A stretch of 64,000 bases of DNA from Roseovarius litorisediminis. GTDB taxonomy: Bacteria > Pseudomonadota > Alphaproteobacteria > Rhodobacterales > Rhodobacteraceae. The stretch's first letter is position 1; every line of letters begins with the position of its first letter. The notes beneath the pieces are model-generated. The model saw nothing but the letters and a program-made list of their open reading frames with translations. It had not been told where the DNA came from and made no database searches. The translations under genes and the position numbers were made by a program. This document shows positions 1 through 64,000 of the stretch, piece after piece. The stretch is taken from the NCBI RefSeq assembly GCF_900172295.1, contig NZ_FWFL01000002.1:186001-250000 (forward strand), read 5' to 3'.

Positions 1-237
1 GCCATACAGGCAGCTGTTGACGGATTGGGCGTCGCCCTTGGCTGGGGCCATCTGGTGGACCGGCATTTGCAGGCGGGAACATTGGTGAGGCCCCTGGGGG
101 CAGAGCACGTGCGCACGAAATCAGGCTATTATCTGTTGCGGCGGCAAGGCGCCAAGGCCCACGCCGAAAGCGATGTGGTGGCCAATTGGCTGTTGCAGGA
201 AAGCGCGGGGCGTACGCGATACAGGCAGTCAGTCTGA
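1..237 (+). CDS. LysR-family transcriptional regulator, C-terminal fragment
   Basis: The reading frame is open from base 1 and ends with TGA at 235-237. The visible 78 residues look like the end of a LysR effector-binding domain: a segment reading AIQAAVDGLGVALGW, then a short VRPLG strand, a GYYLL strand and a closing WLL helix, as in GcvA-type regulators. The DNA-binding helix-turn-helix lies outside the window, so target genes cannot be inferred. It runs tail-to-tail with the deacetylase gene that ends at 242. Family assignment rests on a short stretch and is likely but not certain. Confidence 0.7.
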   Translation, partial: AIQAAVDGLGVALGWGHLVDRHLQAGTLVRPLGAEHVRTKSGYYLLRRQGAKAHAESDVVANWLLQESAGRTRYRQSV

Positions 238-241
238 GGGC

Positions 242-1168
242 TCAGCCGCCTCGCGCTATCAAAACATCTACATGGGCGGCAACACTGGCAGCCAAAGCAT
301 TCAGATCATAACCGCCTTCCAGTGACGCCACGATATGGCCATCGCAATGGGTGTCTGCCAGATCGCAAAGCTTTTCGGTAATCCATGAAAAATCCTGTGT
401 TTCCAGCATTATGCCAGCCAACGGGTCTGCCTTGTGGGCGTCAAACCCGGCCGAGATCAAGATAAGTTGCGGGGCAAACTGATCCACCGCGGGAAGGATG
501 ATGTTTGTCATCGCCTGCCGAAAATCGGTGCTACCCGCGCCATCATGCATGGGGACATTGATAACGTTGTTATCAGTGCCGGTTTCCTGCGCATACCCCG
601 TGCCGGGGAAAAGCGGCATTTGGTGGGTCGAACAAAACAGCACACGGGCGTCATTTTGCAGCAGATCCTGCGTGCCGTTGCCGTGGTGGACATCAAAATC
701 GACAATCGCGACACGGGACAACCCGTGATGGTCCAGCGCGTGTTTTGCGGCGATCGCCACGGTCCCGAACAGGCAAAAACCCATGGGGGTCTGGGTTTCG
801 GCGTGGTGGCCGGGCGGGCGGCAGGCGACAAAGGCATTGCGGGCCTCGCCGGCCAAAACCATATCGACCGCGCGCACAGCGCCGCCCGCCGCGCGCAAGG
901 CTGCCGACAAGGTGCCGGGTGACATGAATGTATCGCCATCCAGCGCAACGGTTTTGGACTCCGGTGCAGCGGCGCGGATCGCGTCGATATAGGCGCGGGG
1001 GTGCGCGCGCATCAGATCTTCGTCCGTGGCCAGCGGTGCGTCCACCCGCGTCAGGTTTTTCCCATTTAACGTAGTCAGGATGAATTCTAACCGGGCTACC
1101 TGCTCGGGGTGGCCCTGCGGATTCTTGTGGTTCAGGCAATCTGCATGGGTGATCAGGGCTGTTGTCAT
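242..1168 (-). CDS. Histone deacetylase / acetylpolyamine amidohydrolase family protein
   Basis: A 308-residue zinc hydrolase of the HDAC (arginase/deacetylase fold) family. Hallmarks are present in order: NHKNPQGHPEQVARL near the N terminus, RPPGHHAE (active-site His pair), VDFDVHHGNGTQ (Asp and His zinc ligands), SAGFDAHKADPLAG (second Asp ligand) and a closing EGGYDL. Bacterial members remove acetyl groups from small amines or proteins; the substrate here is unknown. The start is the ATG at 1168, preceded by GGAGGAAAAGA; the frame continues upstream to 1249 without a comparable ribosome site. It is divergent from the MscS gene. Confidence 0.88.
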   Translation of the reverse strand: MTTALITHADCLNHKNPQGHPEQVARLEFILTTLNGKNLTRVDAPLATDEDLMRAHPRAYIDAIRAAAPESKTVALDGDTFMSPGTLSAALRAAGGAVRAVDMVLAGEARNAFVACRPPGHHAETQTPMGFCLFGTVAIAAKHALDHHGLSRVAIVDFDVHHGNGTQDLLQNDARVLFCSTHQMPLFPGTGYAQETGTDNNVINVPMHDGAGSTDFRQAMTNIILPAVDQFAPQLILISAGFDAHKADPLAGIMLETQDFSWITEKLCDLADTHCDGHIVASLEGGYDLNALAASVAAHVDVLIARGG

Positions 1169-1265
1169 TCTTTTCCTCCGGGTCGGGGTCGAAAAGAACG
1201 TGAAACCGGCTGCATGTCCAGAGCGGGCTTGTTGCCGTGCATTGGTCATGTAAAGCTATAAAGCC

Positions 1266-2612
1266 ATGGAGCAGGATAATTCAGTACCCCAACAGGACAC
1301 CCAAGAAATTGCTCTGGGCCTGTGGAGTCAGGCCCAGGATTTTGCTTTGGGGCTGTTGCGGCCGTGGAACGCCTATCAGGTGGGGATCGCCGTCGGGCTG
1401 TTTGTGGCAGCGCATCTTTTGTCGCGTTTGCTGGCGCCGCGCCTGCATGAATGGATGCGCACGCGCGAAGGTTGGCCGAAATGGCGCATGCGTTTTCTGG
1501 TATTGGTTCACCGGCGGCTGCGGCTGATCTGCTTTGTTATTCTAAGTTGGCCCGTGATTTGGATCATGCGGGCCTATACCTGGCCCAGCCGGACTTATCT
1601 TTTGGGGATTCTGGCAAGTCTGGCATTGGCGTGGCTGGTGATAGCGATTGTCACGAGATTGATTTCAAATGGCTTTTTGCGCACGACGGTGCGCTATTTC
1701 GGTTGGACTTGGGCGACCCTGATCATCCTGAATCTGACCGGAGAAACACAGCAACTGCTGGACAGTGCAGCCGTTCATCTGGGTGAAACCCGGTTGTCTC
1801 TTTGGCTTGTGGTGCAGGCCATTGTGATTATTGGTAGCTTGTTCGCACTTGCGCGGTTCGTGTCGTCAACCACTTCGGCGCAGATTCGCAAGAACGAAGA
1901 AATATCGCCCTCTATGCAGGTGCTGGTGGTTAAATTTCTGCAGGTGCTGCTGTATGGGTCAGCCTTCTTTATCGGGTTGCGTACCGTGGGCGTTGACCTG
2001 ACCGGTCTTGCGGTGCTGTCCGGGGCCATCGGTGTGGGCCTTGGTTTTGGTCTGCAAAAGGTGGTGTCGAACCTTGTTTCCGGCATCATCATCCTTCTGG
2101 ACAAGTCGATCAAGCCGGGTGACGTGATCAGCCTGGGTGAGACCTTTGGCTGGATCAACAGCCTTGGCGCGCGATATGTCAGCGTGGTCACGCGCGACGG
2201 CAAGGAATATCTGATTCCCAACGAGGATCTGATCACCGGGCAGGTGGTTAACTGGTCGCATTCCAACGAATTTGTACGACTGGATATTTATTTTGGCACA
2301 GCCTATGCCGATGATCCGCATCAGGTGCGCAAGATTGCGATCAATGCGGCCAAAGGCGTTGATCGCGTGTTAAGCTTCAAGGCGCCGGTCTGCCATATTG
2401 TGGGATTTGGCGACAGTAGCGTAGATTACATTCTACGGTTCTGGATCAGCGATCCGACTGGCGGACTGACCAATATCCGCGGGAATGTCTATCTGGCGCT
2501 TTGGGATGCGTTTCAAGAGCATGACATATCAATCCCGTTCCCGCAGCGCGAGGTACGGATGCTGGGGGACGATCCCAGCCCGATCGACAAGAAACCTCGA
2601 ACAGATCCGTAG
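1266..2612 (+). CDS. Mechanosensitive ion channel, MscS family
   Basis: A 448-residue inner-membrane protein that should open under membrane tension to release solutes during osmotic downshock. Several hydrophobic helices fill roughly residues 30-245. They are followed by the pore-lining helix and MscS beta domain: GAIGVGLGFGLQKVVSNLV, then DKSIKPGDVI and RDGKEYLIPNEDL. The Gly/Ala-rich packing of the pore helix is the family signature. It is longer than E. coli MscS (286 aa), with extra N-terminal helices, as in many proteobacterial paralogues. No strong ribosome site precedes the ATG. A possible stem-loop follows the stop at 2635-2660. Confidence 0.9.
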   Translation: MEQDNSVPQQDTQEIALGLWSQAQDFALGLLRPWNAYQVGIAVGLFVAAHLLSRLLAPRLHEWMRTREGWPKWRMRFLVLVHRRLRLICFVILSWPVIWIMRAYTWPSRTYLLGILASLALAWLVIAIVTRLISNGFLRTTVRYFGWTWATLIILNLTGETQQLLDSAAVHLGETRLSLWLVVQAIVIIGSLFALARFVSSTTSAQIRKNEEISPSMQVLVVKFLQVLLYGSAFFIGLRTVGVDLTGLAVLSGAIGVGLGFGLQKVVSNLVSGIIILLDKSIKPGDVISLGETFGWINSLGARYVSVVTRDGKEYLIPNEDLITGQVVNWSHSNEFVRLDIYFGTAYADDPHQVRKIAINAAKGVDRVLSFKAPVCHIVGFGDSSVDYILRFWISDPTGGLTNIRGNVYLALWDAFQEHDISIPFPQREVRMLGDDPSPIDKKPRTDP

Positions 2613-2634
2613 CCTTTCCGAGGCAGCAGTGTCT

Positions 2635-2660
2635 GACCTTGTATAAGTCATGACAAGGTC
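2635..2660. other. Inverted repeat downstream of the MscS gene
   Basis: Perfect 8-bp arms GACCTTGT (2635-2642) and ACAAGGTC (2653-2660) enclose a 10-nt loop, 22 bases after the MscS stop. There is no T-run, so a factor-independent terminator is unlikely. It may be an mRNA 3' stem or an operator for the rsfS promoter. Confidence 0.35.
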
Positions 2661-2829
2661 TGAAATTGGGCACATATGTTACACAATCATGCAAGAACAT
2701 CGCATTACGTATAAGGGTTTATTGAAATATCACGATCCGATTGCTACGTTGGTTTCATCCCCAGCACCGGGGATTTGACGGTGTGCAACGAAGGAGGACT
2801 ATGTCCTGTCTTTTACGACTGACGCGGCA

Positions 2830-3222
2830 ATGGCCGCTGACAATGGGGTGCCGGTAATGGTGCCTGGAACGAACGCGAACAGCGAAATGCAGCTTGAGCG
2901 TATCCTTTCCTCACTTTCTGACGACAAGGCTGAAGACATTGTGCAGATCGATCTGCGCGGGAAATCGGTCATTGGCGACTATATGGTGATTTGCAGCGGG
3001 CGCTCGTCGCGTCAGGTGCAGGCCATTGCCGAGAAACTGGCAGATCGGCTCAAGCATGAGTTGGGTGTTGCCAGCAAGATCGAAGGCAAGGATTCAGGCG
3101 ATTGGGTGCTGATCGACACGGGCGATGTGATTATCCATGTTTTCCGCCCGGAAGTGCGCGAGTTCTATCAGCTTGAGAAGATGTGGTTGCCTGCGGGCGA
3201 GGCTGCAGCAACTCGGGTCTGA
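2830..3222 (+). CDS. rsfS: Ribosomal silencing factor RsfS
   Basis: RsfS (Iojap/YbeB family) binds ribosomal protein L14 and blocks subunit joining in stationary phase. The family core is clear: LSDDKAEDIVQIDLRGKS, DYMVICSGRSSRQV, a KIEGKDSGDWVLIDTGDVIIHVF region split over about residues 80-103, and the end REFYQLEKMW. It is directly followed by rlmH, the usual partner. The N terminus is uncertain: ATG at 2830 has no good ribosome site, while AAGGAGG at 2791-2797 lies upstream and its nearest ATG (2801) is out of frame. An in-frame CTG at 2806 has ideal spacing and would add eight residues. Confidence 0.92.
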   Translation: MAADNGVPVMVPGTNANSEMQLERILSSLSDDKAEDIVQIDLRGKSVIGDYMVICSGRSSRQVQAIAEKLADRLKHELGVASKIEGKDSGDWVLIDTGDVIIHVFRPEVREFYQLEKMWLPAGEAAATRV

Positions 3223-3693
3223 ATGCGTGTTCATGTCTGTGCGGTCGGCCGGTTGCGCGCCGGCCCCGAACGCGACCTGATTGACGATTATCTGACACGG
3301 TTTGATCGCACTGGCCGTGCGCTTGGTCTGGGCCCGGCGCAGGTGCATGAGGTCGAGGATAAGAAGGGCGGTGGTATGAAAGCCGAAGCCGCCCTGTTGG
3401 GTCGCGCTTTGCCCGATGGGGCTGTTTTGGTGGCGCTGGACGAGCGTGGTGCCCTGATATCATCTCCCAAATTTGCAGAACGTATGGCAGGCTGGCGCGA
3501 TGACGGCTGTGCTGATCTGGCCTTTGTGATCGGCGGGGCCGACGGTATCGCCCCCGACCTGCGCAACCGCGCTGATCTGAAGCTGTCATTCGGGCAGATG
3601 GTCTGGCCCCATATGCTGGCGCGGGTGATGTTGGCCGAGCAGCTTTACCGGGCTGCAAAAATTCTGTCGGGTAGCCCATACCACCGTACGTGA
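3223..3693 (+). CDS. rlmH: 23S rRNA (pseudouridine-1915-N3) methyltransferase RlmH
   Basis: A 156-residue SPOUT-class methyltransferase that methylates pseudouridine 1915 in helix 69 of 23S rRNA using S-adenosylmethionine. The knotted C-terminal half carries the family features: LVALDERG, SSPKFAERM, FVIGGADG (cofactor loop) and the closing motif MVWPHMLARVMLAEQLYRA followed by ILSGSPYHR. Length matches the family (about 155 aa). The ATG follows the rsfS stop without a gap, so the two are translationally linked. The usual family loop reads IGGPDG; Ala replaces Pro here. Confidence 0.95.
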   Translation: MRVHVCAVGRLRAGPERDLIDDYLTRFDRTGRALGLGPAQVHEVEDKKGGGMKAEAALLGRALPDGAVLVALDERGALISSPKFAERMAGWRDDGCADLAFVIGGADGIAPDLRNRADLKLSFGQMVWPHMLARVMLAEQLYRAAKILSGSPYHRT

Positions 3694-3732
3694 CCTGCGC
3701 AATTTGAAAGCAGAGCGCCCGATTGCCGCGTT

Positions 3733-3755
3733 GTGACGCAGCGTTCGTGACGCAG
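3733..3755. repeat. Direct repeat GTGACGCAG upstream of a GNAT gene
   Basis: Two identical 9-mers, GTGACGCAG, occur at 3733-3741 and 3747-3755, 14 bases apart start to start, in the 176-bp gap between rlmH and the next gene. The spacing would suit a regulator bound to one face of the helix, but no factor can be named. Confidence 0.3.
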
Positions 3756-3869
3756 TCACAAAAGTTTATTGCGGGTTTGGTTGGAAATTTCTGCGCTGCA
3801 GCATTATGTTTGGGAGGTAAGGCCACCCCGCCGTCGGCCACTTTTGGCGGTTTGAAGGAGTATGCGACC

Positions 3870-4430
3870 ATGACGGCCCAGACTTCAAACTTCGATTTTA
3901 AAATACGGAAACTTTGGAAACGTGATCAGGACGCAATCCGGGATCACTTTCTGCGCCTTGATCGTGGTAGCCGCAGAATGCGCTTTGCTGCCGCGGTCAG
4001 TGATGCCTTCGTTGAGAGCTACACAAAAGAGCTGCTGTCTTATGACGCGGTGATTTTTGGTGCCTTTTGTGATGGGGAATTGCGCGCCGTTGCCGAGTTG
4101 CGCGGCTTGTTCCATTCATGGCCAATGTCCGCCGAGGCCGCATTTACGGTCGAGTCGGGTTGGCAGGACATTGGCATCGGCGAGGCACTTTTTAACCGGC
4201 TTGTATCGGCGGCGCAGAACCGGGGTGTCAAAAGGCTGAACATGCTATGTCTGCGTGAAAATGACCGGATGCGCCATCTGGCCAGGAAGCATCACGCGGT
4301 GCTGGAGTTTCATGAGGGCGAGGTCGAAGCCACGCTTGCGCCCCCTTGGCCGACCCCTATGTCGCTGACCGAGGAGCTAATCGGTGAAACCACAAATTAT
4401 GCACGAAACATCCTGCATCTGATGGCCTGA
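3870..4430 (+). CDS. GNAT-family N-acetyltransferase
   Basis: A 186-residue acetyltransferase-fold protein. The N-terminal half reads LWKRDQDAIRDHFLRLDRGSR, typical of a GNAT subgroup common in alphaproteobacteria; a beta strand VAELRG is followed by the acetyl-CoA loop region QDIGIGEALFNRLVSAAQ. The acceptor (protein or metabolite) is unknown. The start is ATG 3870, nine bases after AAGGAG; the frame is open further upstream from 3723 but without a ribosome site. It is probably its own transcription unit between rlmH and gpmI. Confidence 0.8.
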   Translation: MTAQTSNFDFKIRKLWKRDQDAIRDHFLRLDRGSRRMRFAAAVSDAFVESYTKELLSYDAVIFGAFCDGELRAVAELRGLFHSWPMSAEAAFTVESGWQDIGIGEALFNRLVSAAQNRGVKRLNMLCLRENDRMRHLARKHHAVLEFHEGEVEATLAPPWPTPMSLTEELIGETTNYARNILHLMA

Positions 4431-4537
4431 TACAGGCCAGCGGCCAATATGCAGTTATTTGCCGGACTGTTATCGCAAAACCGGTTCACCCTGCGAAGCT
4501 AAGGCGCTAGAAGGCAGTCTATCAGGCAGGAGCAACC

Positions 4538-6055
4538 ATGCGCACACCAAAACCAGTCGTTCTGTGCATTCTTGATGGGTGGGGACTTTCAGACAGAACC
4601 GAAGCGAACGCCCCGGTTTTGGCCGACACGCCCGTGTTCGATCACCTGATGGCGACCTGCCCCAACAATACACTGATTACCCATGGCCCTGACGTAGGCC
4701 TGCCAACCGGGCAGATGGGCAACTCGGAAGTGGGCCATACAAATATCGGTGCGGGCCGGGTGGTGGCGATGGACCTTGGCCAGATTGATCTTTCGATCGA
4801 GGACGGCAGTTTTTACCAGAATGAGACGCTGCAGGCGTTTATTGAAAAGCTGAAAAAATCGGGCGGCACGGCGCATTTGCTGGGGCTGATCTCGGACGGT
4901 GGGGTGCATGGGCATATCACTCATATCGTTGCCGCAGCCAAAGCGCTGACCGATGCGGGCATTCCGGTGGTTTTGCATGCGTTGACGGACGGGCGCGATG
5001 TGCCGCCGAAATCGGCACGTTCCTATCTGAGTGCGCTTGATGACATGCTGCCCGATGGCGCCAAAATCGCCACGATTTCAGGTCGTTATTTTGCGATGGA
5101 CCGCGACAACCGCTGGTCCCGTGTGCAAGAGGCGTATGAGGCTATTGTTCACGCAAATGCCCCGAAATGTGAAAATGCGCGTATGGCGGTGACGAACGCC
5201 TATGCCCGGTCGGAAACGGACGAGTTTATAAGCGCCACCGTTATTGACGACTATGCTGGCGCCCAGGATGGCGACGGGTTTTTCTGTCTGAATTTCAGGG
5301 CAGATCGGGCGCGGGAAATCATGCGGGCCATCGTGCAGCCGGATTTCGATGATTTTTACCCGGGTAAGCGGCCGGAGTGGGCTGCCGTTTTGGGGATGGT
5401 AGAATATTCACGAGCACATAATGATTGGATGGAAACGGTTTTTCCATCACGCGACATCGTCAATACTCTGGGCGAATGGGTGGCCAAGCAGGGGCTGACG
5501 CAGTTCCATCTGGCCGAGACCGAGAAATATCCACATGTGACGTTCTTCCTGAATGGCGGCAAGGAAGAGCCCGAGCCCGGGGAAGATCGCTATATGGCCG
5601 CGTCGCCGCGGGTGGCGACTTATGACCTGCAGCCTGAAATGTCGGCGGACGAGGTGACCTCGCATTTTGTCAGTGCGATTCACGAAGGGTATGACCTGAT
5701 CGTGGTGAACTATGCCAATCCTGACATGGTAGGCCATACCGGCGATCTGAAAGCGGCGATGAAGGCCTGTGAGGCGGTAGATCAGGGTCTTGGCCGCGTT
5801 GTTGAGGCACTGAACGATGTGGGTGGCGCGATGATTGTCACTGCGGACCACGGAAATTGCGAGGTGATGGTTGATCCGGTGTCAGGCGGGCCACATACGG
5901 CGCACACGTTGAATCCGGTGCCTGTGATCCTTGTCGGCGGGCCAAAAGTAGCAAGGCTGCATCATGGCCGGCTGGCTGATCTGGCGCCGACTCTGCTGGA
6001 ATTGATGAATCTGCCAAAGCCGGATGAAATGACCGGCGAAAGCCTGATTGAATGA
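4538..6055 (+). CDS. gpmI: 2,3-bisphosphoglycerate-independent phosphoglycerate mutase
   Basis: Manganese-dependent enzyme of glycolysis and gluconeogenesis that interconverts 3- and 2-phosphoglycerate through a phosphoserine. At 505 residues it has the normal size. Alkaline-phosphatase-fold metal motifs are intact: LDGWG (Asp14), GNSEVGHTNIGAGR with the nucleophile Ser63, DGRDVPP, GRYFAMDRDNRW, NYANPDMVGHTG, TADHGN and PHTAHT. GGAG lies shortly before the ATG. The stop overlaps the start of the EnvC-like gene (ATGA at 6052), so gpmI heads an operon with envC-like and ctpA, an arrangement I recall as common in Rhodobacterales. Confidence 0.96.
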   Translation: MRTPKPVVLCILDGWGLSDRTEANAPVLADTPVFDHLMATCPNNTLITHGPDVGLPTGQMGNSEVGHTNIGAGRVVAMDLGQIDLSIEDGSFYQNETLQAFIEKLKKSGGTAHLLGLISDGGVHGHITHIVAAAKALTDAGIPVVLHALTDGRDVPPKSARSYLSALDDMLPDGAKIATISGRYFAMDRDNRWSRVQEAYEAIVHANAPKCENARMAVTNAYARSETDEFISATVIDDYAGAQDGDGFFCLNFRADRAREIMRAIVQPDFDDFYPGKRPEWAAVLGMVEYSRAHNDWMETVFPSRDIVNTLGEWVAKQGLTQFHLAETEKYPHVTFFLNGGKEEPEPGEDRYMAASPRVATYDLQPEMSADEVTSHFVSAIHEGYDLIVVNYANPDMVGHTGDLKAAMKACEAVDQGLGRVVEALNDVGGAMIVTADHGNCEVMVDPVSGGPHTAHTLNPVPVILVGGPKVARLHHGRLADLAPTLLELMNLPKPDEMTGESLIE

Positions 6056-7182
6056 GGCTGATTGCGGTTCTGATCGCCCTGATGGTGTCGGGCGCGGCGC
6101 TGGCCCAGACGGACCCGGCGGCAGCGGCTCGGGCGGCGTCAGACCGGTTAAGCAACGCGGCAAAGATTCTGGACGAGGCCGATGGCGCCCGTAATCGGGT
6201 CAAAGCCCTGTCAGAAGCGGTGCATGCCTACGAGGATGGATTGCAAGCCATGCGTGAGGGGCTGCGCCGTGCGGCAATTCGCGAACAGACACTCACACGA
6301 GAGTTGCAGTCGCGCGAAGACGAGATTTCCCGCCTGTTGGGCACGTTGCTGAGTATAGGTGGAACGCCAGCCCCGGTATTACTGCTGCATCCCTCAGGTC
6401 CGGTTGGTACCGCCAGGTCGGGGATGATACTGGCCGATGTCACACCCGGGCTGAATGCCCGTGCGCTGGCGTTGCGCGAAAAACTACAAGAGGTCAGCGT
6501 TCTGCGCGCCTTGCAGCAAAGTGCGGTCAATAAGCTGCAAGAGGGTCTTCAGGGGGTTCAGGAGGCGCGGACTTCTCTTAGCCAGGCAATTGCGGAACGC
6601 ACAGAATTGCCCCGCCGTTTTACTGAAGACCCGGTGAAAACGGCGCTTTTGATTGCCTCGACTGAAACCCTGGAAGGGTTTGCCAGTGGTCTGAGTCACA
6701 TAGCTGTTGACGAGGTGCCGGGCAGCTTGCCTGGGATCAGCAGCCGCAAGGGATCGTTGCCTTTACCTGTGCAGGGGCGTATTTTGCGTCGCGCGGGTGA
6801 GGCAGATGCTGCGGGAATTGCACGGCCGGGTATCGTCATGGTGTCGCGACCGCGTGCGATGGTCACAACACCAAGCGCGGCGACAATTCGCTACCGCGGG
6901 CCTTTGCTTGACTACGGAAATGTGATCATTCTGGAGCCGCAAGCGGGAATTTTGCTGGTGCTTGCGGGGTTGGACGTGGTCTATGGTCAAATCGGCGAGG
7001 TTCTGCCCGGCGGCAGCCCGGTTGGGCTGATGGGTGGCGAAACAACTCAAACCGGGCTGGTTCTGACCGGAAACGGACAAGAGACAGGTGAAGAACAGAC
7101 TGAAACCCTCTATATAGAGGTCAGGCAAGACAATGTTCCTGTGGACCCGGAAACATGGTTCCAGACAGACAAGGATGACTGA
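6052..7182 (+). CDS. EnvC-like murein hydrolase activator (coiled coil plus degenerate LytM)
   Basis: A 376-residue exported protein: signal peptide ending near ALAQ (residue 19), a long coiled coil (about 25-200), then a LytM/M23-like domain (about 235-370). The M23 zinc signature (HxxxD and HxH) is absent; the matching positions read PGIVMVSRPRAMV, LDYGNVIILEP and ILLVLAGL. EnvC-type LytM domains have lost catalysis and instead switch on cell-wall amidases at the division site, so an activator role is inferred. It overlaps gpmI by 4 bp and is followed 3 bp later by ctpA. Confidence 0.82.
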   Translation: MRLIAVLIALMVSGAALAQTDPAAAARAASDRLSNAAKILDEADGARNRVKALSEAVHAYEDGLQAMREGLRRAAIREQTLTRELQSREDEISRLLGTLLSIGGTPAPVLLLHPSGPVGTARSGMILADVTPGLNARALALREKLQEVSVLRALQQSAVNKLQEGLQGVQEARTSLSQAIAERTELPRRFTEDPVKTALLIASTETLEGFASGLSHIAVDEVPGSLPGISSRKGSLPLPVQGRILRRAGEADAAGIARPGIVMVSRPRAMVTTPSAATIRYRGPLLDYGNVIILEPQAGILLVLAGLDVVYGQIGEVLPGGSPVGLMGGETTQTGLVLTGNGQETGEEQTETLYIEVRQDNVPVDPETWFQTDKDD

Positions 7183-7185
7183 GAA

Positions 7186-8523
7186 ATGAAGAAATTCCTG
7201 ATGGCTGCCGCAGCCGGAACGCTGGCAGGCGTTATCGTAACAACGCAGGTGGCGGCACCGCTGCTGGCGCAGGAGGCAGCAAAAACCACAAATGTTTACG
7301 AACAGCTGGATCTGTTTGGTGACATTTTTGAGCGTATCCGTGCCCAATATGTAGAAGAGGTCGACGAATCGGATCTGATCGAAGCGGCGATAAACGGCAT
7401 GTTGACGTCGCTTGACCCGCACTCCAGTTACCTGTCGCCGAAAGACGCGCAGGACATGCGGGTGCGAACCCGTGGCGAATTCGGCGGATTGGGAATCGAA
7501 GTCACCCAGGAAGACGGATTCGTAAAAGTCGTGTCGCCCATTGACGGAACACCTGCAGACAATGCCGGTATGGAAACGGGTGATTTCATCACCCATGTTG
7601 ATGGCGAAAGCGTTTTGGGCCTGACACTGGACGAAGCTGTGGCGCTGATGCGCGGCCCGGTTGGATCAGAGATTGTAATCACGGTGGTGCGCGAAGGCGA
7701 GGCCGAGCCGTTTGATGTCTCGATTATCCGCGACACCATTCAGCTGACAGCGGTGCGCACCCGCACCGAGCAGGACACCATTGTGCTGCGCGTAACCACG
7801 TTCAACGATCAGACCTACAAAAACCTTGAAAGCGGCCTGGCCGAACAGATCGAGGCAGCCGGCGGTGCAGACAAAATCAACGGTGTCGTTCTTGATTTAC
7901 GCAACAACCCAGGTGGCCTGCTGACCCAGGCCATACGTGTATCGGACGCCTTCCTGGAAAAAGGCGAGGTTGTCAGTACACGGGGTCGCAATCCTGAAGA
8001 CGGCGAACGTTTCAATGCAACTCCTGGTGACCTTATCAATGGCAAACCGTTGGTGGTGCTGATCAATGGCGGGTCGGCCAGTGCGTCCGAGATTGTGGCA
8101 GGTGCGCTGCAGGATCACCGTCGCGCGATTGTTGTCGGGACCAAAAGCTTTGGCAAAGGCTCGGTTCAGACGGTGATGCCGATGCGCGGGGATGGTGCCA
8201 TGCGCCTGACAACAGCGCGGTATTACACACCATCAGGCCGTTCGATCCAGGCGCTTGGCGTGTCCCCGGATATCGTGGTGGAACAACCTCGCCGCGCACC
8301 TGAATCCGAGGATGGCGAGGAAGATAAAAAACCCCGCTTCCGTTCCGAGGCCGATCTGCGTGGCAGCCTGAACAATGACAGTCTGACCGAGGACGAGATT
8401 CGCCTGATCGAGGAAGACCGCGCCAAGGCCGAACAAGCGGCCAAGCTGCGCGAAGAGGACTATCAACTGGCCTATGCAATTGATGTTTTGCGGGGGCTAG
8501 CGGCACTTGAGGCAGTCAAGTAA
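7186..8523 (+). CDS. ctpA: S41-family carboxy-terminal processing protease
   Basis: A 445-residue periplasmic serine protease. An N-terminal signal/anchor (residues 1-28, ending LLAQ) is followed by a PDZ domain (about 95-170, GGLGIEV onward) and the S41 catalytic domain. The serine motif GGSASASEI sits at 295-303 and the catalytic lysine is in SFGKGSVQ (Lys324); LDLRNNPGG at about 236-244 is also typical. Such proteases trim C termini and degrade wall hydrolases. Placement after an EnvC-like gene suggests coupled control of peptidoglycan cleavage. The C terminus is charged (Glu/Lys-rich, about 370-430). Confidence 0.93.
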   Translation: MKKFLMAAAAGTLAGVIVTTQVAAPLLAQEAAKTTNVYEQLDLFGDIFERIRAQYVEEVDESDLIEAAINGMLTSLDPHSSYLSPKDAQDMRVRTRGEFGGLGIEVTQEDGFVKVVSPIDGTPADNAGMETGDFITHVDGESVLGLTLDEAVALMRGPVGSEIVITVVREGEAEPFDVSIIRDTIQLTAVRTRTEQDTIVLRVTTFNDQTYKNLESGLAEQIEAAGGADKINGVVLDLRNNPGGLLTQAIRVSDAFLEKGEVVSTRGRNPEDGERFNATPGDLINGKPLVVLINGGSASASEIVAGALQDHRRAIVVGTKSFGKGSVQTVMPMRGDGAMRLTTARYYTPSGRSIQALGVSPDIVVEQPRRAPESEDGEEDKKPRFRSEADLRGSLNNDSLTEDEIRLIEEDRAKAEQAAKLREEDYQLAYAIDVLRGLAALEAVK

Positions 8524-8534
8524 GCGATTAGGCC

Positions 8535-8565
8535 AAAGCGTTTCGGACTTTTGCTGAAACGCTTT
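8535..8565. repeat. Inverted repeat after ctpA
   Basis: AAAGCGTTTC (8535-8544) and GAAACGCTTT (8556-8565) form perfect 10-bp arms around an 11-nt loop, 12 bases past the ctpA stop and 15 bases before the terminator stem. It may be a mobile palindrome or an mRNA-stabilising stem. Confidence 0.6.
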
Positions 8566-8580
8566 CATGCCTGAAACAGA

Positions 8581-8610
8581 AAACGCCGTGGAGAAATCCA
8601 CGGCGTTTTT
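8581..8610 (+). terminator. Rho-independent terminator after ctpA
   Basis: A perfect 12-bp stem AAACGCCGTGGA / TCCACGGCGTTT with a GAAA tetraloop runs into TTTTT. It ends the gpmI-envC-ctpA transcript. The A-tract on the other side means it could also act on minus-strand transcripts from the lipoprotein gene at 8656. Confidence 0.92.
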
Positions 8611-8655
8611 GATTGCGATACGCGGGTGCAGGCCCCGCAGGAAAGTCTCCCGCTG

Positions 8656-9258
8656 TCAGCTCAGACCTGGTGTCCATTCGCGCAGGACCTTGCTGTTGTC
8701 GTCGCTGTCATCTTCGTAAAGCTCCTGCTCTCGCACGCCGGGAAGCTTGCCGAATTCTTCGGCCAGTTGCTTGGGGTACCAGGTTGGCTTGACCTGACCG
8801 GGGAAGAGTTGCGCCAGAATCGTCGAGGTACTGCGCGAGCATTGCGCCGAGGGTACCGGGCCGTAGGACTGGACTAACTGCATTGCACGGGCTGCGACCT
8901 CGGGCGAGACATCAAGTTTCTGCACCTTCACATGATACGTTTCACGCGCGTGGTAACGGGTATAGACATCTTCGACCTGCGGCGTGACGCCAAAGACGAC
9001 ATCGTTGCGTTCCGGGATAGAGGGATGTTTGAACGAACCCGCCGGATCAAAGATGATACGCTGCGAACCATTGACCATCAACGAGGTATGTGCCCCCGCT
9101 CCGCTGCGGTTATTCAGCATGGTATAAAGTGTCAGACGCGTCGGGCCATCGTGGTGATAGGCCGCCTTTGCCACTGCCTCGTCGGGTGCCCAGACACTTT
9201 CTGCCGCACAACCGCCCAGCATCATTGCAGCAGATACTGCAATCATCACACTACGCAT
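8656..9258 (-). CDS. Putative lipoprotein with permuted papain-like motifs
   Basis: A 200-residue protein with a lipoprotein signal: hydrophobic start and lipobox LGGC (Cys17). After the anchor, a conserved-looking block reads GAHTSLMVNGSQRIIFDPAG (His57), and farther on VPSAQCSRSTSTIL (Cys140). A histidine in an AHTSL strand before a cysteine at a helix start is the order seen in circularly permuted NlpC/P60-like (YaeF/YiiX) hydrolases, so a cysteine hydrolase or transferase at the cell envelope is possible. This is inference; no family is certain. It lies downstream of the oxidase subunit gene on the same strand. Confidence 0.6.
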   Translation of the reverse strand: MRSVMIAVSAAMMLGGCAAESVWAPDEAVAKAAYHHDGPTRLTLYTMLNNRSGAGAHTSLMVNGSQRIIFDPAGSFKHPSIPERNDVVFGVTPQVEDVYTRYHARETYHVKVQKLDVSPEVAARAMQLVQSYGPVPSAQCSRSTSTILAQLFPGQVKPTWYPKQLAEEFGKLPGVREQELYEDDSDDNSKVLREWTPGLS

Positions 9259-9299
9259 CGCAACCTCCTTGTCTGGGTAAATGCAGCCGCCTGGCCGGT

Positions 9300-9434
9300 T
9301 TAACCATTTACCAAAGCGATGAAGATCAGCGTGGCGATGATGACAACGCAGGCCCAGGCAACAGTTTTGACGAAGCCGTCAAAGGTTTTTTCCTGTACTT
9401 CGATGTTCATTTCACCGTGCTTGTGGTCGGCCAT
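9300..9434 (-). CDS. aa3-type cytochrome c oxidase subunit IV (44 aa)
   Basis: A short gene of 44 codons plus stop. The product begins MADHKHGEMNIEVQEKTFDG, continues FVKTVAWACVVI and has one transmembrane helix ending FIALVNG. This matches the small fourth subunit of alphaproteobacterial aa3-type cytochrome c oxidase (bacterial COX subunit IV family, PF07835), a single-helix accessory subunit in the inner membrane. AAGGA precedes the ATG by about nine bases. The catalytic oxidase genes are not in this window, so it stands alone here, as is frequent in this group. Confidence 0.9.
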   Translation of the reverse strand: MADHKHGEMNIEVQEKTFDGFVKTVAWACVVIIATLIFIALVNG

Positions 9435-9528
9435 GTGATGTCGTCCTTCATATTCGATAGTTGCGGAATTCTGGCGTCGGAATACTGTATTTAAATGGGG
9501 CTGTCACCACCCTTGCTGTCGCAGATGC

Positions 9529-9981
9529 TCAGGCCTTTCCAAGATCCTCTGCCAGACGAAACCCAATGCGTTTGGGTTCGGCCTGTTCAACCTGTTTAGG
9601 CAGGGCGCGCAGCATCACACTTAACTGGCTGACGTGTTGGACAAGCTGGGTTTTCCCGCCCGCCGGATCCGAACCATAAAAGGTAACGATATCCGGATCG
9701 AAATACCCCATGCCCTCGATTCGCAGAACCCCGGCATCACCGCCGGTAAATCCCATGGCGACCTCGTGTTTGTTGTCCAGGGTCTTTTCAAAATTCTGAA
9801 TGTAGAGAATCAGCCGTTCATAGGCCCATTCTGCAGGGCTTTTCTGCTCAACCGGCTTTTTGCGCATACTGTCGGGAACATCGGTTTGTTTCTGCGCATC
9901 GGGGTCGGCATGTACCTCGTGGCAGCGCGGAAGGGCCGCTGATTCCGCAGCTTCGGCAGATGTGTCTATCTTGTCATCCAT
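9529..9981 (-). CDS. DUF6173-like conserved protein
   Basis: A 150-residue soluble protein with no signal peptide or membrane helix. The first 50 residues are acidic and likely disordered; the conserved half contains EWAYERLILYIQNFEK, EVAMGFTGGDAGVLRIEG, DIVTFYGSDPAGGKTQLVQH and RIGFRLAEDL. I recognise this pattern from roseobacter genomes as a domain of unknown function (DUF6173, from memory). It starts 3 bp after the MBL hydrolase stop, suggesting one transcript with dmdC-like and MBL genes. No function can be assigned. Confidence 0.72.
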   Translation of the reverse strand: MDDKIDTSAEAAESAALPRCHEVHADPDAQKQTDVPDSMRKKPVEQKSPAEWAYERLILYIQNFEKTLDNKHEVAMGFTGGDAGVLRIEGMGYFDPDIVTFYGSDPAGGKTQLVQHVSQLSVMLRALPKQVEQAEPKRIGFRLAEDLGKA

Positions 9982-9984
9982 TTC

Positions 9985-11031
9985 TCATCCCTTCCTCTGC
10001 CACAACCAGGCACCATCGGCGCGGCGTATACGAGTTACCTCGCCAGCCTGATGCAGATGATTCAGATGTGCAACCGCTTCGACAAGGGCCAAACCATAGG
10101 TGCCGTGATCAATTTTTCGTTTGAAAAGCGGCGCAAAGCAGTCTGCGGCGGTTTTCGGAGACGTCAGATGCTGGCGTAGACGGTTCAGCGCGCCGTGATG
10201 ATTCTCGATCAGTTGGCGCATACGGACAGGCAGCCCGGTGAAGGGCAGTTTATGGCCTGACAAGACCAGATGGTCCTCGTGCGCCAGCGCCGCCAGCCGC
10301 CCGCAGGCTTCAAGCCAGTCGGCCACCGGATCGGCTTCAGGTTCGGTCGGATAGACACCCAGATTGGGGCTGATCGACGAAATAATCTGATCGCCTGCCA
10401 GCACCAGATTGTCGTCGCGCGACCAAAGTGTCAGATGTTCGGGCGCGTGACCGTTGCCGATATGCACGTCCCAATCCCGACCGCCCGCACGGATCATGTC
10501 ACCCTGTTTCACACGGGTGTACCCCACTGGCAGAGGATAACTGGTATCGGCAAAGTTATAGGGGCGGTCGTTTCTACGGCTGTTAAGTATCTCGGGATCC
10601 ATGCCGGCACTGCGCCAGAAGGCGATGGCCTGTTCTGTCGGCCGCTCTTCAACATCCAGAATAAGCATGCGCGCCAGCAGCCACGAGGTACGGGTGGCGA
10701 CAAGCCGGGCGTCAAACCTCTCCATCAACCAGCCCGCCATCCCGATATGGTCGGGGTGGTGATGGGTCAGGATCACGCGGGAAACCGGCCTGCCTTGCAA
10801 GGGGCCAGCCAGAATGCTTTCCCAAAGCGCAACCGAGCGCTTGGAATAAATGCCGGTATCGATAATGGTCCAGCTGTCGCCGTCATCCAGCGCGTAGACG
10901 TTGACGTGATCCAGCGCCATGGGCAGCGGCAGGCGTATCCATAGAACACCGTCAGACACCTGAACCGCTTCGCCATGGGCAGGTGGTTCAGCCCAGGGAT
11001 ACCGCAGCACCCCGCCCGCACCATCCATCAT
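9985..11031 (-). CDS. MBL-fold metallo-hydrolase
   Basis: A 348-residue metallo-beta-lactamase-fold hydrolase. The metal motif THHHPDH lies at residues 89-95, after a strand with IIDTGIYS (Asp58); further ligands appear in IGNGHAPEHL and LAGDQIIS. A C-terminal helical region of about 100 residues resembles the winged-helix tail of LACTB2-like hydrolases. The start overlaps the stop of the acyl-CoA dehydrogenase (ATGA at 11028-11031), so the two are co-translated. A thioester or related hydrolysis linked to acyl-CoA metabolism is plausible but not shown by the sequence. Confidence 0.88.
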   Translation of the reverse strand: MMDGAGGVLRYPWAEPPAHGEAVQVSDGVLWIRLPLPMALDHVNVYALDDGDSWTIIDTGIYSKRSVALWESILAGPLQGRPVSRVILTHHHPDHIGMAGWLMERFDARLVATRTSWLLARMLILDVEERPTEQAIAFWRSAGMDPEILNSRRNDRPYNFADTSYPLPVGYTRVKQGDMIRAGGRDWDVHIGNGHAPEHLTLWSRDDNLVLAGDQIISSISPNLGVYPTEPEADPVADWLEACGRLAALAHEDHLVLSGHKLPFTGLPVRMRQLIENHHGALNRLRQHLTSPKTAADCFAPLFKRKIDHGTYGLALVEAVAHLNHLHQAGEVTRIRRADGAWLWQRKG

Positions 11032-12746
11032 GCGCCCAGATCTTCTGGGGTCAACGCATAAAGATCATCGGCGCCCGCCGTTGCATGGGCCAGCAGTCCC
11101 GCGTGTTCCGGCAGCAGACGTGTAATGTAGAACCGGGCAAGTTTGCTGCGGGGGCCGGTGCCACCTTCGGCAATTGCTGCGGACAGGTGGAAATGCCCGC
11201 CAAGAATACGGGCGAAGGCGCGCAGGAAAGATGCCGCACCGGCAAACCGCTGGTTCAGGTCTTTTTGCGCCACCATCCATTCCACGGCTTCGCGCAGGGT
11301 TTCCGAGGCCTGCCAGACGGGCTCGGCCAGATCGGGCAGCGTGGTACGGCCGGCTTCGGCTTGAGCCTCGATTTCGTCCAGCAGGGTATAGGCAGCTTCG
11401 CCGCCGTCCATCAGTTTGCGTGCAACAAGGTCCATCGCCTGAATGCCATTTGTGCCTTCGTAAATCGCGGTGACGCGCACATCGCGGAAGTACTGGGCTG
11501 CACCGGTTTCTTCGATAAAACCCATGCCGCCGTGAACTTGAATACCCATGTTCGACACGTCGATGCCGGTTTCAGTACCAAAGGCCTTGGCGATAGGGGT
11601 CAGGAAAGCGGCACGTGCCCCCCATTCCTTGTTGCCGGTAGCGGTTTGCATGTCGATGGCTACTGCACAGGCCAGCGCGATCGAGCGCGCAACGGTTATT
11701 TCGGCTTTCATCGTGGTCAGCATGCGGCGCACATCGGCATGGTCCAGGATCGTCCCGGTGCCATCCTCGACCGGGCTGCGGCCCTGTTTGCGCTCCAGCG
11801 CATAGGCCAGCGCGTGCTGGTAGGCGCCTTCGGCCGTGCCGATGCCCTGACCCCCTACGCCCAGTCGGGCGTTGTTCATCATTGTGAACATGGCGCGCAT
11901 GCCGTCATGCTTTTCACCGATCAGCCAGCCGGTGGCGCCATCAAATTGCATTACCGCCGTCGGGCTGCCGTGCAGACCCATCTTGTGTTCAAGGCTGACC
12001 ACGCTCAGGCTGTTGGCACGGCCAGGGTTGCCGTTTTCATCAGGAATGAACTTGGGCACCAGAAACAGGCTGATACCTTTTGTGCCCGGTACGCCATCGG
12101 GCAGGCGGGCCAGAACCAGGTGGCACACGTTTTCGGTAAAGTCGTTATCACCCCAACTGATATAGATTTTTTGCCCGGTCACAGCATAGCTGCCGTCACC
12201 GTTATCCTCGGCCTTCGAGCGCAGCGCGCCAACGTCGCTGCCGGCCTGTGCCTCGGTCAGGTTCATGGTGCCAGCCCATTCGCCGCTAACGAGTTTGGGC
12301 AGATAGATTTCCTTGATGGCGGCGCTGGCGTGATGTTCCAGCGCTTCAATCTGTCCCTGAGTCATTAGTGGATTTAACTGCAATGACAAACAGGCCGAAC
12401 TCATCATTTCATTGACCGCGGTGGCAACGGCCATCGGTAGTCCCATACCGCCAAACTCGGGGTTGGCGCTAATTGATATCCATCCACCTTCGGCGATGGC
12501 TTTGTAGCCGTCGGAATATCCCGGCGATGTGCGGACAACGCCGTTTTCCAGATGGGCCGGATGCAGGTCGCCATTACGCTGCAAAGGATACAGTACCTCT
12601 TCGCACATCCGGCCTGCCTCGGACAGGATTGCTGTGGTCATGTCTGGAGTGGCTTCGGAAAAGCGATCTGTTTTTACGACCTTTTCAAGGTCCACGATGT
12701 GGTCGAAAATAAACTTGTACTCATCTACCGGCGCGCGATACGGCAT
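11028..12746 (-). CDS. Acyl-CoA dehydrogenase, DmdC-like (3-methylmercaptopropionyl-CoA dehydrogenase family)
   Basis: A 572-residue FAD acyl-CoA dehydrogenase with the extended C-terminal domain typical of the DmdC group, rather than the roughly 380-residue short-chain form. Motifs include MNLTEAQAGSDVGALRSKA, GQKIYISWGD, VSLEHKMGLHGSPTAVMQFD, QVHGGMGFIEETG and YEGTNGIQAMDL, where Glu430 is the expected catalytic base. DmdC oxidises 3-methylmercaptopropionyl-CoA in DMSP demethylation by roseobacters. Roseobacters carry several paralogues with broader acyl-CoA use, and no dmdA, B or D is nearby, so exact substrate is unproven. Confidence 0.85.
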   Translation of the reverse strand: MPYRAPVDEYKFIFDHIVDLEKVVKTDRFSEATPDMTTAILSEAGRMCEEVLYPLQRNGDLHPAHLENGVVRTSPGYSDGYKAIAEGGWISISANPEFGGMGLPMAVATAVNEMMSSACLSLQLNPLMTQGQIEALEHHASAAIKEIYLPKLVSGEWAGTMNLTEAQAGSDVGALRSKAEDNGDGSYAVTGQKIYISWGDNDFTENVCHLVLARLPDGVPGTKGISLFLVPKFIPDENGNPGRANSLSVVSLEHKMGLHGSPTAVMQFDGATGWLIGEKHDGMRAMFTMMNNARLGVGGQGIGTAEGAYQHALAYALERKQGRSPVEDGTGTILDHADVRRMLTTMKAEITVARSIALACAVAIDMQTATGNKEWGARAAFLTPIAKAFGTETGIDVSNMGIQVHGGMGFIEETGAAQYFRDVRVTAIYEGTNGIQAMDLVARKLMDGGEAAYTLLDEIEAQAEAGRTTLPDLAEPVWQASETLREAVEWMVAQKDLNQRFAGAASFLRAFARILGGHFHLSAAIAEGGTGPRSKLARFYITRLLPEHAGLLAHATAGADDLYALTPEDLGA

Positions 12747-12881
12747 CAGATTCTCCTAATATTCAATTGGGGCGGCTTGGAATCGGCAACCGCGCCCTAT
12801 ATGCATTCCATCCTGTGAACTAGAGTAGACAAACGCGGACTGCCAGCAACCAAAACGCCGCGTCATAAAGGAAATTGACCC

Positions 12882-13823
12882 TTGCAGACCGAACGCCTTG
12901 CCGATGACCCGACGGGCCATGCGCGCGCTGCTGCTATCCTGCAGAATGGTGGTCTGGTCGCCTTTCCGACCGAGACGGTTTACGGGTTGGGCGGGGACGC
13001 GCGCAATGATCTGGCCGTGGCACGGATATTCGAGGCCAAGGGGCGGCCGCGGTTCAATCCGCTGATTGTGCATGTCGCATCCGTCAAAGCGGCGCAGGAA
13101 TTTGTTGAATGGCCATTTGAGGCAGATGTGTTGGCGCAGGCGTTCTGGCCCGGTCCGCTGACACTGGTTTTGCCGCTCAGACCGGATGCCGGCCTGTCAC
13201 CGCTGGTCACGGCCGACTTGCCAACCCTTGCGATCCGCGTGCCTGCGCATCCGGTGGCGCAGGCGTTGCTGGCCGCTTTCGGCGGCCCGGTTGCAGCTCC
13301 GTCGGCCAACCCATCGGGACGGATCAGCCCGACAACGGCCGAACATGTGCTTGCAGGCCTGTCGGGTCGGATCGAAGCTGTGCTGGACGGTGGGGCCTGT
13401 GTTGTGGGGGTTGAATCGACTATTCTGGGTCTGGATGGCGTGCCCACTCTTTTACGCCCTGGCGGATTGCCGGTTGAAGAGGTTGAGGCTGCTCTGCATG
13501 ATAGGGTTTTGCACCACGCAGCCAATGATCCGCTGAATGCACCGGGTCAGATGGCATCGCACTATGCGCCCGGCGCAAAGGTCCGTCTTGAGGCGACCGA
13601 TAAACACGAGGGCGAGGTTTTGCTGGGATTCGGCCCGGTTGAATCCGATCTGAACCTGTCACCGGCAGGTGATATGGTTGAGGCCGCGGCGAATCTTTTT
13701 CACCACCTGCATGCACTTGATGCCTGCGGCGCAGATGTCATCGCCGTTTCACCTATCCCGGAAACGGGCCTTGGCCGTGCGATCAATGACCGGCTACGCC
13801 GCGCGGCGGCACCCAGGCCTTAG
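12882..13823 (+). CDS. L-threonylcarbamoyladenylate synthase (Sua5/TsaC type)
   Basis: A 313-residue enzyme that makes threonylcarbamoyl-AMP for the t6A37 modification of tRNAs reading ANN codons. The YrdC domain carries GGLVAFPTETVYGLGGDA, KGRPRFNPLIVHV and APSANPSGRISPT. A C-terminal Sua5 domain (about residues 205-313), with PGQMASHYAPGAKV, makes it the longer Sua5 form rather than short TsaC. TTG is the likely start, ten bases after AAAGGA. It is divergent from the dehydrogenase gene, and its last 4 bp overlap the end of azlD on the other strand. Confidence 0.93.
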   Translation: MQTERLADDPTGHARAAAILQNGGLVAFPTETVYGLGGDARNDLAVARIFEAKGRPRFNPLIVHVASVKAAQEFVEWPFEADVLAQAFWPGPLTLVLPLRPDAGLSPLVTADLPTLAIRVPAHPVAQALLAAFGGPVAAPSANPSGRISPTTAEHVLAGLSGRIEAVLDGGACVVGVESTILGLDGVPTLLRPGGLPVEEVEAALHDRVLHHAANDPLNAPGQMASHYAPGAKVRLEATDKHEGEVLLGFGPVESDLNLSPAGDMVEAAANLFHHLHALDACGADVIAVSPIPETGLGRAINDRLRRAAAPRP

Positions 13824-14146
13824 CCAAATATATACAGTCCGGCATAAAGCGTTGCACCGCCACAAAGGATGGCTGGCAGAACGCTGCGGCTGGCCAGACC
13901 AACCGCAAGCGTGACAAAGGCTGCCAGCAACCGGGAAATATCCGGTGTCCCGCCTGTTTCTGCGGGCCACAGGACAAGTGGTGCTACAAGCCCCGGCAAA
14001 ACTGCGACTGCAGTGTACCGAAGATGCCGCAGTAACCAGGGCGGCAGGGGATGGTTGCCGACCAGCCCTAAGAAAATAAACCGCAGCGCAAAACTGCCTA
14101 AACCCAGCAGCACAATGACCGTCCAGAGGGCCATTTTATCGATCAC
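13820..14146 (-). CDS. azlD: AzlD-family branched-chain amino acid export subunit
   Basis: A 108-residue inner-membrane protein with about four helices, of the AzlD family: ALWTVIVLLGLGSFALRF at the N terminus and AILCGGATLYAGLYIF at the end. With AzlC it forms a BrnFE-like exporter of branched-chain amino acids or analogues. The start overlaps the azlC stop by 4 bp, as is standard for the pair. Confidence 0.9.
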   Translation of the reverse strand: MIDKMALWTVIVLLGLGSFALRFIFLGLVGNHPLPPWLLRHLRYTAVAVLPGLVAPLVLWPAETGGTPDISRLLAAFVTLAVGLASRSVLPAILCGGATLYAGLYIFG

Positions 14147-14877
14147 AGCAATTTTCCCGGGGCAGAAATTGCGGCACGGCGTTTGGTTAACACCTCGATC
14201 TGTGCGCCGGCCATCATACCCGCAACACCTGCTGCCAACAGGCCAAGGTTGTAGGGCAGGCCGGCTGAGATCAGCGCCACAATCACGGATACCAACGCAG
14301 CTGCAAGATGCGCGGAGGTGCGCAGCATTGGGGCGATAAGCGCCAGAAAGGTGATCGGGATTGCAAAATCAAGCGCAAGGCCATCTGGGACCGATGCGCC
14401 GACCAGTGCGCCGATCACGGTGAATAGGAACCACATTGGGCATATGGGTGTGGCCACGCCAAAGAAATAACTCAACCGTTGTCTTAACGTCCAATGGGAG
14501 TTGTCCGCAAACTTCAGGATCGAGCTGGCATAGGTCTGATCAACAGTGAAATAGGCCGCAAGGGCGCGTTGCCAAAGGGGTGCCGCCCCCAGATAGGGCG
14601 TAAGCGACGCCGAGTACAAAGCCATACGCAGGTTCACGGCCAGGGCCGAGATGATCGCAATTGTCGTCGGGGCGCCATCACTCAGCAACTGCAGCGCCGT
14701 GAATTGCGCCGCCCCGGCAAGGACAGCAACCGAAAAGGTCAATGCCTCCAGGATGTTCAAGCCGGCTTCGGTGGCCACAACGCCGAAGAGTGTAGAGAAG
14801 GGAATAAGCACAAGGATAAAGGGTGCCCCGTCACGCGCGCCCTGCCAGAAGATTGATTTCGTGGTTTCCGTCGGCAC
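14143..14877 (-). CDS. azlC: AzlC-family branched-chain amino acid exporter subunit
   Basis: A 244-residue membrane protein of the AzlC/BrnF family. The first helix region reads PFSTLFGVVATEAGLN, followed by AGAAQFTALQLLSDGAP and LRMALYSASLTPYLG, which are the conserved family blocks. Together with AzlD it should export branched-chain amino acids (or homologues such as azaleucine in Bacillus). GTG at 14877 is the start; AGGG lies about eight bases upstream. No Lrp-type regulator gene is adjacent. Divergent from fdhD with a 63-bp gap that must hold both promoters. Confidence 0.92.
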   Translation of the reverse strand: MPTETTKSIFWQGARDGAPFILVLIPFSTLFGVVATEAGLNILEALTFSVAVLAGAAQFTALQLLSDGAPTTIAIISALAVNLRMALYSASLTPYLGAAPLWQRALAAYFTVDQTYASSILKFADNSHWTLRQRLSYFFGVATPICPMWFLFTVIGALVGASVPDGLALDFAIPITFLALIAPMLRTSAHLAAALVSVIVALISAGLPYNLGLLAAGVAGMMAGAQIEVLTKRRAAISAPGKLL

Positions 14878-14940
14878 CGGTTGACCCTAGATTACCCATA
14901 CAATGAAATCGGTACTAATCTTTCGCGAGAGTAAAATCAA

Positions 14941-15825
14941 TTGGCAGCAACTTTAGATGTATCGGGATACCTGATCGCCCCCGATCCCAACGCGGTGCGC
15001 CTGACACGCGCTGTCGAAGGGATTGACCACGAAGGCCAGCGTATCGATCTTTCCGTTGTGGAAGAACGGCCTTTGACGATTTTCCTAAATGGTCAGGAAA
15101 TAGTGACCGCCATGACCATCGGTGACTACCCCGAATACCTTGCGCTCGGGTTCCTGCGCAATCAGGGCATGCTGCGGGCGGGGGAAACGGTTCTGCGGGT
15201 TGATTACGATGAAGAACTTGAAACCGTTGTCGTTCGCACCGACGGGCAGACGACCTATGAAGAGAAGCTGAAGAAAAAGACCCGCACCAGCGGCTGTGCC
15301 GTGGGCACAGTCTTTGGCGACATGATGGAGGGGCTGGACAAGGTTCAGCTGCCACAGGTGCAGGTAAAAACCTCGGATCTTTATGCGCTGGCCGCCAAGA
15401 TCAATCGCACGCCATCGCTTTATCTTGAGGCGGGGGCAATTCACGGCACGGTGCTGTGTCAGGGCGACCGGCCCTTGGTTTATATGGAGGACGTGGGCCG
15501 CCATAATGCCGTGGACAAGATCGCCGGCTGGATGCTGAGCGAAGATGTGCAGGCCGGGGATAAGGTGCTCTATACCACCGGGCGTCTGACCTCGGAAATG
15601 GTAATCAAAACCGCGCTGATGGGTATCCCGGTGCTGGCCTCACGCTCGGGCTTTACCGCCTGGGGGGTAGAGATTGCCCGCCAGGTCGGGCTGACGCTGA
15701 TCGGTCGGATGAAGGGCAAGCGGTTCGTCTGTCTTTCGGGCGAGGATCGGCTGGTTTGGGACGCGGATGTGTCTTTGATTCAGGATGAACCCAAAAAGGC
15801 GGGCCGCAAAGGCAGCCAGACATGA
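14941..15825 (+). CDS. fdhD: Formate dehydrogenase accessory sulfurtransferase FdhD
   Basis: A 294-residue FdhD protein, which passes sulfur from a cysteine desulfurase to the Mo/W-bis-MGD cofactor of formate dehydrogenase. Family blocks are RPLTIFLNGQEIVTAMT, DYPEYLALGFL, TSGCAVGT, HGTVLCQGDRPLVYMEDVGRHNA (split over about residues 161-183) and SGFTAWGVEIARQ. The active-site loop keeps the first cysteine (Cys119), but the second cysteine of the CxxC pair known from E. coli is Gly. TTG is the apparent start. It heads an overlapping operon with GNAT, mobA, mobB and moeA; no fdh structural genes are in the window. Confidence 0.94.
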   Translation: MAATLDVSGYLIAPDPNAVRLTRAVEGIDHEGQRIDLSVVEERPLTIFLNGQEIVTAMTIGDYPEYLALGFLRNQGMLRAGETVLRVDYDEELETVVVRTDGQTTYEEKLKKKTRTSGCAVGTVFGDMMEGLDKVQLPQVQVKTSDLYALAAKINRTPSLYLEAGAIHGTVLCQGDRPLVYMEDVGRHNAVDKIAGWMLSEDVQAGDKVLYTTGRLTSEMVIKTALMGIPVLASRSGFTAWGVEIARQVGLTLIGRMKGKRFVCLSGEDRLVWDADVSLIQDEPKKAGRKGSQT

Positions 15826-16280
15826 CGACTGATTTCCAGCCCATTCAGGATGACGATGTCGCGCAGGTGGTCAAGCTGTGGCACAGCTGCGATTTGACCC
15901 GACCCTGGAATCCGCCGGGCGAAGATATCGCGCAATTGCGCGCCCATCCCACCGCCGAGATACTTGTCGCCCGGAATGCCAACGCCTGCGTGGCCAGCGT
16001 TGCGGTCGGGTATGACGGCCATCGTGGCTGGGCTTACTATGTGGCAACTGATCCTGCTTTTCGCAACCGGGGACTGGGCCGTGCCGCGATGCGGGCGGCT
16101 GAAGGGTGGCTGACTGTCCGCGGAGTTGCTAAAATCCAGTTGATGGTGCGTGAAAGCAATGCGGCTGTGATCGGGTTCTATGGCGGTTTGGGTTACAAGG
16201 ATTCAGGTGTGAGGGTACTGCAGAAATGGCTCTCACCCGAACGCGCGCGGCTTTGCGCGGAGGGAACGAATGGTCACTGA
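15822..16280 (+). CDS. GNAT-family acetyltransferase (YpeA-like)
   Basis: A 152-residue GNAT. The acetyl-CoA loop reads RNRGLGRAAMRAAEGWL at about residues 82-98, preceded by a WAYYVATDPAF strand and followed by VRESNAAVIGFYGGLGY, a pattern of the YpeA/RimI-like group. It overlaps fdhD (ATGA) and mobA (11 bp), so it is translated within the molybdenum-cofactor operon. No role in cofactor assembly is known; it may acetylate a protein or small molecule, or simply travel with the operon. Confidence 0.85.
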   Translation: MTTDFQPIQDDDVAQVVKLWHSCDLTRPWNPPGEDIAQLRAHPTAEILVARNANACVASVAVGYDGHRGWAYYVATDPAFRNRGLGRAAMRAAEGWLTVRGVAKIQLMVRESNAAVIGFYGGLGYKDSGVRVLQKWLSPERARLCAEGTNGH

Positions 16281-16917
16281 ACCTCTAGGCGTGATTCTTG
16301 CTGGTGGCCGCGCCACCCGGATGGGCGGGGGTGACAAGGGGCTGTTGACCCTTGGGGATGGCACCATTCTGGATCAGGTGATTGCACGACTTGGGCCGCA
16401 AGTGGCGGGCATGGCGCTGAATGTCAATGGCGATCCGGCGCGGTTTGACGGGTGTGGGCTGCCGGTCTTGGCGGACAGTATCACAGGGTTTGCTGGGCCA
16501 CTGGTGGGCGTTCTAGCCGGGCTTGACTGGGCGGCGGAACAAGGCGCCGATACAATTGTGACTGTTGCCGCCGACACACCGTTTTTCCCCTGCGATCTGG
16601 TGCCGCGCCTGTTGCTGGCAACCGAAGGTATGGAGCACCGCCTTGCGCTTGCTGCGACGCCACGCGCGGACGACGAGAAAACCAAATCCATGACACGCTC
16701 GGGGCTTATCCGGCATCCGACCTTCGGGATATGGCCCGTGGCCCTGCGCGACGATCTGCGCGCGGCGTTGCAGGACGGGTTGCGCAAGGTTGTGATCTGG
16801 ACCGATAAACACGGCGGACGAGAGGCCATGTTTGACGCATCGGGTGATCCGTTCTTTAACGTCAACACACCCGATGATCTGGAAAAGGCGCGCGAAATGC
16901 TAGGGGCCAAGGCATGA
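16270..16917 (+). CDS. mobA: Molybdenum cofactor guanylyltransferase MobA
   Basis: A 215-residue nucleotidyltransferase that attaches GMP from GTP to Mo-molybdopterin, giving the guanine dinucleotide cofactor used by formate dehydrogenase and other DMSO-reductase-family enzymes. The GTP loop is ILAGGRATRMGGGDKGLL near the N terminus, and AADTPFFP carries the metal-binding Asp. Length is normal (about 200 aa). It overlaps the GNAT upstream and mobB downstream (ATGA). CTP-dependent MocA, which xanthine-dehydrogenase-family enzymes in some bacteria need, is not seen here. Confidence 0.93.
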   Translation: MVTEPLGVILAGGRATRMGGGDKGLLTLGDGTILDQVIARLGPQVAGMALNVNGDPARFDGCGLPVLADSITGFAGPLVGVLAGLDWAAEQGADTIVTVAADTPFFPCDLVPRLLLATEGMEHRLALAATPRADDEKTKSMTRSGLIRHPTFGIWPVALRDDLRAALQDGLRKVVIWTDKHGGREAMFDASGDPFFNVNTPDDLEKAREMLGAKA

Positions 16918-17405
16918 GAATTTACGGTGTCGTCGGTTGGAAAAACGCCGGTAAAACCGGTCTGATGGAGCGGCTGGTGACCGAGATCACCGGGCGTGGC
17001 CACACGGTATCAACCGTGAAGCATGCCCATCACCGTTTTGACGTCGATCACGAAGGCAAGGACAGTTACCGGCACCGCGTGGCCGGGGCGACCGAGGTTT
17101 TGCTGGCCTCGCGCAACCGGTTTGCCCTGATGCACGAGTTGCGCGACGAGGACGAACCGCCGCTTGAAACCTTGCTGGCCAAACTGGCGCCGGTCGATCT
17201 GGTGCTGGTCGAAGGGTACAAGCGGGATACCCATCCCAAAGTCGAAGCGCATCGCAACACAACCGGCAACCCGCTGATCGCGCCCACGGACCCGACAGTG
17301 AGGGCCGTGGCCAGTGATGTCACGTTAACGCTGGATCGACCGGTGTTTGATCTGGACGACACCGGGGCGATTGCCGATTTCATCCTGTCCGAGGTTGGCC
17401 TTTGA
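16914..17405 (+). CDS. mobB: Molybdopterin-guanine dinucleotide biosynthesis protein B
   Basis: A 163-residue P-loop GTP-binding protein. The nucleotide loop is GWKNAGKTGL at residues 8-17, followed by TVKHAHHRFDVDHEGKDSY and VLVEGYKRDTHPKVEAHR. MobB binds GTP and interacts with MobA and MoeA; it improves but is not essential for cofactor guanylation. It overlaps mobA by 4 bp and moeA by 4 bp, consistent with a multi-protein assembly. Confidence 0.94.
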   Translation: MRIYGVVGWKNAGKTGLMERLVTEITGRGHTVSTVKHAHHRFDVDHEGKDSYRHRVAGATEVLLASRNRFALMHELRDEDEPPLETLLAKLAPVDLVLVEGYKRDTHPKVEAHRNTTGNPLIAPTDPTVRAVASDVTLTLDRPVFDLDDTGAIADFILSEVGL

Positions 17406-18661
17406 CCGGCTTGAAGCCACCCCCCCTGCGCGACGATTGTTTTGCGCTGCCCGCCGGTATCGACTGGACCCCGGTGGATGACGCGCTGGCACTGTTGCGC
17501 GAAAAATTGCGGCCTGTGGTCGGGCAGGAAAAATCGCCGCTGTCCGGCGCATTGGGCCGGGTGTTGGCCACGCCGCTGGTGGCCGCACGATCCAACCCGC
17601 CGCAGGCCAATACGGCGGTGGATGGCTATGGCTTTGCCTACGCCTCGTTGGGAGATGGCGATCAGGTATTGCCTTTGGTGGAGGGGCGTGCCGCCGCAGG
17701 TGCGCCGTTTCCGCGTCAGGTGCCGCCGGGGTATGCAGTTCGTATGCTGACCGGTGCGGCCCTGCCTGACGGGGTTGATACGGTTATCCTGCAAGAGGAC
17801 GTGACGGTTGGGGATGGCGAGATTGCGTTTCGCGCCGGTCTGAAAGCCGGGGCCAATACCCGTAAAGCGGGCGAGGATGTGGCCGCTGGTGACACCGTGC
17901 TAAAGGCCGGACGCACCCTTACCGCCGCAGACCTTGCCCTGATCGCGGCGGTGGGCCTGTCGCAAGTAGAGGTATTCCAGCGTCTGAAGGTGGCTGTAGT
18001 CTCGACCGGTGATGAGCTGGTCGACGCCGGAGAGCCTGCTGGCCCGGGGCAAATTTATGATGCCAACCGTCCGATGCTGTCAGGGTTGGTGCAGGGATTC
18101 GGCTTTGAAACAATTGATCTTGGTAAGGTGCCGGATAATCGCAAAGCTTTGCGCAAGGCGCTGGATGATGCGGCAGACCGCGCCGATGTCGTCCTGACGT
18201 CTGGCGGGGCCTCGTCGGGGGACGAAGACCACGTTTCGGCCCTGCTGACCGAGGCGGGCGCCATGACGGAATGGCGAATCGCGGTTAAACCGGGGCGGCC
18301 GCTGGCCCTTGGCATGTGGCAGGGCACGCCGGTTTTTGGCCTGCCTGGCAACCCGGTGGCGGCGATGGTCTGCACCCTGATATTTGCGCGACCCGCGATG
18401 GCGGTGCTGGCCGGTGCCGGGTGGTCCGCACCGCAATCCTTTGACGTGCCCGCGGCGTTTTCGAAATCCAAAAAACCCGGCCGCCGGGAATACCTGCGCG
18501 CCCGAATACGCGATGGGCAAGCCGAAGTGTTCAAATCGGAAGGATCGGGTCGGATCAGCGGGCTGAGCTGGGCCGAAGGCCTGGTGGAACTGCCTGACGC
18601 AGCCGCAGAGATCCGGCAAGGTGATCCGGTACGCTTTATCCCCTTAACGAGCTTCAGCTAG
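17402..18661 (+). CDS. moeA: Molybdopterin molybdenumtransferase MoeA
   Basis: A 419-residue enzyme that inserts molybdate into adenylated molybdopterin. MoeA landmarks are NTAVDGYGFA, RMLTGAALPDGVDTVILQED, STGDELV, GQIYDANRPML, TSGGASSGDEDHV and GLPGNPVAA, and a C-terminal beta domain from about residue 335. TTG at 17402 is the start, overlapping the mobB stop. It closes the fdhD-GNAT-mobA-mobB-moeA operon. The end converges on an exporter gene with only 38 bp between stops and no clear terminator. Confidence 0.95.
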   Translation: MTGLKPPPLRDDCFALPAGIDWTPVDDALALLREKLRPVVGQEKSPLSGALGRVLATPLVAARSNPPQANTAVDGYGFAYASLGDGDQVLPLVEGRAAAGAPFPRQVPPGYAVRMLTGAALPDGVDTVILQEDVTVGDGEIAFRAGLKAGANTRKAGEDVAAGDTVLKAGRTLTAADLALIAAVGLSQVEVFQRLKVAVVSTGDELVDAGEPAGPGQIYDANRPMLSGLVQGFGFETIDLGKVPDNRKALRKALDDAADRADVVLTSGGASSGDEDHVSALLTEAGAMTEWRIAVKPGRPLALGMWQGTPVFGLPGNPVAAMVCTLIFARPAMAVLAGAGWSAPQSFDVPAAFSKSKKPGRREYLRARIRDGQAEVFKSEGSGRISGLSWAEGLVELPDAAAEIRQGDPVRFIPLTSFS

Positions 18662-18699
18662 ACCGTAATACCTTTTGAAATGCTTTATCTCAAAACTCT

Positions 18700-20484
18700 T
18701 TAACGCTCGTCATAGCCCTTCTTTTGTGCCTTGTAGAGCTGGGCGTAAAGACCGTTTTCTTTTAACAATCTGTCATGTTTGCCTTGCTCGACCAGTTTGC
18801 CGGATTCAAGAACAAAAATGCTGTCTGAATCGGAAACAGATGACAGGCGGTGGGCCACAATGATGGTCGTCTTACCTTTTGTCAGGCGGTCAAGGGCGGA
18901 TTTGATGCGTGCCTCGGTGGCCTGATCCAGGGCCGATGTGGCCTCGTCCAGCAAAAGGATCGGCGCATCGCGCAGAAAGGCGCGGGCGATGGCGATACGC
19001 TGCTTTTGACCGCCCGACAACTGCGCGCCCTTTGGCCCAACGGGTGCATCACCACGTTGCCGGATGAAATCGGCAATTTCGGCGTTTTCAGCGGCTTGCC
19101 AGACCTCGGCTTCGGTGGCGTCCGGGTTCACGTAACGGATGTTTTCCCAGATCGAATTGTTGAAGATCACGATGTCCTGCGCCACCACTGAAAAAGAACT
19201 GCGCAGTTTATTGACCTTCAGTTTGTCGATCGGGGTCCCGCCAATTGTTATGTGCCCGCCCTTCACGTCGTAAAGCCGCGACAGAAGTGACAGGATGGTG
19301 GTTTTGCCGGAACCGGTTGCGCCAACGATGGCTGACACCTGTCCACCTTTGAATGTCATATCCAACCCGTCGAAAAGTGGTTGTTCAGGACTATAGGCAA
19401 ATGTCACACCCGACAGGACGATATCGCCCGACGTGTCGAAATCGGTCACTGCAGCAGGTGCATCGGCGATCGTCGGTGTTTCCTGGTAAAGGCTGCGAAT
19501 ACGGTCAAGTAAAACCATCTGGCCGTTCAAGGCGCCAAAATACTGTGCCAGCAGGCGGGCAGGGTCAAAGACCATCACCATGCCCAGAAGGAAAGTGATG
19601 ATTGCGGCGCCATCCACGTCAAAGTTTGGATTCAGCACCATGTAGCCGCCACCGCCAATCACCAGAACATAGACAAAAGCCGATGAAAGATCGATGGTCG
19701 GCATGACCAGCGCCTGTGTGGTTTGTACCCTCATCTGCAAATCGCGGATTGAGCGGGTGCCCTCCAGAAGCCGGCTTTCTTCCATAGGTTCCTGGTTTGA
19801 AATCTTGACGGTGCGCATGCCGTTCACTGTTTCTTCGATCCCGTTCATGTAGTTGCCGATAGCTTTTTCAGCCTCGATCTGGCCCTTTTTTACGCGCCAG
19901 GCGACATAGTTCATGACCCATATGATAAAAGGAAGAACCACTACAGCGGTGGTGAACAGAATTGGGTTTTTGTAGATCAGGTAGCCCGAGACGATCACCA
20001 CGGTAACCGCATCACGCACCGCGTTGGCGGTTGACTGGCCTACGAAAGCCCCCAGGCTTTGGGTTTGCCCGACAAGCCGCTGCATGATCTCGCCCGACTT
20101 GGTGCGCTCAAAATAGGCAAGATCAAGCGACATCATGTGGCTGACCAGATCACGGCGCATTTCGAAAACTGCCTGATTGCTGATCCGTATGGTGATGCGC
20201 GGGACGAGATATGCCATCAGTCCGCGTACCGCGAAAAGAAAGAAGACAACGGCGCAGACCTGGATAAGGTCGTTGATTGCACCGGCGTCAAAGATCACGC
20301 GCAGCCCGCTTTCAGTGAGCGACAGAAATTGCTGGTAAACCAACCCCTGTACCAGAACCATCAGCATGACGACCAGCAACCAGGGTGCTTTCTTTTTCAG
20401 ATATTTCGACCAGAGCCAGCGTAGATTGTCACGATCCTGGGCTGAAAAAAGCGGTATGCGTATCTCGGTTTTTTTTTGCGTCAT
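18700..20484 (-). CDS. ABC exporter, fused permease and ATPase (MsbA-like)
   Basis: A 594-residue half-transporter expected to work as a homodimer in the inner membrane. Six helices lie in residues 30-320 (type IV exporter fold, with the coupling-region motif FERTKSGEIMQRLV). The ATPase follows: Walker A GATGSGKTT at 388-396, signature LSGGQKQR, Walker B ILLLDEATSALD and the switch His in VAHRLSS. Such MsbA-like pumps move lipids or hydrophobic compounds; the substrate is not evident. It stands alone between the moeA operon and the 20.6-30.5 kb cluster. Confidence 0.9.
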   Translation of the reverse strand: MTQKKTEIRIPLFSAQDRDNLRWLWSKYLKKKAPWLLVVMLMVLVQGLVYQQFLSLTESGLRVIFDAGAINDLIQVCAVVFFLFAVRGLMAYLVPRITIRISNQAVFEMRRDLVSHMMSLDLAYFERTKSGEIMQRLVGQTQSLGAFVGQSTANAVRDAVTVVIVSGYLIYKNPILFTTAVVVLPFIIWVMNYVAWRVKKGQIEAEKAIGNYMNGIEETVNGMRTVKISNQEPMEESRLLEGTRSIRDLQMRVQTTQALVMPTIDLSSAFVYVLVIGGGGYMVLNPNFDVDGAAIITFLLGMVMVFDPARLLAQYFGALNGQMVLLDRIRSLYQETPTIADAPAAVTDFDTSGDIVLSGVTFAYSPEQPLFDGLDMTFKGGQVSAIVGATGSGKTTILSLLSRLYDVKGGHITIGGTPIDKLKVNKLRSSFSVVAQDIVIFNNSIWENIRYVNPDATEAEVWQAAENAEIADFIRQRGDAPVGPKGAQLSGGQKQRIAIARAFLRDAPILLLDEATSALDQATEARIKSALDRLTKGKTTIIVAHRLSSVSDSDSIFVLESGKLVEQGKHDRLLKENGLYAQLYKAQKKGYDER

Positions 20485-20638
20485 CTAGGGAAAGGCATCC
20501 GTTCAAAGTGGCTTAGCGCGGCTATAGACGGTTCTTGCAGCAAGGTCATCCCTTGGTTTGCGTTTCTCTTTAGACGTGCCTTTCTTGCTTGCCAGCCTGT
20601 TTGTTCTTGGCCACCCTCTTTGAACTGATCCATGTACG

Positions 20639-21220
20639 CTAGCGCAGCCCGTCTTCGCCTTTGACCTCGGACACTGCAAGCCCACCCATTCGGTCATGGA
20701 CGCGACCGCCGCGGCTCATGGCCAGTACGAAAAGCAATTCATCAGCGCGGGGACCATCCGGCAGCCCTACCTCCATGCCGTCGAAATGGCTGCGCACATA
20801 AGCGGCGTTGATGTGGCCAAGCGGTACGTCGATGCGGGTGCCGGGGCCGCCCTGTTTCATCGACGATGGCACAATCGCCTTGGCCTCACCCAAACGGGCC
20901 CGCATGGCATAGCCGCCTGGCACGTGCCAAAGCGCGGTATGCTCCAGTTCGCCTGCCTCTCCAGCCATGGCGGCCTTGCCATAGCCGTCGATACCATCGA
21001 TGCCGCCCATGGCTTCTATCAGCCGGTCGGTCATCATCAGGCCCAGGGGGTTGAGATCGTCCATCGCCGATTGCAGGTCATCGGAATACCCCCCCGCAAA
21101 CGGATTTTTTACCAGCGCAGCAATGGCTGCGCGGCGCCGGGGTTTAGCAGGAGCGGGGCCGCCATCGTGATGGATGTCTTCGATGAAAATGGCGGTCTTT
21201 CGCAGGGTAAATTCAGGCAT
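20639..21220 (-). CDS. Amino acid synthesis family protein (PF06684/DUF1185)
   Basis: A 193-residue soluble protein. It begins MPEFTLRKTAIFIEDIHHDG, then AAIAALVKNPFAGGY, LGLMMTDRLIEAMG, YGKAAMAGEAGELEH and GGRVHDRMGGL. I recognise these as the PF06684 'amino acid synthesis' family, whose biochemical role is not established. The start is ATG 21220, which overlaps the UPF0280 gene by 8 bp; the frame runs on to 21295 inside that gene without a better site. It is the last gene of the long minus-strand cluster. Confidence 0.8.
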   Translation of the reverse strand: MPEFTLRKTAIFIEDIHHDGGPAPAKPRRRAAIAALVKNPFAGGYSDDLQSAMDDLNPLGLMMTDRLIEAMGGIDGIDGYGKAAMAGEAGELEHTALWHVPGGYAMRARLGEAKAIVPSSMKQGGPGTRIDVPLGHINAAYVRSHFDGMEVGLPDGPRADELLFVLAMSRGGRVHDRMGGLAVSEVKGEDGLR

Positions 21221-22058
21221 CCAGGGATTCTTTCTGTTGGACAAGAGGAAGGGAGCCGACCAGACGGATCTGGCCGCAAAGCACCATCGCCGCACCGGTA
21301 ATCAAGCCCCGAGATTGGCATCTGGCGGCAAATGTAGCGCCGTTTGAAAGCGCAGTATTGATGTCTTCGGGGCCAAGCGGGCCGACATGCGTGGTGACAA
21401 TACGCGCGCCAAGATCGCTGTCAGGGGCGAGGGCCTTGGCAGGCGTCCGATGAATGGCGGGATGATCTGGCAGGTTGACGGCGTTGGCAATCATGGTGGC
21501 GGCGGCATCGGCCTGCGCTGCGGTGGCAGCCAGAACCGTCACGCTGTCTGCAATCCCAAAAGAATGGCTGCGCCCGCGCCAGCCCGAGGTCGCGATGCCG
21601 CGCACCGGATCGGCGTACCGGATGCGGATATGGCCCGGCGGATCGCAGGTAATAGCGGCCTGCATATGCTGATCTTCGCTCAGGTAAAACGCCACATCGC
21701 CGCCGTTGTTGACATAGGCCTTGGTGATGCCCGACCCGTTGCAGATAGCGGCAAGAATGGTATCGGCCCCGGCGCCCGCGACGGCGGCCATGGGCGTGAT
21801 GAATTGCGGCACAAATGGCTGGGTTGCATGGTGCATTCGGCGGGCGGTATCGCTGGTGGGTCGGCGGCCAGTAGGCTGGCGCAGAAGCGGAAGCTCAGCG
21901 GCAAGCTCTTCCAGAAGGGTGTCAAAACGGGCGACAGCGCGGCCAAGGGCGGCATCGCGCTCCGGGCCGGTGACGCCGACGATCATGTCGATGGGCCCGT
22001 GGTGCAGGTGCAGACGCTTGCCGTCGGGCAGCCATGTGGCTTGGGCGCGCTGCATCAC
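21213..22058 (-). CDS. UPF0280-family protein (ApbE-fold relative)
   Basis: A 281-residue protein without signal peptide. The family-like core contains FVPQFITPMAAVAGAGADTI and ITKAYVNNGGDVAFYLS, then GIATSGWRGRSHSFGIADSV, as in UPF0280 proteins that share the fold of ApbE flavin transferases. In ApbE the region with GD and TSG loops binds FAD and metal. GTG at 22058 or ATG at 22055 are both usable starts (AAAGGA upstream). It overlaps the reductase gene on one side and the PF06684 gene on the other. Function is unknown; modification or handling of a flavin is a hypothesis. Confidence 0.78.
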   Translation of the reverse strand: MMQRAQATWLPDGKRLHLHHGPIDMIVGVTGPERDAALGRAVARFDTLLEELAAELPLLRQPTGRRPTSDTARRMHHATQPFVPQFITPMAAVAGAGADTILAAICNGSGITKAYVNNGGDVAFYLSEDQHMQAAITCDPPGHIRIRYADPVRGIATSGWRGRSHSFGIADSVTVLAATAAQADAAATMIANAVNLPDHPAIHRTPAKALAPDSDLGARIVTTHVGPLGPEDINTALSNGATFAARCQSRGLITGAAMVLCGQIRLVGSLPLVQQKESLDA

Positions 22059-23506
22059 GTCCCGTCCTTTTTAGGGCCGACGGTACGGAATTCACTGCCG
22101 TATTCGCCACCATGGGCGAGGATGTCCGAGATGCTGCGCACAGCGGCGTCATGGCCACCAAGGGTGCGGTAATCCTCGCGTTTCAGCGTGAACTCCAGCG
22201 GGGCGACAAGGGCGGGTGTGGGCACATAGCCAAAAGAGCCGGGAGGCATTTGCGTGACATCAACCATCAGGGTGATGCCGCCGCCGGGCCAGACAAACGC
22301 GGGGGCTCCGCCGCAAGTGACACGGGTTTTCAGCGCCTGCACCGAGCGGGTAAGCTTAACTGGGTTCTGCGTGACGCCCGAGCGAAGAGAGCCGCCAGCC
22401 CCGGCGGCAAACATCACCGTGCAAAGTGCGGGTTCGCAGTTTTCCGCGATCAGATCGACCGAAGCCCGCAGTGTGTCGGGCAAAGGCGCAGGTTGGGGTT
22501 CGAGATTATCGTCGAGGATGTAATACCCGAACTGCTCGCCGGTGGTGGAGACCATGAGCAGAGTCAGACCGGGCCGCGCGCCCTTTTTATCAAGCCAGGG
22601 ATTGAGGATGGTCAATGGGTCGGTGATATCGGTGCCGCCCCAACCCAGGCCCGGCTTGGCGACCTGAAAATAGCGGCCTGGGGTTGAACGGCGGCCCTTG
22701 ATACGGATGCCGGTATCGGGCCATCCCAACACCTTGCCGGCCTGATGTTCGCTGACGACGCCGGTGATATGGTCATCGACCACCACAACCTCATCCACCA
22801 GACCGTGCCATTGGCTGGCGAACATGCCTATCGTGGCCGAGCCACAGCCGACGCGCATGCGTTCTTCCCGGTGGCCGTCCACGATAGGCGGCTGACCTGC
22901 CTGCACGACGACGGTGGCGCCACCGTCAATTGTCAGCTCGACCGCTTCGCAGTTGCACAGGCGCAAAAGGGCGTCGCAGGTTACCCGGCCTTCGGACTTG
23001 GAGCCGCCAGTCAGGTGATCAACCCCGCCAAGCGACAGCATCTGTGAGCCATATTCCGACGTGGTGACATGGCCGATCACCTCGCCAGCCGCGCGGACAG
23101 TGGCGGCCTCGTGTCCCAGATGCCGGTCAGTGTCGATCTTCACCTTGACGCCGCAGTAGGAATAGATTGCCTCGGTTACCACGGTGATGAAATCTGCGCC
23201 CTCAACCTCGCGGCTGACGATGAAAGGCGCGGGCTTGTAATCGGGGTAAGTGGTCCCTGCGCCAATACCGCTGACGAACAGGTCACCCGAGTTCAGCACC
23301 TCGCCGTCCCAGTCGGATACCAGAAACGGGCGCACTTCACCGCCGGCCTCAAGGCGGCGGTCAAGGATGGTGATCGGGTCACAGCGGACGATCTTGCCGC
23401 CCTCGTTGGCATAGCGGTCACAGGCGCCAATCTTGCCGTCGGCGATATAGCACATCACCGGGCAGGCATCGCAGCGGATTTTTTCTTCGCGCTTGCGATC
23501 AGTCAT
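22055..23506 (-). CDS. 6-hydroxynicotinate reductase-like Fe-S flavoprotein
   Basis: A 483-residue protein. Its N terminus has a cysteine cluster CDACPVMCYIADGKIGAC (Cys12, 15, 19, 29), suited to one [4Fe-4S] centre. Later blocks include SGIGAGTTYPDYKPAPFIV, TEAIYSYCGVKVKIDTDRHL, MRVGCGSATIGMFA and AGAGGSLRSGVTQNPVKLT. I recall this family as annotated 6-hydroxynicotinate reductase, after the Eubacterium barkeri enzyme that reduces 6-hydroxynicotinate with ferredoxin. The substrate in this organism is unproven. It overlaps both neighbours by 4 bp, directly after the molybdenum hydroxylase gene. Confidence 0.72.
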   Translation of the reverse strand: MTDRKREEKIRCDACPVMCYIADGKIGACDRYANEGGKIVRCDPITILDRRLEAGGEVRPFLVSDWDGEVLNSGDLFVSGIGAGTTYPDYKPAPFIVSREVEGADFITVVTEAIYSYCGVKVKIDTDRHLGHEAATVRAAGEVIGHVTTSEYGSQMLSLGGVDHLTGGSKSEGRVTCDALLRLCNCEAVELTIDGGATVVVQAGQPPIVDGHREERMRVGCGSATIGMFASQWHGLVDEVVVVDDHITGVVSEHQAGKVLGWPDTGIRIKGRRSTPGRYFQVAKPGLGWGGTDITDPLTILNPWLDKKGARPGLTLLMVSTTGEQFGYYILDDNLEPQPAPLPDTLRASVDLIAENCEPALCTVMFAAGAGGSLRSGVTQNPVKLTRSVQALKTRVTCGGAPAFVWPGGGITLMVDVTQMPPGSFGYVPTPALVAPLEFTLKREDYRTLGGHDAAVRSISDILAHGGEYGSEFRTVGPKKDGT

Positions 23507-26193
23507 TTAGTGGCCTCACGGATGGCGGCCAGAACGCGATGCGGAAGGGCAGGCAACCGGGTGATGCGTGCGCCACAGGCGTGACGGATGGCATTCAGGA
23601 TTGCCGGGGCCGTGGGGATCAGCACATGTTCCCCAAGCCCCTTGGCGCCCATTGGCCCCTCAGGGTCGGGCACCTCGATAAAGAGTGTCTTGATCTCTGG
23701 CATGTCACCCGTCGTCGGGATCAGATAGTCATGCAAGTTTTCGGTGCGGCCGGGAATATAGTCTTCCATCAGCGCCATGCCCAGGCCCTGGGCAATGCCG
23801 CCCTCAACCTGACCTTCGGCCAGCAGCGGGTTGATGACATGCCCAAGGTCGTGGGCTGCGGTGATCCGGGTGACCCTGACGGTGCCAAGTTCGGTATCCA
23901 CTGCCACCTCGGCGATCTGCGCACCATAGCCATAAACGGCATAGGGCGCGCCCTGACCATTTTCATCCAGCGGACTGGTTGGCGGGTCATAGGTTTCTTC
24001 TGCGGCGATGGCATATCCGTTTGGGTCGGGTGCTATATCTGACAGGTCGATGTGGCGCGCGCCTTTGCCATCGGTAACAGTCAGGACACCGTTTCCAAGG
24101 CTGACGTGCGCATCCGGCCCCATGTTGCTCAGGCCAAGGATTTTGGCGCGCAGCGCCTGCCCTGCCCGCAGGGCGGCTTTACCCGTCACAAAGGTCTGGC
24201 GCGAGGCCGAGGTTTTTCCGCAATCGGGTGTCAGTGCCGTGTCAGGGCTGATCAGGGTGAACTGGTCGACTGGCAAGCCAACCGCGTCGGCGCAGATCTG
24301 GGTGATAACCGTATTGGCGCCTTGTCCGATATCGGTCGCGCCCTGATGCAGGCAAAGCTGGCCCTCTGTTGTGATGCCAACACGAATGGTCGAGGGGTTT
24401 GGCAGGCCGGTATTTCCGCAACCATACCAGCAGGACGCCAGCCCGGCACCATGGCGGATCGGCCCGCCGCTGATGTTCTTTTCAGCCACGCGCTTTAGCG
24501 CCTTGTGCCAGGGGCTGTGCAGCGCTTCAAGGCAGGCAGAAATGCCAATCCCGCCAAGTTGCTGCCCGCAAACCGTGCTTTGGCCATCCCGCAGGGCGTT
24601 GATCCGGCGAAATTCCAGCCGGTCGATTCCCGTCTTTTCAGCCAGATCATCGAACAGCGTTTCCTGCACGATTGCCGCCTGTGGTACGCCAAAGCCCCGA
24701 AAGGCGCCCGATGAGGGCTGAAAGCTGTGAATCGCCCGCGCCTCGGCATGGTAATGCGGCATGAAATACGGTCCCGAAGCATGAACCGGAACGCGGCCCG
24801 CCACGGTGGGGCCCCAGCTGGCATAGGCGCCGGTGTTGAAATCACCGTCAAAGACCATGCCGGTCACATAACCACTTGCATCGGTGCCAATACGGCCAGT
24901 CATCTTTGCCGGATGGCGCTTGGTGGTCGAGGCCATGGATTCTGCCCGGTTATAGATCATCCGCGCCGGACGGCCTGTTTTCAATGCGACAAGCCCGATC
25001 AGCGGTTGCAGCGATACGTCCAGTTTCGACCCAAACCCACCTCCTGTGGCCGCCGGGATGATGCGCAGGCGTTCGGTAGGCAGACCAAGAATTTTCGCGG
25101 TTTCATCCCGATCCATGATCGGGGCCTGGGTGCAGGCCTGAATGACCAGCGTGTCACCTTCCATCCAGGCGACACCGGCCTCGGGTTCGATATAGGCGTG
25201 TTCGATATAGGGAGTTTCGATATGGGTCTCGGCCACATGGCTGGCCCTGGCAAGGGCCGCTTCCGCGTCACCCCGGCAAACCCTGCCGGTTATCAGGATA
25301 TTATCGGGGCGGTTTGCGTGAACTGTTGTGTCATCTGTTTTCACCCAGGTAACTGGAAAACTTTCAAGGTTCAGCATTTCCACTACGGTCGGGTCACCGG
25401 CAACCAAGGCCACCGCTTCGCCGCGCAGGCGGGTGTGGCTGTCGGCCAGCGCGGGCTGATCGGCAAAGGCGGGGATGGTGCCGAAACGGTTTTCGCCGGG
25501 AATGTCGGCAGCTGTAAAGACCTGCACCGCCCCGGCCTGTTGTTCGCACCAAGCGACGATATCACCAAAGGTAAAGGTCATCGGTGCGTCTGGGGCGCGC
25601 AAGGCCCGGACCAACAGGGTTTTTTCAGGTGCGTAATCGGCGCCAAAAACTTCCGTTCCCATAACTTTGGGCACGCCGTCAAGGCGTTCCAGCCGGCTGC
25701 CCACCGCTTGTCCCGGCAAGGGGGCGGCGGGGGTGGCACCGGGTTGGGTGTCCAGCACGGCGTCGATGATCTTGGCATAGCCGGTACAGCGACACAGAAC
25801 CCCGCCAAGCGCTTCTTCAGCTTCCAGGCGTGTTGGTTTGGGGTTTTCCGCCAGCAAGGCGGTGGCGGCCATCAGCATCCCGGGGATGCAGATGCCGCAT
25901 TGCGCCGCGCCATGGCGCAGGAAAGATTGCTGCAGGGCGGTGTTGCCCAGGCCCTCAACCGTGGATACGTCACACCCGGCAACCTGTGCTGCCGGGGTCA
26001 GGCATGCGCAGACCGGCACGCCGTCGACCAGAACGGTGCAGGCGCCGCAATCGCCTGCATCGCACCCCACTTTGGTACCACGCAGGTTAAGGTCTTCGCG
26101 CAACACTTCGGACAGGCGCCGTGAGGGATTAACCGGCAGGGTCTTGGGTTTGCCATTGACCGAAAAGCCAAGGATCTCCACAGGCCGGTTCAT
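23503..26193 (-). CDS. Molybdenum hydroxylase, fused [2Fe-2S] and Moco-binding subunit (xanthine dehydrogenase family)
   Basis: An 896-residue fusion. Residues 1-160 bind two [2Fe-2S] clusters: plant-type Cys44, 49, 52, 64 and helical-bundle Cys99, 102, 134, 136 (CRCTGY). From about 165 follows the large molybdopterin domain: TGGGFGSK, PSSGAFRGFGVPQA, HQGATDIGQGANTV and GAKGLGEHVLIP with the catalytic Glu. All redox ligands are intact. The layout resembles Desulfovibrio aldehyde oxidoreductase, but here a separate FAD subunit gene precedes it with a 4-bp overlap. It should hydroxylate an aldehyde or N-heterocycle; the substrate is unknown. Confidence 0.88.
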   Translation of the reverse strand: MNRPVEILGFSVNGKPKTLPVNPSRRLSEVLREDLNLRGTKVGCDAGDCGACTVLVDGVPVCACLTPAAQVAGCDVSTVEGLGNTALQQSFLRHGAAQCGICIPGMLMAATALLAENPKPTRLEAEEALGGVLCRCTGYAKIIDAVLDTQPGATPAAPLPGQAVGSRLERLDGVPKVMGTEVFGADYAPEKTLLVRALRAPDAPMTFTFGDIVAWCEQQAGAVQVFTAADIPGENRFGTIPAFADQPALADSHTRLRGEAVALVAGDPTVVEMLNLESFPVTWVKTDDTTVHANRPDNILITGRVCRGDAEAALARASHVAETHIETPYIEHAYIEPEAGVAWMEGDTLVIQACTQAPIMDRDETAKILGLPTERLRIIPAATGGGFGSKLDVSLQPLIGLVALKTGRPARMIYNRAESMASTTKRHPAKMTGRIGTDASGYVTGMVFDGDFNTGAYASWGPTVAGRVPVHASGPYFMPHYHAEARAIHSFQPSSGAFRGFGVPQAAIVQETLFDDLAEKTGIDRLEFRRINALRDGQSTVCGQQLGGIGISACLEALHSPWHKALKRVAEKNISGGPIRHGAGLASCWYGCGNTGLPNPSTIRVGITTEGQLCLHQGATDIGQGANTVITQICADAVGLPVDQFTLISPDTALTPDCGKTSASRQTFVTGKAALRAGQALRAKILGLSNMGPDAHVSLGNGVLTVTDGKGARHIDLSDIAPDPNGYAIAAEETYDPPTSPLDENGQGAPYAVYGYGAQIAEVAVDTELGTVRVTRITAAHDLGHVINPLLAEGQVEGGIAQGLGMALMEDYIPGRTENLHDYLIPTTGDMPEIKTLFIEVPDPEGPMGAKGLGEHVLIPTAPAILNAIRHACGARITRLPALPHRVLAAIREATK

Positions 26194-27041
26194 GCGGCAG
26201 CACCGGTCGTCTGGTCAGCCAGATCATTCAGCGCCCGGCGGATCAGCTGGGTGGCAGCATGGGTGCGATAGGCAGCGTCGGCACGGATGTCGTCGATAGG
26301 GCTCAGATCTTCCGCGATCAGCGCACCGGTGGCACATGTTGTCAGGCTGGCGTCGATACGCCTGCCGGTCAGTGCCTTTTCCAGCGTGGGCAGTCGCGTG
26401 GCAACCGCACTACAGGCGCCGACAGCAACGGCGGCGCTGGTCACGTGGCCGCTGTCAGTGACCAGCCGGGCGGCGACCATGGCAATTGAAATCACAAGGT
26501 ATTTGCGTGCACCAAGCTTCAGGAAACGCGATTGCCCATCGGGCGTTGGGACGAGCAGGGCGGTCACTATCTCATCTGGCGCCAATGCGGTTTGGCGCAC
26601 CCCGGTGATGAAATCAGTCAAAGGTAGGGTCCGCGCCCCTTTGGCTGAGGCAATTTCAACAATGGCGTTCAAAGCCAACAGGCAGGGCACCCCGTCTGCA
26701 GCTGGCGATGCGTTACAGATATTACCCGCAAGGGTACCGGCATTCTGAATCTGGACCGACCCGACTTCGACCGCAGCCTGTTTCAGCATGTCAAAGGCAG
26801 GTTGCAGATCGGCACGGATAATGTCGCTCCAGCGGGTATTGGCGCCTATCCTGATATGATCCGGCGCTTTAGTGATCCCACGCAGCGCACTGATGCCGGT
26901 AATGTCCAGAATCGGGCCTTCCAGCGCGCGCCGCCGGGTTGCCGGAAAAAGATCGGTGCATCCCGCCGTAACAGTGGCCGGGGTTTCAGCCAGAAACCCA
27001 AGCGCATCGTCAAGCGTGTGAGGCCGGTAATAGACAGCCAA
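26190..27041 (-). CDS. FAD-binding subunit of molybdenum hydroxylase (CoxM/XdhB-like medium subunit)
   Basis: A 283-residue flavoprotein subunit of the xanthine dehydrogenase/CO dehydrogenase type. The FAD loops are TVTAGCTDLFP near residue 23 (family usual: AGGTDL) and NAGTLAGNICNASPAADGVP near 105, followed by FLKLGARKYLVISIAMVAARL. It passes electrons from the [2Fe-2S] clusters of the fused partner to an acceptor. It begins the enzyme half of the cluster, 176 bp after livF, and overlaps the hydroxylase gene by 4 bp. Confidence 0.9.
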   Translation of the reverse strand: MAVYYRPHTLDDALGFLAETPATVTAGCTDLFPATRRRALEGPILDITGISALRGITKAPDHIRIGANTRWSDIIRADLQPAFDMLKQAAVEVGSVQIQNAGTLAGNICNASPAADGVPCLLALNAIVEIASAKGARTLPLTDFITGVRQTALAPDEIVTALLVPTPDGQSRFLKLGARKYLVISIAMVAARLVTDSGHVTSAAVAVGACSAVATRLPTLEKALTGRRIDASLTTCATGALIAEDLSPIDDIRADAAYRTHAATQLIRRALNDLADQTTGAAA

Positions 27042-27181
27042 AGGGACCCTCCTGCGCCGGGTCTATCCGGCAAAGAACTCTGCAACGGGATGGTGCGTTA
27101 GTGCGGTTGCAGCTGTCAACACGCCTCTTTGAGGTTCAATGGGCAATGCGGGCTTCTTCTTGGTGGAAATACTCTGGGGGT

Positions 27182-27200
27182 TTGGGGGTAAAACCCCCAA
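27182..27200. other. GC-rich hairpin between livF and the enzyme genes
   Basis: TTGGGGGT (27182-27189) and ACCCCCAA (27193-27200) make a perfect stem with an AAA loop, between the livF stop (27218) and the FAD-subunit start (27041). On the minus strand it is followed by a second C-run and AGAGTATTT. It may partly terminate the liv transcript or protect its end. I recall similar C-run/AGAGTATTT strings after many roseobacter genes. Confidence 0.55.
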
Positions 27201-27217
27201 CTGGCGCGGCAAGCGAT

Positions 27218-27913
27218 TCACACGCCGATATAGCGCTCGACGATACTGTGATCGTCGCGCAAGGCCTGTGCAGGCAGAACCTCACCGCCCTGACCGTTTT
27301 CGATAAAGGCCACCCGGTCTGCCACGGAAAGCACCGCATCGACGCGTTGCTCGACCAGCAATATCGCCACGCCTGCGTCGCGCATCTTCACGATCACCTG
27401 GCGGATCGCTTCGATCATCGACGGTTGCAGCCCCTCGGTGGGTTCGTCCAGCAACAGCGCCTTGGGCCGCAGACACAGCGCGCGGGCGGTCGCCAGCATC
27501 TGTTGCTCGCCGCCCGACAGGGTTTGCGCGCGCTGGCGATACCGCTCTCGCAGGCGCGGAAACAGGGTCAGAACTTCATCCAGCGTATCGGGGCCGCTTT
27601 TGCGCGCCCGCAATCCGATTTCAAGGTTTTGCGCAACAGTCAGTCCGGCAAACAGACGTCGCCCCTGCGGGATATAGCCGATACCGGCGCGGGGCACCTC
27701 GTGCGGGGGCAGTTTGCTGACGTTCTGGCCGTCCAGCATTATGGAACCCGACATCAGCGGCAACAGCCCCATGATGGCCTGCATCGTGGTGGTCTTGCCC
27801 GCGCCGTTGCGGCCCAAAAGGCACAGGATTTCGCCACTGTTCACCGTCAGCGACAGGTCGCGCAACACCTGGGCACGGCCATATCCGGTATTGATTGCCT
27901 GCAACTCCAGCAT
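27218..27913 (-). CDS. livF: Branched-chain amino acid-type ABC transporter ATPase LivF
   Basis: A 231-residue ATPase of the hydrophobic amino acid uptake (HAAT) family. Walker A GRNGAGKTTT lies near residue 34, the signature is LSGGEQQML and Walker B is ALLLDEPTEGLQP, followed by ILLVEQRVDAVLSVADRVAF, a typical LivF ending. TGATG overlap with livG couples translation. The HAAT family imports amino acids, amides, urea and aromatic acids, so the substrate is not necessarily a branched-chain amino acid. Confidence 0.92.
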   Translation of the reverse strand: MLELQAINTGYGRAQVLRDLSLTVNSGEILCLLGRNGAGKTTTMQAIMGLLPLMSGSIMLDGQNVSKLPPHEVPRAGIGYIPQGRRLFAGLTVAQNLEIGLRARKSGPDTLDEVLTLFPRLRERYRQRAQTLSGGEQQMLATARALCLRPKALLLDEPTEGLQPSMIEAIRQVIVKMRDAGVAILLVEQRVDAVLSVADRVAFIENGQGGEVLPAQALRDDHSIVERYIGV

Positions 27914-28620
27914 CAGCCCGTCCCCAGATAGGCGGCCTGAACGGCTGCGTTGGCGTGAATTTCATCCGGCGTACCTTCAGCCAGAACTTCGCCGAAATTC
28001 AGCACTGTCACCTGATCGGCAGTTTCCATGACGACGTTCATGTTATGCTCGATCAGAAGGATGGTGGTATCACCTGCCAGTTCGCGGATCAGGTTTTTGA
28101 AATCTGTGATTTCGCTGTCGGCAAGCCCTTGAGTGGGTTCATCAAGGATCAGCAACCGAGGCTTTTGCACCAGCCCCATGGCAATTTCCAGCAGCCGCTG
28201 GTGGCCATAACTCAGGTCGCCCGCTTCCTGATCCATCCGCTCCAGCAGACCAACCTGGTCAAGTGCCTCTTTCACAGCGGTATCAACCTTGTCGCCGTGC
28301 AAGCGGCGGCGGGCGGCAAGCGCTACGTTTTCGGCCGCCGGCAGGCGCGAAAAAACCGAGGTGATCTGAAACGTATAGGCCATGCCCAGCATGATGCGCT
28401 TATGCGCAGGCAGCGCGGTGATATCGACCTCGTCAAAAAATACCCTGCCCTCTGAAGGTTCGATGCGACCGCAGATCATACCGACCAGCGTTGTTTTGCC
28501 AGCCCCGTTCGGGCCAATCAGCGCCCGCACCTGACCGATGGGCAGGTCAAAATCGACATCCTGAACCGCCTGAAGCCCATCAAAATGTTTGCTTAACCCG
28601 CGGGTGGACAAAAGCATCAT
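27913..28620 (-). CDS. livG: Branched-chain amino acid-type ABC transporter ATPase LivG
   Basis: A 235-residue ATPase paired with LivF. Walker A is GPNGAGKTTL, the signature is the LivG variant LSYGHQRLLEIAMGL, and Walker B reads LLILDEPTQGL; LIEHNMNVVMETADQVTVLNFG follows at the C terminus (about residues 190-211). The start is the first of two tandem ATGs at 28620, overlapping the livM stop by 4 bp; the frame extends into livM but that part is a shadow. Confidence 0.92.
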   Translation of the reverse strand: MMLLSTRGLSKHFDGLQAVQDVDFDLPIGQVRALIGPNGAGKTTLVGMICGRIEPSEGRVFFDEVDITALPAHKRIMLGMAYTFQITSVFSRLPAAENVALAARRRLHGDKVDTAVKEALDQVGLLERMDQEAGDLSYGHQRLLEIAMGLVQKPRLLILDEPTQGLADSEITDFKNLIRELAGDTTILLIEHNMNVVMETADQVTVLNFGEVLAEGTPDEIHANAAVQAAYLGTG

Positions 28621-29561
28621 GGCAGCCACCTCCAGATCCGGGCGCGCAACTCGCCTGTCAGGCCCTGTGGGGCGAACAGCGTCAGCAAGACAAGAACCAC
28701 ACCTGCGATCAGCATATAGGCGGTTGTTATGCCCGAGCTGAGGTCGATCAGGTAAAACATGAACAGCGTGCCGATGAACGGGCCCAGCACAGTGCCTGCG
28801 CCACCCAGAAGCACCCATAAAAGCGGAAAAATCGAATATTGCACCGAGGCAAAGCTGGCCCCGGCATAGCCGAAAAGCAGGCCATAAGATGCCCCTGCCG
28901 CCGCCGAGATCGTGCCGGAGATCACCATCGCGCCCAGCTTGTGGGCGAAGGTATTATAGCCCAGCATACGCACGCGTTCCTCGTTCTCGCGGATGGCGAC
29001 AAGGGTTTTGCCAAAGGGGTGACGGATCAACCAGAGCGACGCCAACAGACAGGTGGCGAACAGGCTGAGGGCGGCGAAATACCGGTTCGTGGGCTGACTG
29101 AGGTCAATGCCCCACAGCATCCGTTGCGCCTGTTGAATAACAAAGCCTTCGTCGCCGCGGGTGTATTCGCCGAAATAAAGGATGGTCAGGTATCCCGCCT
29201 GCGCGAACATCAGCGTGACGATCATGAAAGCCACCCCTGCAGTGCGTAGTGCCAGCAGGGCCAATGCCATGGATACCACAACGCCCGCGGCAATACCGGC
29301 CAGCAATGCCGGAGCGGCGGAAAACCCAAGGTGCTGAATGGTCAGCGACATGCCATACATGCCCGCAGCAAAAAACAGGGCGTGGCCAAGGCTCAGCAGG
29401 CCGGTATAGCCAAACAGGATATTATATCCCACCGCGTAGCTGGCCAGCACCATGATCCGCGCCAGGTTGCCGTGGTGATAGGCCGGCAACACAAATTGCA
29501 GGGCAAACAGAAGCACAAGCAACCCGCCATGCAGGGCGATGGTCTTGGTCGTAACGCTCAT
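28617..29561 (-). CDS. livM: Branched-chain amino acid-type ABC transporter permease LivM
   Basis: A 314-residue inner-membrane permease with eight to ten helices. Family blocks are GYNILFGYTGLLSLGHALFFAAG (about residues 45-67), NEERVRMLGYNTFAHKL (coupling loop to the ATPases) and LLWVLLGGAGTVLGPFIGT. LivM dimerises with LivH. It overlaps livH and livG by 4 bp each. Confidence 0.93.
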   Translation of the reverse strand: MSVTTKTIALHGGLLVLLFALQFVLPAYHHGNLARIMVLASYAVGYNILFGYTGLLSLGHALFFAAGMYGMSLTIQHLGFSAAPALLAGIAAGVVVSMALALLALRTAGVAFMIVTLMFAQAGYLTILYFGEYTRGDEGFVIQQAQRMLWGIDLSQPTNRYFAALSLFATCLLASLWLIRHPFGKTLVAIRENEERVRMLGYNTFAHKLGAMVISGTISAAAGASYGLLFGYAGASFASVQYSIFPLLWVLLGGAGTVLGPFIGTLFMFYLIDLSSGITTAYMLIAGVVLVLLTLFAPQGLTGELRARIWRWLP

Positions 29562-30484
29562 GAATGGCGTGTCCCGAACAGGCCCTGCGGGCGGAAGACC
29601 AGAACAAGGCCCACCAGCAGGGTCGCCAGAATTTTTGCCAGCGTGGGTGAGAAGAAAACAGATATGATTCCGTCACTCAATCCAATGAGAACCGCTGCCA
29701 AAACGGTGCCGGGCAGACTGCCCAGCCCGCCGATGATCACCACGATAAAGCTAAGCAAAAGGGGATCAGCCCCCATCAGGTAATGCGCCTGCTGGATCGG
29801 AACGATCAGAACGGCGGCAAGCGCGGCCAACGCGGCCCCCAGCCCAAAGACCAGCGCATAGACCTTTTCAACCGGGATACCGAAGGCCAACGCCATATCG
29901 CGGTCGGCCTGTGTGGCGCGCATCACCAGCCCGGCGCGGGTGCGTGTCATCAGGATCCAGACCCCCAGCAGCACGCCCGCTGCCGCCCCAATCACCGCAA
30001 GCTTATAAGAGGTCGTGCCAAGACCCCAGGGCCAGATCATCTGCCAACCGTTTTCACCATGTTCGAACCAGGGGATGGCAAGGCGGGTGTTGAACGGGGC
30101 CTCAACCGGGCGGGCCTCGGGGCCATAGGTCATCAGGGTAAGTTGCTGGATGATGTACAAAAGCCCGATAGTGGCGACGATGGTGCGCTCGGGGTCATAG
30201 TTCACGCGTTTTAGGATAGTCATATCGGCCAGCACGGCGATGACCCCGACGATCAGTGGTGCCACCACAAGGGCCACAGCAAAACCAATTGCAGGATGAC
30301 CGCCCATGCTATGTGCGATCCACCATGCTATGACGGCGCCCAGCATGAAAAACTCGCCATGGGCAATGTTGACCACCCGCATGACCCCAAAAACCAGACT
30401 GAGGCCCACTGCGGTAAGCGCAAGCACGGCAGCGGTAACTGCGCCTTCAAGCGAGGCGAGGATAAGATAAGGGCCAAGATCCAT
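29558..30484 (-). CDS. livH: Branched-chain amino acid-type ABC transporter permease LivH
   Basis: A 308-residue permease, first gene of the minus-strand cluster. Blocks include SLVFGVMRVVNIAHGEFFMLGA near residue 30-50, RATQADRDMALAFGIPVEKVYALVFG (coupling loop, about 196-221), and FIVVIIGGLGSLPGTVLAAVLIGL. A complete HAAT importer also needs a periplasmic binding protein; none is encoded anywhere in the window, so it must be supplied from elsewhere or be absent. The upstream region (30485-30688) should contain the cluster promoter. Confidence 0.93.
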   Translation of the reverse strand: MDLGPYLILASLEGAVTAAVLALTAVGLSLVFGVMRVVNIAHGEFFMLGAVIAWWIAHSMGGHPAIGFAVALVVAPLIVGVIAVLADMTILKRVNYDPERTIVATIGLLYIIQQLTLMTYGPEARPVEAPFNTRLAIPWFEHGENGWQMIWPWGLGTTSYKLAVIGAAAGVLLGVWILMTRTRAGLVMRATQADRDMALAFGIPVEKVYALVFGLGAALAALAAVLIVPIQQAHYLMGADPLLLSFIVVIIGGLGSLPGTVLAAVLIGLSDGIISVFFSPTLAKILATLLVGLVLVFRPQGLFGTRHS

Positions 30485-30623
30485 GTTACATCAATGGATG
30501 CCCCGGACAGGGGCGTGGGGCAACCTATTTTGTAAGCTTCGCAGGTTTTGCATGTGGATTTCGTGGTTTGCATCGCGAGTGGGGCGCGCAAATGGCTGCT
30601 GCAACAGAACGGGACGCAGCCAA

Positions 30624-30651
30624 CCCCACCGAAAATCCGGTGGGGTCTTTT
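30624..30651 (+). terminator. Orphan plus-strand terminator upstream of livH
   Basis: CCCCACCG (30624-30631), loop AAAATC, CGGTGGGG (30638-30645), then TCTTTTTT. It is a good factor-independent terminator read on the plus strand, yet both flanking genes (livH and the GNAT) are on the minus strand. Either it ends an unannotated plus-strand RNA starting in 30485-30623 or it blocks antisense transcription. Confidence 0.75.
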
Positions 30652-30688
30652 TTGCGCAAGGTTGACATAAACCTTTACCCTGACAAAC

Positions 30689-31117
30689 TCATGGGTTGGA
30701 AAATGACATTCGCATCACCTTCTGCCCCGAAGCTTCGTCCAGACGCTCGGCGCCTTCGACAAAGCCGCAGCGCCGATAAAACCGTCGCCCTGCGTTGTTT
30801 TGGGTAAAGACTTCAAGTTCCAATGTGCCCTTTTGTCTGAGGGCATGGTCCATCAAAGCCCGGCCAATTCCTAACCCATGATATTCCGGGCGCAGGAAAA
30901 GCCCACCAATCTCGTTGCCGATGAGGGCGATGAACCCCACCGAATGCTTGTGCTGTTCAGCGATCCATACCTCGGCCATGTCAAGAAACACATCCCGGAT
31001 CATCGCTTCGGCCTGGTCCGTGAATTCCGGGGTCAGGAAAGGGTGGGCAAAAGCGCTTGTTTCACGCCAGATGGACAGGACAATAGTTTTGTCGTCCGGC
31101 GAATAGGGTCTGATCAT
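30689..31117 (-). CDS. GNAT-family acetyltransferase
   Basis: A GNAT of 142 residues from ATG 31117 (MIRPYSPDDKT). The acetyl-CoA loop YHGLGIGRALMDHALRQKG follows the strand GGLFLRPE, and NNAGRRFYRRCGF is the typical last motif. The group resembles YjaB-like acetyltransferases of unknown substrate. An upstream ATG at 31129 and a TTG at 31147 are in frame; AAGGA lies about 12 bases before 31117. Same strand as livH but separated by the orphan terminator region. Confidence 0.8.
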   Translation of the reverse strand: MIRPYSPDDKTIVLSIWRETSAFAHPFLTPEFTDQAEAMIRDVFLDMAEVWIAEQHKHSVGFIALIGNEIGGLFLRPEYHGLGIGRALMDHALRQKGTLELEVFTQNNAGRRFYRRCGFVEGAERLDEASGQKVMRMSFSNP

Positions 31118-31466
31118 TGTCAGAGTCATCCTTTTGAGGGCCTGCAAGTTGCAGCCATAAATTTTTGTTGTAAGTGGATGTCACACTGTCAAAGCCACCG
31201 CCCGGTTTATCGGTGCGGCGTTCGCGTTTTACAGTCGTGCGGTCGGCTGGTCGCAGCCTGTTATGCGCGGGGCATAAAATCTCCAGATCAGATGCAGGTT
31301 TTTTTAGGGTAGGCCCGAACGTAATACAAGCCGCGTTGCGATCGGGCGGGATCACGTCCTGGCAAATCCGGAAAGCGGCTGAAGCGAACGTTTTGTACGC
31401 CTGCCAGCTCTGCCACCCGGAAATGCGTACGGAATCCACGTACGAAACGAACAGAGCGTACGAAAT
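31118..31466. other. 349-bp intergenic region with CGTACG palindromes
   Basis: No convincing gene is present; open frames on both strands lack ribosome sites and recognisable content. Three CGTACG palindromes cluster near the SixA stop. A short stem TTATGC/GCATAA occurs at 31261-31277. On the minus strand this is the upstream region of the GNAT gene. A run of seven T at about 31292 is not preceded by a strong stem. Confidence 0.4.
31426..31462. repeat. CGTACG palindrome cluster, copy A
   Basis: CGTACG occurs at 31426-31431, 31439-31444 and 31457-31462. The 12-mer ACGTACGAAACG (31438-31449) also occurs at 57521-57532, and the 13-mer GCGTACGAAATTC (31456-31468) recurs on the minus strand at 57538-57550. 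Sharing of two different units between two loci points to a dispersed element or operator array. Confidence 0.6.
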
Positions 31467-31958
31467 TCAGTCGGTCAATTCCTTCGGAATCACAAAGGCT
31501 TTTAACTGTCCGGTGCCCGGTTTCAGATCTGCCCAGTCATCGATTTGAAAATCAACCACTAGTGTCGCACAGGTGGGGAAATCGCTGAATCTGGGGTGGT
31601 CCGGTGTCGCGGCTACCAAATCGCCAGCAAAAAAAGCGATGCCGGGATTATGCCCCAGCATCAGAACCACACTTCCGGAAGCCTTGCGCAATTCTTCCAA
31701 CATCCGCCCGGGTCCGGCAAGATAAAGACTGTCCAGAAAATTTTTCGGGCTATCAAACCCAAGCAGCGCACAGGTCTCTTTCGTGCGCGCTGAAGTCGAG
31801 CTAAGTATCTGATCTGGAATATAATTGCTTGATTTCAACCAAGATCCAAGCGCGCCTGCAGCGCGTCGGCCCCGCCCATTCAACGGCCTCTCATGATCAT
31901 CCAGCCCCGGTTGTCCCCAGCTGGATTTGGCATGCCGCATCAAAATCAAACGCTTCAT
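31467..31958 (-). CDS. SixA-like histidine phosphatase
   Basis: A 163-residue phosphohistidine phosphatase-type protein. It begins MKRLILMRHAKSSW (RHAKS is the catalytic RHG-type motif with the phospho-acceptor His9), continues RPLNGRGRRAA and SSTSARTKETC, and has the second His in VLMLGHNPGI. E. coli SixA removes phosphate from histidine phosphotransfer proteins or the nitrogen PTS; the target here is unknown. GGAGG precedes the ATG well, and the start overlaps the Fe-S protein stop (ATGA). Confidence 0.88.
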   Translation of the reverse strand: MKRLILMRHAKSSWGQPGLDDHERPLNGRGRRAAGALGSWLKSSNYIPDQILSSTSARTKETCALLGFDSPKNFLDSLYLAGPGRMLEELRKASGSVVLMLGHNPGIAFFAGDLVAATPDHPRFSDFPTCATLVVDFQIDDWADLKPGTGQLKAFVIPKELTD

Positions 31959-32596
31959 TTGAACGCCTCCATATGAAATGCCGACTGCTCTTCTGTCCGG
32001 CCATAGGACTGGCTGATCGGGCAAGCCCGACGAGTGGCGCAACCCTTTGACATACAATGATTTTCCGGTTGATCAAGATCAGTTTTGCAGGCCGCAACAT
32101 CATAATTTTCAGGTCTTAATGCATCAACCGGACAAGCAGTTATACAGGGCTTGTTTTCGCATTTTATACAAGGGTTTTCGCTGATTTCAGGCAAATCCAG
32201 CTGTTCCCGAAACCCCAAGGCCCCGCGATACGACACCATCAACCCTGCCACATCATGCACCAGCAACCCCACCGGCGAGATAAAAGCCCGCCCACTTTTC
32301 GTGGCCCATTGGATAAACGGTTGGTATGGTGGCCCGCCAAACGGAAAATAAGCTTTGGCATTCAGTGTCTTGGCCAGATCAGAAATGACCCTTGACGACC
32401 ATCGATCCAGCGGGTCATCCAGCCGGTCCCGGTATTCCGGGGAGGCGGTGAAATGGGCCCAGAATCCAGGTTCCCTTGGACCAAGCAGGACCAGTGTCTG
32501 AATATCGTCGTTCAGATCACCGGGCGCGCAGTGCAGCGCGCCAAAGACGCAAAGATTTTCAGAATAAGAAGCGATATCAATGTTTTGAAGCTTCAT
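31955..32596 (-). CDS. Ferredoxin-like Fe-S protein (QueG C-terminal type cysteine pattern)
   Basis: A 213-residue protein. The C-terminal third holds Cys143, 146, 151, 155 (CIKCENKPCITACP), Cys170 and Cys181, 186, 192 (CMSKGCATRRACP), enough for two [4Fe-4S] clusters in the order seen at the end of epoxyqueuosine reductase. The cobalamin-binding part of QueG is not evident in the first 140 residues, so it is probably not QueG. ATG 32596 overlaps the hydroxylase stop by 4 bp and is chosen over 32626. Electron delivery to the neighbouring di-iron hydroxylase is a possibility. Confidence 0.72.
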   Translation of the reverse strand: MKLQNIDIASYSENLCVFGALHCAPGDLNDDIQTLVLLGPREPGFWAHFTASPEYRDRLDDPLDRWSSRVISDLAKTLNAKAYFPFGGPPYQPFIQWATKSGRAFISPVGLLVHDVAGLMVSYRGALGFREQLDLPEISENPCIKCENKPCITACPVDALRPENYDVAACKTDLDQPENHCMSKGCATRRACPISQSYGRTEEQSAFHMEAFK

Positions 32597-33387
32597 TTCC
32601 GTCGAAATGGTAACATCAGAGACCACCCCAATTTTGACGGACGATCATCCTGCCACTGCAATCCGATGGTCATTCCGTCATGTCCTTTTTCCGGCTGCGC
32701 AATGTAGGTACCGAACATCCGGTCCCAGATCGAAAGGGAAAATCCGTAGTTGCTGTCATGCTCATGCCGCATGTCCGAATGATGCACGCGGTGCATGTCC
32801 GGTGTTACCAGAACCAATCTTACAATCGCATCCAGCCACAATGGCAGTTTGATATTTGCGTGGTTGAACATGGCCGTTCCATTCAGAATGATTTCGAACA
32901 GAATGACCCCGACTGCGGGTGGTCCCAAAAGATAAACAAGCCCGATTTTCAGTAACATTGAGAACGCGATTTCCATCGGATGAAAACGGATGGCGGTGGT
33001 CACATCGATATCACGATCCGAATGGTGAACCCGATGAAAGCGCCATAAAATTGGTATTTTATGGGTGATCAGATGTTGCGCCCATATCGCCAGATCAAAG
33101 ACCAGAACAGTGGCAACAATTGTTATCCATAGCGGCAGTTCCAACTTGTTGAACAGCCCCCAACCATTGTTACCTGCGTCCATGGCTGCGCCAACGGCCA
33201 GTAATGGCAGCATCAAGGCCAGCAGGCGCAGTGTGATCGTGTCGACGATGGTAATGGCCCAGTTCGTGACCCAGCGAGTGCTGCGTGGCTGGTTGCGTTC
33301 GCGGCGTGGCACCAGCGCCTCAATCGTTGCAAACAGGGTGAAGAGGCCAGCAAAAACGGCCAAGCGAATAAGAGCTTCATTTTCCAT
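32593..33387 (-). CDS. Sterol desaturase/fatty acid hydroxylase family membrane protein
   Basis: A 264-residue integral membrane protein with about four helices and the histidine-rich di-iron motifs of the FA_hydroxylase family: QHLITHK, WRFHRVHHSDRDID, FHPMEI and HRVHHSDMRHEHDSNYGF. These enzymes hydroxylate or desaturate lipids such as fatty acids, sterols, carotenoids or ornithine lipids using O2 and an electron donor. The substrate cannot be read from the sequence. It leads an overlapping trio with the Fe-S protein and the SixA-like phosphatase. Confidence 0.9.
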   Translation of the reverse strand: MENEALIRLAVFAGLFTLFATIEALVPRRERNQPRSTRWVTNWAITIVDTITLRLLALMLPLLAVGAAMDAGNNGWGLFNKLELPLWITIVATVLVFDLAIWAQHLITHKIPILWRFHRVHHSDRDIDVTTAIRFHPMEIAFSMLLKIGLVYLLGPPAVGVILFEIILNGTAMFNHANIKLPLWLDAIVRLVLVTPDMHRVHHSDMRHEHDSNYGFSLSIWDRMFGTYIAQPEKGHDGMTIGLQWQDDRPSKLGWSLMLPFRRK

Positions 33388-33447
33388 GGCTCATACCTAA
33401 ACTTAATCGCGTTTTACGCAAGCATAGCCTGCGTAATGACGCATAAG

Positions 33448-34311
33448 TTATCTGGCGCGGATCAACGACCCGGCACCGTGTTCGGTATAAAGCTCAAGCA
33501 ATGTGGCATTGGGTGCACGACCGTCGAGAATGACAACAGCCCGAACGCCACCCTCAATTGCAGCCAGCGCTGTTTCAGTTTTGGGAATCATGCCGCCTGC
33601 AATAATGCCATCACGGGTCATCGCCCGGATCTGGTCAGCGGTGAGTTCGGTCACGACTTCTCCGCTGGCGTCACGCACACCGTCAATATCGGTCAGAAGC
33701 AACAGCCGGTCAGCCTTGAGTGCGGCAGCGATGGCACCCGCAGCGGTGTCGCCGTTGATGTTATAGGTTTCACCATTGCGACCTGCACCCAAGGGGGCGA
33801 TCACCGGGATGGCATCATCGTTGAACAGTGTGTGTAAGAATTGAGGTTTGATTTCAGTCGGTTCGCCGACCAACCCCAGCTTTGGATCCGCCGGATCACA
33901 GATGATCAGATTGGCATCTTTGCCAGACAGGCCAACAGCTTTGCCACCCTGTGCATTAATCGCCTGCACGATGCGTTTGTTCACCCGCCCGGACAAAACC
34001 ATTTCCACCACTTCCATGGTGGCTTCATCGGTGACGCGTTTCCCATTCACAAACTCGGATTGTATATCCAGCTTTTTCAACATCTCGTTGATCATCGGGC
34101 CGCCGCCATGAACGATTACCGGGTTTACGCCGACCTGCTGCATCAGAACCACGTCGCGGGCAAAAGTTTCCATGGCTTCGTCGCTGCCCATGGCGTGGCC
34201 ACCCAGCTTTATGACGACAATCGCGCCTGTGTAGCGCTGCAGATAGGGCAGTGCCTCGGATAGTGTCCGGGCGGTGGCGATCCAGTTGCGGTTCATGTCA
34301 CGTTTCTTCAT
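33448..34311 (-). CDS. argB: Acetylglutamate kinase
   Basis: A 287-residue amino acid kinase that phosphorylates N-acetylglutamate in arginine synthesis. Motifs: [11 protein letters not shown] (phosphate-binding, Lys), [54 protein letters not shown] and [30 protein letters not shown] lies before the ATG. An N-terminal helix of about 20 residues suggests the hexameric, arginine-inhibited form. It is downstream of engB across a patch of hairpins; argH is about 7 kb away in the other orientation. Confidence 0.96.
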
Positions 34312-34325
34312 CTTGTTGTCCTCGT

Positions 34326-34405
34326 TGCGGGGTTTATCCCCGCATGTGCGCTAACGCGCAAGAGGTAACCTGACCCCCAACCTGTCCTTCCCCATGGGGG
34401 GAAGG
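34326..34405. repeat. Three successive GC-rich hairpins between engB and argB
   Basis: Stem 1: TGCGGGG/CCCCGCA (34326-34344). Stem 2: TGCGC/GCGCA (34347-34360). Stem 3: CCTTCCCC/GGGGAAGG (34386-34405). The close series in an intergenic gap resembles a REP/BIME-type cluster and may separate argB expression from engB. Confidence 0.55.
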
Positions 34406-34428
34406 GACCACGGTACAGGCCTACCCAG

Positions 34429-35079
34429 TCACTTGATCGTGGCGATTGTGGCACGCAGCGTGGACAGGCCGTCGCCTTTTTCACTGGATGTCAGGATAAT
34501 TTCGGGAAAGGCCGCCGGATGTGGGGCAAGCTTTTCGCGGACCTGCCTGAGGGTTATTTCAAGGTCTTTCGGCCTGACCTTGTCGATTTTTGTCAGCACG
34601 CATTGAAATGTAACGGCGGCGCTGTCGAGCAGGGTCATGATTTCTTCGTCTACGGGTTTGATACCATGGCGGGCGTCAACCAGAACAAAAGCGCGGCGCA
34701 GGGTTTGCCGACCGGAGAGGTATCTTTTCAGCAGGGCCTGCCATTTTTCAACAACCGGCAGGGGGGCATTTGCAAACCCGTAGCCAGGCAGATCGACCAG
34801 AAAATGGTTTTCGCCCAGGGTGAAGTAGTTGATTTCCTGTGTACGCCCTGGCGTATTTGAGGCCCGCGCCAAAGCTTTGCGCCCTGTCAGCGCATTGATC
34901 AGGCTTGATTTACCAACGTTGGAACGGCCAGCAAAGCAGACCTCGGTCCGGTCGGCATCGGGCAGACCCGACATTGCAACAACACCTTTCAGAAAATCGA
35001 CCTGACCGGCGAAAAGCTTCCGGCCCAGTTCGCTGGTCTGCTCGTCCGGTTCTTCGGCGATGGGAAACGAAAGCTGCAT
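34429..35079 (-). CDS. engB: Ribosome biogenesis GTP-binding protein EngB/YihA
   Basis: A 216-residue GTPase needed for large ribosomal subunit assembly. G1 GRSNVGKSSLINAL, G3 DLPGYG and G4 TKIDK are intact, with the TrmE-Era-EngA-like arrangement. Normal size for the family. Its start overlaps the MOSC gene stop (TGATG). yidC-MOSC-engB-argB order is as I recall it for Rhodobacterales. Confidence 0.95.
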   Translation of the reverse strand: MQLSFPIAEEPDEQTSELGRKLFAGQVDFLKGVVAMSGLPDADRTEVCFAGRSNVGKSSLINALTGRKALARASNTPGRTQEINYFTLGENHFLVDLPGYGFANAPLPVVEKWQALLKRYLSGRQTLRRAFVLVDARHGIKPVDEEIMTLLDSAAVTFQCVLTKIDKVRPKDLEITLRQVREKLAPHPAAFPEIILTSSEKGDGLSTLRATIATIK

Positions 35080-35822
35080 CAGAGAACAACAGCCTTGTCG
35101 CCGACAGAGATGTCGCCCGTGGTCGTAACTTCGGCATAGACGCCAAAATTCTGGTGGCGCCAGAATTTGTTCAATGCCCCAAGTGTATCGAGATCACGGA
35201 CACCTGTTGCGGGATTTGCGGTTGTCGCCAGGCATCGCAGGATCGGTTCTCTTATGGTGACCTTGGCGCTGCCGATGCGCAGCGTTTTGCCAATCCAGTC
35301 GAACTCTTCCCAGGGTTCGAGATTTTCAAGGTGGATATTGCAGCGCCAGCGCAAAGGTGAAACCTCTTGCCCCATCTTTTCCGACAGGTCGGCATTTGAA
35401 GCCATGTTTATCAGGCTGACCGAAGGATAATCGGTATCTGTCATGCCGCGCCCTTCAACCTTATGGATGCAGGCGGATTGAGCTCGGTCGGTAGGCATCA
35501 GCGGGCGGACCCAATCAAGAAATGCCGCCTGATCAGTATCGGGGTTGAAGGTGAGATCAGCAAGTTCGGGGTGGCTGAGCGTGAGGGTGTTTGTGCCCTC
35601 ATCGGTGCGGGTATTGATCGCCATCAGCGCGCCGTTCTTGGAACCGCGAGACCAGTTGACCGAAGGGGCCCATGCATCTTCACCTACGTGGGCCGCATCA
35701 TGCGCTACGGCCCAAAGCCTGTCCCATGGCATGGAGTGGCCTTTGGTCAGGGTGACGCGTTCCAACGCCTCGCGTCCGTGCCCCTTGATAGGGTGGCGCC
35801 AGAGGGCACAGACCCGAGGCAT
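35079..35822 (-). CDS. MOSC domain-containing protein
   Basis: A 247-residue protein: an N-terminal MOSC_N-like beta barrel (MPRVCALWRHPIKGHG start) and a C-terminal MOSC domain with the conserved Cys in EPILRCLAT and the end HQNFGVYAEVTTTGDISVGD. MOSC proteins bind or pass sulfur/molybdenum cofactor, as in mARC and YcbX, and reduce N-hydroxylated compounds. The specific substrate is unknown. TAATG overlap with yidC and TGATG overlap with engB indicate co-translation. Confidence 0.9.
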   Translation of the reverse strand: MPRVCALWRHPIKGHGREALERVTLTKGHSMPWDRLWAVAHDAAHVGEDAWAPSVNWSRGSKNGALMAINTRTDEGTNTLTLSHPELADLTFNPDTDQAAFLDWVRPLMPTDRAQSACIHKVEGRGMTDTDYPSVSLINMASNADLSEKMGQEVSPLRWRCNIHLENLEPWEEFDWIGKTLRIGSAKVTIREPILRCLATTANPATGVRDLDTLGALNKFWRHQNFGVYAEVTTTGDISVGDKAVVL

Positions 35823-37624
35823 TACTTGTCGTCCGGTTTTGGTTTGGGCTTGCGTTTGAAGCTGGAGACGATGTTGCCAAACACGTCGGGTTTATAGCCC
35901 TGGCTGCGCATGATCAGATATTGCTGGGTAAAGGTGATCGTGTTGTTTGCAATCCAATATACGACCAGTCCGCTGGCAAAGCTGCCCAGCATGAACATGA
36001 AGACCCAAGGCATCCATGCGAAGATCATCTGTTGCGTCGGATCAGTCGGGGCCGGGTTCAGCTTTTGCTGAAGCCACATCGAGATGCCCAGCAGAAGCGG
36101 CAGAATACCAATGAAGATGAGCGCCAGGATTGATCCGGGCTCGGGTGTGCCCCATGGCAGGGCGCCCCACAGATTGTAGAGTGACGACGGGTCTGGCGCT
36201 GAAAGGTCCTTGATCCAGCCGATCCAGGGGGCATGGCGCAGTTCAAGCGTGACGAAGATTACTTTGTAGAGCGAGAAGAAGATCGGGATCTGGAGCAGAA
36301 TTGGCAGGCAGCCTGACGCCGGGTTGACCTTTTCTTTCTTGTAAAGCTCCATCATGCTTTTTTGCAATTGCTGGCGGTCGTCGCCGGCGGCGGCTTTGAG
36401 CTCTTCCATACGCGGTTGCAGCTCTTTCATCTTCGCCATCGAGACGTAGGATTTGAAAGCCAGAGGAAGCAACGCGGCCTTGATAATCAGAGTCAGGGCG
36501 ATGATCGACCAGCCCATATTCCCGATCAGGGCGTTCAGATTGTGCAGCAGCCAGAAGATTGGCTTGGTCAGGAAAAAGAACCAACCCCAATCGATTGAAT
36601 CAAGAAACCCTTCCACGTTGGCCTGGTTTTGGTAGGAACGGATTGTGTCCCATTCCTTGGCGCCGGCAAACAGTCGTGTGTGCACTGTCGCCGTTTCACC
36701 GGGGGCAAGCGTTTCAGTGCGGAGTTTTGAGTTTGTTTGATAGATGTCGCGGCGTGCATCGTGAAAAGTGCTTATTTTCGCACCAGATTCATTTTGGGGT
36801 ATCAGGGTGGCCATCCAGAAGTGATCGGTAAATCCGGTCCAGCCATCGGCCTCGACTGCGATTTCTTTCAGGGCGCTTGCAGGTTCGAAATCTTCATAAT
36901 CGGATTCGGTCAGTTCGCCGTCGATCATCCGAATCCCACCTTCGTGGAGGATGAAGAAGTTTTTCAGATCGGCCGGCATTCCATGCCGGGCGAGGATACC
37001 GTAGGGCGCCATTGAGACGCTGCTAGTGCCCGAGTTTTCAACGGTTTGGGAAATTTCGAACATAAAATCGGCGTCAACGCTGATCTGGCGTTTGAACACC
37101 TGCCCCGCTCCGTTGTCCCATTTCAGCGTGACGGGAGTGTCAGGAGTCAGTTTTTCTCCGGCTTCGACCTGCCAGATTGTGTTGGCGTTTGGCACTTGCT
37201 CGGCATTCAGACCTGCGCCGGGCGCCCAACCGAACAGGGCATAATAGGGCGCATCGCTGCCGACAGGTTTTAGCAAATGTACGATATCAGAGCCGGGATC
37301 CAGCGTTTCACGATAATTCTTCAACGACAGGTCGTCAATTCGACCACCCTGCAACGACAGAGTCCCTTTCAGGCTGGGGGTATCGATTTCCAGACGTGGC
37401 GCTTCGGGGGCGGTTGCCTCTGTGACCTCAGCGGTAGATGTGGCACTCTTTTCGCCCGAAGTATCCACAGACGGCGTTATCGCAGTATCGGTGGCGACTA
37501 CCGCAGGGGCATTCGGATCCACTGATTGCGTTTCCGGCGGCGGAAACATCACAAACCACACCATAATAACGATGAAGCTTAGCGCAGTTGCGAGGATTAG
37601 ATTCTTGTTCTGATCGTCCATCAC
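35822..37624 (-). CDS. yidC: Membrane protein insertase YidC
   Basis: A 600-residue insertase that places and folds proteins in the inner membrane alone or with Sec. N-terminal helix (LILATALSFIVIMVWFVMF, residues 9-27), an acidic linker, a large periplasmic beta domain (about 70-340), and the conserved five-helix core with GWSIIALTLIIKAALLPLA, KVNPASGCLPILLQIPIFF and WMPWVFMFMLGSFASGLVVY. The basic tail (KRKPKPKPDDK) is usual. It normally lies near rnpA-rpmH; here an EAL gene and ttcA sit upstream. Confidence 0.96.
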   Translation of the reverse strand: MMDDQNKNLILATALSFIVIMVWFVMFPPPETQSVDPNAPAVVATDTAITPSVDTSGEKSATSTAEVTEATAPEAPRLEIDTPSLKGTLSLQGGRIDDLSLKNYRETLDPGSDIVHLLKPVGSDAPYYALFGWAPGAGLNAEQVPNANTIWQVEAGEKLTPDTPVTLKWDNGAGQVFKRQISVDADFMFEISQTVENSGTSSVSMAPYGILARHGMPADLKNFFILHEGGIRMIDGELTESDYEDFEPASALKEIAVEADGWTGFTDHFWMATLIPQNESGAKISTFHDARRDIYQTNSKLRTETLAPGETATVHTRLFAGAKEWDTIRSYQNQANVEGFLDSIDWGWFFFLTKPIFWLLHNLNALIGNMGWSIIALTLIIKAALLPLAFKSYVSMAKMKELQPRMEELKAAAGDDRQQLQKSMMELYKKEKVNPASGCLPILLQIPIFFSLYKVIFVTLELRHAPWIGWIKDLSAPDPSSLYNLWGALPWGTPEPGSILALIFIGILPLLLGISMWLQQKLNPAPTDPTQQMIFAWMPWVFMFMLGSFASGLVVYWIANNTITFTQQYLIMRSQGYKPDVFGNIVSSFKRKPKPKPDDK

Positions 37625-37732
37625 CGATGGTCACTTATCTGTTTCATGTCAGGGGGGTTCAACAGAGTGCTGATCAAAAGGTCAAGGGGATTCGGGGAAA
37701 ACCTACAATTCGCAGGCTGTGCGGCAGTATCT

Positions 37733-39298
37733 TTAACCTGTATGACGTCCGATCGTCGGCGCCTTCGAGAGTTTCGACAAATGTGCATTCATCCAATCGG
37801 CAGTCATATCGAATGGCATTGGTCGGCCGATCCCGAATCCCTGAACATGTCTGCACCCCAACTGTGCCAACATGGCATGTTCCCCTGCGCTTTCGACGCC
37901 CTCGGCCAGAGAATCGAGCCCTAGGCTTTCGGACATTACAAGGATTGCCGAAACCATGCGCTGTTGTTCAGGGTCCTGATCAATTTTCAAAACGAAAGAG
38001 CGATCTATTTTTAGCCGTTGCACCGCAAAACGTCTGATCGATGAGATTGAGGCGTGGCCGGTTCCGAAATCGTCAAGATCAATCAGGCAACCCAGTGTTG
38101 CCAGCGCGCTTATGTTGCGTGTTACCATGTCTTTGGGGGATATGCCTATGACGGTCTCAAGTATTTCGACAGCAAGCCGATCGGGTTTCAGTTCGAACCG
38201 GTCAAGCTGCCATTCTATCTTTTCCACCAAGCGGGGGTTTTGCAATTCAGACGAAGAAAAATTCACACCGATATGAGGGACATTGAACCCCAGTTGGTCC
38301 CATCTGCTCAGGGCAGTTAGGGCCTGAAAAAGCATGACCTCACCCAGCCGCTCGATGCTACCTGATGCTTCGATAGCAGGAAGAAACTCGATTGGTGCAA
38401 TCATGCCGTGGTCAGGGTGCATCCAACGTGCCAAGGCTTCAAATCCAGTGACCTGTCCGGTGTCGGTTGAGATTTGGGGCTGATACCACGCTTGGAATTG
38501 GCCAGCATCCAGCGCCTTTTTGATCTCATCCGCTAAAAGGTGCGGGCAGGCCTGAAAGTCACCCATCCCTTGTGAATAAGCCCTAAGGGCAGATGGCCCA
38601 TGCCTAAGCGCTTCGCGCAGCGCAAGGGTTGCTGAATCCACAAGGGATTTGCCTGATGGACTGGCGATGTCCGTGGTCATGCAAAACCCAACTGAAACCG
38701 ACAGATAGATTGTGGTGGTGTCCAGCGCGATTGGTTCTTCAACGGCAGCCTGAAAGCGCGAGGCCATTTGCAGACAAGTTTCGAGGTTCAGGTGTTTTAC
38801 CGGCGCAGTAGCGACCCCGATCTGACGAATGGGCAAAGGGATCACTTGGTCCCTTGTTCGGATGGCACTCTGCAAACGCTTAGCACACAGGCTCATGACA
38901 TCTTCAGCCGCTTGCTGACCGTACCGCTCGTGGATCGCATGGAAGTCATCAATTTCAATGAGGAAACAAGCAGTTTTTTGATTGGTTTTTCGGGTTTCGG
39001 CCAAAAAACCATCCAACGTCTTGTGGATATTGTTGCCACCGAATTCAGCGAAATGAGGCGCATTTTGGTTTGGGTTTCCGGAGAGGAAATGTTGGAAAAT
39101 GTATTGGAAAAATGGAAATCCCAACGCCACAGCCACTAACAGTATTTCACCGCCCAGCCAGAATCCGACCAGTACAAATGCTGGCAGAAATGCCAGAAGA
39201 TGCCGCCCGGACAAGGCGGATATCAGTGTCGGCCAGATATTCGATAGTTTGCTGCAAAGATGCGAAAGCATTTCCTGAATCGCGAGAATACAAGCCAA
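37733..39298 (-). CDS. EAL-domain c-di-GMP phosphodiesterase with degenerate GGDEF domain
   Basis: A 521-residue protein with two N-terminal membrane helices (about 34-72), a GGDEF-like domain (about 105-245) and an EAL domain (about 255-505). At the GGDEF site the sequence reads RQIGVATAP, so cyclase activity should be lost. The EAL domain keeps the metal and catalytic residues: FEALARW (Glu287), NFSSSEL, EILETV, DDFGTGHAS, KIDRSF and AEGVES. It should hydrolyse c-di-GMP at the membrane. It lies between yidC and ttcA, an unusual place for a signalling gene. Confidence 0.88.
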   Translation of the reverse strand: MACILAIQEMLSHLCSKLSNIWPTLISALSGRHLLAFLPAFVLVGFWLGGEILLVAVALGFPFFQYIFQHFLSGNPNQNAPHFAEFGGNNIHKTLDGFLAETRKTNQKTACFLIEIDDFHAIHERYGQQAAEDVMSLCAKRLQSAIRTRDQVIPLPIRQIGVATAPVKHLNLETCLQMASRFQAAVEEPIALDTTTIYLSVSVGFCMTTDIASPSGKSLVDSATLALREALRHGPSALRAYSQGMGDFQACPHLLADEIKKALDAGQFQAWYQPQISTDTGQVTGFEALARWMHPDHGMIAPIEFLPAIEASGSIERLGEVMLFQALTALSRWDQLGFNVPHIGVNFSSSELQNPRLVEKIEWQLDRFELKPDRLAVEILETVIGISPKDMVTRNISALATLGCLIDLDDFGTGHASISSIRRFAVQRLKIDRSFVLKIDQDPEQQRMVSAILVMSESLGLDSLAEGVESAGEHAMLAQLGCRHVQGFGIGRPMPFDMTADWMNAHLSKLSKAPTIGRHTG

Positions 39299-39325
39299 AG
39301 CTATCCGTCGGGTCTCAACACGCGC

Positions 39326-40195
39326 TTAACGCAATTTCGGCAACCCCTCGGGATTTCCTTCAAGTTTTAGGGAATTTGTCCCAAGCCCTGCAAAATCGAA
39401 AAGCTTTGGATCAAGCAGGTGCGAGGGGCGGGCGTTCATCAGGGCGCGAAACATGACCTGACGGCGACCGGGTGCGTTTTTTTCCCAGCCATCCAGGATT
39501 TGTTTTACTTGCTGTCGCTGCAGACCGTCCTGTGACCCGCAAAGATCGCAGGGGATGATCGGGTAGTTCATGGCCTTGGCAAACTTTTCGCAATCCGCTT
39601 CGGCGACATGGGCCAGCGGGCGGTAGACAAAAAGGTCGCCCTCTTCATTCACTAGTTTAGGTGGCATCGTAGCCAGCCGCCCACCGTGAAAAAGGTTCAT
39701 GAAAAAGGTCTCGAGGATATCGTCACGATGATGACCCAGAACGACCGCCGAACATCCTTCTTCGCGGGCGATACGATAAAGGTTTCCCCTGCGAAGGCGG
39801 GAACATAGCGCACAATAAGTGCGTCCGGCGGGTACTTTATCGACCACGATCGAATACGTGTCCTGATACTCGATCCGGTGGGGCACATCGCGATCGGACA
39901 GGAATTTTGGCAATACCGTCGCCGGGAAACCGGGCTGCCCCTGATCCAGGTTACAGGCCAGCAGCTCGACGGGCAGCAAACCGCGCCATTTCAGTTCATA
40001 AAGGACCGCCAGAAGCGTGTAGCTGTCCTTGCCGCCAGACAGGCACACCAGCCAGCGGGCATCGTTTTGAATCATGCCGTACTGTTCAATCGCCTCGCGG
40101 GTCTGGCGAACAATGCGTTTGCGCAGCTTTTTAAACTCGGTGCTTGAGGGCGCCTCGGAAAAAAGCGGATGGATATCGTCATGATCATCAAGCAT
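39326..40195 (-). CDS. ttcA: tRNA 2-thiocytidine(32) synthetase TtcA
   Basis: A 289-residue PP-loop ATPase that thiolates cytidine 32 of some tRNAs. PP-loop SGGKDS at 53-58; Fe-S cysteines Cys128 and Cys131 (CALC) and Cys216/219 (CDLC), as required for the [4Fe-4S] cluster; [16 protein letters not shown] is also conserved. Size fits the family (about 290-310). It starts the minus-strand run that continues into the EAL gene 27 bp later. Confidence 0.95.
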
Positions 40196-40635
40196 GGAGC
40201 GGCTTTAGGGCTTTTGCGGGAGCCGGGCAAGAGGATTGCAGAACCCGTGATGACTTGGGCGCACTGTGGGGTAAGGCCCGCCGTTTGAGACCGCGACGAC
40301 AGGATATGGGGCACCTATGGCTTGGGTATGGCCGACGTCCCGACGTTGAGAGGTTAATGGGACGGGGCCGGTTTTGCGGGTTTTATTCTGCCTGACGCAA
40401 CTCTGAGCAAGTGACTGGTTCGGTTTTAATATGCAAGATCGGATGGCTGGCGACTGCCGGGTTTGAGCCTGTATCAGCACTGTCTGAAATTCTGAAGATT
40501 GATAGCGAATGGCCTTGGTTCCGAGCAGGTGCAGCGGCGGCTCAAGGCCAGACTCCAACCATTTAGTAGGGCGTCTTATGGCAGAAAGCGCCACAAAGCT
40601 GTCGCGCCTGACAGATGGAACGGCAGGTTCTGGCC
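40196..40635. other. 440-bp intergenic region, no supported gene
   Basis: Between ttcA and tlpA (both minus strand). Open frames on both strands have atypical, basic composition and no ribosome site. It must contain the ttcA promoter. No clear tRNA, repeat or terminator was seen. Confidence 0.45.
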
Positions 40636-41202
40636 TTACGTGGCATCCGCCCCGTCGATCAGTGCCTGGATGATGGACTGAGCGCTGTCCGAGTTCCATT
40701 CGGCGTCGCCCAGAAGGCGGCCGATTTCCATGCCGTTTTTGTCTAGCAAAACGGTAATTGGCAGGCCGAAAACGCCCATTTCGCGGGCAAGTGCGCTTTG
40801 CGGGTCGCGGTGCAGGGGCAGGTTGCTGACGCCGATTTCATCAAAGAACTTCTTCATCGCGGGGGCGGGATTACGCCCGGTGGCGATGGTAATAACCTGA
40901 AAATTTTCGCCACCCATCCGGGTTTGAAGGTCTGACAGCATCGGCATTTCAGCGCGGCAGGGTGCGCACCACGTGGCCCAGAAGTTCAGGACGGTGTATT
41001 TTCCACGAAAATCAGCCAATGTACCCTGACTTCCATCTTCACGTTCAAACCTGGCATCTGAGACGGCTTTGGGTTGGGTATGGAAGTTGAGTTTCTTCAT
41101 ATCCCCGTCACGCAGGGCTTCAAGGGCGGTAGTATCGGCAAAACCCATGTTTGCACCAAGCGCAACAGCCATATAAAGGACGATCAAACGAAAGATTTTC
41201 AT
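40636..41202 (-). CDS. TlpA-family thiol:disulfide oxidoreductase
   Basis: A 188-residue exported thioredoxin-fold protein: signal peptide to about residue 22 (NMGFAD), the active site [15 protein letters not shown] with Cys79 and Cys82, and cis-Pro region [10 protein letters not shown]. TlpA-type proteins reduce periplasmic disulfides, for example for cytochrome c or oxidase copper-site maturation. It is divergent from argH with a 24-bp gap, so the two promoters overlap coding or leader sequence. Divergent tlpA-argH is, from memory, a recurring roseobacter arrangement. Confidence 0.9.
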
Positions 41203-41226
41203 AAATCCCTCCGAAGGGCAAAAGAC

Positions 41227-42618
41227 ATGACTGACAAGACCTCGAACCAGATGTGGGGCGGCCGCTTTGCCGCCGGGCCGGACGCGATCATGGAAGCAAT
41301 TAATGCATCAATCGGGTTCGACAAGCGGATGGCGGCACAGGATATCGCCGGATCAAGGGCCCATGCCGCCATGTTGGCGGCCACAGGCATTGTCAGTGAT
41401 AGTGATGCCAGTGCTATGAGGGAAGGTCTTCTCACGGTCTTGTCAGAAATTGAGGGTGGAAAATTTCAGTTTTCGACCGCTCTGGAAGACATTCACATGA
41501 ATGTCGAGGCGCGACTAAAAGACATAATTGGCGAACCTGCAGGGCGTCTGCATACGGGTCGCAGCAGGAACGATCAGGTGGCGACTGATTTCAAACTCTG
41601 GGTACGGGACCAGCTTGATGCGGTTGATGGTGCGCTGCAGGCGTTGATGCGGGCATTGTTGGTGCAGGCCGAGGCGGGTGCCGATTGGGTCATGCCGGGC
41701 TTTACCCACCTGCAAGTGGCACAGCCAGTGACCTGGGGGCATCACATGATGGCCTATGTAGAAATGTTTGCGCGGGATTTGTCGCGCATCCGCGATGCCC
41801 GCCGACGGATGAATGAATGCCCGCTTGGGGCCGCGGCGCTGGCCGGTACGTCTTTTCCGATTGACCGGGACATGACGGCAAATGCCCTTGGCTTTGACCG
41901 ACCTGCTGCCAATTCCCTAGACGCTGTCAGCGACCGGGATTTTGCGCTGGAATTTCTGGCTGCGGCCAGCATTTGCGCCATGCACCTGAGCAGAATGGCC
42001 GAAGAATTGGTGATCTGGTCGTCGGCGCAGTTCCGGTTTGTGGCGTTGAGTGATCGGTTTTCAACCGGTTCATCTATCATGCCACAAAAGAAAAACCCCG
42101 ATGCCGCCGAGCTGATCCGCGCCAAGATCGGACGGATTTTCGGGGCCAATGTGGCCCTGATGACGGTAATGAAGGGCCTGCCTATGGCCTATTCCAAGGA
42201 CATGCAGGAAGACAAGGAACAGGTTTTTGATGCCGCTGACAACATTATGCTGGCGTTGGCTGCTATGGAAGGCATGGTGCGCGACATGTCCGCGAATGTT
42301 GAAAACCTCGAAGCGGCAGCGGGCAGTGGGTTTTCCACCGCAACTGATCTGGCCGACTGGTTGGTTCGGGTGTTGGATATGCCCTTCCGTGAGGCACATC
42401 ATGTGACCGGCTCGCTCGTGGCGATGGCCGAAAAGAAAGGGTGTGACCTGCCTGATCTGAGCCTTGAAGATATGCAATCGGTGCACAAAAACATCCGCGA
42501 GGACGTGTTTGATGTTCTTGGGGTCCACAACTCGGTCGCGTCTCGTGTAAGCTATGGTGGGACAGCACCGGCCCGGGTGCGGGCGCAGATCACACGCTGG
42601 AAGGAGATTTTGGCATGA
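41227..42618 (+). CDS. argH: Argininosuccinate lyase
   Basis: A 463-residue lyase splitting argininosuccinate into arginine and fumarate, last step of arginine synthesis. [11 protein letters not shown] at the N terminus, [29 protein letters not shown] and the fumarase-superfamily signature [12 protein letters not shown] are intact. The start is ATG 41227 (GAAGGG upstream); the frame extends back over the tlpA start but that part is non-coding. The stop overlaps the following small lipoprotein gene. Confidence 0.96.
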
Positions 42619-42794
42619 GAATTGCTGTTTTAGTCGTCGCTCTGACAGCATTGGCAGGCTGCGGCGTGGATGGGGAGCCGATCCGACCGTCAATGAATAC
42701 CAACATCGGAGTGGGCAGCCATGGGGTGCACACCTCAACCAGCGTAGGCGCTAGTGTGGGCAATGTCAGCGTTGGGGTCGGTGTGGGCCTATAA
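42615..42794 (+). CDS. Small lipoprotein (59 aa) downstream of argH
   Basis: A short gene with GGAAGGAG before the ATG, overlapping argH by 4 bp. The product begins [20 protein letters not shown]: a lipoprotein signal with lipobox LAGC (Cys16). The mature part of about 44 residues is Gly/Val/Ser-rich, ending [12 protein letters not shown], with alternating small and hydrophobic residues. Function is unknown. I recall comparable tiny lipoproteins after argH in related genomes, as with the LptM-like peptide next to dapF and lysA in gammaproteobacteria; here too lysA follows. Confidence 0.8.
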
Positions 42795-42924
42795 CCAGAC
42801 GGGTCGTGGCGGTAGGTGCCGCAATCCCTGACTATTTTACCAAGAAGACGCAGGGGCGTGGCACCTGCAATTGCATTGTTTGGGCGCTTTGATATGACGC
42901 AGCCCAGAGGTAAGGACGAGGGCC

Positions 42925-44190
42925 ATGGATCATTTCAATTACCGCAACGGCGAGCTTTTTGCCGAAGATGTGCCGGTGGCGGAAATCGCGGCCCAGGTTG
43001 GTACGCCGTTTTATTGCTATTCCACCGCCACGCTGGAGCGGCATTTTCGCCTGTTCGATGAAGCCCTGGAAGGCATGCCGCATCTGGTATGCTATGCCAT
43101 GAAAGCCGCCAGTAATCAGGCGATATTGAAGACTCTTTCCGCATTGGGCGCCGGAATGGATGTGGTTTCGGGCGGTGAATATGCGCGCGCAATTTCCGCT
43201 GGTGTACCGGGAGAAAAGATCGTTTTTTCGGGCATCGGGAAGACGCGTGACGAAATGCGAATCGCGCTTGCGGGCGGAATTCGTCAATTCAACGTCGAAA
43301 GCGAACCAGAAATGGTCGCGTTGAACGACGTGGCTGTTGAAATGGGCAAAGTGGCACCCATTACAGTGCGGGTGAACCCCGATGTTGACGCCAAGACCCA
43401 TGCCAAGATTGCCACAGGCAAGTCCGAGAACAAGTTTGGCATTCCAATCAGCCGCGCGCGCGAAGTTTATGCTGAAGCAGCCACCATGCCGGGTTTACAG
43501 GTGATCGGGATAGATGTGCATATCGGCAGCCAGTTGACCGAGTTGGAGCCATTCAGGCTGGCATACCAAAAAGTGGCTGAACTCACCGAAACCCTGCGTG
43601 CTGATGGCCATGACATACAGCGGTTGGATCTGGGCGGTGGACTGGGCATTCCTTATACTCGATCCAATGAGGCGCCTCCGCTGCCCACCGAATACGGGAG
43701 CCTGATCAAGGAAACCCTGGGGCATCTGGGGTGTGAGATCGAGATCGAGCCCGGGCGCCTGGTGGCTGGAAACGCTGGCATCATGGTGTCCGAGGTGATC
43801 TATGTAAAATCCGGTGAAGGGCGGAATTTTCTTATCCTTGACGGGGCGATGAATGACTTGATTCGCCCGGCGATGTATGACGCCCATCACGATATCATTC
43901 CGGTGATCGAGCCCACAGCCGGTGCCGAGCAGACGCCCTATGATATCGTTGGGCCGGTTTGCGAGTCTGGCGATACTTTTGCCAAACAGCGCATGATGCC
44001 GCCAGTGAAAGCAGGTGATCTTTTGGTGTTTCGCAGTGCTGGTGCCTACGGCGCGGTGATGTCGAGCGAGTATAATACCCGCCCGCTGATCCCCGAAGTT
44101 CTGGTGCATGAGCATCAATTCGCCGTCATTCGACAAAGACCGACCTTTGACGAGATGATAAATCGCGATACCATCCCTGAATGGCTGTGA
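42925..44190 (+). CDS. lysA: Diaminopimelate decarboxylase
   Basis: A 421-residue PLP enzyme that converts meso-diaminopimelate to lysine. PLP lysine in CYAMKAASN (Lys60), phosphate loop LGGGLGIPY, IEPGRLVAGNAG, and the active-site Cys in GPVCESGDTF; AYGAVMSSEYN near the end. GACGAGGGCC precedes the ATG. It sits after argH and the small lipoprotein, separated by 130 bp, and 38 bp before the DUF4175 gene. Confidence 0.96.
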   Translation: MDHFNYRNGELFAEDVPVAEIAAQVGTPFYCYSTATLERHFRLFDEALEGMPHLVCYAMKAASNQAILKTLSALGAGMDVVSGGEYARAISAGVPGEKIVFSGIGKTRDEMRIALAGGIRQFNVESEPEMVALNDVAVEMGKVAPITVRVNPDVDAKTHAKIATGKSENKFGIPISRAREVYAEAATMPGLQVIGIDVHIGSQLTELEPFRLAYQKVAELTETLRADGHDIQRLDLGGGLGIPYTRSNEAPPLPTEYGSLIKETLGHLGCEIEIEPGRLVAGNAGIMVSEVIYVKSGEGRNFLILDGAMNDLIRPAMYDAHHDIIPVIEPTAGAEQTPYDIVGPVCESGDTFAKQRMMPPVKAGDLLVFRSAGAYGAVMSSEYNTRPLIPEVLVHEHQFAVIRQRPTFDEMINRDTIPEWL

Positions 44191-44228
44191 TGCGATAGGC
44201 GCGTCCGGGCCCTGAAATTGTGCGGATC

Positions 44229-46799
44229 ATGCCAAACCAAGAAAGACCTATCACTACGGTGCTGAACCGGTTGCGAAGGCCCCTGAGCCTAACCTGGGCA
44301 GGGTTGATTGCCGAGAGGCTGGTGCGCGCGTTCTGGCCATTCTGGACAGTGCTTGCAGCAAGCGCTGCCGCGCTGATGCTGGGGCTGCACGAAGTGCTGC
44401 CGGTCGAGGTCGTCTGGGTCACTCTGATGCTGGCTGGTCTGGCGTTGGTTGTGTTTGCGGGGTTTGGTATTGCTCGGTTCCGCTGGCCGCGTCGTGCCGA
44501 AGCGGTGGCGCGCATGGATGCGGCGTTGCCTGGGCATCCGTTGGCCGCACTGGCGGACGCACAGGCCATTGGCAAGGGCGATTTGGCCTCGGAAAGGCTG
44601 TGGCAGGCGCATCAATCACGGATGACCGAGCGGGCGGCAAAAGCGCATGCCGTAAGCCCTGATTTGAAGTTGTCACGGTATGACACATTCGGGCTTCGGT
44701 ATGTGGCGCTGTTGGGTTTGCTGGTAGCGCTTTTGTTTGGTTCGGTCTGGCGCGTTGGCAGTGTAGGTACAATGACGTCCGGGAACGCGCCGCAACTTGC
44801 CGCGGGGCCCGCCTGGGAGGGGTGGGTTGACCCGCCTGCTTATACTGGTCTGCCAAGCCTTTACCTGAATGATCTTGAGGGGCAAATCAGTGTTCCCAGC
44901 GGCAGCCGTGTGACCGTACGCCTGTATGGCGAGGTCGGTGCATTGAATTTGTCTGAAACGGTATCCGAGCGTACCGGCGAGGTAGGGGCCGCAACAGATT
45001 CCGATCAAAGCTTTGACATTCTTCGAAACGGCGAGCTGCGAATTGACGGGCCGGGCGGTCGGGAATGGAAGGTTTTTGCCAAAGCCGATACCCCGCCAGC
45101 CGTTGAATTTATGGAAGAGGGCGTCAAGACCACCTTCGATGGGCAGATGAGTCAGCCCTTTCGGGCGCGTGATGACTATGGTGTGACAGGGGGAACTGCC
45201 ATCTTCAATCTGGATCTGGCGCAGGTCGACCGGAAGTACGGGCTACAGGCAGAGCCCGAGCCTCGCGAACCTATCCAGCTGGATCTGCCTATGCCGATCA
45301 CGGGTGACCGCGCAGCATTTTCTGAGAGGTTGATCGAGAACCTTTCCCAACATCCCTGGGCGCATCTGCCGGTGACGTTGAGTTTGAGGGTCAAGGATGC
45401 CGTTGATCAGGACGGCACAAGTGAGACTTTGCAGATGAAGCTACCGGCGCGGCGGTTCTTTGATCCGCTGGCGGCGGCGGTGATCGAGCAACGCCGCGAC
45501 CTGTTATGGTCGCGCATCAATGGTCACCGTGTCACTCAGGTTTTGCGGGCTATTTCCTACAAGCCCGAACCGGGGCTTTTCCGGTCGGAAACATCGTATC
45601 TGCGGTTTCGCATGATTTTGCGCAAACTCGAAACACGGGTGAGTTTGAACAGTCTGGATGAGGACGCCCGCGATGAGATTGCACAAGCGCTGTGGGATCT
45701 GGCCGTGCTGTTGGAAGATGGCGATATAGGTGATGCGCTTGAACGTATGCGTGAGGCGCAGGAAAGGTTGTCCGAAGCCATGAAGAATGGCGCGACGGAT
45801 GAGGAAATCGCACGCCTGATGCAGGAACTGCGGGATGCGACACAGGATTACCTGCGGCAGAAATCGCAGCAGGCTCAGCGTGAAGACGGTACAGACCAGC
45901 GGGGGCAAACCCCGCAGGACATGATGCAGATGTCGCAACAGGATCTGCAGGACATGATGGACCGGATCCAGGAATTGATGGAACAGGGTAGGTTCGCCGA
46001 GGCGCAGCAGGCCTTGGAGGAATTCCAGGAAATGATGGAAAATCTGCGCGTGACCGAAGGTCAGGGACAGAACGGTCAATCACCCGGGCAACAGGCGATG
46101 GAAGGGCTGGCCGAAACTTTGCGTAACCAGCAGGGCCTTTCAGATCAGGCGTTCCGGGATTTGCAGGAACAGTTCAACCCCAACTCGCAATCCGGGCAGT
46201 CACAAAGCAATGAGGGCCAGAGTGGTGGCGAAGGCCGCGGCCAAAGCCATGAGGGACAAGGTCAGGGTAACGGTGCAGAGGATGGCAATCAGCAGGCAGA
46301 GAATGGTCAAGGTTCACTTGCTGACCGGCAAGAGGCCCTGCGCCGCGAACTTGAACGGCAACGTGGTAATTTACCGGGTATGGGTGGCGAAGCCGGAGAG
46401 CGTGCCCGCGACGCGCTGGACCGGGCCGGGCGCGCAATGGAAGGCGCTGAAGAGTCGCTGCGCTCCGAGGATCTGGCCGAAGCGATAGACCGTCAGTCCG
46501 AGGCAATGGAAGCCCTTCGGGATGGTATGCGCAATATGGGTGAGGCTTTGGCCGAAGAAAACCAGAACGCCGGCGGGCAGGGCGAGGCCTTTGGGCAATT
46601 GGGCGAGCAAGGCTCTGACCCGTTGGGGCGGACGCCGGGACAGGGCGGTCAGGTTGGCACACAAGACAGCTTGCTGCAGGGTGAAGACGTTTACCGCCGT
46701 GCGCGCGAGTTGCTGGACGAGATCCGCCGTCGCTCGGGAGAGGGAGAGCGACCAGAGGTCGAGCGCAATTATCTGCGGCGGTTGCTGGACAGGTTCTAA
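44229..46799 (+). CDS. DUF4175/TIGR02302-family membrane protein
   Basis: A protein of about 856 residues. Two N-terminal helices (about 35-80) and a third near 165 anchor it; a predicted periplasmic beta-rich middle follows (about 185-430, starting WEGWVDPPAYTG), then a helical part and a long Gln/Gly/Glu/Asn-rich low-complexity tail (about 555-830). This matches an alphaproteobacterial family I know as TIGR02302/DUF4175, function unknown. GTG 44220 is an alternative start; neither has a strong ribosome site. It follows lysA. Confidence 0.85.
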   Translation: MPNQERPITTVLNRLRRPLSLTWAGLIAERLVRAFWPFWTVLAASAAALMLGLHEVLPVEVVWVTLMLAGLALVVFAGFGIARFRWPRRAEAVARMDAALPGHPLAALADAQAIGKGDLASERLWQAHQSRMTERAAKAHAVSPDLKLSRYDTFGLRYVALLGLLVALLFGSVWRVGSVGTMTSGNAPQLAAGPAWEGWVDPPAYTGLPSLYLNDLEGQISVPSGSRVTVRLYGEVGALNLSETVSERTGEVGAATDSDQSFDILRNGELRIDGPGGREWKVFAKADTPPAVEFMEEGVKTTFDGQMSQPFRARDDYGVTGGTAIFNLDLAQVDRKYGLQAEPEPREPIQLDLPMPITGDRAAFSERLIENLSQHPWAHLPVTLSLRVKDAVDQDGTSETLQMKLPARRFFDPLAAAVIEQRRDLLWSRINGHRVTQVLRAISYKPEPGLFRSETSYLRFRMILRKLETRVSLNSLDEDARDEIAQALWDLAVLLEDGDIGDALERMREAQERLSEAMKNGATDEEIARLMQELRDATQDYLRQKSQQAQREDGTDQRGQTPQDMMQMSQQDLQDMMDRIQELMEQGRFAEAQQALEEFQEMMENLRVTEGQGQNGQSPGQQAMEGLAETLRNQQGLSDQAFRDLQEQFNPNSQSGQSQSNEGQSGGEGRGQSHEGQGQGNGAEDGNQQAENGQGSLADRQEALRRELERQRGNLPGMGGEAGERARDALDRAGRAMEGAEESLRSEDLAEAIDRQSEAMEALRDGMRNMGEALAEENQNAGGQGEAFGQLGEQGSDPLGRTPGQGGQVGTQDSLLQGEDVYRRARELLDEIRRRSGEGERPEVERNYLRRLLDRF

Positions 46800-46852
46800 T
46801 TTTCTCTCTTCCAAGAGGCGGCTCAAGGCGCCGCAAGGGCGCGATGAGAATG

Positions 46853-47734
46853 TCAGCCTGATATTTTTCGCATAGTGCCCGGTAATACTTCGGCCACAGC
46901 TGCCAGGAATATCATGCACGCGCCCGCGACCTGCTGGGGACCAAAGGGTTCATCCAGAAACAATGCACCGGTCAGCACTCCTGACAGGATTTCAGCGGTC
47001 AGCAGAAAGCTGATGACGGAAGGCGACAGGCGTTGTGCGCTCCAAAGTGTCAGCGCCATAATGGGCAGTACATATATTGCGCCAAAGACCGCACCGGTCG
47101 CCATGCCGTTGCCGGTGGACCCTCCGGATAGCGACGTACCGACACCAAGCCAGACAAAACAAAGACCGAAAAGGGTAGCGCTGATTGCAGTGACCATCGT
47201 CAACATTGTCGGGCTGGAACGTGTGCTGGTAAAAATAAGCGCAGCACCGGCTGCCCATGCCATGCCGGATAAAACCGCCAGAAGATCGCCCAGGCCAATG
47301 GCCGCCAGTGACACCTGCCCACCCAGTACAAGGTACGCCCCGCCAAGCGAGGCGGCAACGGTTAGGGTGGAGCTCCAATGCCAGCCGCGCCCCATAAAGA
47401 CCCATTCGATGATCTTGCTCCAGGCGGGTGCAAGGTAGAACAACAGGATCACACGGACCACTTCGGACATGGTGATAGCTGTTGAATAGGTGGTGACAGC
47501 CACGCCCACCAACCCGGCGCCAAGGATTGCATGCAACCCGACCCGAAAAGAGGCCGGGCTAAACACCACCCAAATAAGCGCGGCCAGAAAAGCCCCACTG
47601 TTCATGGCGACCCCGCCCCATGATCCATCCAACCCGAGATGTTCCAGATAGCGGATCGGAATCCACCAGATACCCCAGAGGGCGGCGGCAAAAAACGCCA
47701 GCAAAACGGGTGTTAACGGATTTTCAGAGACCAA
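46853..47734 (-). CDS. DMT/EamA-superfamily transporter
   Basis: A drug/metabolite-type transporter with about ten helices and two EamA repeats: FFAAALWGIWWIPIRYL at the start and ISFLLTAEILSGVLTGALFLDEPFGP near the end. TTG at 47734 gives 293 residues and overlaps the betaine permease gene by 11 bp; the frame is open to 47809 but that part lies in the permease gene. It likely shares the betaine operon transcript. Substrate unknown. Confidence 0.8.
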   Translation of the reverse strand: MVSENPLTPVLLAFFAAALWGIWWIPIRYLEHLGLDGSWGGVAMNSGAFLAALIWVVFSPASFRVGLHAILGAGLVGVAVTTYSTAITMSEVVRVILLFYLAPAWSKIIEWVFMGRGWHWSSTLTVAASLGGAYLVLGGQVSLAAIGLGDLLAVLSGMAWAAGAALIFTSTRSSPTMLTMVTAISATLFGLCFVWLGVGTSLSGGSTGNGMATGAVFGAIYVLPIMALTLWSAQRLSPSVISFLLTAEILSGVLTGALFLDEPFGPQQVAGACMIFLAAVAEVLPGTMRKISG

Positions 47735-49799
47735 GTGCCTGCCGCCGCTCTTCCGCAAACCCCTGTACCAACCGGTCAGCGACCAGCGCGAGAATGGCCA
47801 TGGCGGCACCCGAAGTTATCCCAAGACCCACATCGGCCCCGGCCAAAGCGCCATAGATCGACTGGCCCAGACCCGTTGTGCCGATAAGAGCTGCGATAAC
47901 CAGCATGGCAAATGCATACAGGATCGTCTGGTTGAGCCCCAACAGGATGGTGGGGGCTGCGTATGGCGCGCGAACCTCGATCATTGTCTGCCATTCGGTA
48001 GCGCCGGACGATACCGCCGCTTCGATCAGTTCTTCCGGCGTGGTGACAAGACCGTGACGGGTGTAGCGGATCATCGGGACGATGGCATAGAGGCAGATGG
48101 CCAGAAAGGCCGAAAATTCACCTATCTGAAAGAACATCAAAACCGGAATAAGGAAAACGAAAAGCGGAATGGTCTGGAGCATGTCGCATATCGGTAGCAC
48201 GACGCGCCAGGCCATTGGGCTGATGGCGCAGAGCAGGCCGATGGCACCGCCCAGCACAGCGCAGGTGATGACAGAGGCGCCGGACATATAGAGAGACAAA
48301 AGCGCCCTGTCCCAGAGGCCACTGATCAACACAAGGCCCAGCATCACAAAGGCAAATGTCGCCAATTTACGCCCACCGGACACCCATCCCAAAGCACCGG
48401 CGCCAACCAGTAGAAATGGCCATGGCAGATCAGACACGCCGGTTTCAATCACCCCGGCGATAATGACCAGAATGATCCCAAGCGCGACCCGCCCGCGCAG
48501 CGCAAGGACAAGGCCAGCGGCGGCTGCGACGGCAATGAATGCCGCCGACATGACCGGTGTCCACTGGAATCCCCAGGTGAAGGGAAGGACCGCCCCATCA
48601 AGCCCGATCCGTAGCGGCAACAGGGCATAGAACATCGCGCCATTCTTGATGCTGTCCAGGGCACCACCGTTTTGTTTCAAAAACCCTGTCAGGCTTTGAT
48701 CCAACCACGAGGCCACCGGATCCAGAAGCGTGATGGAAGAGGGATTTGACAGCTTGCCCCAAAAGGCCAGCGCGGCCACTAGGCCAACGGCACCGATAGC
48801 CAGCGCTACACGCCCGTCATAACGGCTACGTTCGGTCGCCAGCTTTCCGCTATAGCGATCGATGATCATGGCAAAGACGACGATCACCAGACCGGCCATC
48901 AGGCTGGGGCCAAACTGCGCCTTGCGCATGGTCAACAATACCTCCCAGCCGATATCTTTGAACCCGCCGATCACGGCGGCGATGATCACCATGCTCAGTG
49001 CGGCCATGAGACACTGGTTTACGCCGACCATGATCTGGGTTTTGGCCGACGGAATCTCGATCAGGAAAAGTTGTTGCAGGCGGGTTCCGCCGCTCATTAT
49101 AGCGGCCTCTTTGATGTCGGATTCAACCCGCTCAAGCCCAAGAATAACATTCCGGGCCATGGGGGGGGCGGCATAGATCGCGCTGGCAATCAGGCCTACC
49201 ACAGGGCCAAACCCGAAAAGGAACAGCAAGGGGGTGAGGTAGGCGAAAGTCGGCACGGTCTGCATCACATCCAGCACAGTCTGGATGGCGTTTTTGAACT
49301 TGGGAAACTCGTTGGCCAGAATGCCGGTTGCACCACCGGTCAGCAGGGCCAGGGGTACCGAAACAGCCACCAGCGACAGGGTGCTCATGCTTTCCAGCCA
49401 ATAGCCCGAGGCCAGAACAAAGATTAACCCGCCAAGGCCAAGGGCTGCCAAGGACAAGCCGCCTATGTACCAGCCCAGTGCTGTCACCAGTCCGATTGTC
49501 AGCGGCCATGGGACAAAGGTGAACAGGGCATGCGCCCAATCCATTGGATAGGCGAGACCCGCTGATATTATCCGCATCGCGGGTTTTATCAGACCCAAGA
49601 ACCATGTGAGAGCCGACCCAATCCAATCCGAAGCGGGAATAGACCAGGCCGCGGGATATTTCACGAGCCATGGCAGCGTTGGCTCAAGTGCAACGCACAG
49701 CGCGCCGACAATCAGCGTGATCATCGCAGCGATACTGGCAGGACTTAGGCCAGCCAGCCTTCGCAAGGGCGCAGCCACGCTGTGATCTTCAACCATCAT
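47724..49799 (-). CDS. Glycine betaine/proline ABC transporter permease, tandem double-domain
   Basis: A 691-residue protein with two ProW-like permease domains in one chain. First coupling motif near residues 225-245: SDIKEAAIMSGGTRLQQLFLIEIP; the second near 595-615: EELIEAAVSSGATEWQTMIEVRAP. Fusion of two permeases removes the need for homodimerisation. It overlaps the ATPase gene by 4 bp (ATGA). Imports a quaternary amine such as glycine betaine, proline betaine or choline; the exact ligand depends on the binding protein. Confidence 0.9.
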   Translation of the reverse strand: MMVEDHSVAAPLRRLAGLSPASIAAMITLIVGALCVALEPTLPWLVKYPAAWSIPASDWIGSALTWFLGLIKPAMRIISAGLAYPMDWAHALFTFVPWPLTIGLVTALGWYIGGLSLAALGLGGLIFVLASGYWLESMSTLSLVAVSVPLALLTGGATGILANEFPKFKNAIQTVLDVMQTVPTFAYLTPLLFLFGFGPVVGLIASAIYAAPPMARNVILGLERVESDIKEAAIMSGGTRLQQLFLIEIPSAKTQIMVGVNQCLMAALSMVIIAAVIGGFKDIGWEVLLTMRKAQFGPSLMAGLVIVVFAMIIDRYSGKLATERSRYDGRVALAIGAVGLVAALAFWGKLSNPSSITLLDPVASWLDQSLTGFLKQNGGALDSIKNGAMFYALLPLRIGLDGAVLPFTWGFQWTPVMSAAFIAVAAAAGLVLALRGRVALGIILVIIAGVIETGVSDLPWPFLLVGAGALGWVSGGRKLATFAFVMLGLVLISGLWDRALLSLYMSGASVITCAVLGGAIGLLCAISPMAWRVVLPICDMLQTIPLFVFLIPVLMFFQIGEFSAFLAICLYAIVPMIRYTRHGLVTTPEELIEAAVSSGATEWQTMIEVRAPYAAPTILLGLNQTILYAFAMLVIAALIGTTGLGQSIYGALAGADVGLGITSGAAMAILALVADRLVQGFAEERRQALGL

Positions 49800-50860
49800 G
49801 TTTCTTCTGCTTGCAGTGCGGCAGCAAGATCCGCCGGATCCACTACGCCAATCATTTTACCGTCCTCCCCCCAGACCGGCACCGGGTCATAGCGTGAGAT
49901 GCACGAGGCCAGCGCTGCCTCAAGTGTCATGTCCTGACGCAGGCCTGGATCATCGGGTGCCCTGTCCGCCGGGGCGCTGGCGCGCATGACCGAAGCAACG
50001 CGGGCATGGCGGCCCTTGGCGACGTCTTTGGAAAACTCTCGTACGTAATCATCGACCGGGTTCAGCACTATTTCGGTCGGAGTGCCGATCTGGACGATCT
50101 TGCCGTCGCGCATGATGGCAATCCGATCGGCGATTTTTAAAGCTTCGGCGATGTCATGTGTAATGAAGACAATGGATTTTTTAAGTGTTGCCTGAATGTT
50201 GATGAACTCGTCTTGCAACTGACGGCGAATAAGCGGATCGAGTGCCGAAAAAGGCTCGTCCAGAAACCAGATATCGGGGTTTACCGCCAAAGAACGGGCA
50301 ATGCCCACACGCTGACGCTGGCCGCCTGACATTTCGCGTGGGAATGCCTCCTCGCGGCCTTTCAGGCCGACAAGTTCGATCACTTCAAGTGCACGTTTTG
50401 TTCGGTCGGTTTTGTTCTGGCCCTGCATCTTGAGAGGAAAGGCCACGTTTTCGGTTACAGTCATGTGCGGGAACAGGCCAAAATGCTGAAACACCATGCC
50501 CAGCTTACGGCGGCGTAGCTCGATCAGGCGGGCCTTGGATGCTTCGACAAGGTTTTCGCCCTCGATGCGGATTTCTCCGCCAGTGGCCTGCAGCAACTGT
50601 GATATACAGCGCACAATGGTGGATTTCCCCGAGCCTGACAGACCCATGATCACGAAAAGCTCGCCGGGGAGGACATCAAAACTAGCGTCCTGAACTGCTG
50701 GGATCAGTCCCTGGTCGCGCAGCTTTTGGGCGGCGGCGTTGCTGTCGCCGCCCGAACTGGCCAATGCTTCGGCCAGTTTTGATTTTGCGTTGGGGCCAAA
50801 GACCTGCCAGACATTCCGGCAGCTGATGGCTGGTTCGTCCGAACCTGTCTGAGAGGTCAT
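49796..50860 (-). CDS. proV: Glycine betaine/L-proline ABC transporter ATPase (ProV-like)
   Basis: A 354-residue ATPase. Walker A GLSGSGKSTIV, signature SGGQRQRVGIARSLAVNPD, Walker B IWFLDEPFSALDP, and the ProV-typical stretch KLGMVFQHFGLFPHMTV. The C-terminal part after about 275 is a short regulatory region with one CBS-like segment (DPVPVWGEDGKMIGVVDPADL), shorter than the tandem CBS of OpuA/ProV that senses ionic strength. It lies 15 bp after the binding-protein gene and overlaps the permease gene. Confidence 0.92.
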   Translation of the reverse strand: MTSQTGSDEPAISCRNVWQVFGPNAKSKLAEALASSGGDSNAAAQKLRDQGLIPAVQDASFDVLPGELFVIMGLSGSGKSTIVRCISQLLQATGGEIRIEGENLVEASKARLIELRRRKLGMVFQHFGLFPHMTVTENVAFPLKMQGQNKTDRTKRALEVIELVGLKGREEAFPREMSGGQRQRVGIARSLAVNPDIWFLDEPFSALDPLIRRQLQDEFINIQATLKKSIVFITHDIAEALKIADRIAIMRDGKIVQIGTPTEIVLNPVDDYVREFSKDVAKGRHARVASVMRASAPADRAPDDPGLRQDMTLEAALASCISRYDPVPVWGEDGKMIGVVDPADLAAALQAEET

Positions 50861-50875
50861 TTTTTTGGGCCCGCT

Positions 50876-51826
50876 TTACTTGGTTGCCGCGTCGACAACC
50901 GGTTTCCACGTCGCTTCGTTCGCAGCCATCCAAGCTGCGACGGCTTCTTCAACTGACTGGCCATCAACGTCGATCTGCCCCATCAACGGCTGTTGATCTT
51001 CAACGGACATGGTATAATTTGTCAGGATTTCGGCGGCGGCGGGCCATTTATCAGCTAAACCCGACCAACTGGCTTTGAAGATTCGGGTGGGCGCAAAATC
51101 GCAGTCATTGACCGCATTGGGGTTGGGCCCCCAAGCCGGATCGTTGAAACATGCTTCTTCACCCACCGGCAGGTCAACGAATTTCACGTCATAAGCCGAC
51201 ATCGCCCAGTGTGGTTGCCAGAATGTGATTAGCAAAGGAGAGCCTTTTTCGGTCGACGCGCGCAATTCAGCAATCAACGCGCCTTCTGACCCGGCAGGTA
51301 CTGCTTTGAATGGCAAATCCAGACCGGTCATGCGGTCGGCGCCCGGCGTACCCCAGTCAGCGGGGTAGTCTACCAAACGGCCAGCAGGAAGGGTTTCGGC
51401 GGTGGCAAATTTCTGGGCACAGTCTTTCAAGGCTTCCCATGCAGGCAGGCCGGGGCACATGTCAGCAACATGTGCGGGGTAGGCGATACCCTCTTTTGCA
51501 TCAAGGCCCAGATCGCCCAGTTCGGTGACACCCCCAGCTTCGACCTGTTTGGCGTAGTCGTCTGACACATTCGAAGACCAGATCTCCAGGGCAGCATGTA
51601 GTTCGCCATCCGACATGGCCTGATACATATTCATATATCCTGCGGTGACATATTCCACTTTATAGCCGGCTGCTTTCAGCATTTCACCGGCCACATGTGT
51701 TGAAACGTGCTGGCCGGTCCATTCGTTGACCGCCAACTTGATAGGATCGTCGGTGGCGCCAAGGTCGGCGGCGTGCACCGAGCCCGTCAGGGATGCAAGC
51801 GCAAGCCCCAGATACGTTAATTTCAT
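50876..51826 (-). CDS. Glycine betaine/choline-type ABC transporter substrate-binding protein
   Basis: A 316-residue periplasmic binding protein of the OpuAC/ProX class. Signal peptide to about residue 19 (TGSVHA|AD). The mature protein begins with IKLAVNEWTGQHVSTHVAGEM and includes VTAGYMNMYQAMSDGELHAALEIWSS, ITFWQPHWAMSAYDVKFV and a Trp-rich ending, consistent with an aromatic cage for a quaternary amine. GGGGAG lies before ATG 51826; longer in-frame starts to 51991 lack a signal peptide. It leads the operon, under paired palindromes. Confidence 0.9.
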   Translation of the reverse strand: MKLTYLGLALASLTGSVHAADLGATDDPIKLAVNEWTGQHVSTHVAGEMLKAAGYKVEYVTAGYMNMYQAMSDGELHAALEIWSSNVSDDYAKQVEAGGVTELGDLGLDAKEGIAYPAHVADMCPGLPAWEALKDCAQKFATAETLPAGRLVDYPADWGTPGADRMTGLDLPFKAVPAGSEGALIAELRASTEKGSPLLITFWQPHWAMSAYDVKFVDLPVGEEACFNDPAWGPNPNAVNDCDFAPTRIFKASWSGLADKWPAAAEILTNYTMSVEDQQPLMGQIDVDGQSVEEAVAAWMAANEATWKPVVDAATK

Positions 51827-51848
51827 TTTTGTTCTCCCCTTTGTTTTT

Positions 51849-51866
51849 ATTGACTGGTGAGTCAAT
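51849..51866. promoter_or_regulatory. Palindrome ATTGACT-GGTG-AGTCAAT before the betaine-binding protein
   Basis: Perfect 7-bp arms with a GGTG centre, ending 23 bases upstream of the ATG and just before the ribosome site. Shape and place suit a repressor operator; a TetR-type betaine/choline regulator (BetI-like) is a guess, as no regulator gene is adjacent. Confidence 0.5.
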
Positions 51867-51888
51867 ATAATGTTCAAGCCTGTAGAGC

Positions 51889-51910
51889 AACTGGTTTGGT
51901 GAAACCAGTT
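51889..51910. promoter_or_regulatory. Palindrome AACTGGTTT-GGTG-AAACCAGTT upstream of the betaine operon
   Basis: Perfect 9-bp arms around GGTG, 40 bases from the start of the first palindrome. It shares the central GGTG and would form a stable hairpin. It could be a second operator or a structural element near the promoter. Confidence 0.5.
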
Positions 51911-52161
51911 GTCTGGCGTCTTGAACGAATGATGGCTCATTTCATTGCAAAAGAATACCATCAACCTTTCGGCACGCAGCAGGCTGTTCAAAGGCAGGGT
52001 TGATTGGGCATCTCAAAAGGTCACGCGTCACGGAATATGAAAATGGGCGCTTGTACCCGGCAGCCCATTCAAACCTCTGCGAACAAGCGCAAATGCCAGA
52101 ATAAAATGGTTCCCGAGGTCTTGAACGTCAGAACCCGATCGCAGCGCAGTTACATCCAAGC

Positions 52162-53037
52162 CTAACTTGGAGGTGGTGATGCCATTGCATTGATCCAGTC
52201 AAAAACTCCACTAAAAAGTAAGTTCAATTGGGCGCGGAAGCCATTCATCATCTCAACAAATACTGACAGCGGGCCTTCCAGAGCAGGAACCGTCTGAGCG
52301 ATTGTTGGAGCCAGAAGATAAATCAGAACAAGGATCAGAATTAGCGTAACGGACAACATGAAACCGCGTCTGAATCCACTTTTTTTGCTAGCGGCCACCT
52401 CGATTTCTTCCATCTCGTCATTTAAGATGTAGCCATCGTTTCTATTGGCGTCCGACGACAAAGAGGAATTTATCTCTTCGATATCCGGAAGCAGGTTGCG
52501 ACGTGAATTCGGGTCAATCTCTTCATCGGATGACACTGCATCGTTGTCTTCAGCAACATCAGGCTGGGCGCGCGGCTGTGTCCTGCTTGAATCGTCCTGG
52601 CCGGAATGTCCTCCGGTCTCGGCTGATTGGCCGCCCAATCCAAGATCTGGCTGGGTTTCAATGCCACCACTTGCGTCGGTTCTACGGGCACTTTCCTCGC
52701 GTGCGGCCTCTTCTCTTAAAAGATCTGTGATCGCAGGATCTAGTTCACGGCGAGGTATGTTGGAAAATTTCTGTTCCTCGCTGGCTTCTTTTTCCGGCTC
52801 GGTTTCTGGCTCGGAAGGGCTGTCGGGCTCAATTTCCGCAGTCTTATCTTTCTGCGGTGCGTCCCAGTCCCGTTCAGCGACACTTTCCTTTTGGGTTTTG
52901 TGTTCAACGGCATGGTCAGGGTGATCCTGAAACCAAGTATCGCCGCAGTTAGAGCACTGCACATCCCGACCTGTTTCAGGGATGACCTCATCTGGTACTT
53001 CGTATTGCGCCCCGCAATTCGGGCAAATAAGCCTCAT
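52162..53037 (-). CDS. Zinc-ribbon (MJ0042-type) membrane protein
   Basis: A 291-residue protein. The N terminus is a zinc ribbon: MRLICPNCGAQYEVPDE with Cys5 and Cys8, then VQCSNCGDTW with Cys28 and Cys31. Residues 40-215 are acidic, Glu/Ser/Asp-rich and probably disordered; one transmembrane helix lies near 230-250 (MLSVTLILILVLIYLLAP). This layout matches the MJ0042 zinc-finger family found beside ftsEX in alphaproteobacteria. The zinc ribbon faces the cytoplasm. Divergent from ftsE with a 163-bp gap. Confidence 0.85.
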   Translation of the reverse strand: MRLICPNCGAQYEVPDEVIPETGRDVQCSNCGDTWFQDHPDHAVEHKTQKESVAERDWDAPQKDKTAEIEPDSPSEPETEPEKEASEEQKFSNIPRRELDPAITDLLREEAAREESARRTDASGGIETQPDLGLGGQSAETGGHSGQDDSSRTQPRAQPDVAEDNDAVSSDEEIDPNSRRNLLPDIEEINSSLSSDANRNDGYILNDEMEEIEVAASKKSGFRRGFMLSVTLILILVLIYLLAPTIAQTVPALEGPLSVFVEMMNGFRAQLNLLFSGVFDWINAMASPPPS

Positions 53038-53200
53038 ATCGTCACCTGCTGCCTGCCACCGTTGTAACCTCGGTATCTTTGAAAGGCAGCATAAGTGTTA
53101 AACATCAATCCGAAAAGAGCAAAGGAAATCCTGCCTGTAATGATTGCACATGTGTGTCCTCTAAGGCATTTAGGGATCAAATGTGCAAGTGAGGGCAGCC

Positions 53201-53878
53201 GTGATCGAGTTGGAAAACGTGGCCTATAGTTATGGCGGGGCCGAGTTGTTGAGTGACATTTCGCTCAATTTGCAACCGGGGTCGTTTCATTTTCTGACAG
53301 GGCCTTCGGGCTCGGGCAAGACAACGCTTTTGAAGTTGTGTTACGGGGCCCTTTTGCCGACAGCAGGGCAGGTACGCCTTTTTGATGCGGATGTCAGAGG
53401 CATGGAACGGGATGACATCGCCATGGTGCGCCGCCGGATCGGTGTAGTGCATCAGGATTGCCAGTTTCTGAACCATCTGTCGGTGTCGGACAATATCTCT
53501 CTACCCCTTATGGTTTCGGGACGCGATTTGTTGGCGGAAGGTCCGAATATGAAGGAACTGGCCAATTGGGTTGGGCTTTCGTCACGCATTGAAGCTTTGC
53601 CGCCCGAGTTGTCGGGTGGGGAACGCCAAAGAGCGGCTTTGGCGCGTGCGGTAATAATGTCACCGGATGTAGTGCTGGCGGATGAGCCGACCGGAAACGT
53701 CGACTGGGAAATGTCACAGCGTCTGCTGCGCTTGCTGGTAGAGTTGAACCGCATGGGTAAGACGATCATGATCGCAACCCACGACTTGGCGCTTATCAGG
53801 GCCGCAAAATCACAAGTGCAGGCGCGGGTTTTGCGGATTTCCAACAGGCAATTGCAATTGGCGGGGGCAGATCTTTGA
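53201..53878 (+). CDS. ftsE: Cell division ATP-binding protein FtsE
   Basis: A 225-residue ATPase of the FtsEX complex, which drives activation of wall hydrolases at the division site. Starts IELENVAYSYGG; Walker A GPSGSGKTT, RRRIGVVHQDCQFLNHLSV, signature LSGGERQRAALARA and Walker B VVLADEPTGNVDW are typical. GTG 53201 is chosen (GAGGG eight bases upstream); GTG 53183 is an alternative adding six residues. The stop overlaps ftsX by 4 bp. The EnvC-like protein at 6.1 kb is its probable periplasmic partner. Confidence 0.93.
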   Translation: MIELENVAYSYGGAELLSDISLNLQPGSFHFLTGPSGSGKTTLLKLCYGALLPTAGQVRLFDADVRGMERDDIAMVRRRIGVVHQDCQFLNHLSVSDNISLPLMVSGRDLLAEGPNMKELANWVGLSSRIEALPPELSGGERQRAALARAVIMSPDVVLADEPTGNVDWEMSQRLLRLLVELNRMGKTIMIATHDLALIRAAKSQVQARVLRISNRQLQLAGADL

Positions 53879-54780
53879 ATTTGGGTATGTTCAAACTGGT
53901 TGATTTTGTTGCAGGCGATGCGCAGGCAGACCGGGTAGTGCCACCGACAGGATTTACCGCGTCGCTGACTTTGTTCAGCGCTGCGGCAATGGGGTTTCTG
54001 GCGGTTTTTGCCTTGGCCTTATCGCTTGCCACGGGCCGTTTGGCGGATCGTTGGGGGGATGCGCTGGCGCGCAGTTCGACCGTTCGTATCTCTGCCCCAC
54101 AAGGGCAGATTGACGCCCAGACCAAAGCGGCATTGAATGTGTTAGAGACCACAAGAGGCGTGGCGGCTGCCCGCGCACTTGCGGATGACGAACAACGAGC
54201 TTTGCTTGAACCTTGGTTTGGTCCCGATCTGCCTGTGGATACCCTGCCGATCCCGCAACTGATCGAAGTCATAGAAGATGACGACGGATTCGATACCGAA
54301 GGTCTGCGCCTGCGCCTTGCGGCCGAAGTGCCCGGGGCCATTCTGGATGATCATACCCGCTGGCGACGGCCTCTTGTGCGCGCGGCCTCGCGGTTGCGGC
54401 TTTTGGGTTGGTTGTCTTTGGTGCTGATCGGGGCAACGACCGCGGTGATGATTACGTTGGCCGCAAACGCGGCATTGGCTGCAAACACCCAGGTCATTTC
54501 GGTTCTTCGATTGGTGGGCGCAAGAGATAGCTATATCGCCCAAGCTTTTGTGCGACGGTTTACCCTGCGTGCTTTTGGTGGCGCGGCGATGGGCGTGATT
54601 GCCGGATCGGTCGCAATCCTTCTGTTGCCGTCGGCGCAGGCAGAGGGTGGCTTTCTGACCGGTCTTGGTTTTCAGGGGCTGAACTGGTTCTGGCCACTTA
54701 CAATCCCCCTATTGGCCGCCGTTGTTGCCTTTGGTGCGACACAGGCGGCGGCGCGCAAAACACTGAAAGACATGCCATGA
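53875..54780 (+). CDS. ftsX: Cell division protein FtsX
   Basis: A 301-residue permease-like protein with four helices: one near 32-52, then three in 175-290. The periplasmic loop (about 55-165) is the part that contacts EnvC-type activators. TTG at 53875 overlaps the ftsE stop; ATG at 53887 is possible. Conserved FtsX text includes QVISVLRLVGARDSYIAQAF. Followed by plsC with a 4-bp overlap. Confidence 0.9.
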   Translation: MNLGMFKLVDFVAGDAQADRVVPPTGFTASLTLFSAAAMGFLAVFALALSLATGRLADRWGDALARSSTVRISAPQGQIDAQTKAALNVLETTRGVAAARALADDEQRALLEPWFGPDLPVDTLPIPQLIEVIEDDDGFDTEGLRLRLAAEVPGAILDDHTRWRRPLVRAASRLRLLGWLSLVLIGATTAVMITLAANAALAANTQVISVLRLVGARDSYIAQAFVRRFTLRAFGGAAMGVIAGSVAILLLPSAQAEGGFLTGLGFQGLNWFWPLTIPLLAAVVAFGATQAAARKTLKDMP

Positions 54781-55517
54781 GATATGCGGTTCAATGGATA
54801 ATGTCGCTGCTTTTTGTGGTGCAGATGTACCTTATGATGGTGGTGCTCGGTATCGTATTTTTTCCTTGGGCTGTTTTTAGTCGCAAGGGCGCGCTGACGG
54901 CCTGTAAGAGCTTTTGCAGATGGGTCAGGTGGACCGCCCGCTGGATGGTGGGCCTGCGCACAGAAGTCCGTGGAACACCGCCGACGGACGAAGTTCTTAT
55001 TGCCGCGAAACACCAGTCTTTTCTGGATATAATCCTGATTTTCGGCGCGGTGCCCGCTGGCAAGTTTATCATGAAGCGTGAACTGATGTGGGCGCCGGTG
55101 ATCGGGCAATATGCGCTAAAAATTGGCTGCGTACCAGTCAACCGGGGCAAGCGCAGTGCCGCGATCAAAAGGATGGTGACCGATGTCGCAAAAGGTGCAC
55201 AAAAGCCCGGTCAGTTGATCATCTACCCACAAGGCACACGTATCGCACCTGGTGTGAAGGCACCTTACAAAGTCGGCTCGGGCGTTTTGTATGAACAGTT
55301 GGGTCAGGATTGCGTGCCGGTGGCAGCGAATGTCGGTGTGTTCTGGCCGCGACGGGGGATTTACCGCAAGCCGGGTCTGGCCGTTGTTGAGTTCTTGCCA
55401 CGCATCAAAAAAGGCCAGACGAAGGATGTTTTCATGACGCAGTTGCAGGACGAGGTTGAGACGGCCTCGGATGCACTGATGCGCGAAGCGGGGTTTGATC
55501 CGGATGGAGTTTCTTGA
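54777..55517 (+). CDS. 1-acyl-sn-glycerol-3-phosphate acyltransferase (PlsC family)
   Basis: A 246-residue membrane-bound acyltransferase for phosphatidic acid synthesis. N-terminal helix (about 8-32), catalytic motif HQSFLD (His79, Asp84), KRELMWAPVIG, VNRGKR and the phosphate-binding motif YPQGTRIAPG, where Gln replaces the usual Glu of PEGTR. That change occurs in other alphaproteobacterial PlsC proteins as far as I recall. It overlaps ftsX (ATGA) and the following PPOX-like gene. Confidence 0.9.
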   Translation: MRYAVQWIMSLLFVVQMYLMMVVLGIVFFPWAVFSRKGALTACKSFCRWVRWTARWMVGLRTEVRGTPPTDEVLIAAKHQSFLDIILIFGAVPAGKFIMKRELMWAPVIGQYALKIGCVPVNRGKRSAAIKRMVTDVAKGAQKPGQLIIYPQGTRIAPGVKAPYKVGSGVLYEQLGQDCVPVAANVGVFWPRRGIYRKPGLAVVEFLPRIKKGQTKDVFMTQLQDEVETASDALMREAGFDPDGVS

Positions 55518-56106
55518 AGATATTGCATCACTTGAGGCGCTTTACAGCACACCTGGTGCTGCCGCGATACGCAAGGTGGCAACAAGACTAACACCGCTTT
55601 ACCGGCGCTGGATCATGACATCGCGGTTTTGTGTTGTATCCACAGTCGGCCCCGAAGGCACTGATGGCAGTCCGCGTGGCGACGATGGCCAGGTGGTTAC
55701 CGAACTTGATGAACGAACGCTGGCGATGCCTGACTGGCGTGGAAATAACAGATTGGATTCGCTGCGTAATATCTTGAATGATGGGCGGATTTCTTTGATG
55801 TTTTTAGTGCCTGGCTCCAACACGATTGTAAGGGTGAATGGGCATGCAAAACTCACCGCTGATCCAGATTTACGTGCACGTTTCGAACACAAGGGGCGAC
55901 AGCCAGCGACGGTGATCGTGATCGCGATTGCCGAGGTTTATACCCAATGCGCCCGTGCACCCATGCGGGCGGGACTTTGGACTCGCGACGACAGCGGCGC
56001 GCTGCCGACCGTGGGTGAGATTTTGGCCGAAGTCTCGGATGGTGAAGAAGGCGGCGCCGAGTATGACGCCGCCTGGAAAACAAGAGCCACCAAAACTCTT
56101 TGGTAA
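55504..56106 (+). CDS. Pyridoxamine 5'-phosphate oxidase-family flavoprotein
   Basis: A 200-residue protein with a split-barrel flavin fold: FCVVSTVGPEGTDGSPRGD near residue 45-63, DWRGNNRLDSLRNILND near 85-101, FLVPGSNTIVRVNGHA, then AIAEVYTQCARAPMRAGLW. This is the MSMEG_1061/HugZ-like PPOX group that binds FMN; substrate unknown. ATG 55504 overlaps plsC by 14 bp. The stop is 2 bp from the lpdA stop on the other strand. Confidence 0.83.
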   Translation: MEFLEDIASLEALYSTPGAAAIRKVATRLTPLYRRWIMTSRFCVVSTVGPEGTDGSPRGDDGQVVTELDERTLAMPDWRGNNRLDSLRNILNDGRISLMFLVPGSNTIVRVNGHAKLTADPDLRARFEHKGRQPATVIVIAIAEVYTQCARAPMRAGLWTRDDSGALPTVGEILAEVSDGEEGGAEYDAAWKTRATKTLW

Positions 56107-56108
56107 GT

Positions 56109-57497
56109 TCAGGCGTGAATAGCGCCGTCACCACAGGCAAGGGCCGCTTCGCGCACCGCTTCGGAGTAAGTGGGGTGGGCGTGACAGGTAAGGGCCAGAT
56201 CCTGGGCTGATGCGCCAAATTCCATAGCCACACAAATCTCGTGGATCAGGTCGCCGGCGGCGGGGCCGATAATGTGGGCGCCAAGGATGCGGTCGGTTTC
56301 GGCGTCGGCCAGGATTTTGACAAACCCGTCGCCTGCGAACACGGCCTTGGCACGTCCGTTACCCATGAAAGAAAACTTGCCGACCTTATACTTACGTCCT
56401 TGTTCTTTTAGCGATTCTTCGGTTGCGCCCACATTCGAAACTTCGGGGTGTGTATAGATCACGCCGGGGATGACGCCGTAATTGACGTGGCCATGTTTGC
56501 CCGCCAGTACTTCGGCGCAGGCCATGCCTTCATCTTCGGCTTTGTGGGCCAACATGGGCCCGTCGATGGCATCGCCGATTGCGTAGATGCCTTTGACCGA
56601 TGTTTGCCAGTGGTCGTCGGTTTCGATCTGACCGCGTTTGGAAAGGGTGACGCCAAGGCCCTCAAGACCCAGACCATCAGTATAAGGTTTGCGGCCTGTG
56701 GCGACGAGGACAACATCGGCGTCGAGGGTTGTGTCAGTGTCGTTCTTGCGCAGTTTGTAGTGCACTTTGGCCTTGGTTTTCATCGCCTCAACCGATTGCA
56801 CGGCGGCGCCCATGACAAATTTAAGCCCCTGTTTTTTCAGCATTCTCTGGAAGGTTTTTTGCACTTCGCCATCCATGCCGGGGGTGATGGCATCAAGGAA
56901 TTCGACAACAGTCACCTCAGAGCCCAGACGGGAATAGACGCTGCCCAGTTCAAGACCGATGACGCCTGCGCCGATAACGACCATTTTCTTGGGCACTTTG
57001 CCCAGTTCCAGCGCGCCGGTGGAAGTGACGACGACCTTTTCATCAACCTCAACGCCCGGCAGAGAGGAAGATTCAGAACCGGTGGCGATGATGATATTCT
57101 TGGCTTCGTGCACCACATCCCCGACCTTGACCTTGCCCGCCTCGGGGATCGAGCCCCAACCTTTGAGCCAGTCTACCTTGTTCTTTTTAAAAAGAAATTC
57201 AATGCCCTTGGTGTTCTGTCCAATGACGTCATCCTTGTAGGCGAGCATCTGTTTCCAGTCGACCGAAGGGGATTTGCCCTTGAGACCCATCTTGGCAAAA
57301 TTATGCTCGGCCTCGTGCAGCATATGGCTGGCATGCAGCAGGGCCTTGGAGGGGATACAGCCGACGTTCAGGCAAGTGCCGCCAAGGGTTTCACGGCCCT
57401 CGACACAAGCGGTTTTCAGGCCAAGCTGGGCGCAGCGGATGGCGCTGACATAGCCGCCGGGGCCGGAACCGATGATGATAACGTCATATTGTGCCAT
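56109..57497 (-). CDS. lpdA: Dihydrolipoyl dehydrogenase (E3)
   Basis: A 462-residue FAD disulfide oxidoreductase that reoxidises dihydrolipoamide. FAD site [10 protein letters not shown], redox disulfide [15 protein letters not shown] (Cys42 and Cys47), NAD site [17 protein letters not shown] site [20 protein letters not shown] and the His-Glu pair in [19 protein letters not shown] precedes the ATG. Last gene of the suc run on the minus strand, so it serves 2-oxoglutarate dehydrogenase. The CGTACG repeat array lies in its leader. Confidence 0.96.
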
Positions 57498-57518
57498 GGG
57501 TATCTCCTATGGGGATTG

Positions 57519-57593
57519 AAACGTACGAAACGTACGCGAATTTCGTACGCGATTTGAAGGCTTTTCGAAAATGAGCGTACGTTTCGTACGTTT
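57519..57593. repeat. CGTACG inverted-repeat array upstream of lpdA (copy B)
   Basis: AAACGTACGAAACGTACGC (57519-57537) and its exact reverse complement GCGTACGTTTCGTACGTTT (57575-57593) form perfect 19-bp arms; a further CGTACG sits in the 37-nt middle at 57544-57549, five in all. It lies 22 bp upstream of the lpdA start. Units match those near 31.44 kb. It could be an operator array or a mobile palindrome. Confidence 0.75.
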
Positions 57594-57607
57594 TGATGGG
57601 GTTTTGG

Positions 57608-58018
57608 TCATATCAGGGCGGCCACCAGCATGAGGGCGGTGGCGAGAAATCCGACAGACCAGATCACCGAGCGCCACGGCACAAGGCCAAAGAAATAGGC
57701 CGGCACATAGAGGACGCGCGCGGTGAGGTAAGTAAATGCACAGCCGGTTGTGAAAGATGTGGACTGACCCGAAACCGTAATCACCACACAGGCGATGGAA
57801 AACAGAATGAGCCCTTCAAAATGATTATTGAGCGCCCGGATAAGCCGACCGGTTTGTGGGCTGACCTGTTCGATCAGCGGCTTGCCAAGACGATGCGGAT
57901 CGCGGGGCGACAGGGTTTTGGCGGTGCCCAGTTCCATGTTCGCAGGCACGGACATGAGCACGTACTGGACCACTTGCAAAAGGGCGGCGAGGGTGAGGGC
58001 GGTGAGTTCAGGGGTCAT
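57608..58018 (-). CDS. MAPEG-family membrane protein
   Basis: A 136-residue membrane protein with four helices of the MAPEG family (membrane-associated eicosanoid/glutathione metabolism). Marks: N-terminal helix LTALTLAALLQVVQYVLM, RLIRALNNHFEGLILFSIACV (RAxxNHxE-type motif), LTARVLYVPAYFFGLVPWRS. Bacterial members are mostly uncharacterised and may bind glutathione. It lies inside the suc-lpd gene run. The first nine codons and upstream bases are duplicated 113 bp upstream. Confidence 0.88.
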   Translation of the reverse strand: MTPELTALTLAALLQVVQYVLMSVPANMELGTAKTLSPRDPHRLGKPLIEQVSPQTGRLIRALNNHFEGLILFSIACVVITVSGQSTSFTTGCAFTYLTARVLYVPAYFFGLVPWRSVIWSVGFLATALMLVAALI

Positions 58019-58132
58019 GTGTGCCTCTCGTCCCGGGCCTGACCCGGGACCTCCTTGTTGATCACGAGGCCCCGGCTCGGAGACCGGGGCGTAGGGTGCC
58101 GTCGGGTGAGGGCGGTGAGTTCGGGGGTCATG
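57991..58132. repeat. 29-bp direct repeat of the MAPEG gene start flanking two palindromes
   Basis: Copies at 57991-58019 and 58104-58132 match at 28 of 29 positions. Between them are stems GTCCCGGG/CCCGGGAC (58030-58050) and GCCCCGG/CCGGGGC (58069-58090). The outer copy opens a 38-codon frame that ends by ATGA overlap at the real MAPEG start. Confidence 0.7.
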
Positions 58133-58143
58133 GTGTATAGGAC

Positions 58144-58494
58144 CTAAAGAGAACGCAAATCGTCGCGCATGGCTTGTTTCAACTTTTCAGTTGTAGGTAT
58201 CCTTTCTGGGCTACCGGGCTCTGAGTTTTTCCAAAGTTTAAGAAGATCAAAAACTTTGTTTGACGCGACAAGTTCTGCACGGAGTACCCAATGGCCAACG
58301 TCGAACAGGTTTTCACTTTTGATACCTTCCTGATCTTGCCGTTTCCAGGCCTCCAAAAGTCCGATGTAGGCCTCTTTGCGTTCCTCATAAATTTTCCGGC
58401 GATTATTTAACCTTGTAGTTAGCCAAAATTGAATGAGTGCCGACACAAGAGAGCCAATCCCAAACGCAGTAATATAAGGTAAAAATTCCTGCAT
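58144..58494 (-). CDS. Hypothetical membrane-anchored protein (116 aa)
   Basis: One N-terminal helix (ITAFGIGSLVSALIQFWLTT, residues 8-27) followed by a basic, mostly helical cytoplasmic part (RRKIYEERKEAYIGLLEAW onward). I do not recognise a family. The stretch is clearly richer in A and T than the suc and MAPEG genes around it, and REP-like palindromes flank it on both sides, which suggests a later insertion into the suc-lpd run. No good ribosome site is seen before the ATG. Confidence 0.6.
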   Translation of the reverse strand: MQEFLPYITAFGIGSLVSALIQFWLTTRLNNRRKIYEERKEAYIGLLEAWKRQDQEGIKSENLFDVGHWVLRAELVASNKVFDLLKLWKNSEPGSPERIPTTEKLKQAMRDDLRSL

Positions 58495-58538
58495 TTATGA
58501 GCCCGTTCATTTTAAGAAATCACTCTCAATTTAGATGA

Positions 58539-58591
58539 GGCGGGCTGACGCCCGCCCTGCGCGGATGTGGTAGGCCGGGCTTTAGCCCGGC
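58539..58591. repeat. Two GC-rich palindromes downstream of sucB
   Basis: GGCGGGC-TGAC-GCCCGCC (58539-58556) and GCCGGGC-TTTA-GCCCGGC (58574-58591) lie between sucB and the hypothetical gene. The second is a common alphaproteobacterial REP-like string. They may form the 3' end of the suc transcript. Confidence 0.65.
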
Positions 58592-58597
58592 ATCACC

Positions 58598-60103
58598 TCA
58601 CAAATCCATCAACAACCGCCGCGGATCTTCCAATGCGTCCTTGACCCGCACGAGGAAGGTCACGGCGCCTTTGCCGTCGACGATGCGGTGGTCGTAGGAG
58701 AGGGCCAGATACATCATCGGGCGGGCGACGATTTCGCCGTTCACGACCATCGGGCGCTGCTGGATTTTGTGCATGCCCAGGATACCCGATTGCGGCGGGT
58801 TGAGGATGGGCGAGCTCATTAGTGAGCCGTAGACACCCCCGTTGGAGATGGTGAAGGTGCCGCCCTGCATTTCGGCCATGGAAAGCTTGCCGTCGCGGGC
58901 GCGCGCACCTTTTTCGGCGATGGCCTTTTCAATCGCGGCAAAGCTCATCTGGTCGGCGTCGCGGATCACCGGCACCACAAGACCCGTGGGCGTGCCAGCG
59001 GCGATGCCCATGTGGACGAAGTTTTTATAGACGACATCGGTGCCGTCGATTTCGGCGTTGACCTCGGGCACTTCTTTCAGGGCGTGGCAGCAGGCCTTGG
59101 TGAAGAAGGACATGAAGCCCAGTTTGACGCCGTGTTTCTTTTCGAACTCGGTTTTGTATTCGTTGCGCAGGGCCATCACCTCGGTCATGTCGACCTCGTT
59201 ATAGGTGGTGAGCATGGCCGCGGTGTTCTGGCTTTCCTTGAGGCGGCGGGCGATGGTCTGGCGCAGGCGGGTCATTTTCACCCGTTCCTCGCGGCTGGCA
59301 TCGTCGGCGCTGACCGGGGCACGCGGGGCCTGAGCGGCCGGTGCTGGCGCCGGGGCTGCGGCACTGCCTGCTGCTGCTGCCTTGGCAACGTCTTCTTTCA
59401 TCACGCGGCCGTCGCGGCCGGTGCCGGTGACCGCATCTCGGCTGATGCCGGCCTCGGCCATGGCCTTTTTCGCCGAGGGCGCATCTTCGGTGTCTTTGCC
59501 GCCTGAGCTGACCGGAGCCGGGGCGTCTGCCGCCGGGGCGGACGCGGCGGGCGCGCCTTCGCCTGCGGACATCACGGCCAGTTTGCCGCCTGCCTGCACG
59601 GTGTCGCCTTCACCAGCGAGAATCTCAGTAAGTGTGCCAGAGGCAGGTGCGGGCACTTCGACCGAAACCTTGTCGGTTTCCAACTCGCACAGCATTTCAT
59701 CCTGGGTGACGCTGTCGCCGGCCTTTTTGAACCAGGTGCTGACGGTTGCCTCGGTCACGGACTCGCCAAGGGTGGGCACCATGACATCGACGCTGCCGCC
59801 ACCCGATGCGGCGGGTTTGGCGGTTGCTCCGGCAGGTTCGTCGGCGGCGGGGGCTGCGGCGCTGGCCCCTTCGTTGATTGTGGCCAACAGGGCGTTTACG
59901 CCGACAGTGTCGCCTTCGGCGGCGATGAGATCGCCCATGGTTCCGGCGGCAGGTGCGGGCACCTCGACCGTGACCTTGTCGGTTTCAAGCTCGCACAGCA
60001 TTTCATCGGCGGCGACAGGATCGCCGGGTTTCTTGAACCATGTGGCAACCGTCGCTTCGGTGACAGATTCGCCAAGGGTGGGGACGCGGACTTCGGTTGT
60101 CAT
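58598..60103 (-). CDS. sucB: Dihydrolipoyllysine-residue succinyltransferase (E2 of 2-oxoglutarate dehydrogenase)
   Basis: A 501-residue E2 with two lipoyl domains (residues 1-78 and 104-180; lipoyl lysines Lys43 and Lys145 in ELETDKV), Ala/Pro/Gly-rich linkers, a subunit-binding domain (about 210-245, [14 protein letters not shown]) and the catalytic domain (about 270-501) ending with [14 protein letters not shown] (His and Asp of the active site). Two lipoyl domains instead of the single one in E. coli. It follows sucA by 3 bp. Confidence 0.96.
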
Positions 60104-60106
60104 GGA

Positions 60107-63064
60107 TTATTTCCCTTCAATCGTAAGCGCGGCATCCACCAGCGCCTCTTGTTGTGCTTTGTGTTGTTTCGCAAGGCCCGTGGCGGGCGAGGCGGCGGCC
60201 GGACGACCGGCGTATTCCGGGCGCGTGTGCTTGGCTTTGATACGTTCCAGGACCCATTCGATGTTGGGTTCGATAAAGTTCCAGGCGCCCTGGTTTTTGG
60301 GCTCTTCCTGACACCAGACCATTTCGGCGCCCTTGAAGCGTTCAAGTTCCTTGACCATCGAGATGGCGGGGAAGGGATAGAACTGTTCGATCCGAAGCAG
60401 GTAGACATCATCAATGCCGCGCGCATCGCGTTCTTCCAGCAGGTCGTAATAGACCTTGCCCGAACACATGACGACGCGTTTGATCTTGTTGTCGGCGACC
60501 AGCTTGGTATCGGAATTGCCGTGCTGGGCGTCATCCCACAGGACCCGGTGGAAGCTGGAACCGGTGGTGAATTCTTCGGTTTTTGAGACCGCCAGCTTGT
60601 GACGCAAGAGAGATTTGGGCGTCATCAGGATAAGCGGTTTGCGGAAGGTGCGGTGCAGCTGGCGTCGCAGGATGTGGAAATAGTTGGCCGGGGTGGTGCA
60701 ATTTGCCACGATCCAGTTGTCGCCGCCGCACATGGTAAGGAACCGTTCCAGCCGCGCCGAGGAGTGTTCAGGGCCCTGCCCCTCGTAGCCATGGGGCAGC
60801 AGGCAGACGAGGCCGGACATGCGCAGCCATTTGCTTTCGCCTGAGCTGATGAACTGGTCAAACATGATCTGTGCGCCGTTGGCGAAATCGCCAAATTGAG
60901 CCTCCCACAGGGTCAGCGCGTTGGGCTCGGCAAGGGTATAGCCATATTCAAACCCCAGCACCGCGTATTCGCTGAGCATGGAGTCGATGACCTCGTACTG
61001 GGCCTGCCCCGCGCGGATGTTGTTGAGTGGGTAATAGCGTTCTTCGGTATCCTGATTGATCAGGCCTGAGTGACGCTGGCTGAAGGTGCCGCGGGTACAA
61101 TCCTGCCCCGACAGGCGCACCGGGAAGCCTTCGGTAAGCAGTGAGCCAAAGGCCAGGGCCTCGGCTGTGGCCCAGTCGAAACCTTCACCGGTTTTGAACA
61201 TCTCGGCCTTGGTATCCAGCAGGCGGCCCACAGTTTTGTGCAGCGGAAAGTTGTCCGGTGCGGTGCTGAGCGCCTTGCCGATTTCCTTGAATGTCGCGGG
61301 TTTGATCGCGGTTTCGCCGCGCTGGTAATCCTTGTCGCGGTAATCAAGGTGTGACCATTTCCCGTCCAGCCAGTCGGCCTTGTTGGGGCGATATTCTTTG
61401 CCGGCTTCAAATTCGTCCGCAAGGTGGGACTGGAACGCCGTTTTCATATCCTCGATCTCGCCTTCGGGGATCAGGCCATCCTTGACCAGACGGTCGGTAT
61501 AGAGGCTGAGCGTTGTTTTCTGCTTTTTGATCTTCTTGTACATGATCGGGTTGGTGAACATGGGCTCGTCGCCCTCGTTGTGGCCAAACCGGCGGTAGCA
61601 GATGATATCCAGCACCACGTCCTTGTGGAACTTCTGGCGGAATTCGGTGGCCACTTTGGCGGCATGCACCACGGCCTCGGGGTCATCCCCGTTCACATGG
61701 AAAATCGGCGCCTCGACCATCAGCGCAATATCAGTGGGGTAGGGTGAAGAGCGGCTGAAATGGGGGGCGGTGGTAAAGCCGATCTGGTTGTTGACCACGA
61801 TATGCATGGTGCCGCCGGTTTTATGCCCCTTGAGGCCTGATAGGCCAAAGCCTTCGGCGACGACGCCCTGACCGGCAAAGGCCGCATCACCGTGCAGCAG
61901 GATGGGCAGGACCTTGATCCGATCCACGTCTTTCAGCTGATCCTGCTTGGCGCGGACCTTGCCCAGAACCACCGGGTTTACCGCCTCAAGGTGTGAAGGG
62001 TTTGCGGTCAGGCTGAGGTGCACGCGGTTGCCGTCAAATTCACGGTCCGACGAGGCGCCGAGGTGGTATTTCACATCGCCCGAGCCATCGACATCCTCGG
62101 GTTTGAAGCTGCCGCCCTGAAATTCGTTAAAAATGGCGCGGTAGGGTTTGCCCATGACGTTGGCCAGCACCGACAGGCGGCCCCGGTGGGGCATGCCGAT
62201 GATGATTTCCTCGACGCCCAGAGATCCGCCGCGCTTGATGATCTGTTCCATCGCGGGAATAAGGCTTTCGCCGCCATCAAGGCCAAAGCGTTTGGTGCCC
62301 ATGTATTTGACATGCAGGTATTTTTCAAACCCTTCGGCTTCGACCAGCTTGTTCAGGATCGCCTTGCGGCCTTCGCGGGTGAACTGGATTTCCTTGCCCA
62401 GCCCCTCAATGCGTTCTTTCAGCCAGCCAGATTGCTCGGGGTCGGAAATATGCATGTACTGCAGGGCGAAAGTGCCGCAATAGGTGCGGCGCACGATTTC
62501 AAGGATTTCGCGGATCGAGGCGACCTGCAGGCCCAGCACGTTGTCGATAAAAATCGGCCGGTCCATGTCGGCCTCGGTAAAGCCATAGGATTTGGGGTCA
62601 AGCTCGGGGCGGTTGGGCATCTCGCGCAGGCCCAGCGGGTCAAGGTCGGCCGCCAGATGGCCGCGGATGCGGTAGGCGCGGATGATCATCAGGGCGCGGA
62701 CACTGTCCAGAACGGCACGTTTGACCGCGTCATCGCTGACCTCGATGCCCTTTTCAGCGGCCTTGGCGGCGATCTTTTTGCCCGCATCCCTGATCTCGGC
62801 GGCGGGATATTCGCCGGTCAGCGCGCTGGTGAGATCGTCGTTGGGCATGGGGGGCCAGTCAGTGCGCGCCCAGCTTGGCCCCTGCGCCTCGTGTTTGACG
62901 CTGACCTCATCATCGCCCATCGCCCGAAAGAACGCCTGCCAGGCCTCATCCACGGCATTGGGGTCACTGGCGTACCGGGCATAAAGCTGCTCCAGGTATT
63001 CCGCATTGTGCCCCTGCATGAACGAAGAGGCATGGAACTGGTCGTTGGGGGATTGGTCGGTCAT
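60107..63064 (-). CDS. sucA: 2-oxoglutarate dehydrogenase E1 component
   Basis: A 985-residue thiamine-diphosphate decarboxylase of the TCA cycle. N terminus MTDQSPNDQFHASSFMQGHN, then GMPHRGRLSVLANVMGKPY, HGDAAFAGQGVVAEGFGLSG, FHVNGDDPEAVVHAAKVA and CYRRFGHNEGDEP (ThDP/metal region), and RHSGLINQDTEERYYPLNNI in the second half. GGGAGACAACC lies before ATG 63064; the frame extends to 63169 without a ribosome site. The 97-bp gap to sucD and downstream sucB place it centrally in the suc operon. Confidence 0.96.
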   Translation of the reverse strand: MTDQSPNDQFHASSFMQGHNAEYLEQLYARYASDPNAVDEAWQAFFRAMGDDEVSVKHEAQGPSWARTDWPPMPNDDLTSALTGEYPAAEIRDAGKKIAAKAAEKGIEVSDDAVKRAVLDSVRALMIIRAYRIRGHLAADLDPLGLREMPNRPELDPKSYGFTEADMDRPIFIDNVLGLQVASIREILEIVRRTYCGTFALQYMHISDPEQSGWLKERIEGLGKEIQFTREGRKAILNKLVEAEGFEKYLHVKYMGTKRFGLDGGESLIPAMEQIIKRGGSLGVEEIIIGMPHRGRLSVLANVMGKPYRAIFNEFQGGSFKPEDVDGSGDVKYHLGASSDREFDGNRVHLSLTANPSHLEAVNPVVLGKVRAKQDQLKDVDRIKVLPILLHGDAAFAGQGVVAEGFGLSGLKGHKTGGTMHIVVNNQIGFTTAPHFSRSSPYPTDIALMVEAPIFHVNGDDPEAVVHAAKVATEFRQKFHKDVVLDIICYRRFGHNEGDEPMFTNPIMYKKIKKQKTTLSLYTDRLVKDGLIPEGEIEDMKTAFQSHLADEFEAGKEYRPNKADWLDGKWSHLDYRDKDYQRGETAIKPATFKEIGKALSTAPDNFPLHKTVGRLLDTKAEMFKTGEGFDWATAEALAFGSLLTEGFPVRLSGQDCTRGTFSQRHSGLINQDTEERYYPLNNIRAGQAQYEVIDSMLSEYAVLGFEYGYTLAEPNALTLWEAQFGDFANGAQIMFDQFISSGESKWLRMSGLVCLLPHGYEGQGPEHSSARLERFLTMCGGDNWIVANCTTPANYFHILRRQLHRTFRKPLILMTPKSLLRHKLAVSKTEEFTTGSSFHRVLWDDAQHGNSDTKLVADNKIKRVVMCSGKVYYDLLEERDARGIDDVYLLRIEQFYPFPAISMVKELERFKGAEMVWCQEEPKNQGAWNFIEPNIEWVLERIKAKHTRPEYAGRPAAASPATGLAKQHKAQQEALVDAALTIEGK

Positions 63065-63161
63065 GGTTGTCTCCCTGAAGAAGCCGTTTTCGATTTTGGA
63101 CAGGCTCGGTACCCAGTGGGATCGGTGGCCCGCATGAAAACTGCGGGCCATCCGTTTATCT

Positions 63162-64000
63162 TTATCCAATCGCTTCCATCACTGCCTCACCGAGGCCCGC
63201 AGGGCTGTCGGCGACGATGATGCCAGCGGCGCGCATGGCGTCGATTTTATCCTCGGCACCGCCTTTGCCCCCGGCGACGATGGCACCGGCGTGGCCCATG
63301 CGGCGGCCCGGAGGGGCGGTGCGGCCGGCGATAAAGCCTGCGGTGGGCTTCCAGCGGCCCTTTTTCTTTTCATCGATCAGGAATTGCGCGGCTTCTTCTT
63401 CGGCCGAGCCACCGATTTCACCGATCATGATGATCGATTCCGTTTCGTCATCGGCCAGGAACCATTCCAGCACGTCGATATGCTCGGTTCCTTTGATCGG
63501 GTCGCCGCCGATGCCCACGGCGGTGGATTGGCCCAGACCCAGATCGGTGGTCTGTTTGACCGCCTCGTAGGTGAGCGTGCCCGATCGGCTGAGAACGCCA
63601 CAGCTGCCGCGTTTGTGGATATGGCCGGGCATGATGCCGATCTTGCAGGCGCCGGGGGTGATCACGCCGGGGCAGTTGGGGCCGACGAGGCGGGATTTCG
63701 AGCCTTCGAGCGCGCGTTTGACGCGCATCATGTCCAGGACGGGGATACCTTCGGTGATGGCAATGATCACCTCCATCTCGGCATCAATTGCCTCAAGGAT
63801 ACTGTCCGCCGCGAAGGGGGGCGGGACGTAGATCACGCTGGCATTGGCGCCGGTGGTATGGCGGGCCTCGTGGACCGAGTTGAAGACCGGCAGATCAAGA
63901 TGCGTCTGCCCGCCTTTGCCCGGCGTCACGCCGCCAACCATCTTGGTGCCATAGGCAATCGCCTGTTCGGTGTGGAACGTCCCCTGCGAGCCGGTGAGGC
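63162..64000 (-). CDS. sucD: Succinyl-CoA synthetase subunit alpha (N-terminal part cut by window end)
   Basis: The visible 279 residues start in [21 protein letters not shown] and run to the stop. ATP-grasp partner features: [52 protein letters not shown] and [16 protein letters not shown], which holds the phosphohistidine. About 15 N-terminal residues are missing beyond base 64000. sucC should lie upstream, outside the window. Confidence 0.96.

Follow-up and report, generated by a model that had tools for sequence, protein, structure and literature searches.

What are the palindromes that crowd the DNA in front of an lpdA-like gene in the marine bacterium Roseovarius litorisediminis? Short dispersed palindromes are common, and their function is mostly unsettled. 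Five copies of CGTACG stand at 57522-57590 and three more at 31426-31462 of the window, by which we mean the whole 64,000-nucleotide stretch analyzed here. A sequence-only reading had reported both clusters together with a 19-bp perfect inverted repeat before lpdA, and had proposed either a binding array for a regulator or a small mobile palindrome. We found the hexamers as described and located the arms of the inverted repeat at 57519-57537 and 57575-57593. The number of CGTACG hexamers in the window is ordinary (12 copies against 7.33 expected, a count reached by 7 of 100 shuffles). Their clustering is not: across the 3,998,736 bases of the genome, CGTACG-N(2-30)-CGTACG occurs 98 times, compared with 14 occurrences of the reversed pattern.

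A phased array of 4-bp cores

The repeat unit is a phased array rather than the hexamer. Its 4-bp cores, which read GTAC in this genome, stand at offsets 0, 9, 18, 31, 63 and 72, with variable letters but constant spacing between them, and an array carries four to six such cores over up to 76 bp. The three-core pattern GTAC-N5-GTAC-N9-GTAC has 34 exact matches in the genome of the window (G000) and none when reversed; together with the paired hexamers, these counts rule out a chance origin of the clusters and bear out the earlier claim that the element is dispersed, well above what controls give. In arrays found by the exact pattern, the search itself sets slots 2-4, and slots 1, 5 and 6 are free of that bias. 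Picked by slots 2-4 only, 109 of 124 arrays have GTAC as slot 1 at exactly -9. In G000, 20 of 34 arrays have slot 5 at +32 from slot 4, and 17 have slot 6 at +41; the corresponding counts are 10 and 9 of 15 in G007, 6 and 5 of 7 in G030, and 7 and 7 of 10 in G014. Other offsets past slot 4 gave no more than single matches in these four genomes. At least eight species among those read have a core at offset 63, and most of these have one at offset 72 as well. Neither slot 5 nor slot 6 was seen in G045 (0 of 20 at +32, with one GTAC at +31), G028 (0 of 10) or G036 (0 of 8). Between slots 4 and 5, the intervening 28 nt are constant in length and not in letters.

The first window array (57519-57593, plus strand) lies between the lpdA-like gene (56109-57497, minus strand; Pyr_redox_2 and Pyr_redox_dim) and the stop codon of a MAPEG-family gene (57608-58018, minus strand), and comprises slots 2-6 of the six. 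Slot 1 is lost, reading GATT at 57514-57517, whereas GTAC fills slot 2 (57523-57526), slot 3 (57532-57535, +9 bp), slot 4 (57545-57548, +13 bp), slot 5 (57577-57580, +32 bp) and slot 6 (57586-57589, +9 bp), all on the plus strand. The left arm of the inverted repeat contains slots 2 and 3, and the right arm contains slots 5 and 6. The second array (31386-31461, minus strand) has all six slots, with first plus-strand bases at 31458 (GTAC), 31449 (GTTC), 31440 (GTAC), 31427 (GTAC), 31395 (GTAC, the fifth slot, 31395-31398, overlooked before) and 31386 (GTTC), which means that two of its six cores have decayed to GTTC. It starts 5 nt past the stop codon of a histidine-phosphatase gene (31467-31961, open frame to 32057, minus strand; His_Phos_1) and runs in the direction of that gene. 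The lpdA array is opposite in kind, with its slot-6 end 18 nt from the MAPEG stop codon. A sequence model built from 45 arrays scored the two window arrays at 30.5 bits (lpdA) and 30.6 bits (31.4 kb), with neither copy in the training set. The sequence-only reading was right that the two sites are related, and the fuller picture, which it did not see, is that they are copies of one six-slot array.

Occurrence in Roseovarius and its family

Among 84 Roseovarius genomes, the three-core pattern has 16-67 matches in 12, G000 included, and at most three in the other 72, with 0-5 per genome for the reversed-pattern controls. A survey of 394 Rhodobacteraceae genomes including G000, almost one per genus, found a match in nine, and more than one match only in G000 (34), G336 (11), G485 (7) and G468 (2). 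In G336, which belongs to another genus of the family, the eight of 11 matches that were read (L225-L245) are GTAC-type arrays, seven of them with a GCGTTTGTGACA-like left flank, and this genome seems to have its own dialect of the array family. A stricter pattern with 20 fixed letters retrieved 18 stretches from 84,980 species genomes, of which 13 are titled Roseovarius, two Rhodobacteraceae bacterium, and one each Streptomyces, Prevotellaceae and Propionibacteriaceae. We rejected a plasmid or phage home for the arrays: searches of plasmids with the array and a scan of viral contigs for the exact stricter pattern gave no match.

The sequence model has 65 matches in G000 and, across the 84 Roseovarius genomes, at least 14 matches in 17, 1-5 in 10 and none in 57; these matches are not copy numbers, as an array can match on both strands and at most 72 candidates per genome were scored, under stricter filters. 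The model leans to GTAC and misses drifted cores, such as those behind moaE in G023 (GCAC, GTGC, GCAC, GTAC). Searching for drifted cores gave TTAC, GTAC, TTAC, GTAC in G024 (one match in 400 kb) and GTAA, GTAA, GTAA, GTAC in G040 (one in 200 kb); neither G032, over 200 kb, nor any of five shifted geometries gave a match. The drifted arrays (GTAA/TTAC) stand at position 11964 of L497 (minus-strand count) in G040 and at position 12195 of L463 (plus strand) in G024, two genomes in which the GTAC model has 0 and 2 matches, respectively. An open search, in which repeated units of any kind at 9/9/13 counted, exceeded shifted geometries in G024 (280 versus 92-132), G032 (65 versus 36-43) and G040 (195 versus 56-69), but we discounted this excess and drew nothing from it, because a 9-bp spacing is in step with the periodicity of codons.

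In a tree built from 30 lpdA genes, carriers are patchily distributed and do not form one clade, with at least four changes forced. Taken together, we conclude that both window sites are copies of a multi-copy phased-array family that is found mainly in one genus, Roseovarius.

Arrays and the ends of genes

We examined the position of arrays relative to genes in eight genomes, using our own simple, uncurated gene caller and gene names recognized from translations. The sample comprised all 34 pattern matches of G000, 20 of 36 in G045, 20 of 50 in G007, 20 of 44 in G030, 20 of 67 in G034, 10 of 21 in G028, 8 of 16 in G036 and 10 of 31 in G014; two G036 loci in hand (L122, L350) were omitted as not array-like. 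The 109 four-unit arrays fall into 40 convergent, 57 tandem and 8 divergent gaps, with 4 inside genes, and the 13 three-unit arrays into 4 convergent and 8 tandem gaps, with 1 inside a gene. Compared with array-free gaps of at least 60 bp in the fetched loci and the window (21 convergent, 92 tandem, 45 divergent), arrays show an excess of convergent gaps (p 5e-6) and a deficit of divergent ones (p 3e-5). Of the 71 four-unit arrays whose left-hand gene ends toward them, 53 have slot 1 beginning 2-18 nt past the stop codon, and 32 have it 2-6 nt past. The neighboring genes are of mixed function by translation. The expectation that the clusters sit upstream of central metabolism genes is not borne out: most sampled arrays follow genes, which are of various kinds, and do not stand at promoters. 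This 3'-end location suggests a role of the arrays as boundaries.

A few further sites were observed alongside. A gene that resembles the one for 2-isopropylmalate synthase (leuA-like, named from its translation only) has an array upstream at L276 (G007) and L343 (G028), which makes this one of the few divergent-gap positions seen twice. In G007 and G030, composite elements join a TTAACA-GGGCGCGCGGTGAG-like stretch to three GTAC units (L037, L043, L274, L278, L287, L296); they occur in many copies in both genomes, several with 12-bp ACCGAC repeats beyond. We classed apart the 18 arrays of these genomes that have TTAACA or TTAACG at most 45 bp upstream (3 convergent, 11 tandem, 4 divergent). 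ACCGAC-type direct repeats with 12-bp spacing also stand upstream of lpdA in G007, G032, G030, G008, G014 and G046 (L092, L096, L101, L104, L106, L098), where such repeats just before the gene, e.g., ACCGACGTGATACCGAC, replace the GTAC array in several relatives; they may be another dispersed array family or a genuine regulatory site.

Shared sites, genome dialects and competing explanations

Several array positions are shared between genomes. Among the best 30 moaE loci of 80 genomes with a moaE match, the 10 from array-rich genomes all have an array behind moaE; of the other 20, only the locus of G023 has one, as judged by eye. The moaE array is also found in G082 (by coordinates) and G095 (by its flank), and the complete exact-match lists of G028, G045 and G113 hold none behind moaE. 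An array at rpoA-rplQ is common to G000, G030 and G045, and to G036 by its flank, and the array before lpdA is common to G000 and G045 only, out of 30 lpdA upstream regions. An array within ispDF stands in frame in G000, G007, G034, G021, G104 and G095 (L267, L176, L324, L422, L397, L437) and encodes about 14 residues that are CCTKxAYxSYVLYE-like. In G000, this stretch aligns without gaps to solved IspD, which indicates that the array uses existing codons and adds no length.

The letters of the slots follow the genome. In model-found arrays, which lean to GTAC in slots 1-4 and are free in slots 5 and 6 (G005, G021, G090, G095), slot 2 reads GTCC in 8 of 8 G090 and 13 of 13 G095 arrays read, and slot 3 reads CTAC in 15 of 17 G021 arrays read. 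In G034 (L307-L326), slot 5 is GTCC in 11 of 20 arrays and slot 6 is GGAC in 18 of 20, with the palindrome TGCGTCCATNATGGACGCA at +32/+41. Furthermore, in each of the nine genomes that had enough arrays for the comparison, the moaE array is closer to the other arrays of its own genome than to its counterparts at moaE in other species. We conclude that the array family changes in concert within each genome.

Such within-genome likeness, and the slot-specific dialects common to the copies of a genome, favor a REP/MITE-like selfish repeat, in which master copies would spread through some transposase or gene conversion and be tolerated at gene ends with no host factor involved. The patchy occurrence on the lpdA tree, where a single clade is rejected, and the array-sized gap by which G036 and its relative G040 differ at the moaE site point the same way. 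However, slot 1 has kept GTAC in most arrays though linkers vary, positions are common to distant lineages, and the ispDF array of G000 shows no insertion, with the same motif in frame in five more genomes; nor did the arrays turn up in plasmids or, as the exact pattern, in viral contigs. In REPINs, which accompany RAYT transposases, short palindromic units in a fixed arrangement are repeated within genomes. GTAC arrays differ in that RAYT does not track them: NF047646 exceeds its cut-off in 42 of 84 Roseovarius genomes (L189-L218), 6 of the 17 that are array-rich and 36 of the remaining 67 (p 0.28), and has no match in G000. Having searched with PF01797 and NF047646, we rejected RAYT or another Y1 transposase as the mobilizer. 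We regard a selfish repeat as possible but somewhat doubtful. The small mobile palindrome of the sequence-only reading may be correct, but no mobilizing enzyme was found for it and the ispDF array of G000 speaks against insertion.

Published families of repeats bear on this explanation. PMC3733652 presents REPs as stem-loops of 20-40 bp (CGTC stems of 8-9 bp) with a GTAG or CGTC end, dispersed in many copies and with letters that differ by species; most lie between genes that converge or run in one direction, frequently less than 20 bp from 3' ends, and some lie inside genes; the CGTC class is given there as mostly alphaproteobacterial, with no known transposase. GTAC arrays are likewise multi-copy, extragenic and at gene 3' ends, and both this siting and the CGTC class without a known transposase can be counted in favor of a selfish repeat. 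They differ from REPs and BIMEs in that they are not single 20-40 bp stem-loops but four to six cores at 0/9/18/31/63/72, with varying linkers and a species dialect of their own for each slot. Within the arrays, GTAG occurs at slot 1 in two of the 17 from G021, and the letters CGTC appear at slot 2 in G090 and G095 and at slot 5 in G034. The CGTC letters add to the case for a selfish repeat, and a distant REP kinship is conceivable because of these GTAG and CGTC letters and because CGTC REPs also have no known transposase. Rickettsia palindromic elements and repeats of the YPAL/ERIC type are described in PMC2759123 as small mobile palindromic repeats near or inside genes that add sequence; GTAC arrays are also small, palindromic and near or inside genes, but the ispDF array of G000 adds no length. 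Literature searches on Roseovarius, Rhodobacteraceae, Roseobacter and alphaproteobacterial palindromic or interspersed repeats turned up no description of GTAC arrays, and the few papers retrieved were unrelated by title. Because the arrays are not single stem-loops and RAYT does not track them, we do not file them as members of the REP families, and we read them as a previously undescribed variant of bacterial dispersed palindromic repeats.

A 3' UTR RNA element, in which paired units would form stem-loops that end or protect transcripts, is decidedly unlikely. Sense-oriented arrays do begin a few nucleotides past stop codons, their units are able to pair with each other, and in several dialects the consensus flanks of slot 1 are complementary to those of slot 4. 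Across genomes, paired cells exceeded all 500 shuffles, but they did so for two foldings that are mutually incompatible and score alike, and this between-genome test therefore does not decide the matter. Within genomes, we found no covariation of unit flanks, of outer flanks (p 0.43 and 0.60) or of linkers, where the sole hint is 23~56 in G000 (p 0.053). Slot 2 of G090 and G095 (GTCC) mispairs with GTAC slots, and the slot 4-5 gap, constant in length and free in letters, also argues against a folded RNA. An intrinsic terminator has a GC hairpin and a T run; L016 does have a T run, but such runs are not general behind arrays. Terminators were called at 10 of 61 array ends and at a similar rate elsewhere (37 of 166), which gives no direct indication that arrays replace terminators, and we rejected this role. 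Rfam searches of six loci returned four matches (E up to 1), none of which overlaps an array.

Tandem operator boxes of the ribbon-helix-helix or TrpR type are short palindromes every 8-9 bp that have one box sequence and serve few promoters. GTAC arrays resemble them in their short palindromes and close regular spacing, but stand at 3' ends, in dozens of copies and with slot-specific letters. An operator array of a transcription regulator for lpdA and central metabolism is very improbable, because the copy directly upstream of lpdA in G000 and G045 is present in only 2 of 30 such regions and, despite the copies upstream of the leuA-like gene in G007 and G028, only 8 of 109 arrays lie in divergent gaps and the neighbors of arrays are of mixed function. 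The sequence-only reading had set conservation before lpdA in close relatives as a test, and the lpdA-specific version of it fails on this count.

We favor, at a probability of roughly 0.45, a phased-array family that would act as a docking site for a putative factor and mark a boundary at gene ends. A protein complex specific to this lineage would dock on the array as double-stranded DNA and read the cores in fixed geometry, with the 63 bp corresponding to six helical turns. Recognition of double-stranded DNA in a fixed register is favored over an RNA hairpin because the spacing is rigid while the letters between cores are free, the cores are conserved and pairing within genomes was not found. 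Bound between convergent genes or just past a stop codon, the complex would create a boundary that may stop or insulate transcription or anchor the chromosome, and the array would serve gene 3' ends in the manner of a BIME/REP cluster, not as an operator at promoters. A single homodimeric protein would hardly account for the slot-specific dialects, for which a complex with distinct pockets, or else copying from a master, fits better. A more detailed form of the docking-site reading, which we consider unlikely, is an undescribed gene-end boundary system in which a lineage-specific nucleoprotein or nucleic-acid-guided complex would dock past stop codons and recognize six distinct 4-bp slots in fixed helical register, at dozens of sites that are often inherited. 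Its slot preferences would shift genome-wide, giving all arrays of a species one slot-specific dialect, even in ispDF. Among the neighbors of divergent arrays, read from their translations, there was no candidate for an autoregulated factor gene.

The rigid geometry, the often shared positions and the genome-wide slot letters make recognition in trans directly testable. The arrays would furthermore offer a clear example of dozens of dispersed bacterial sites that evolve in concert.
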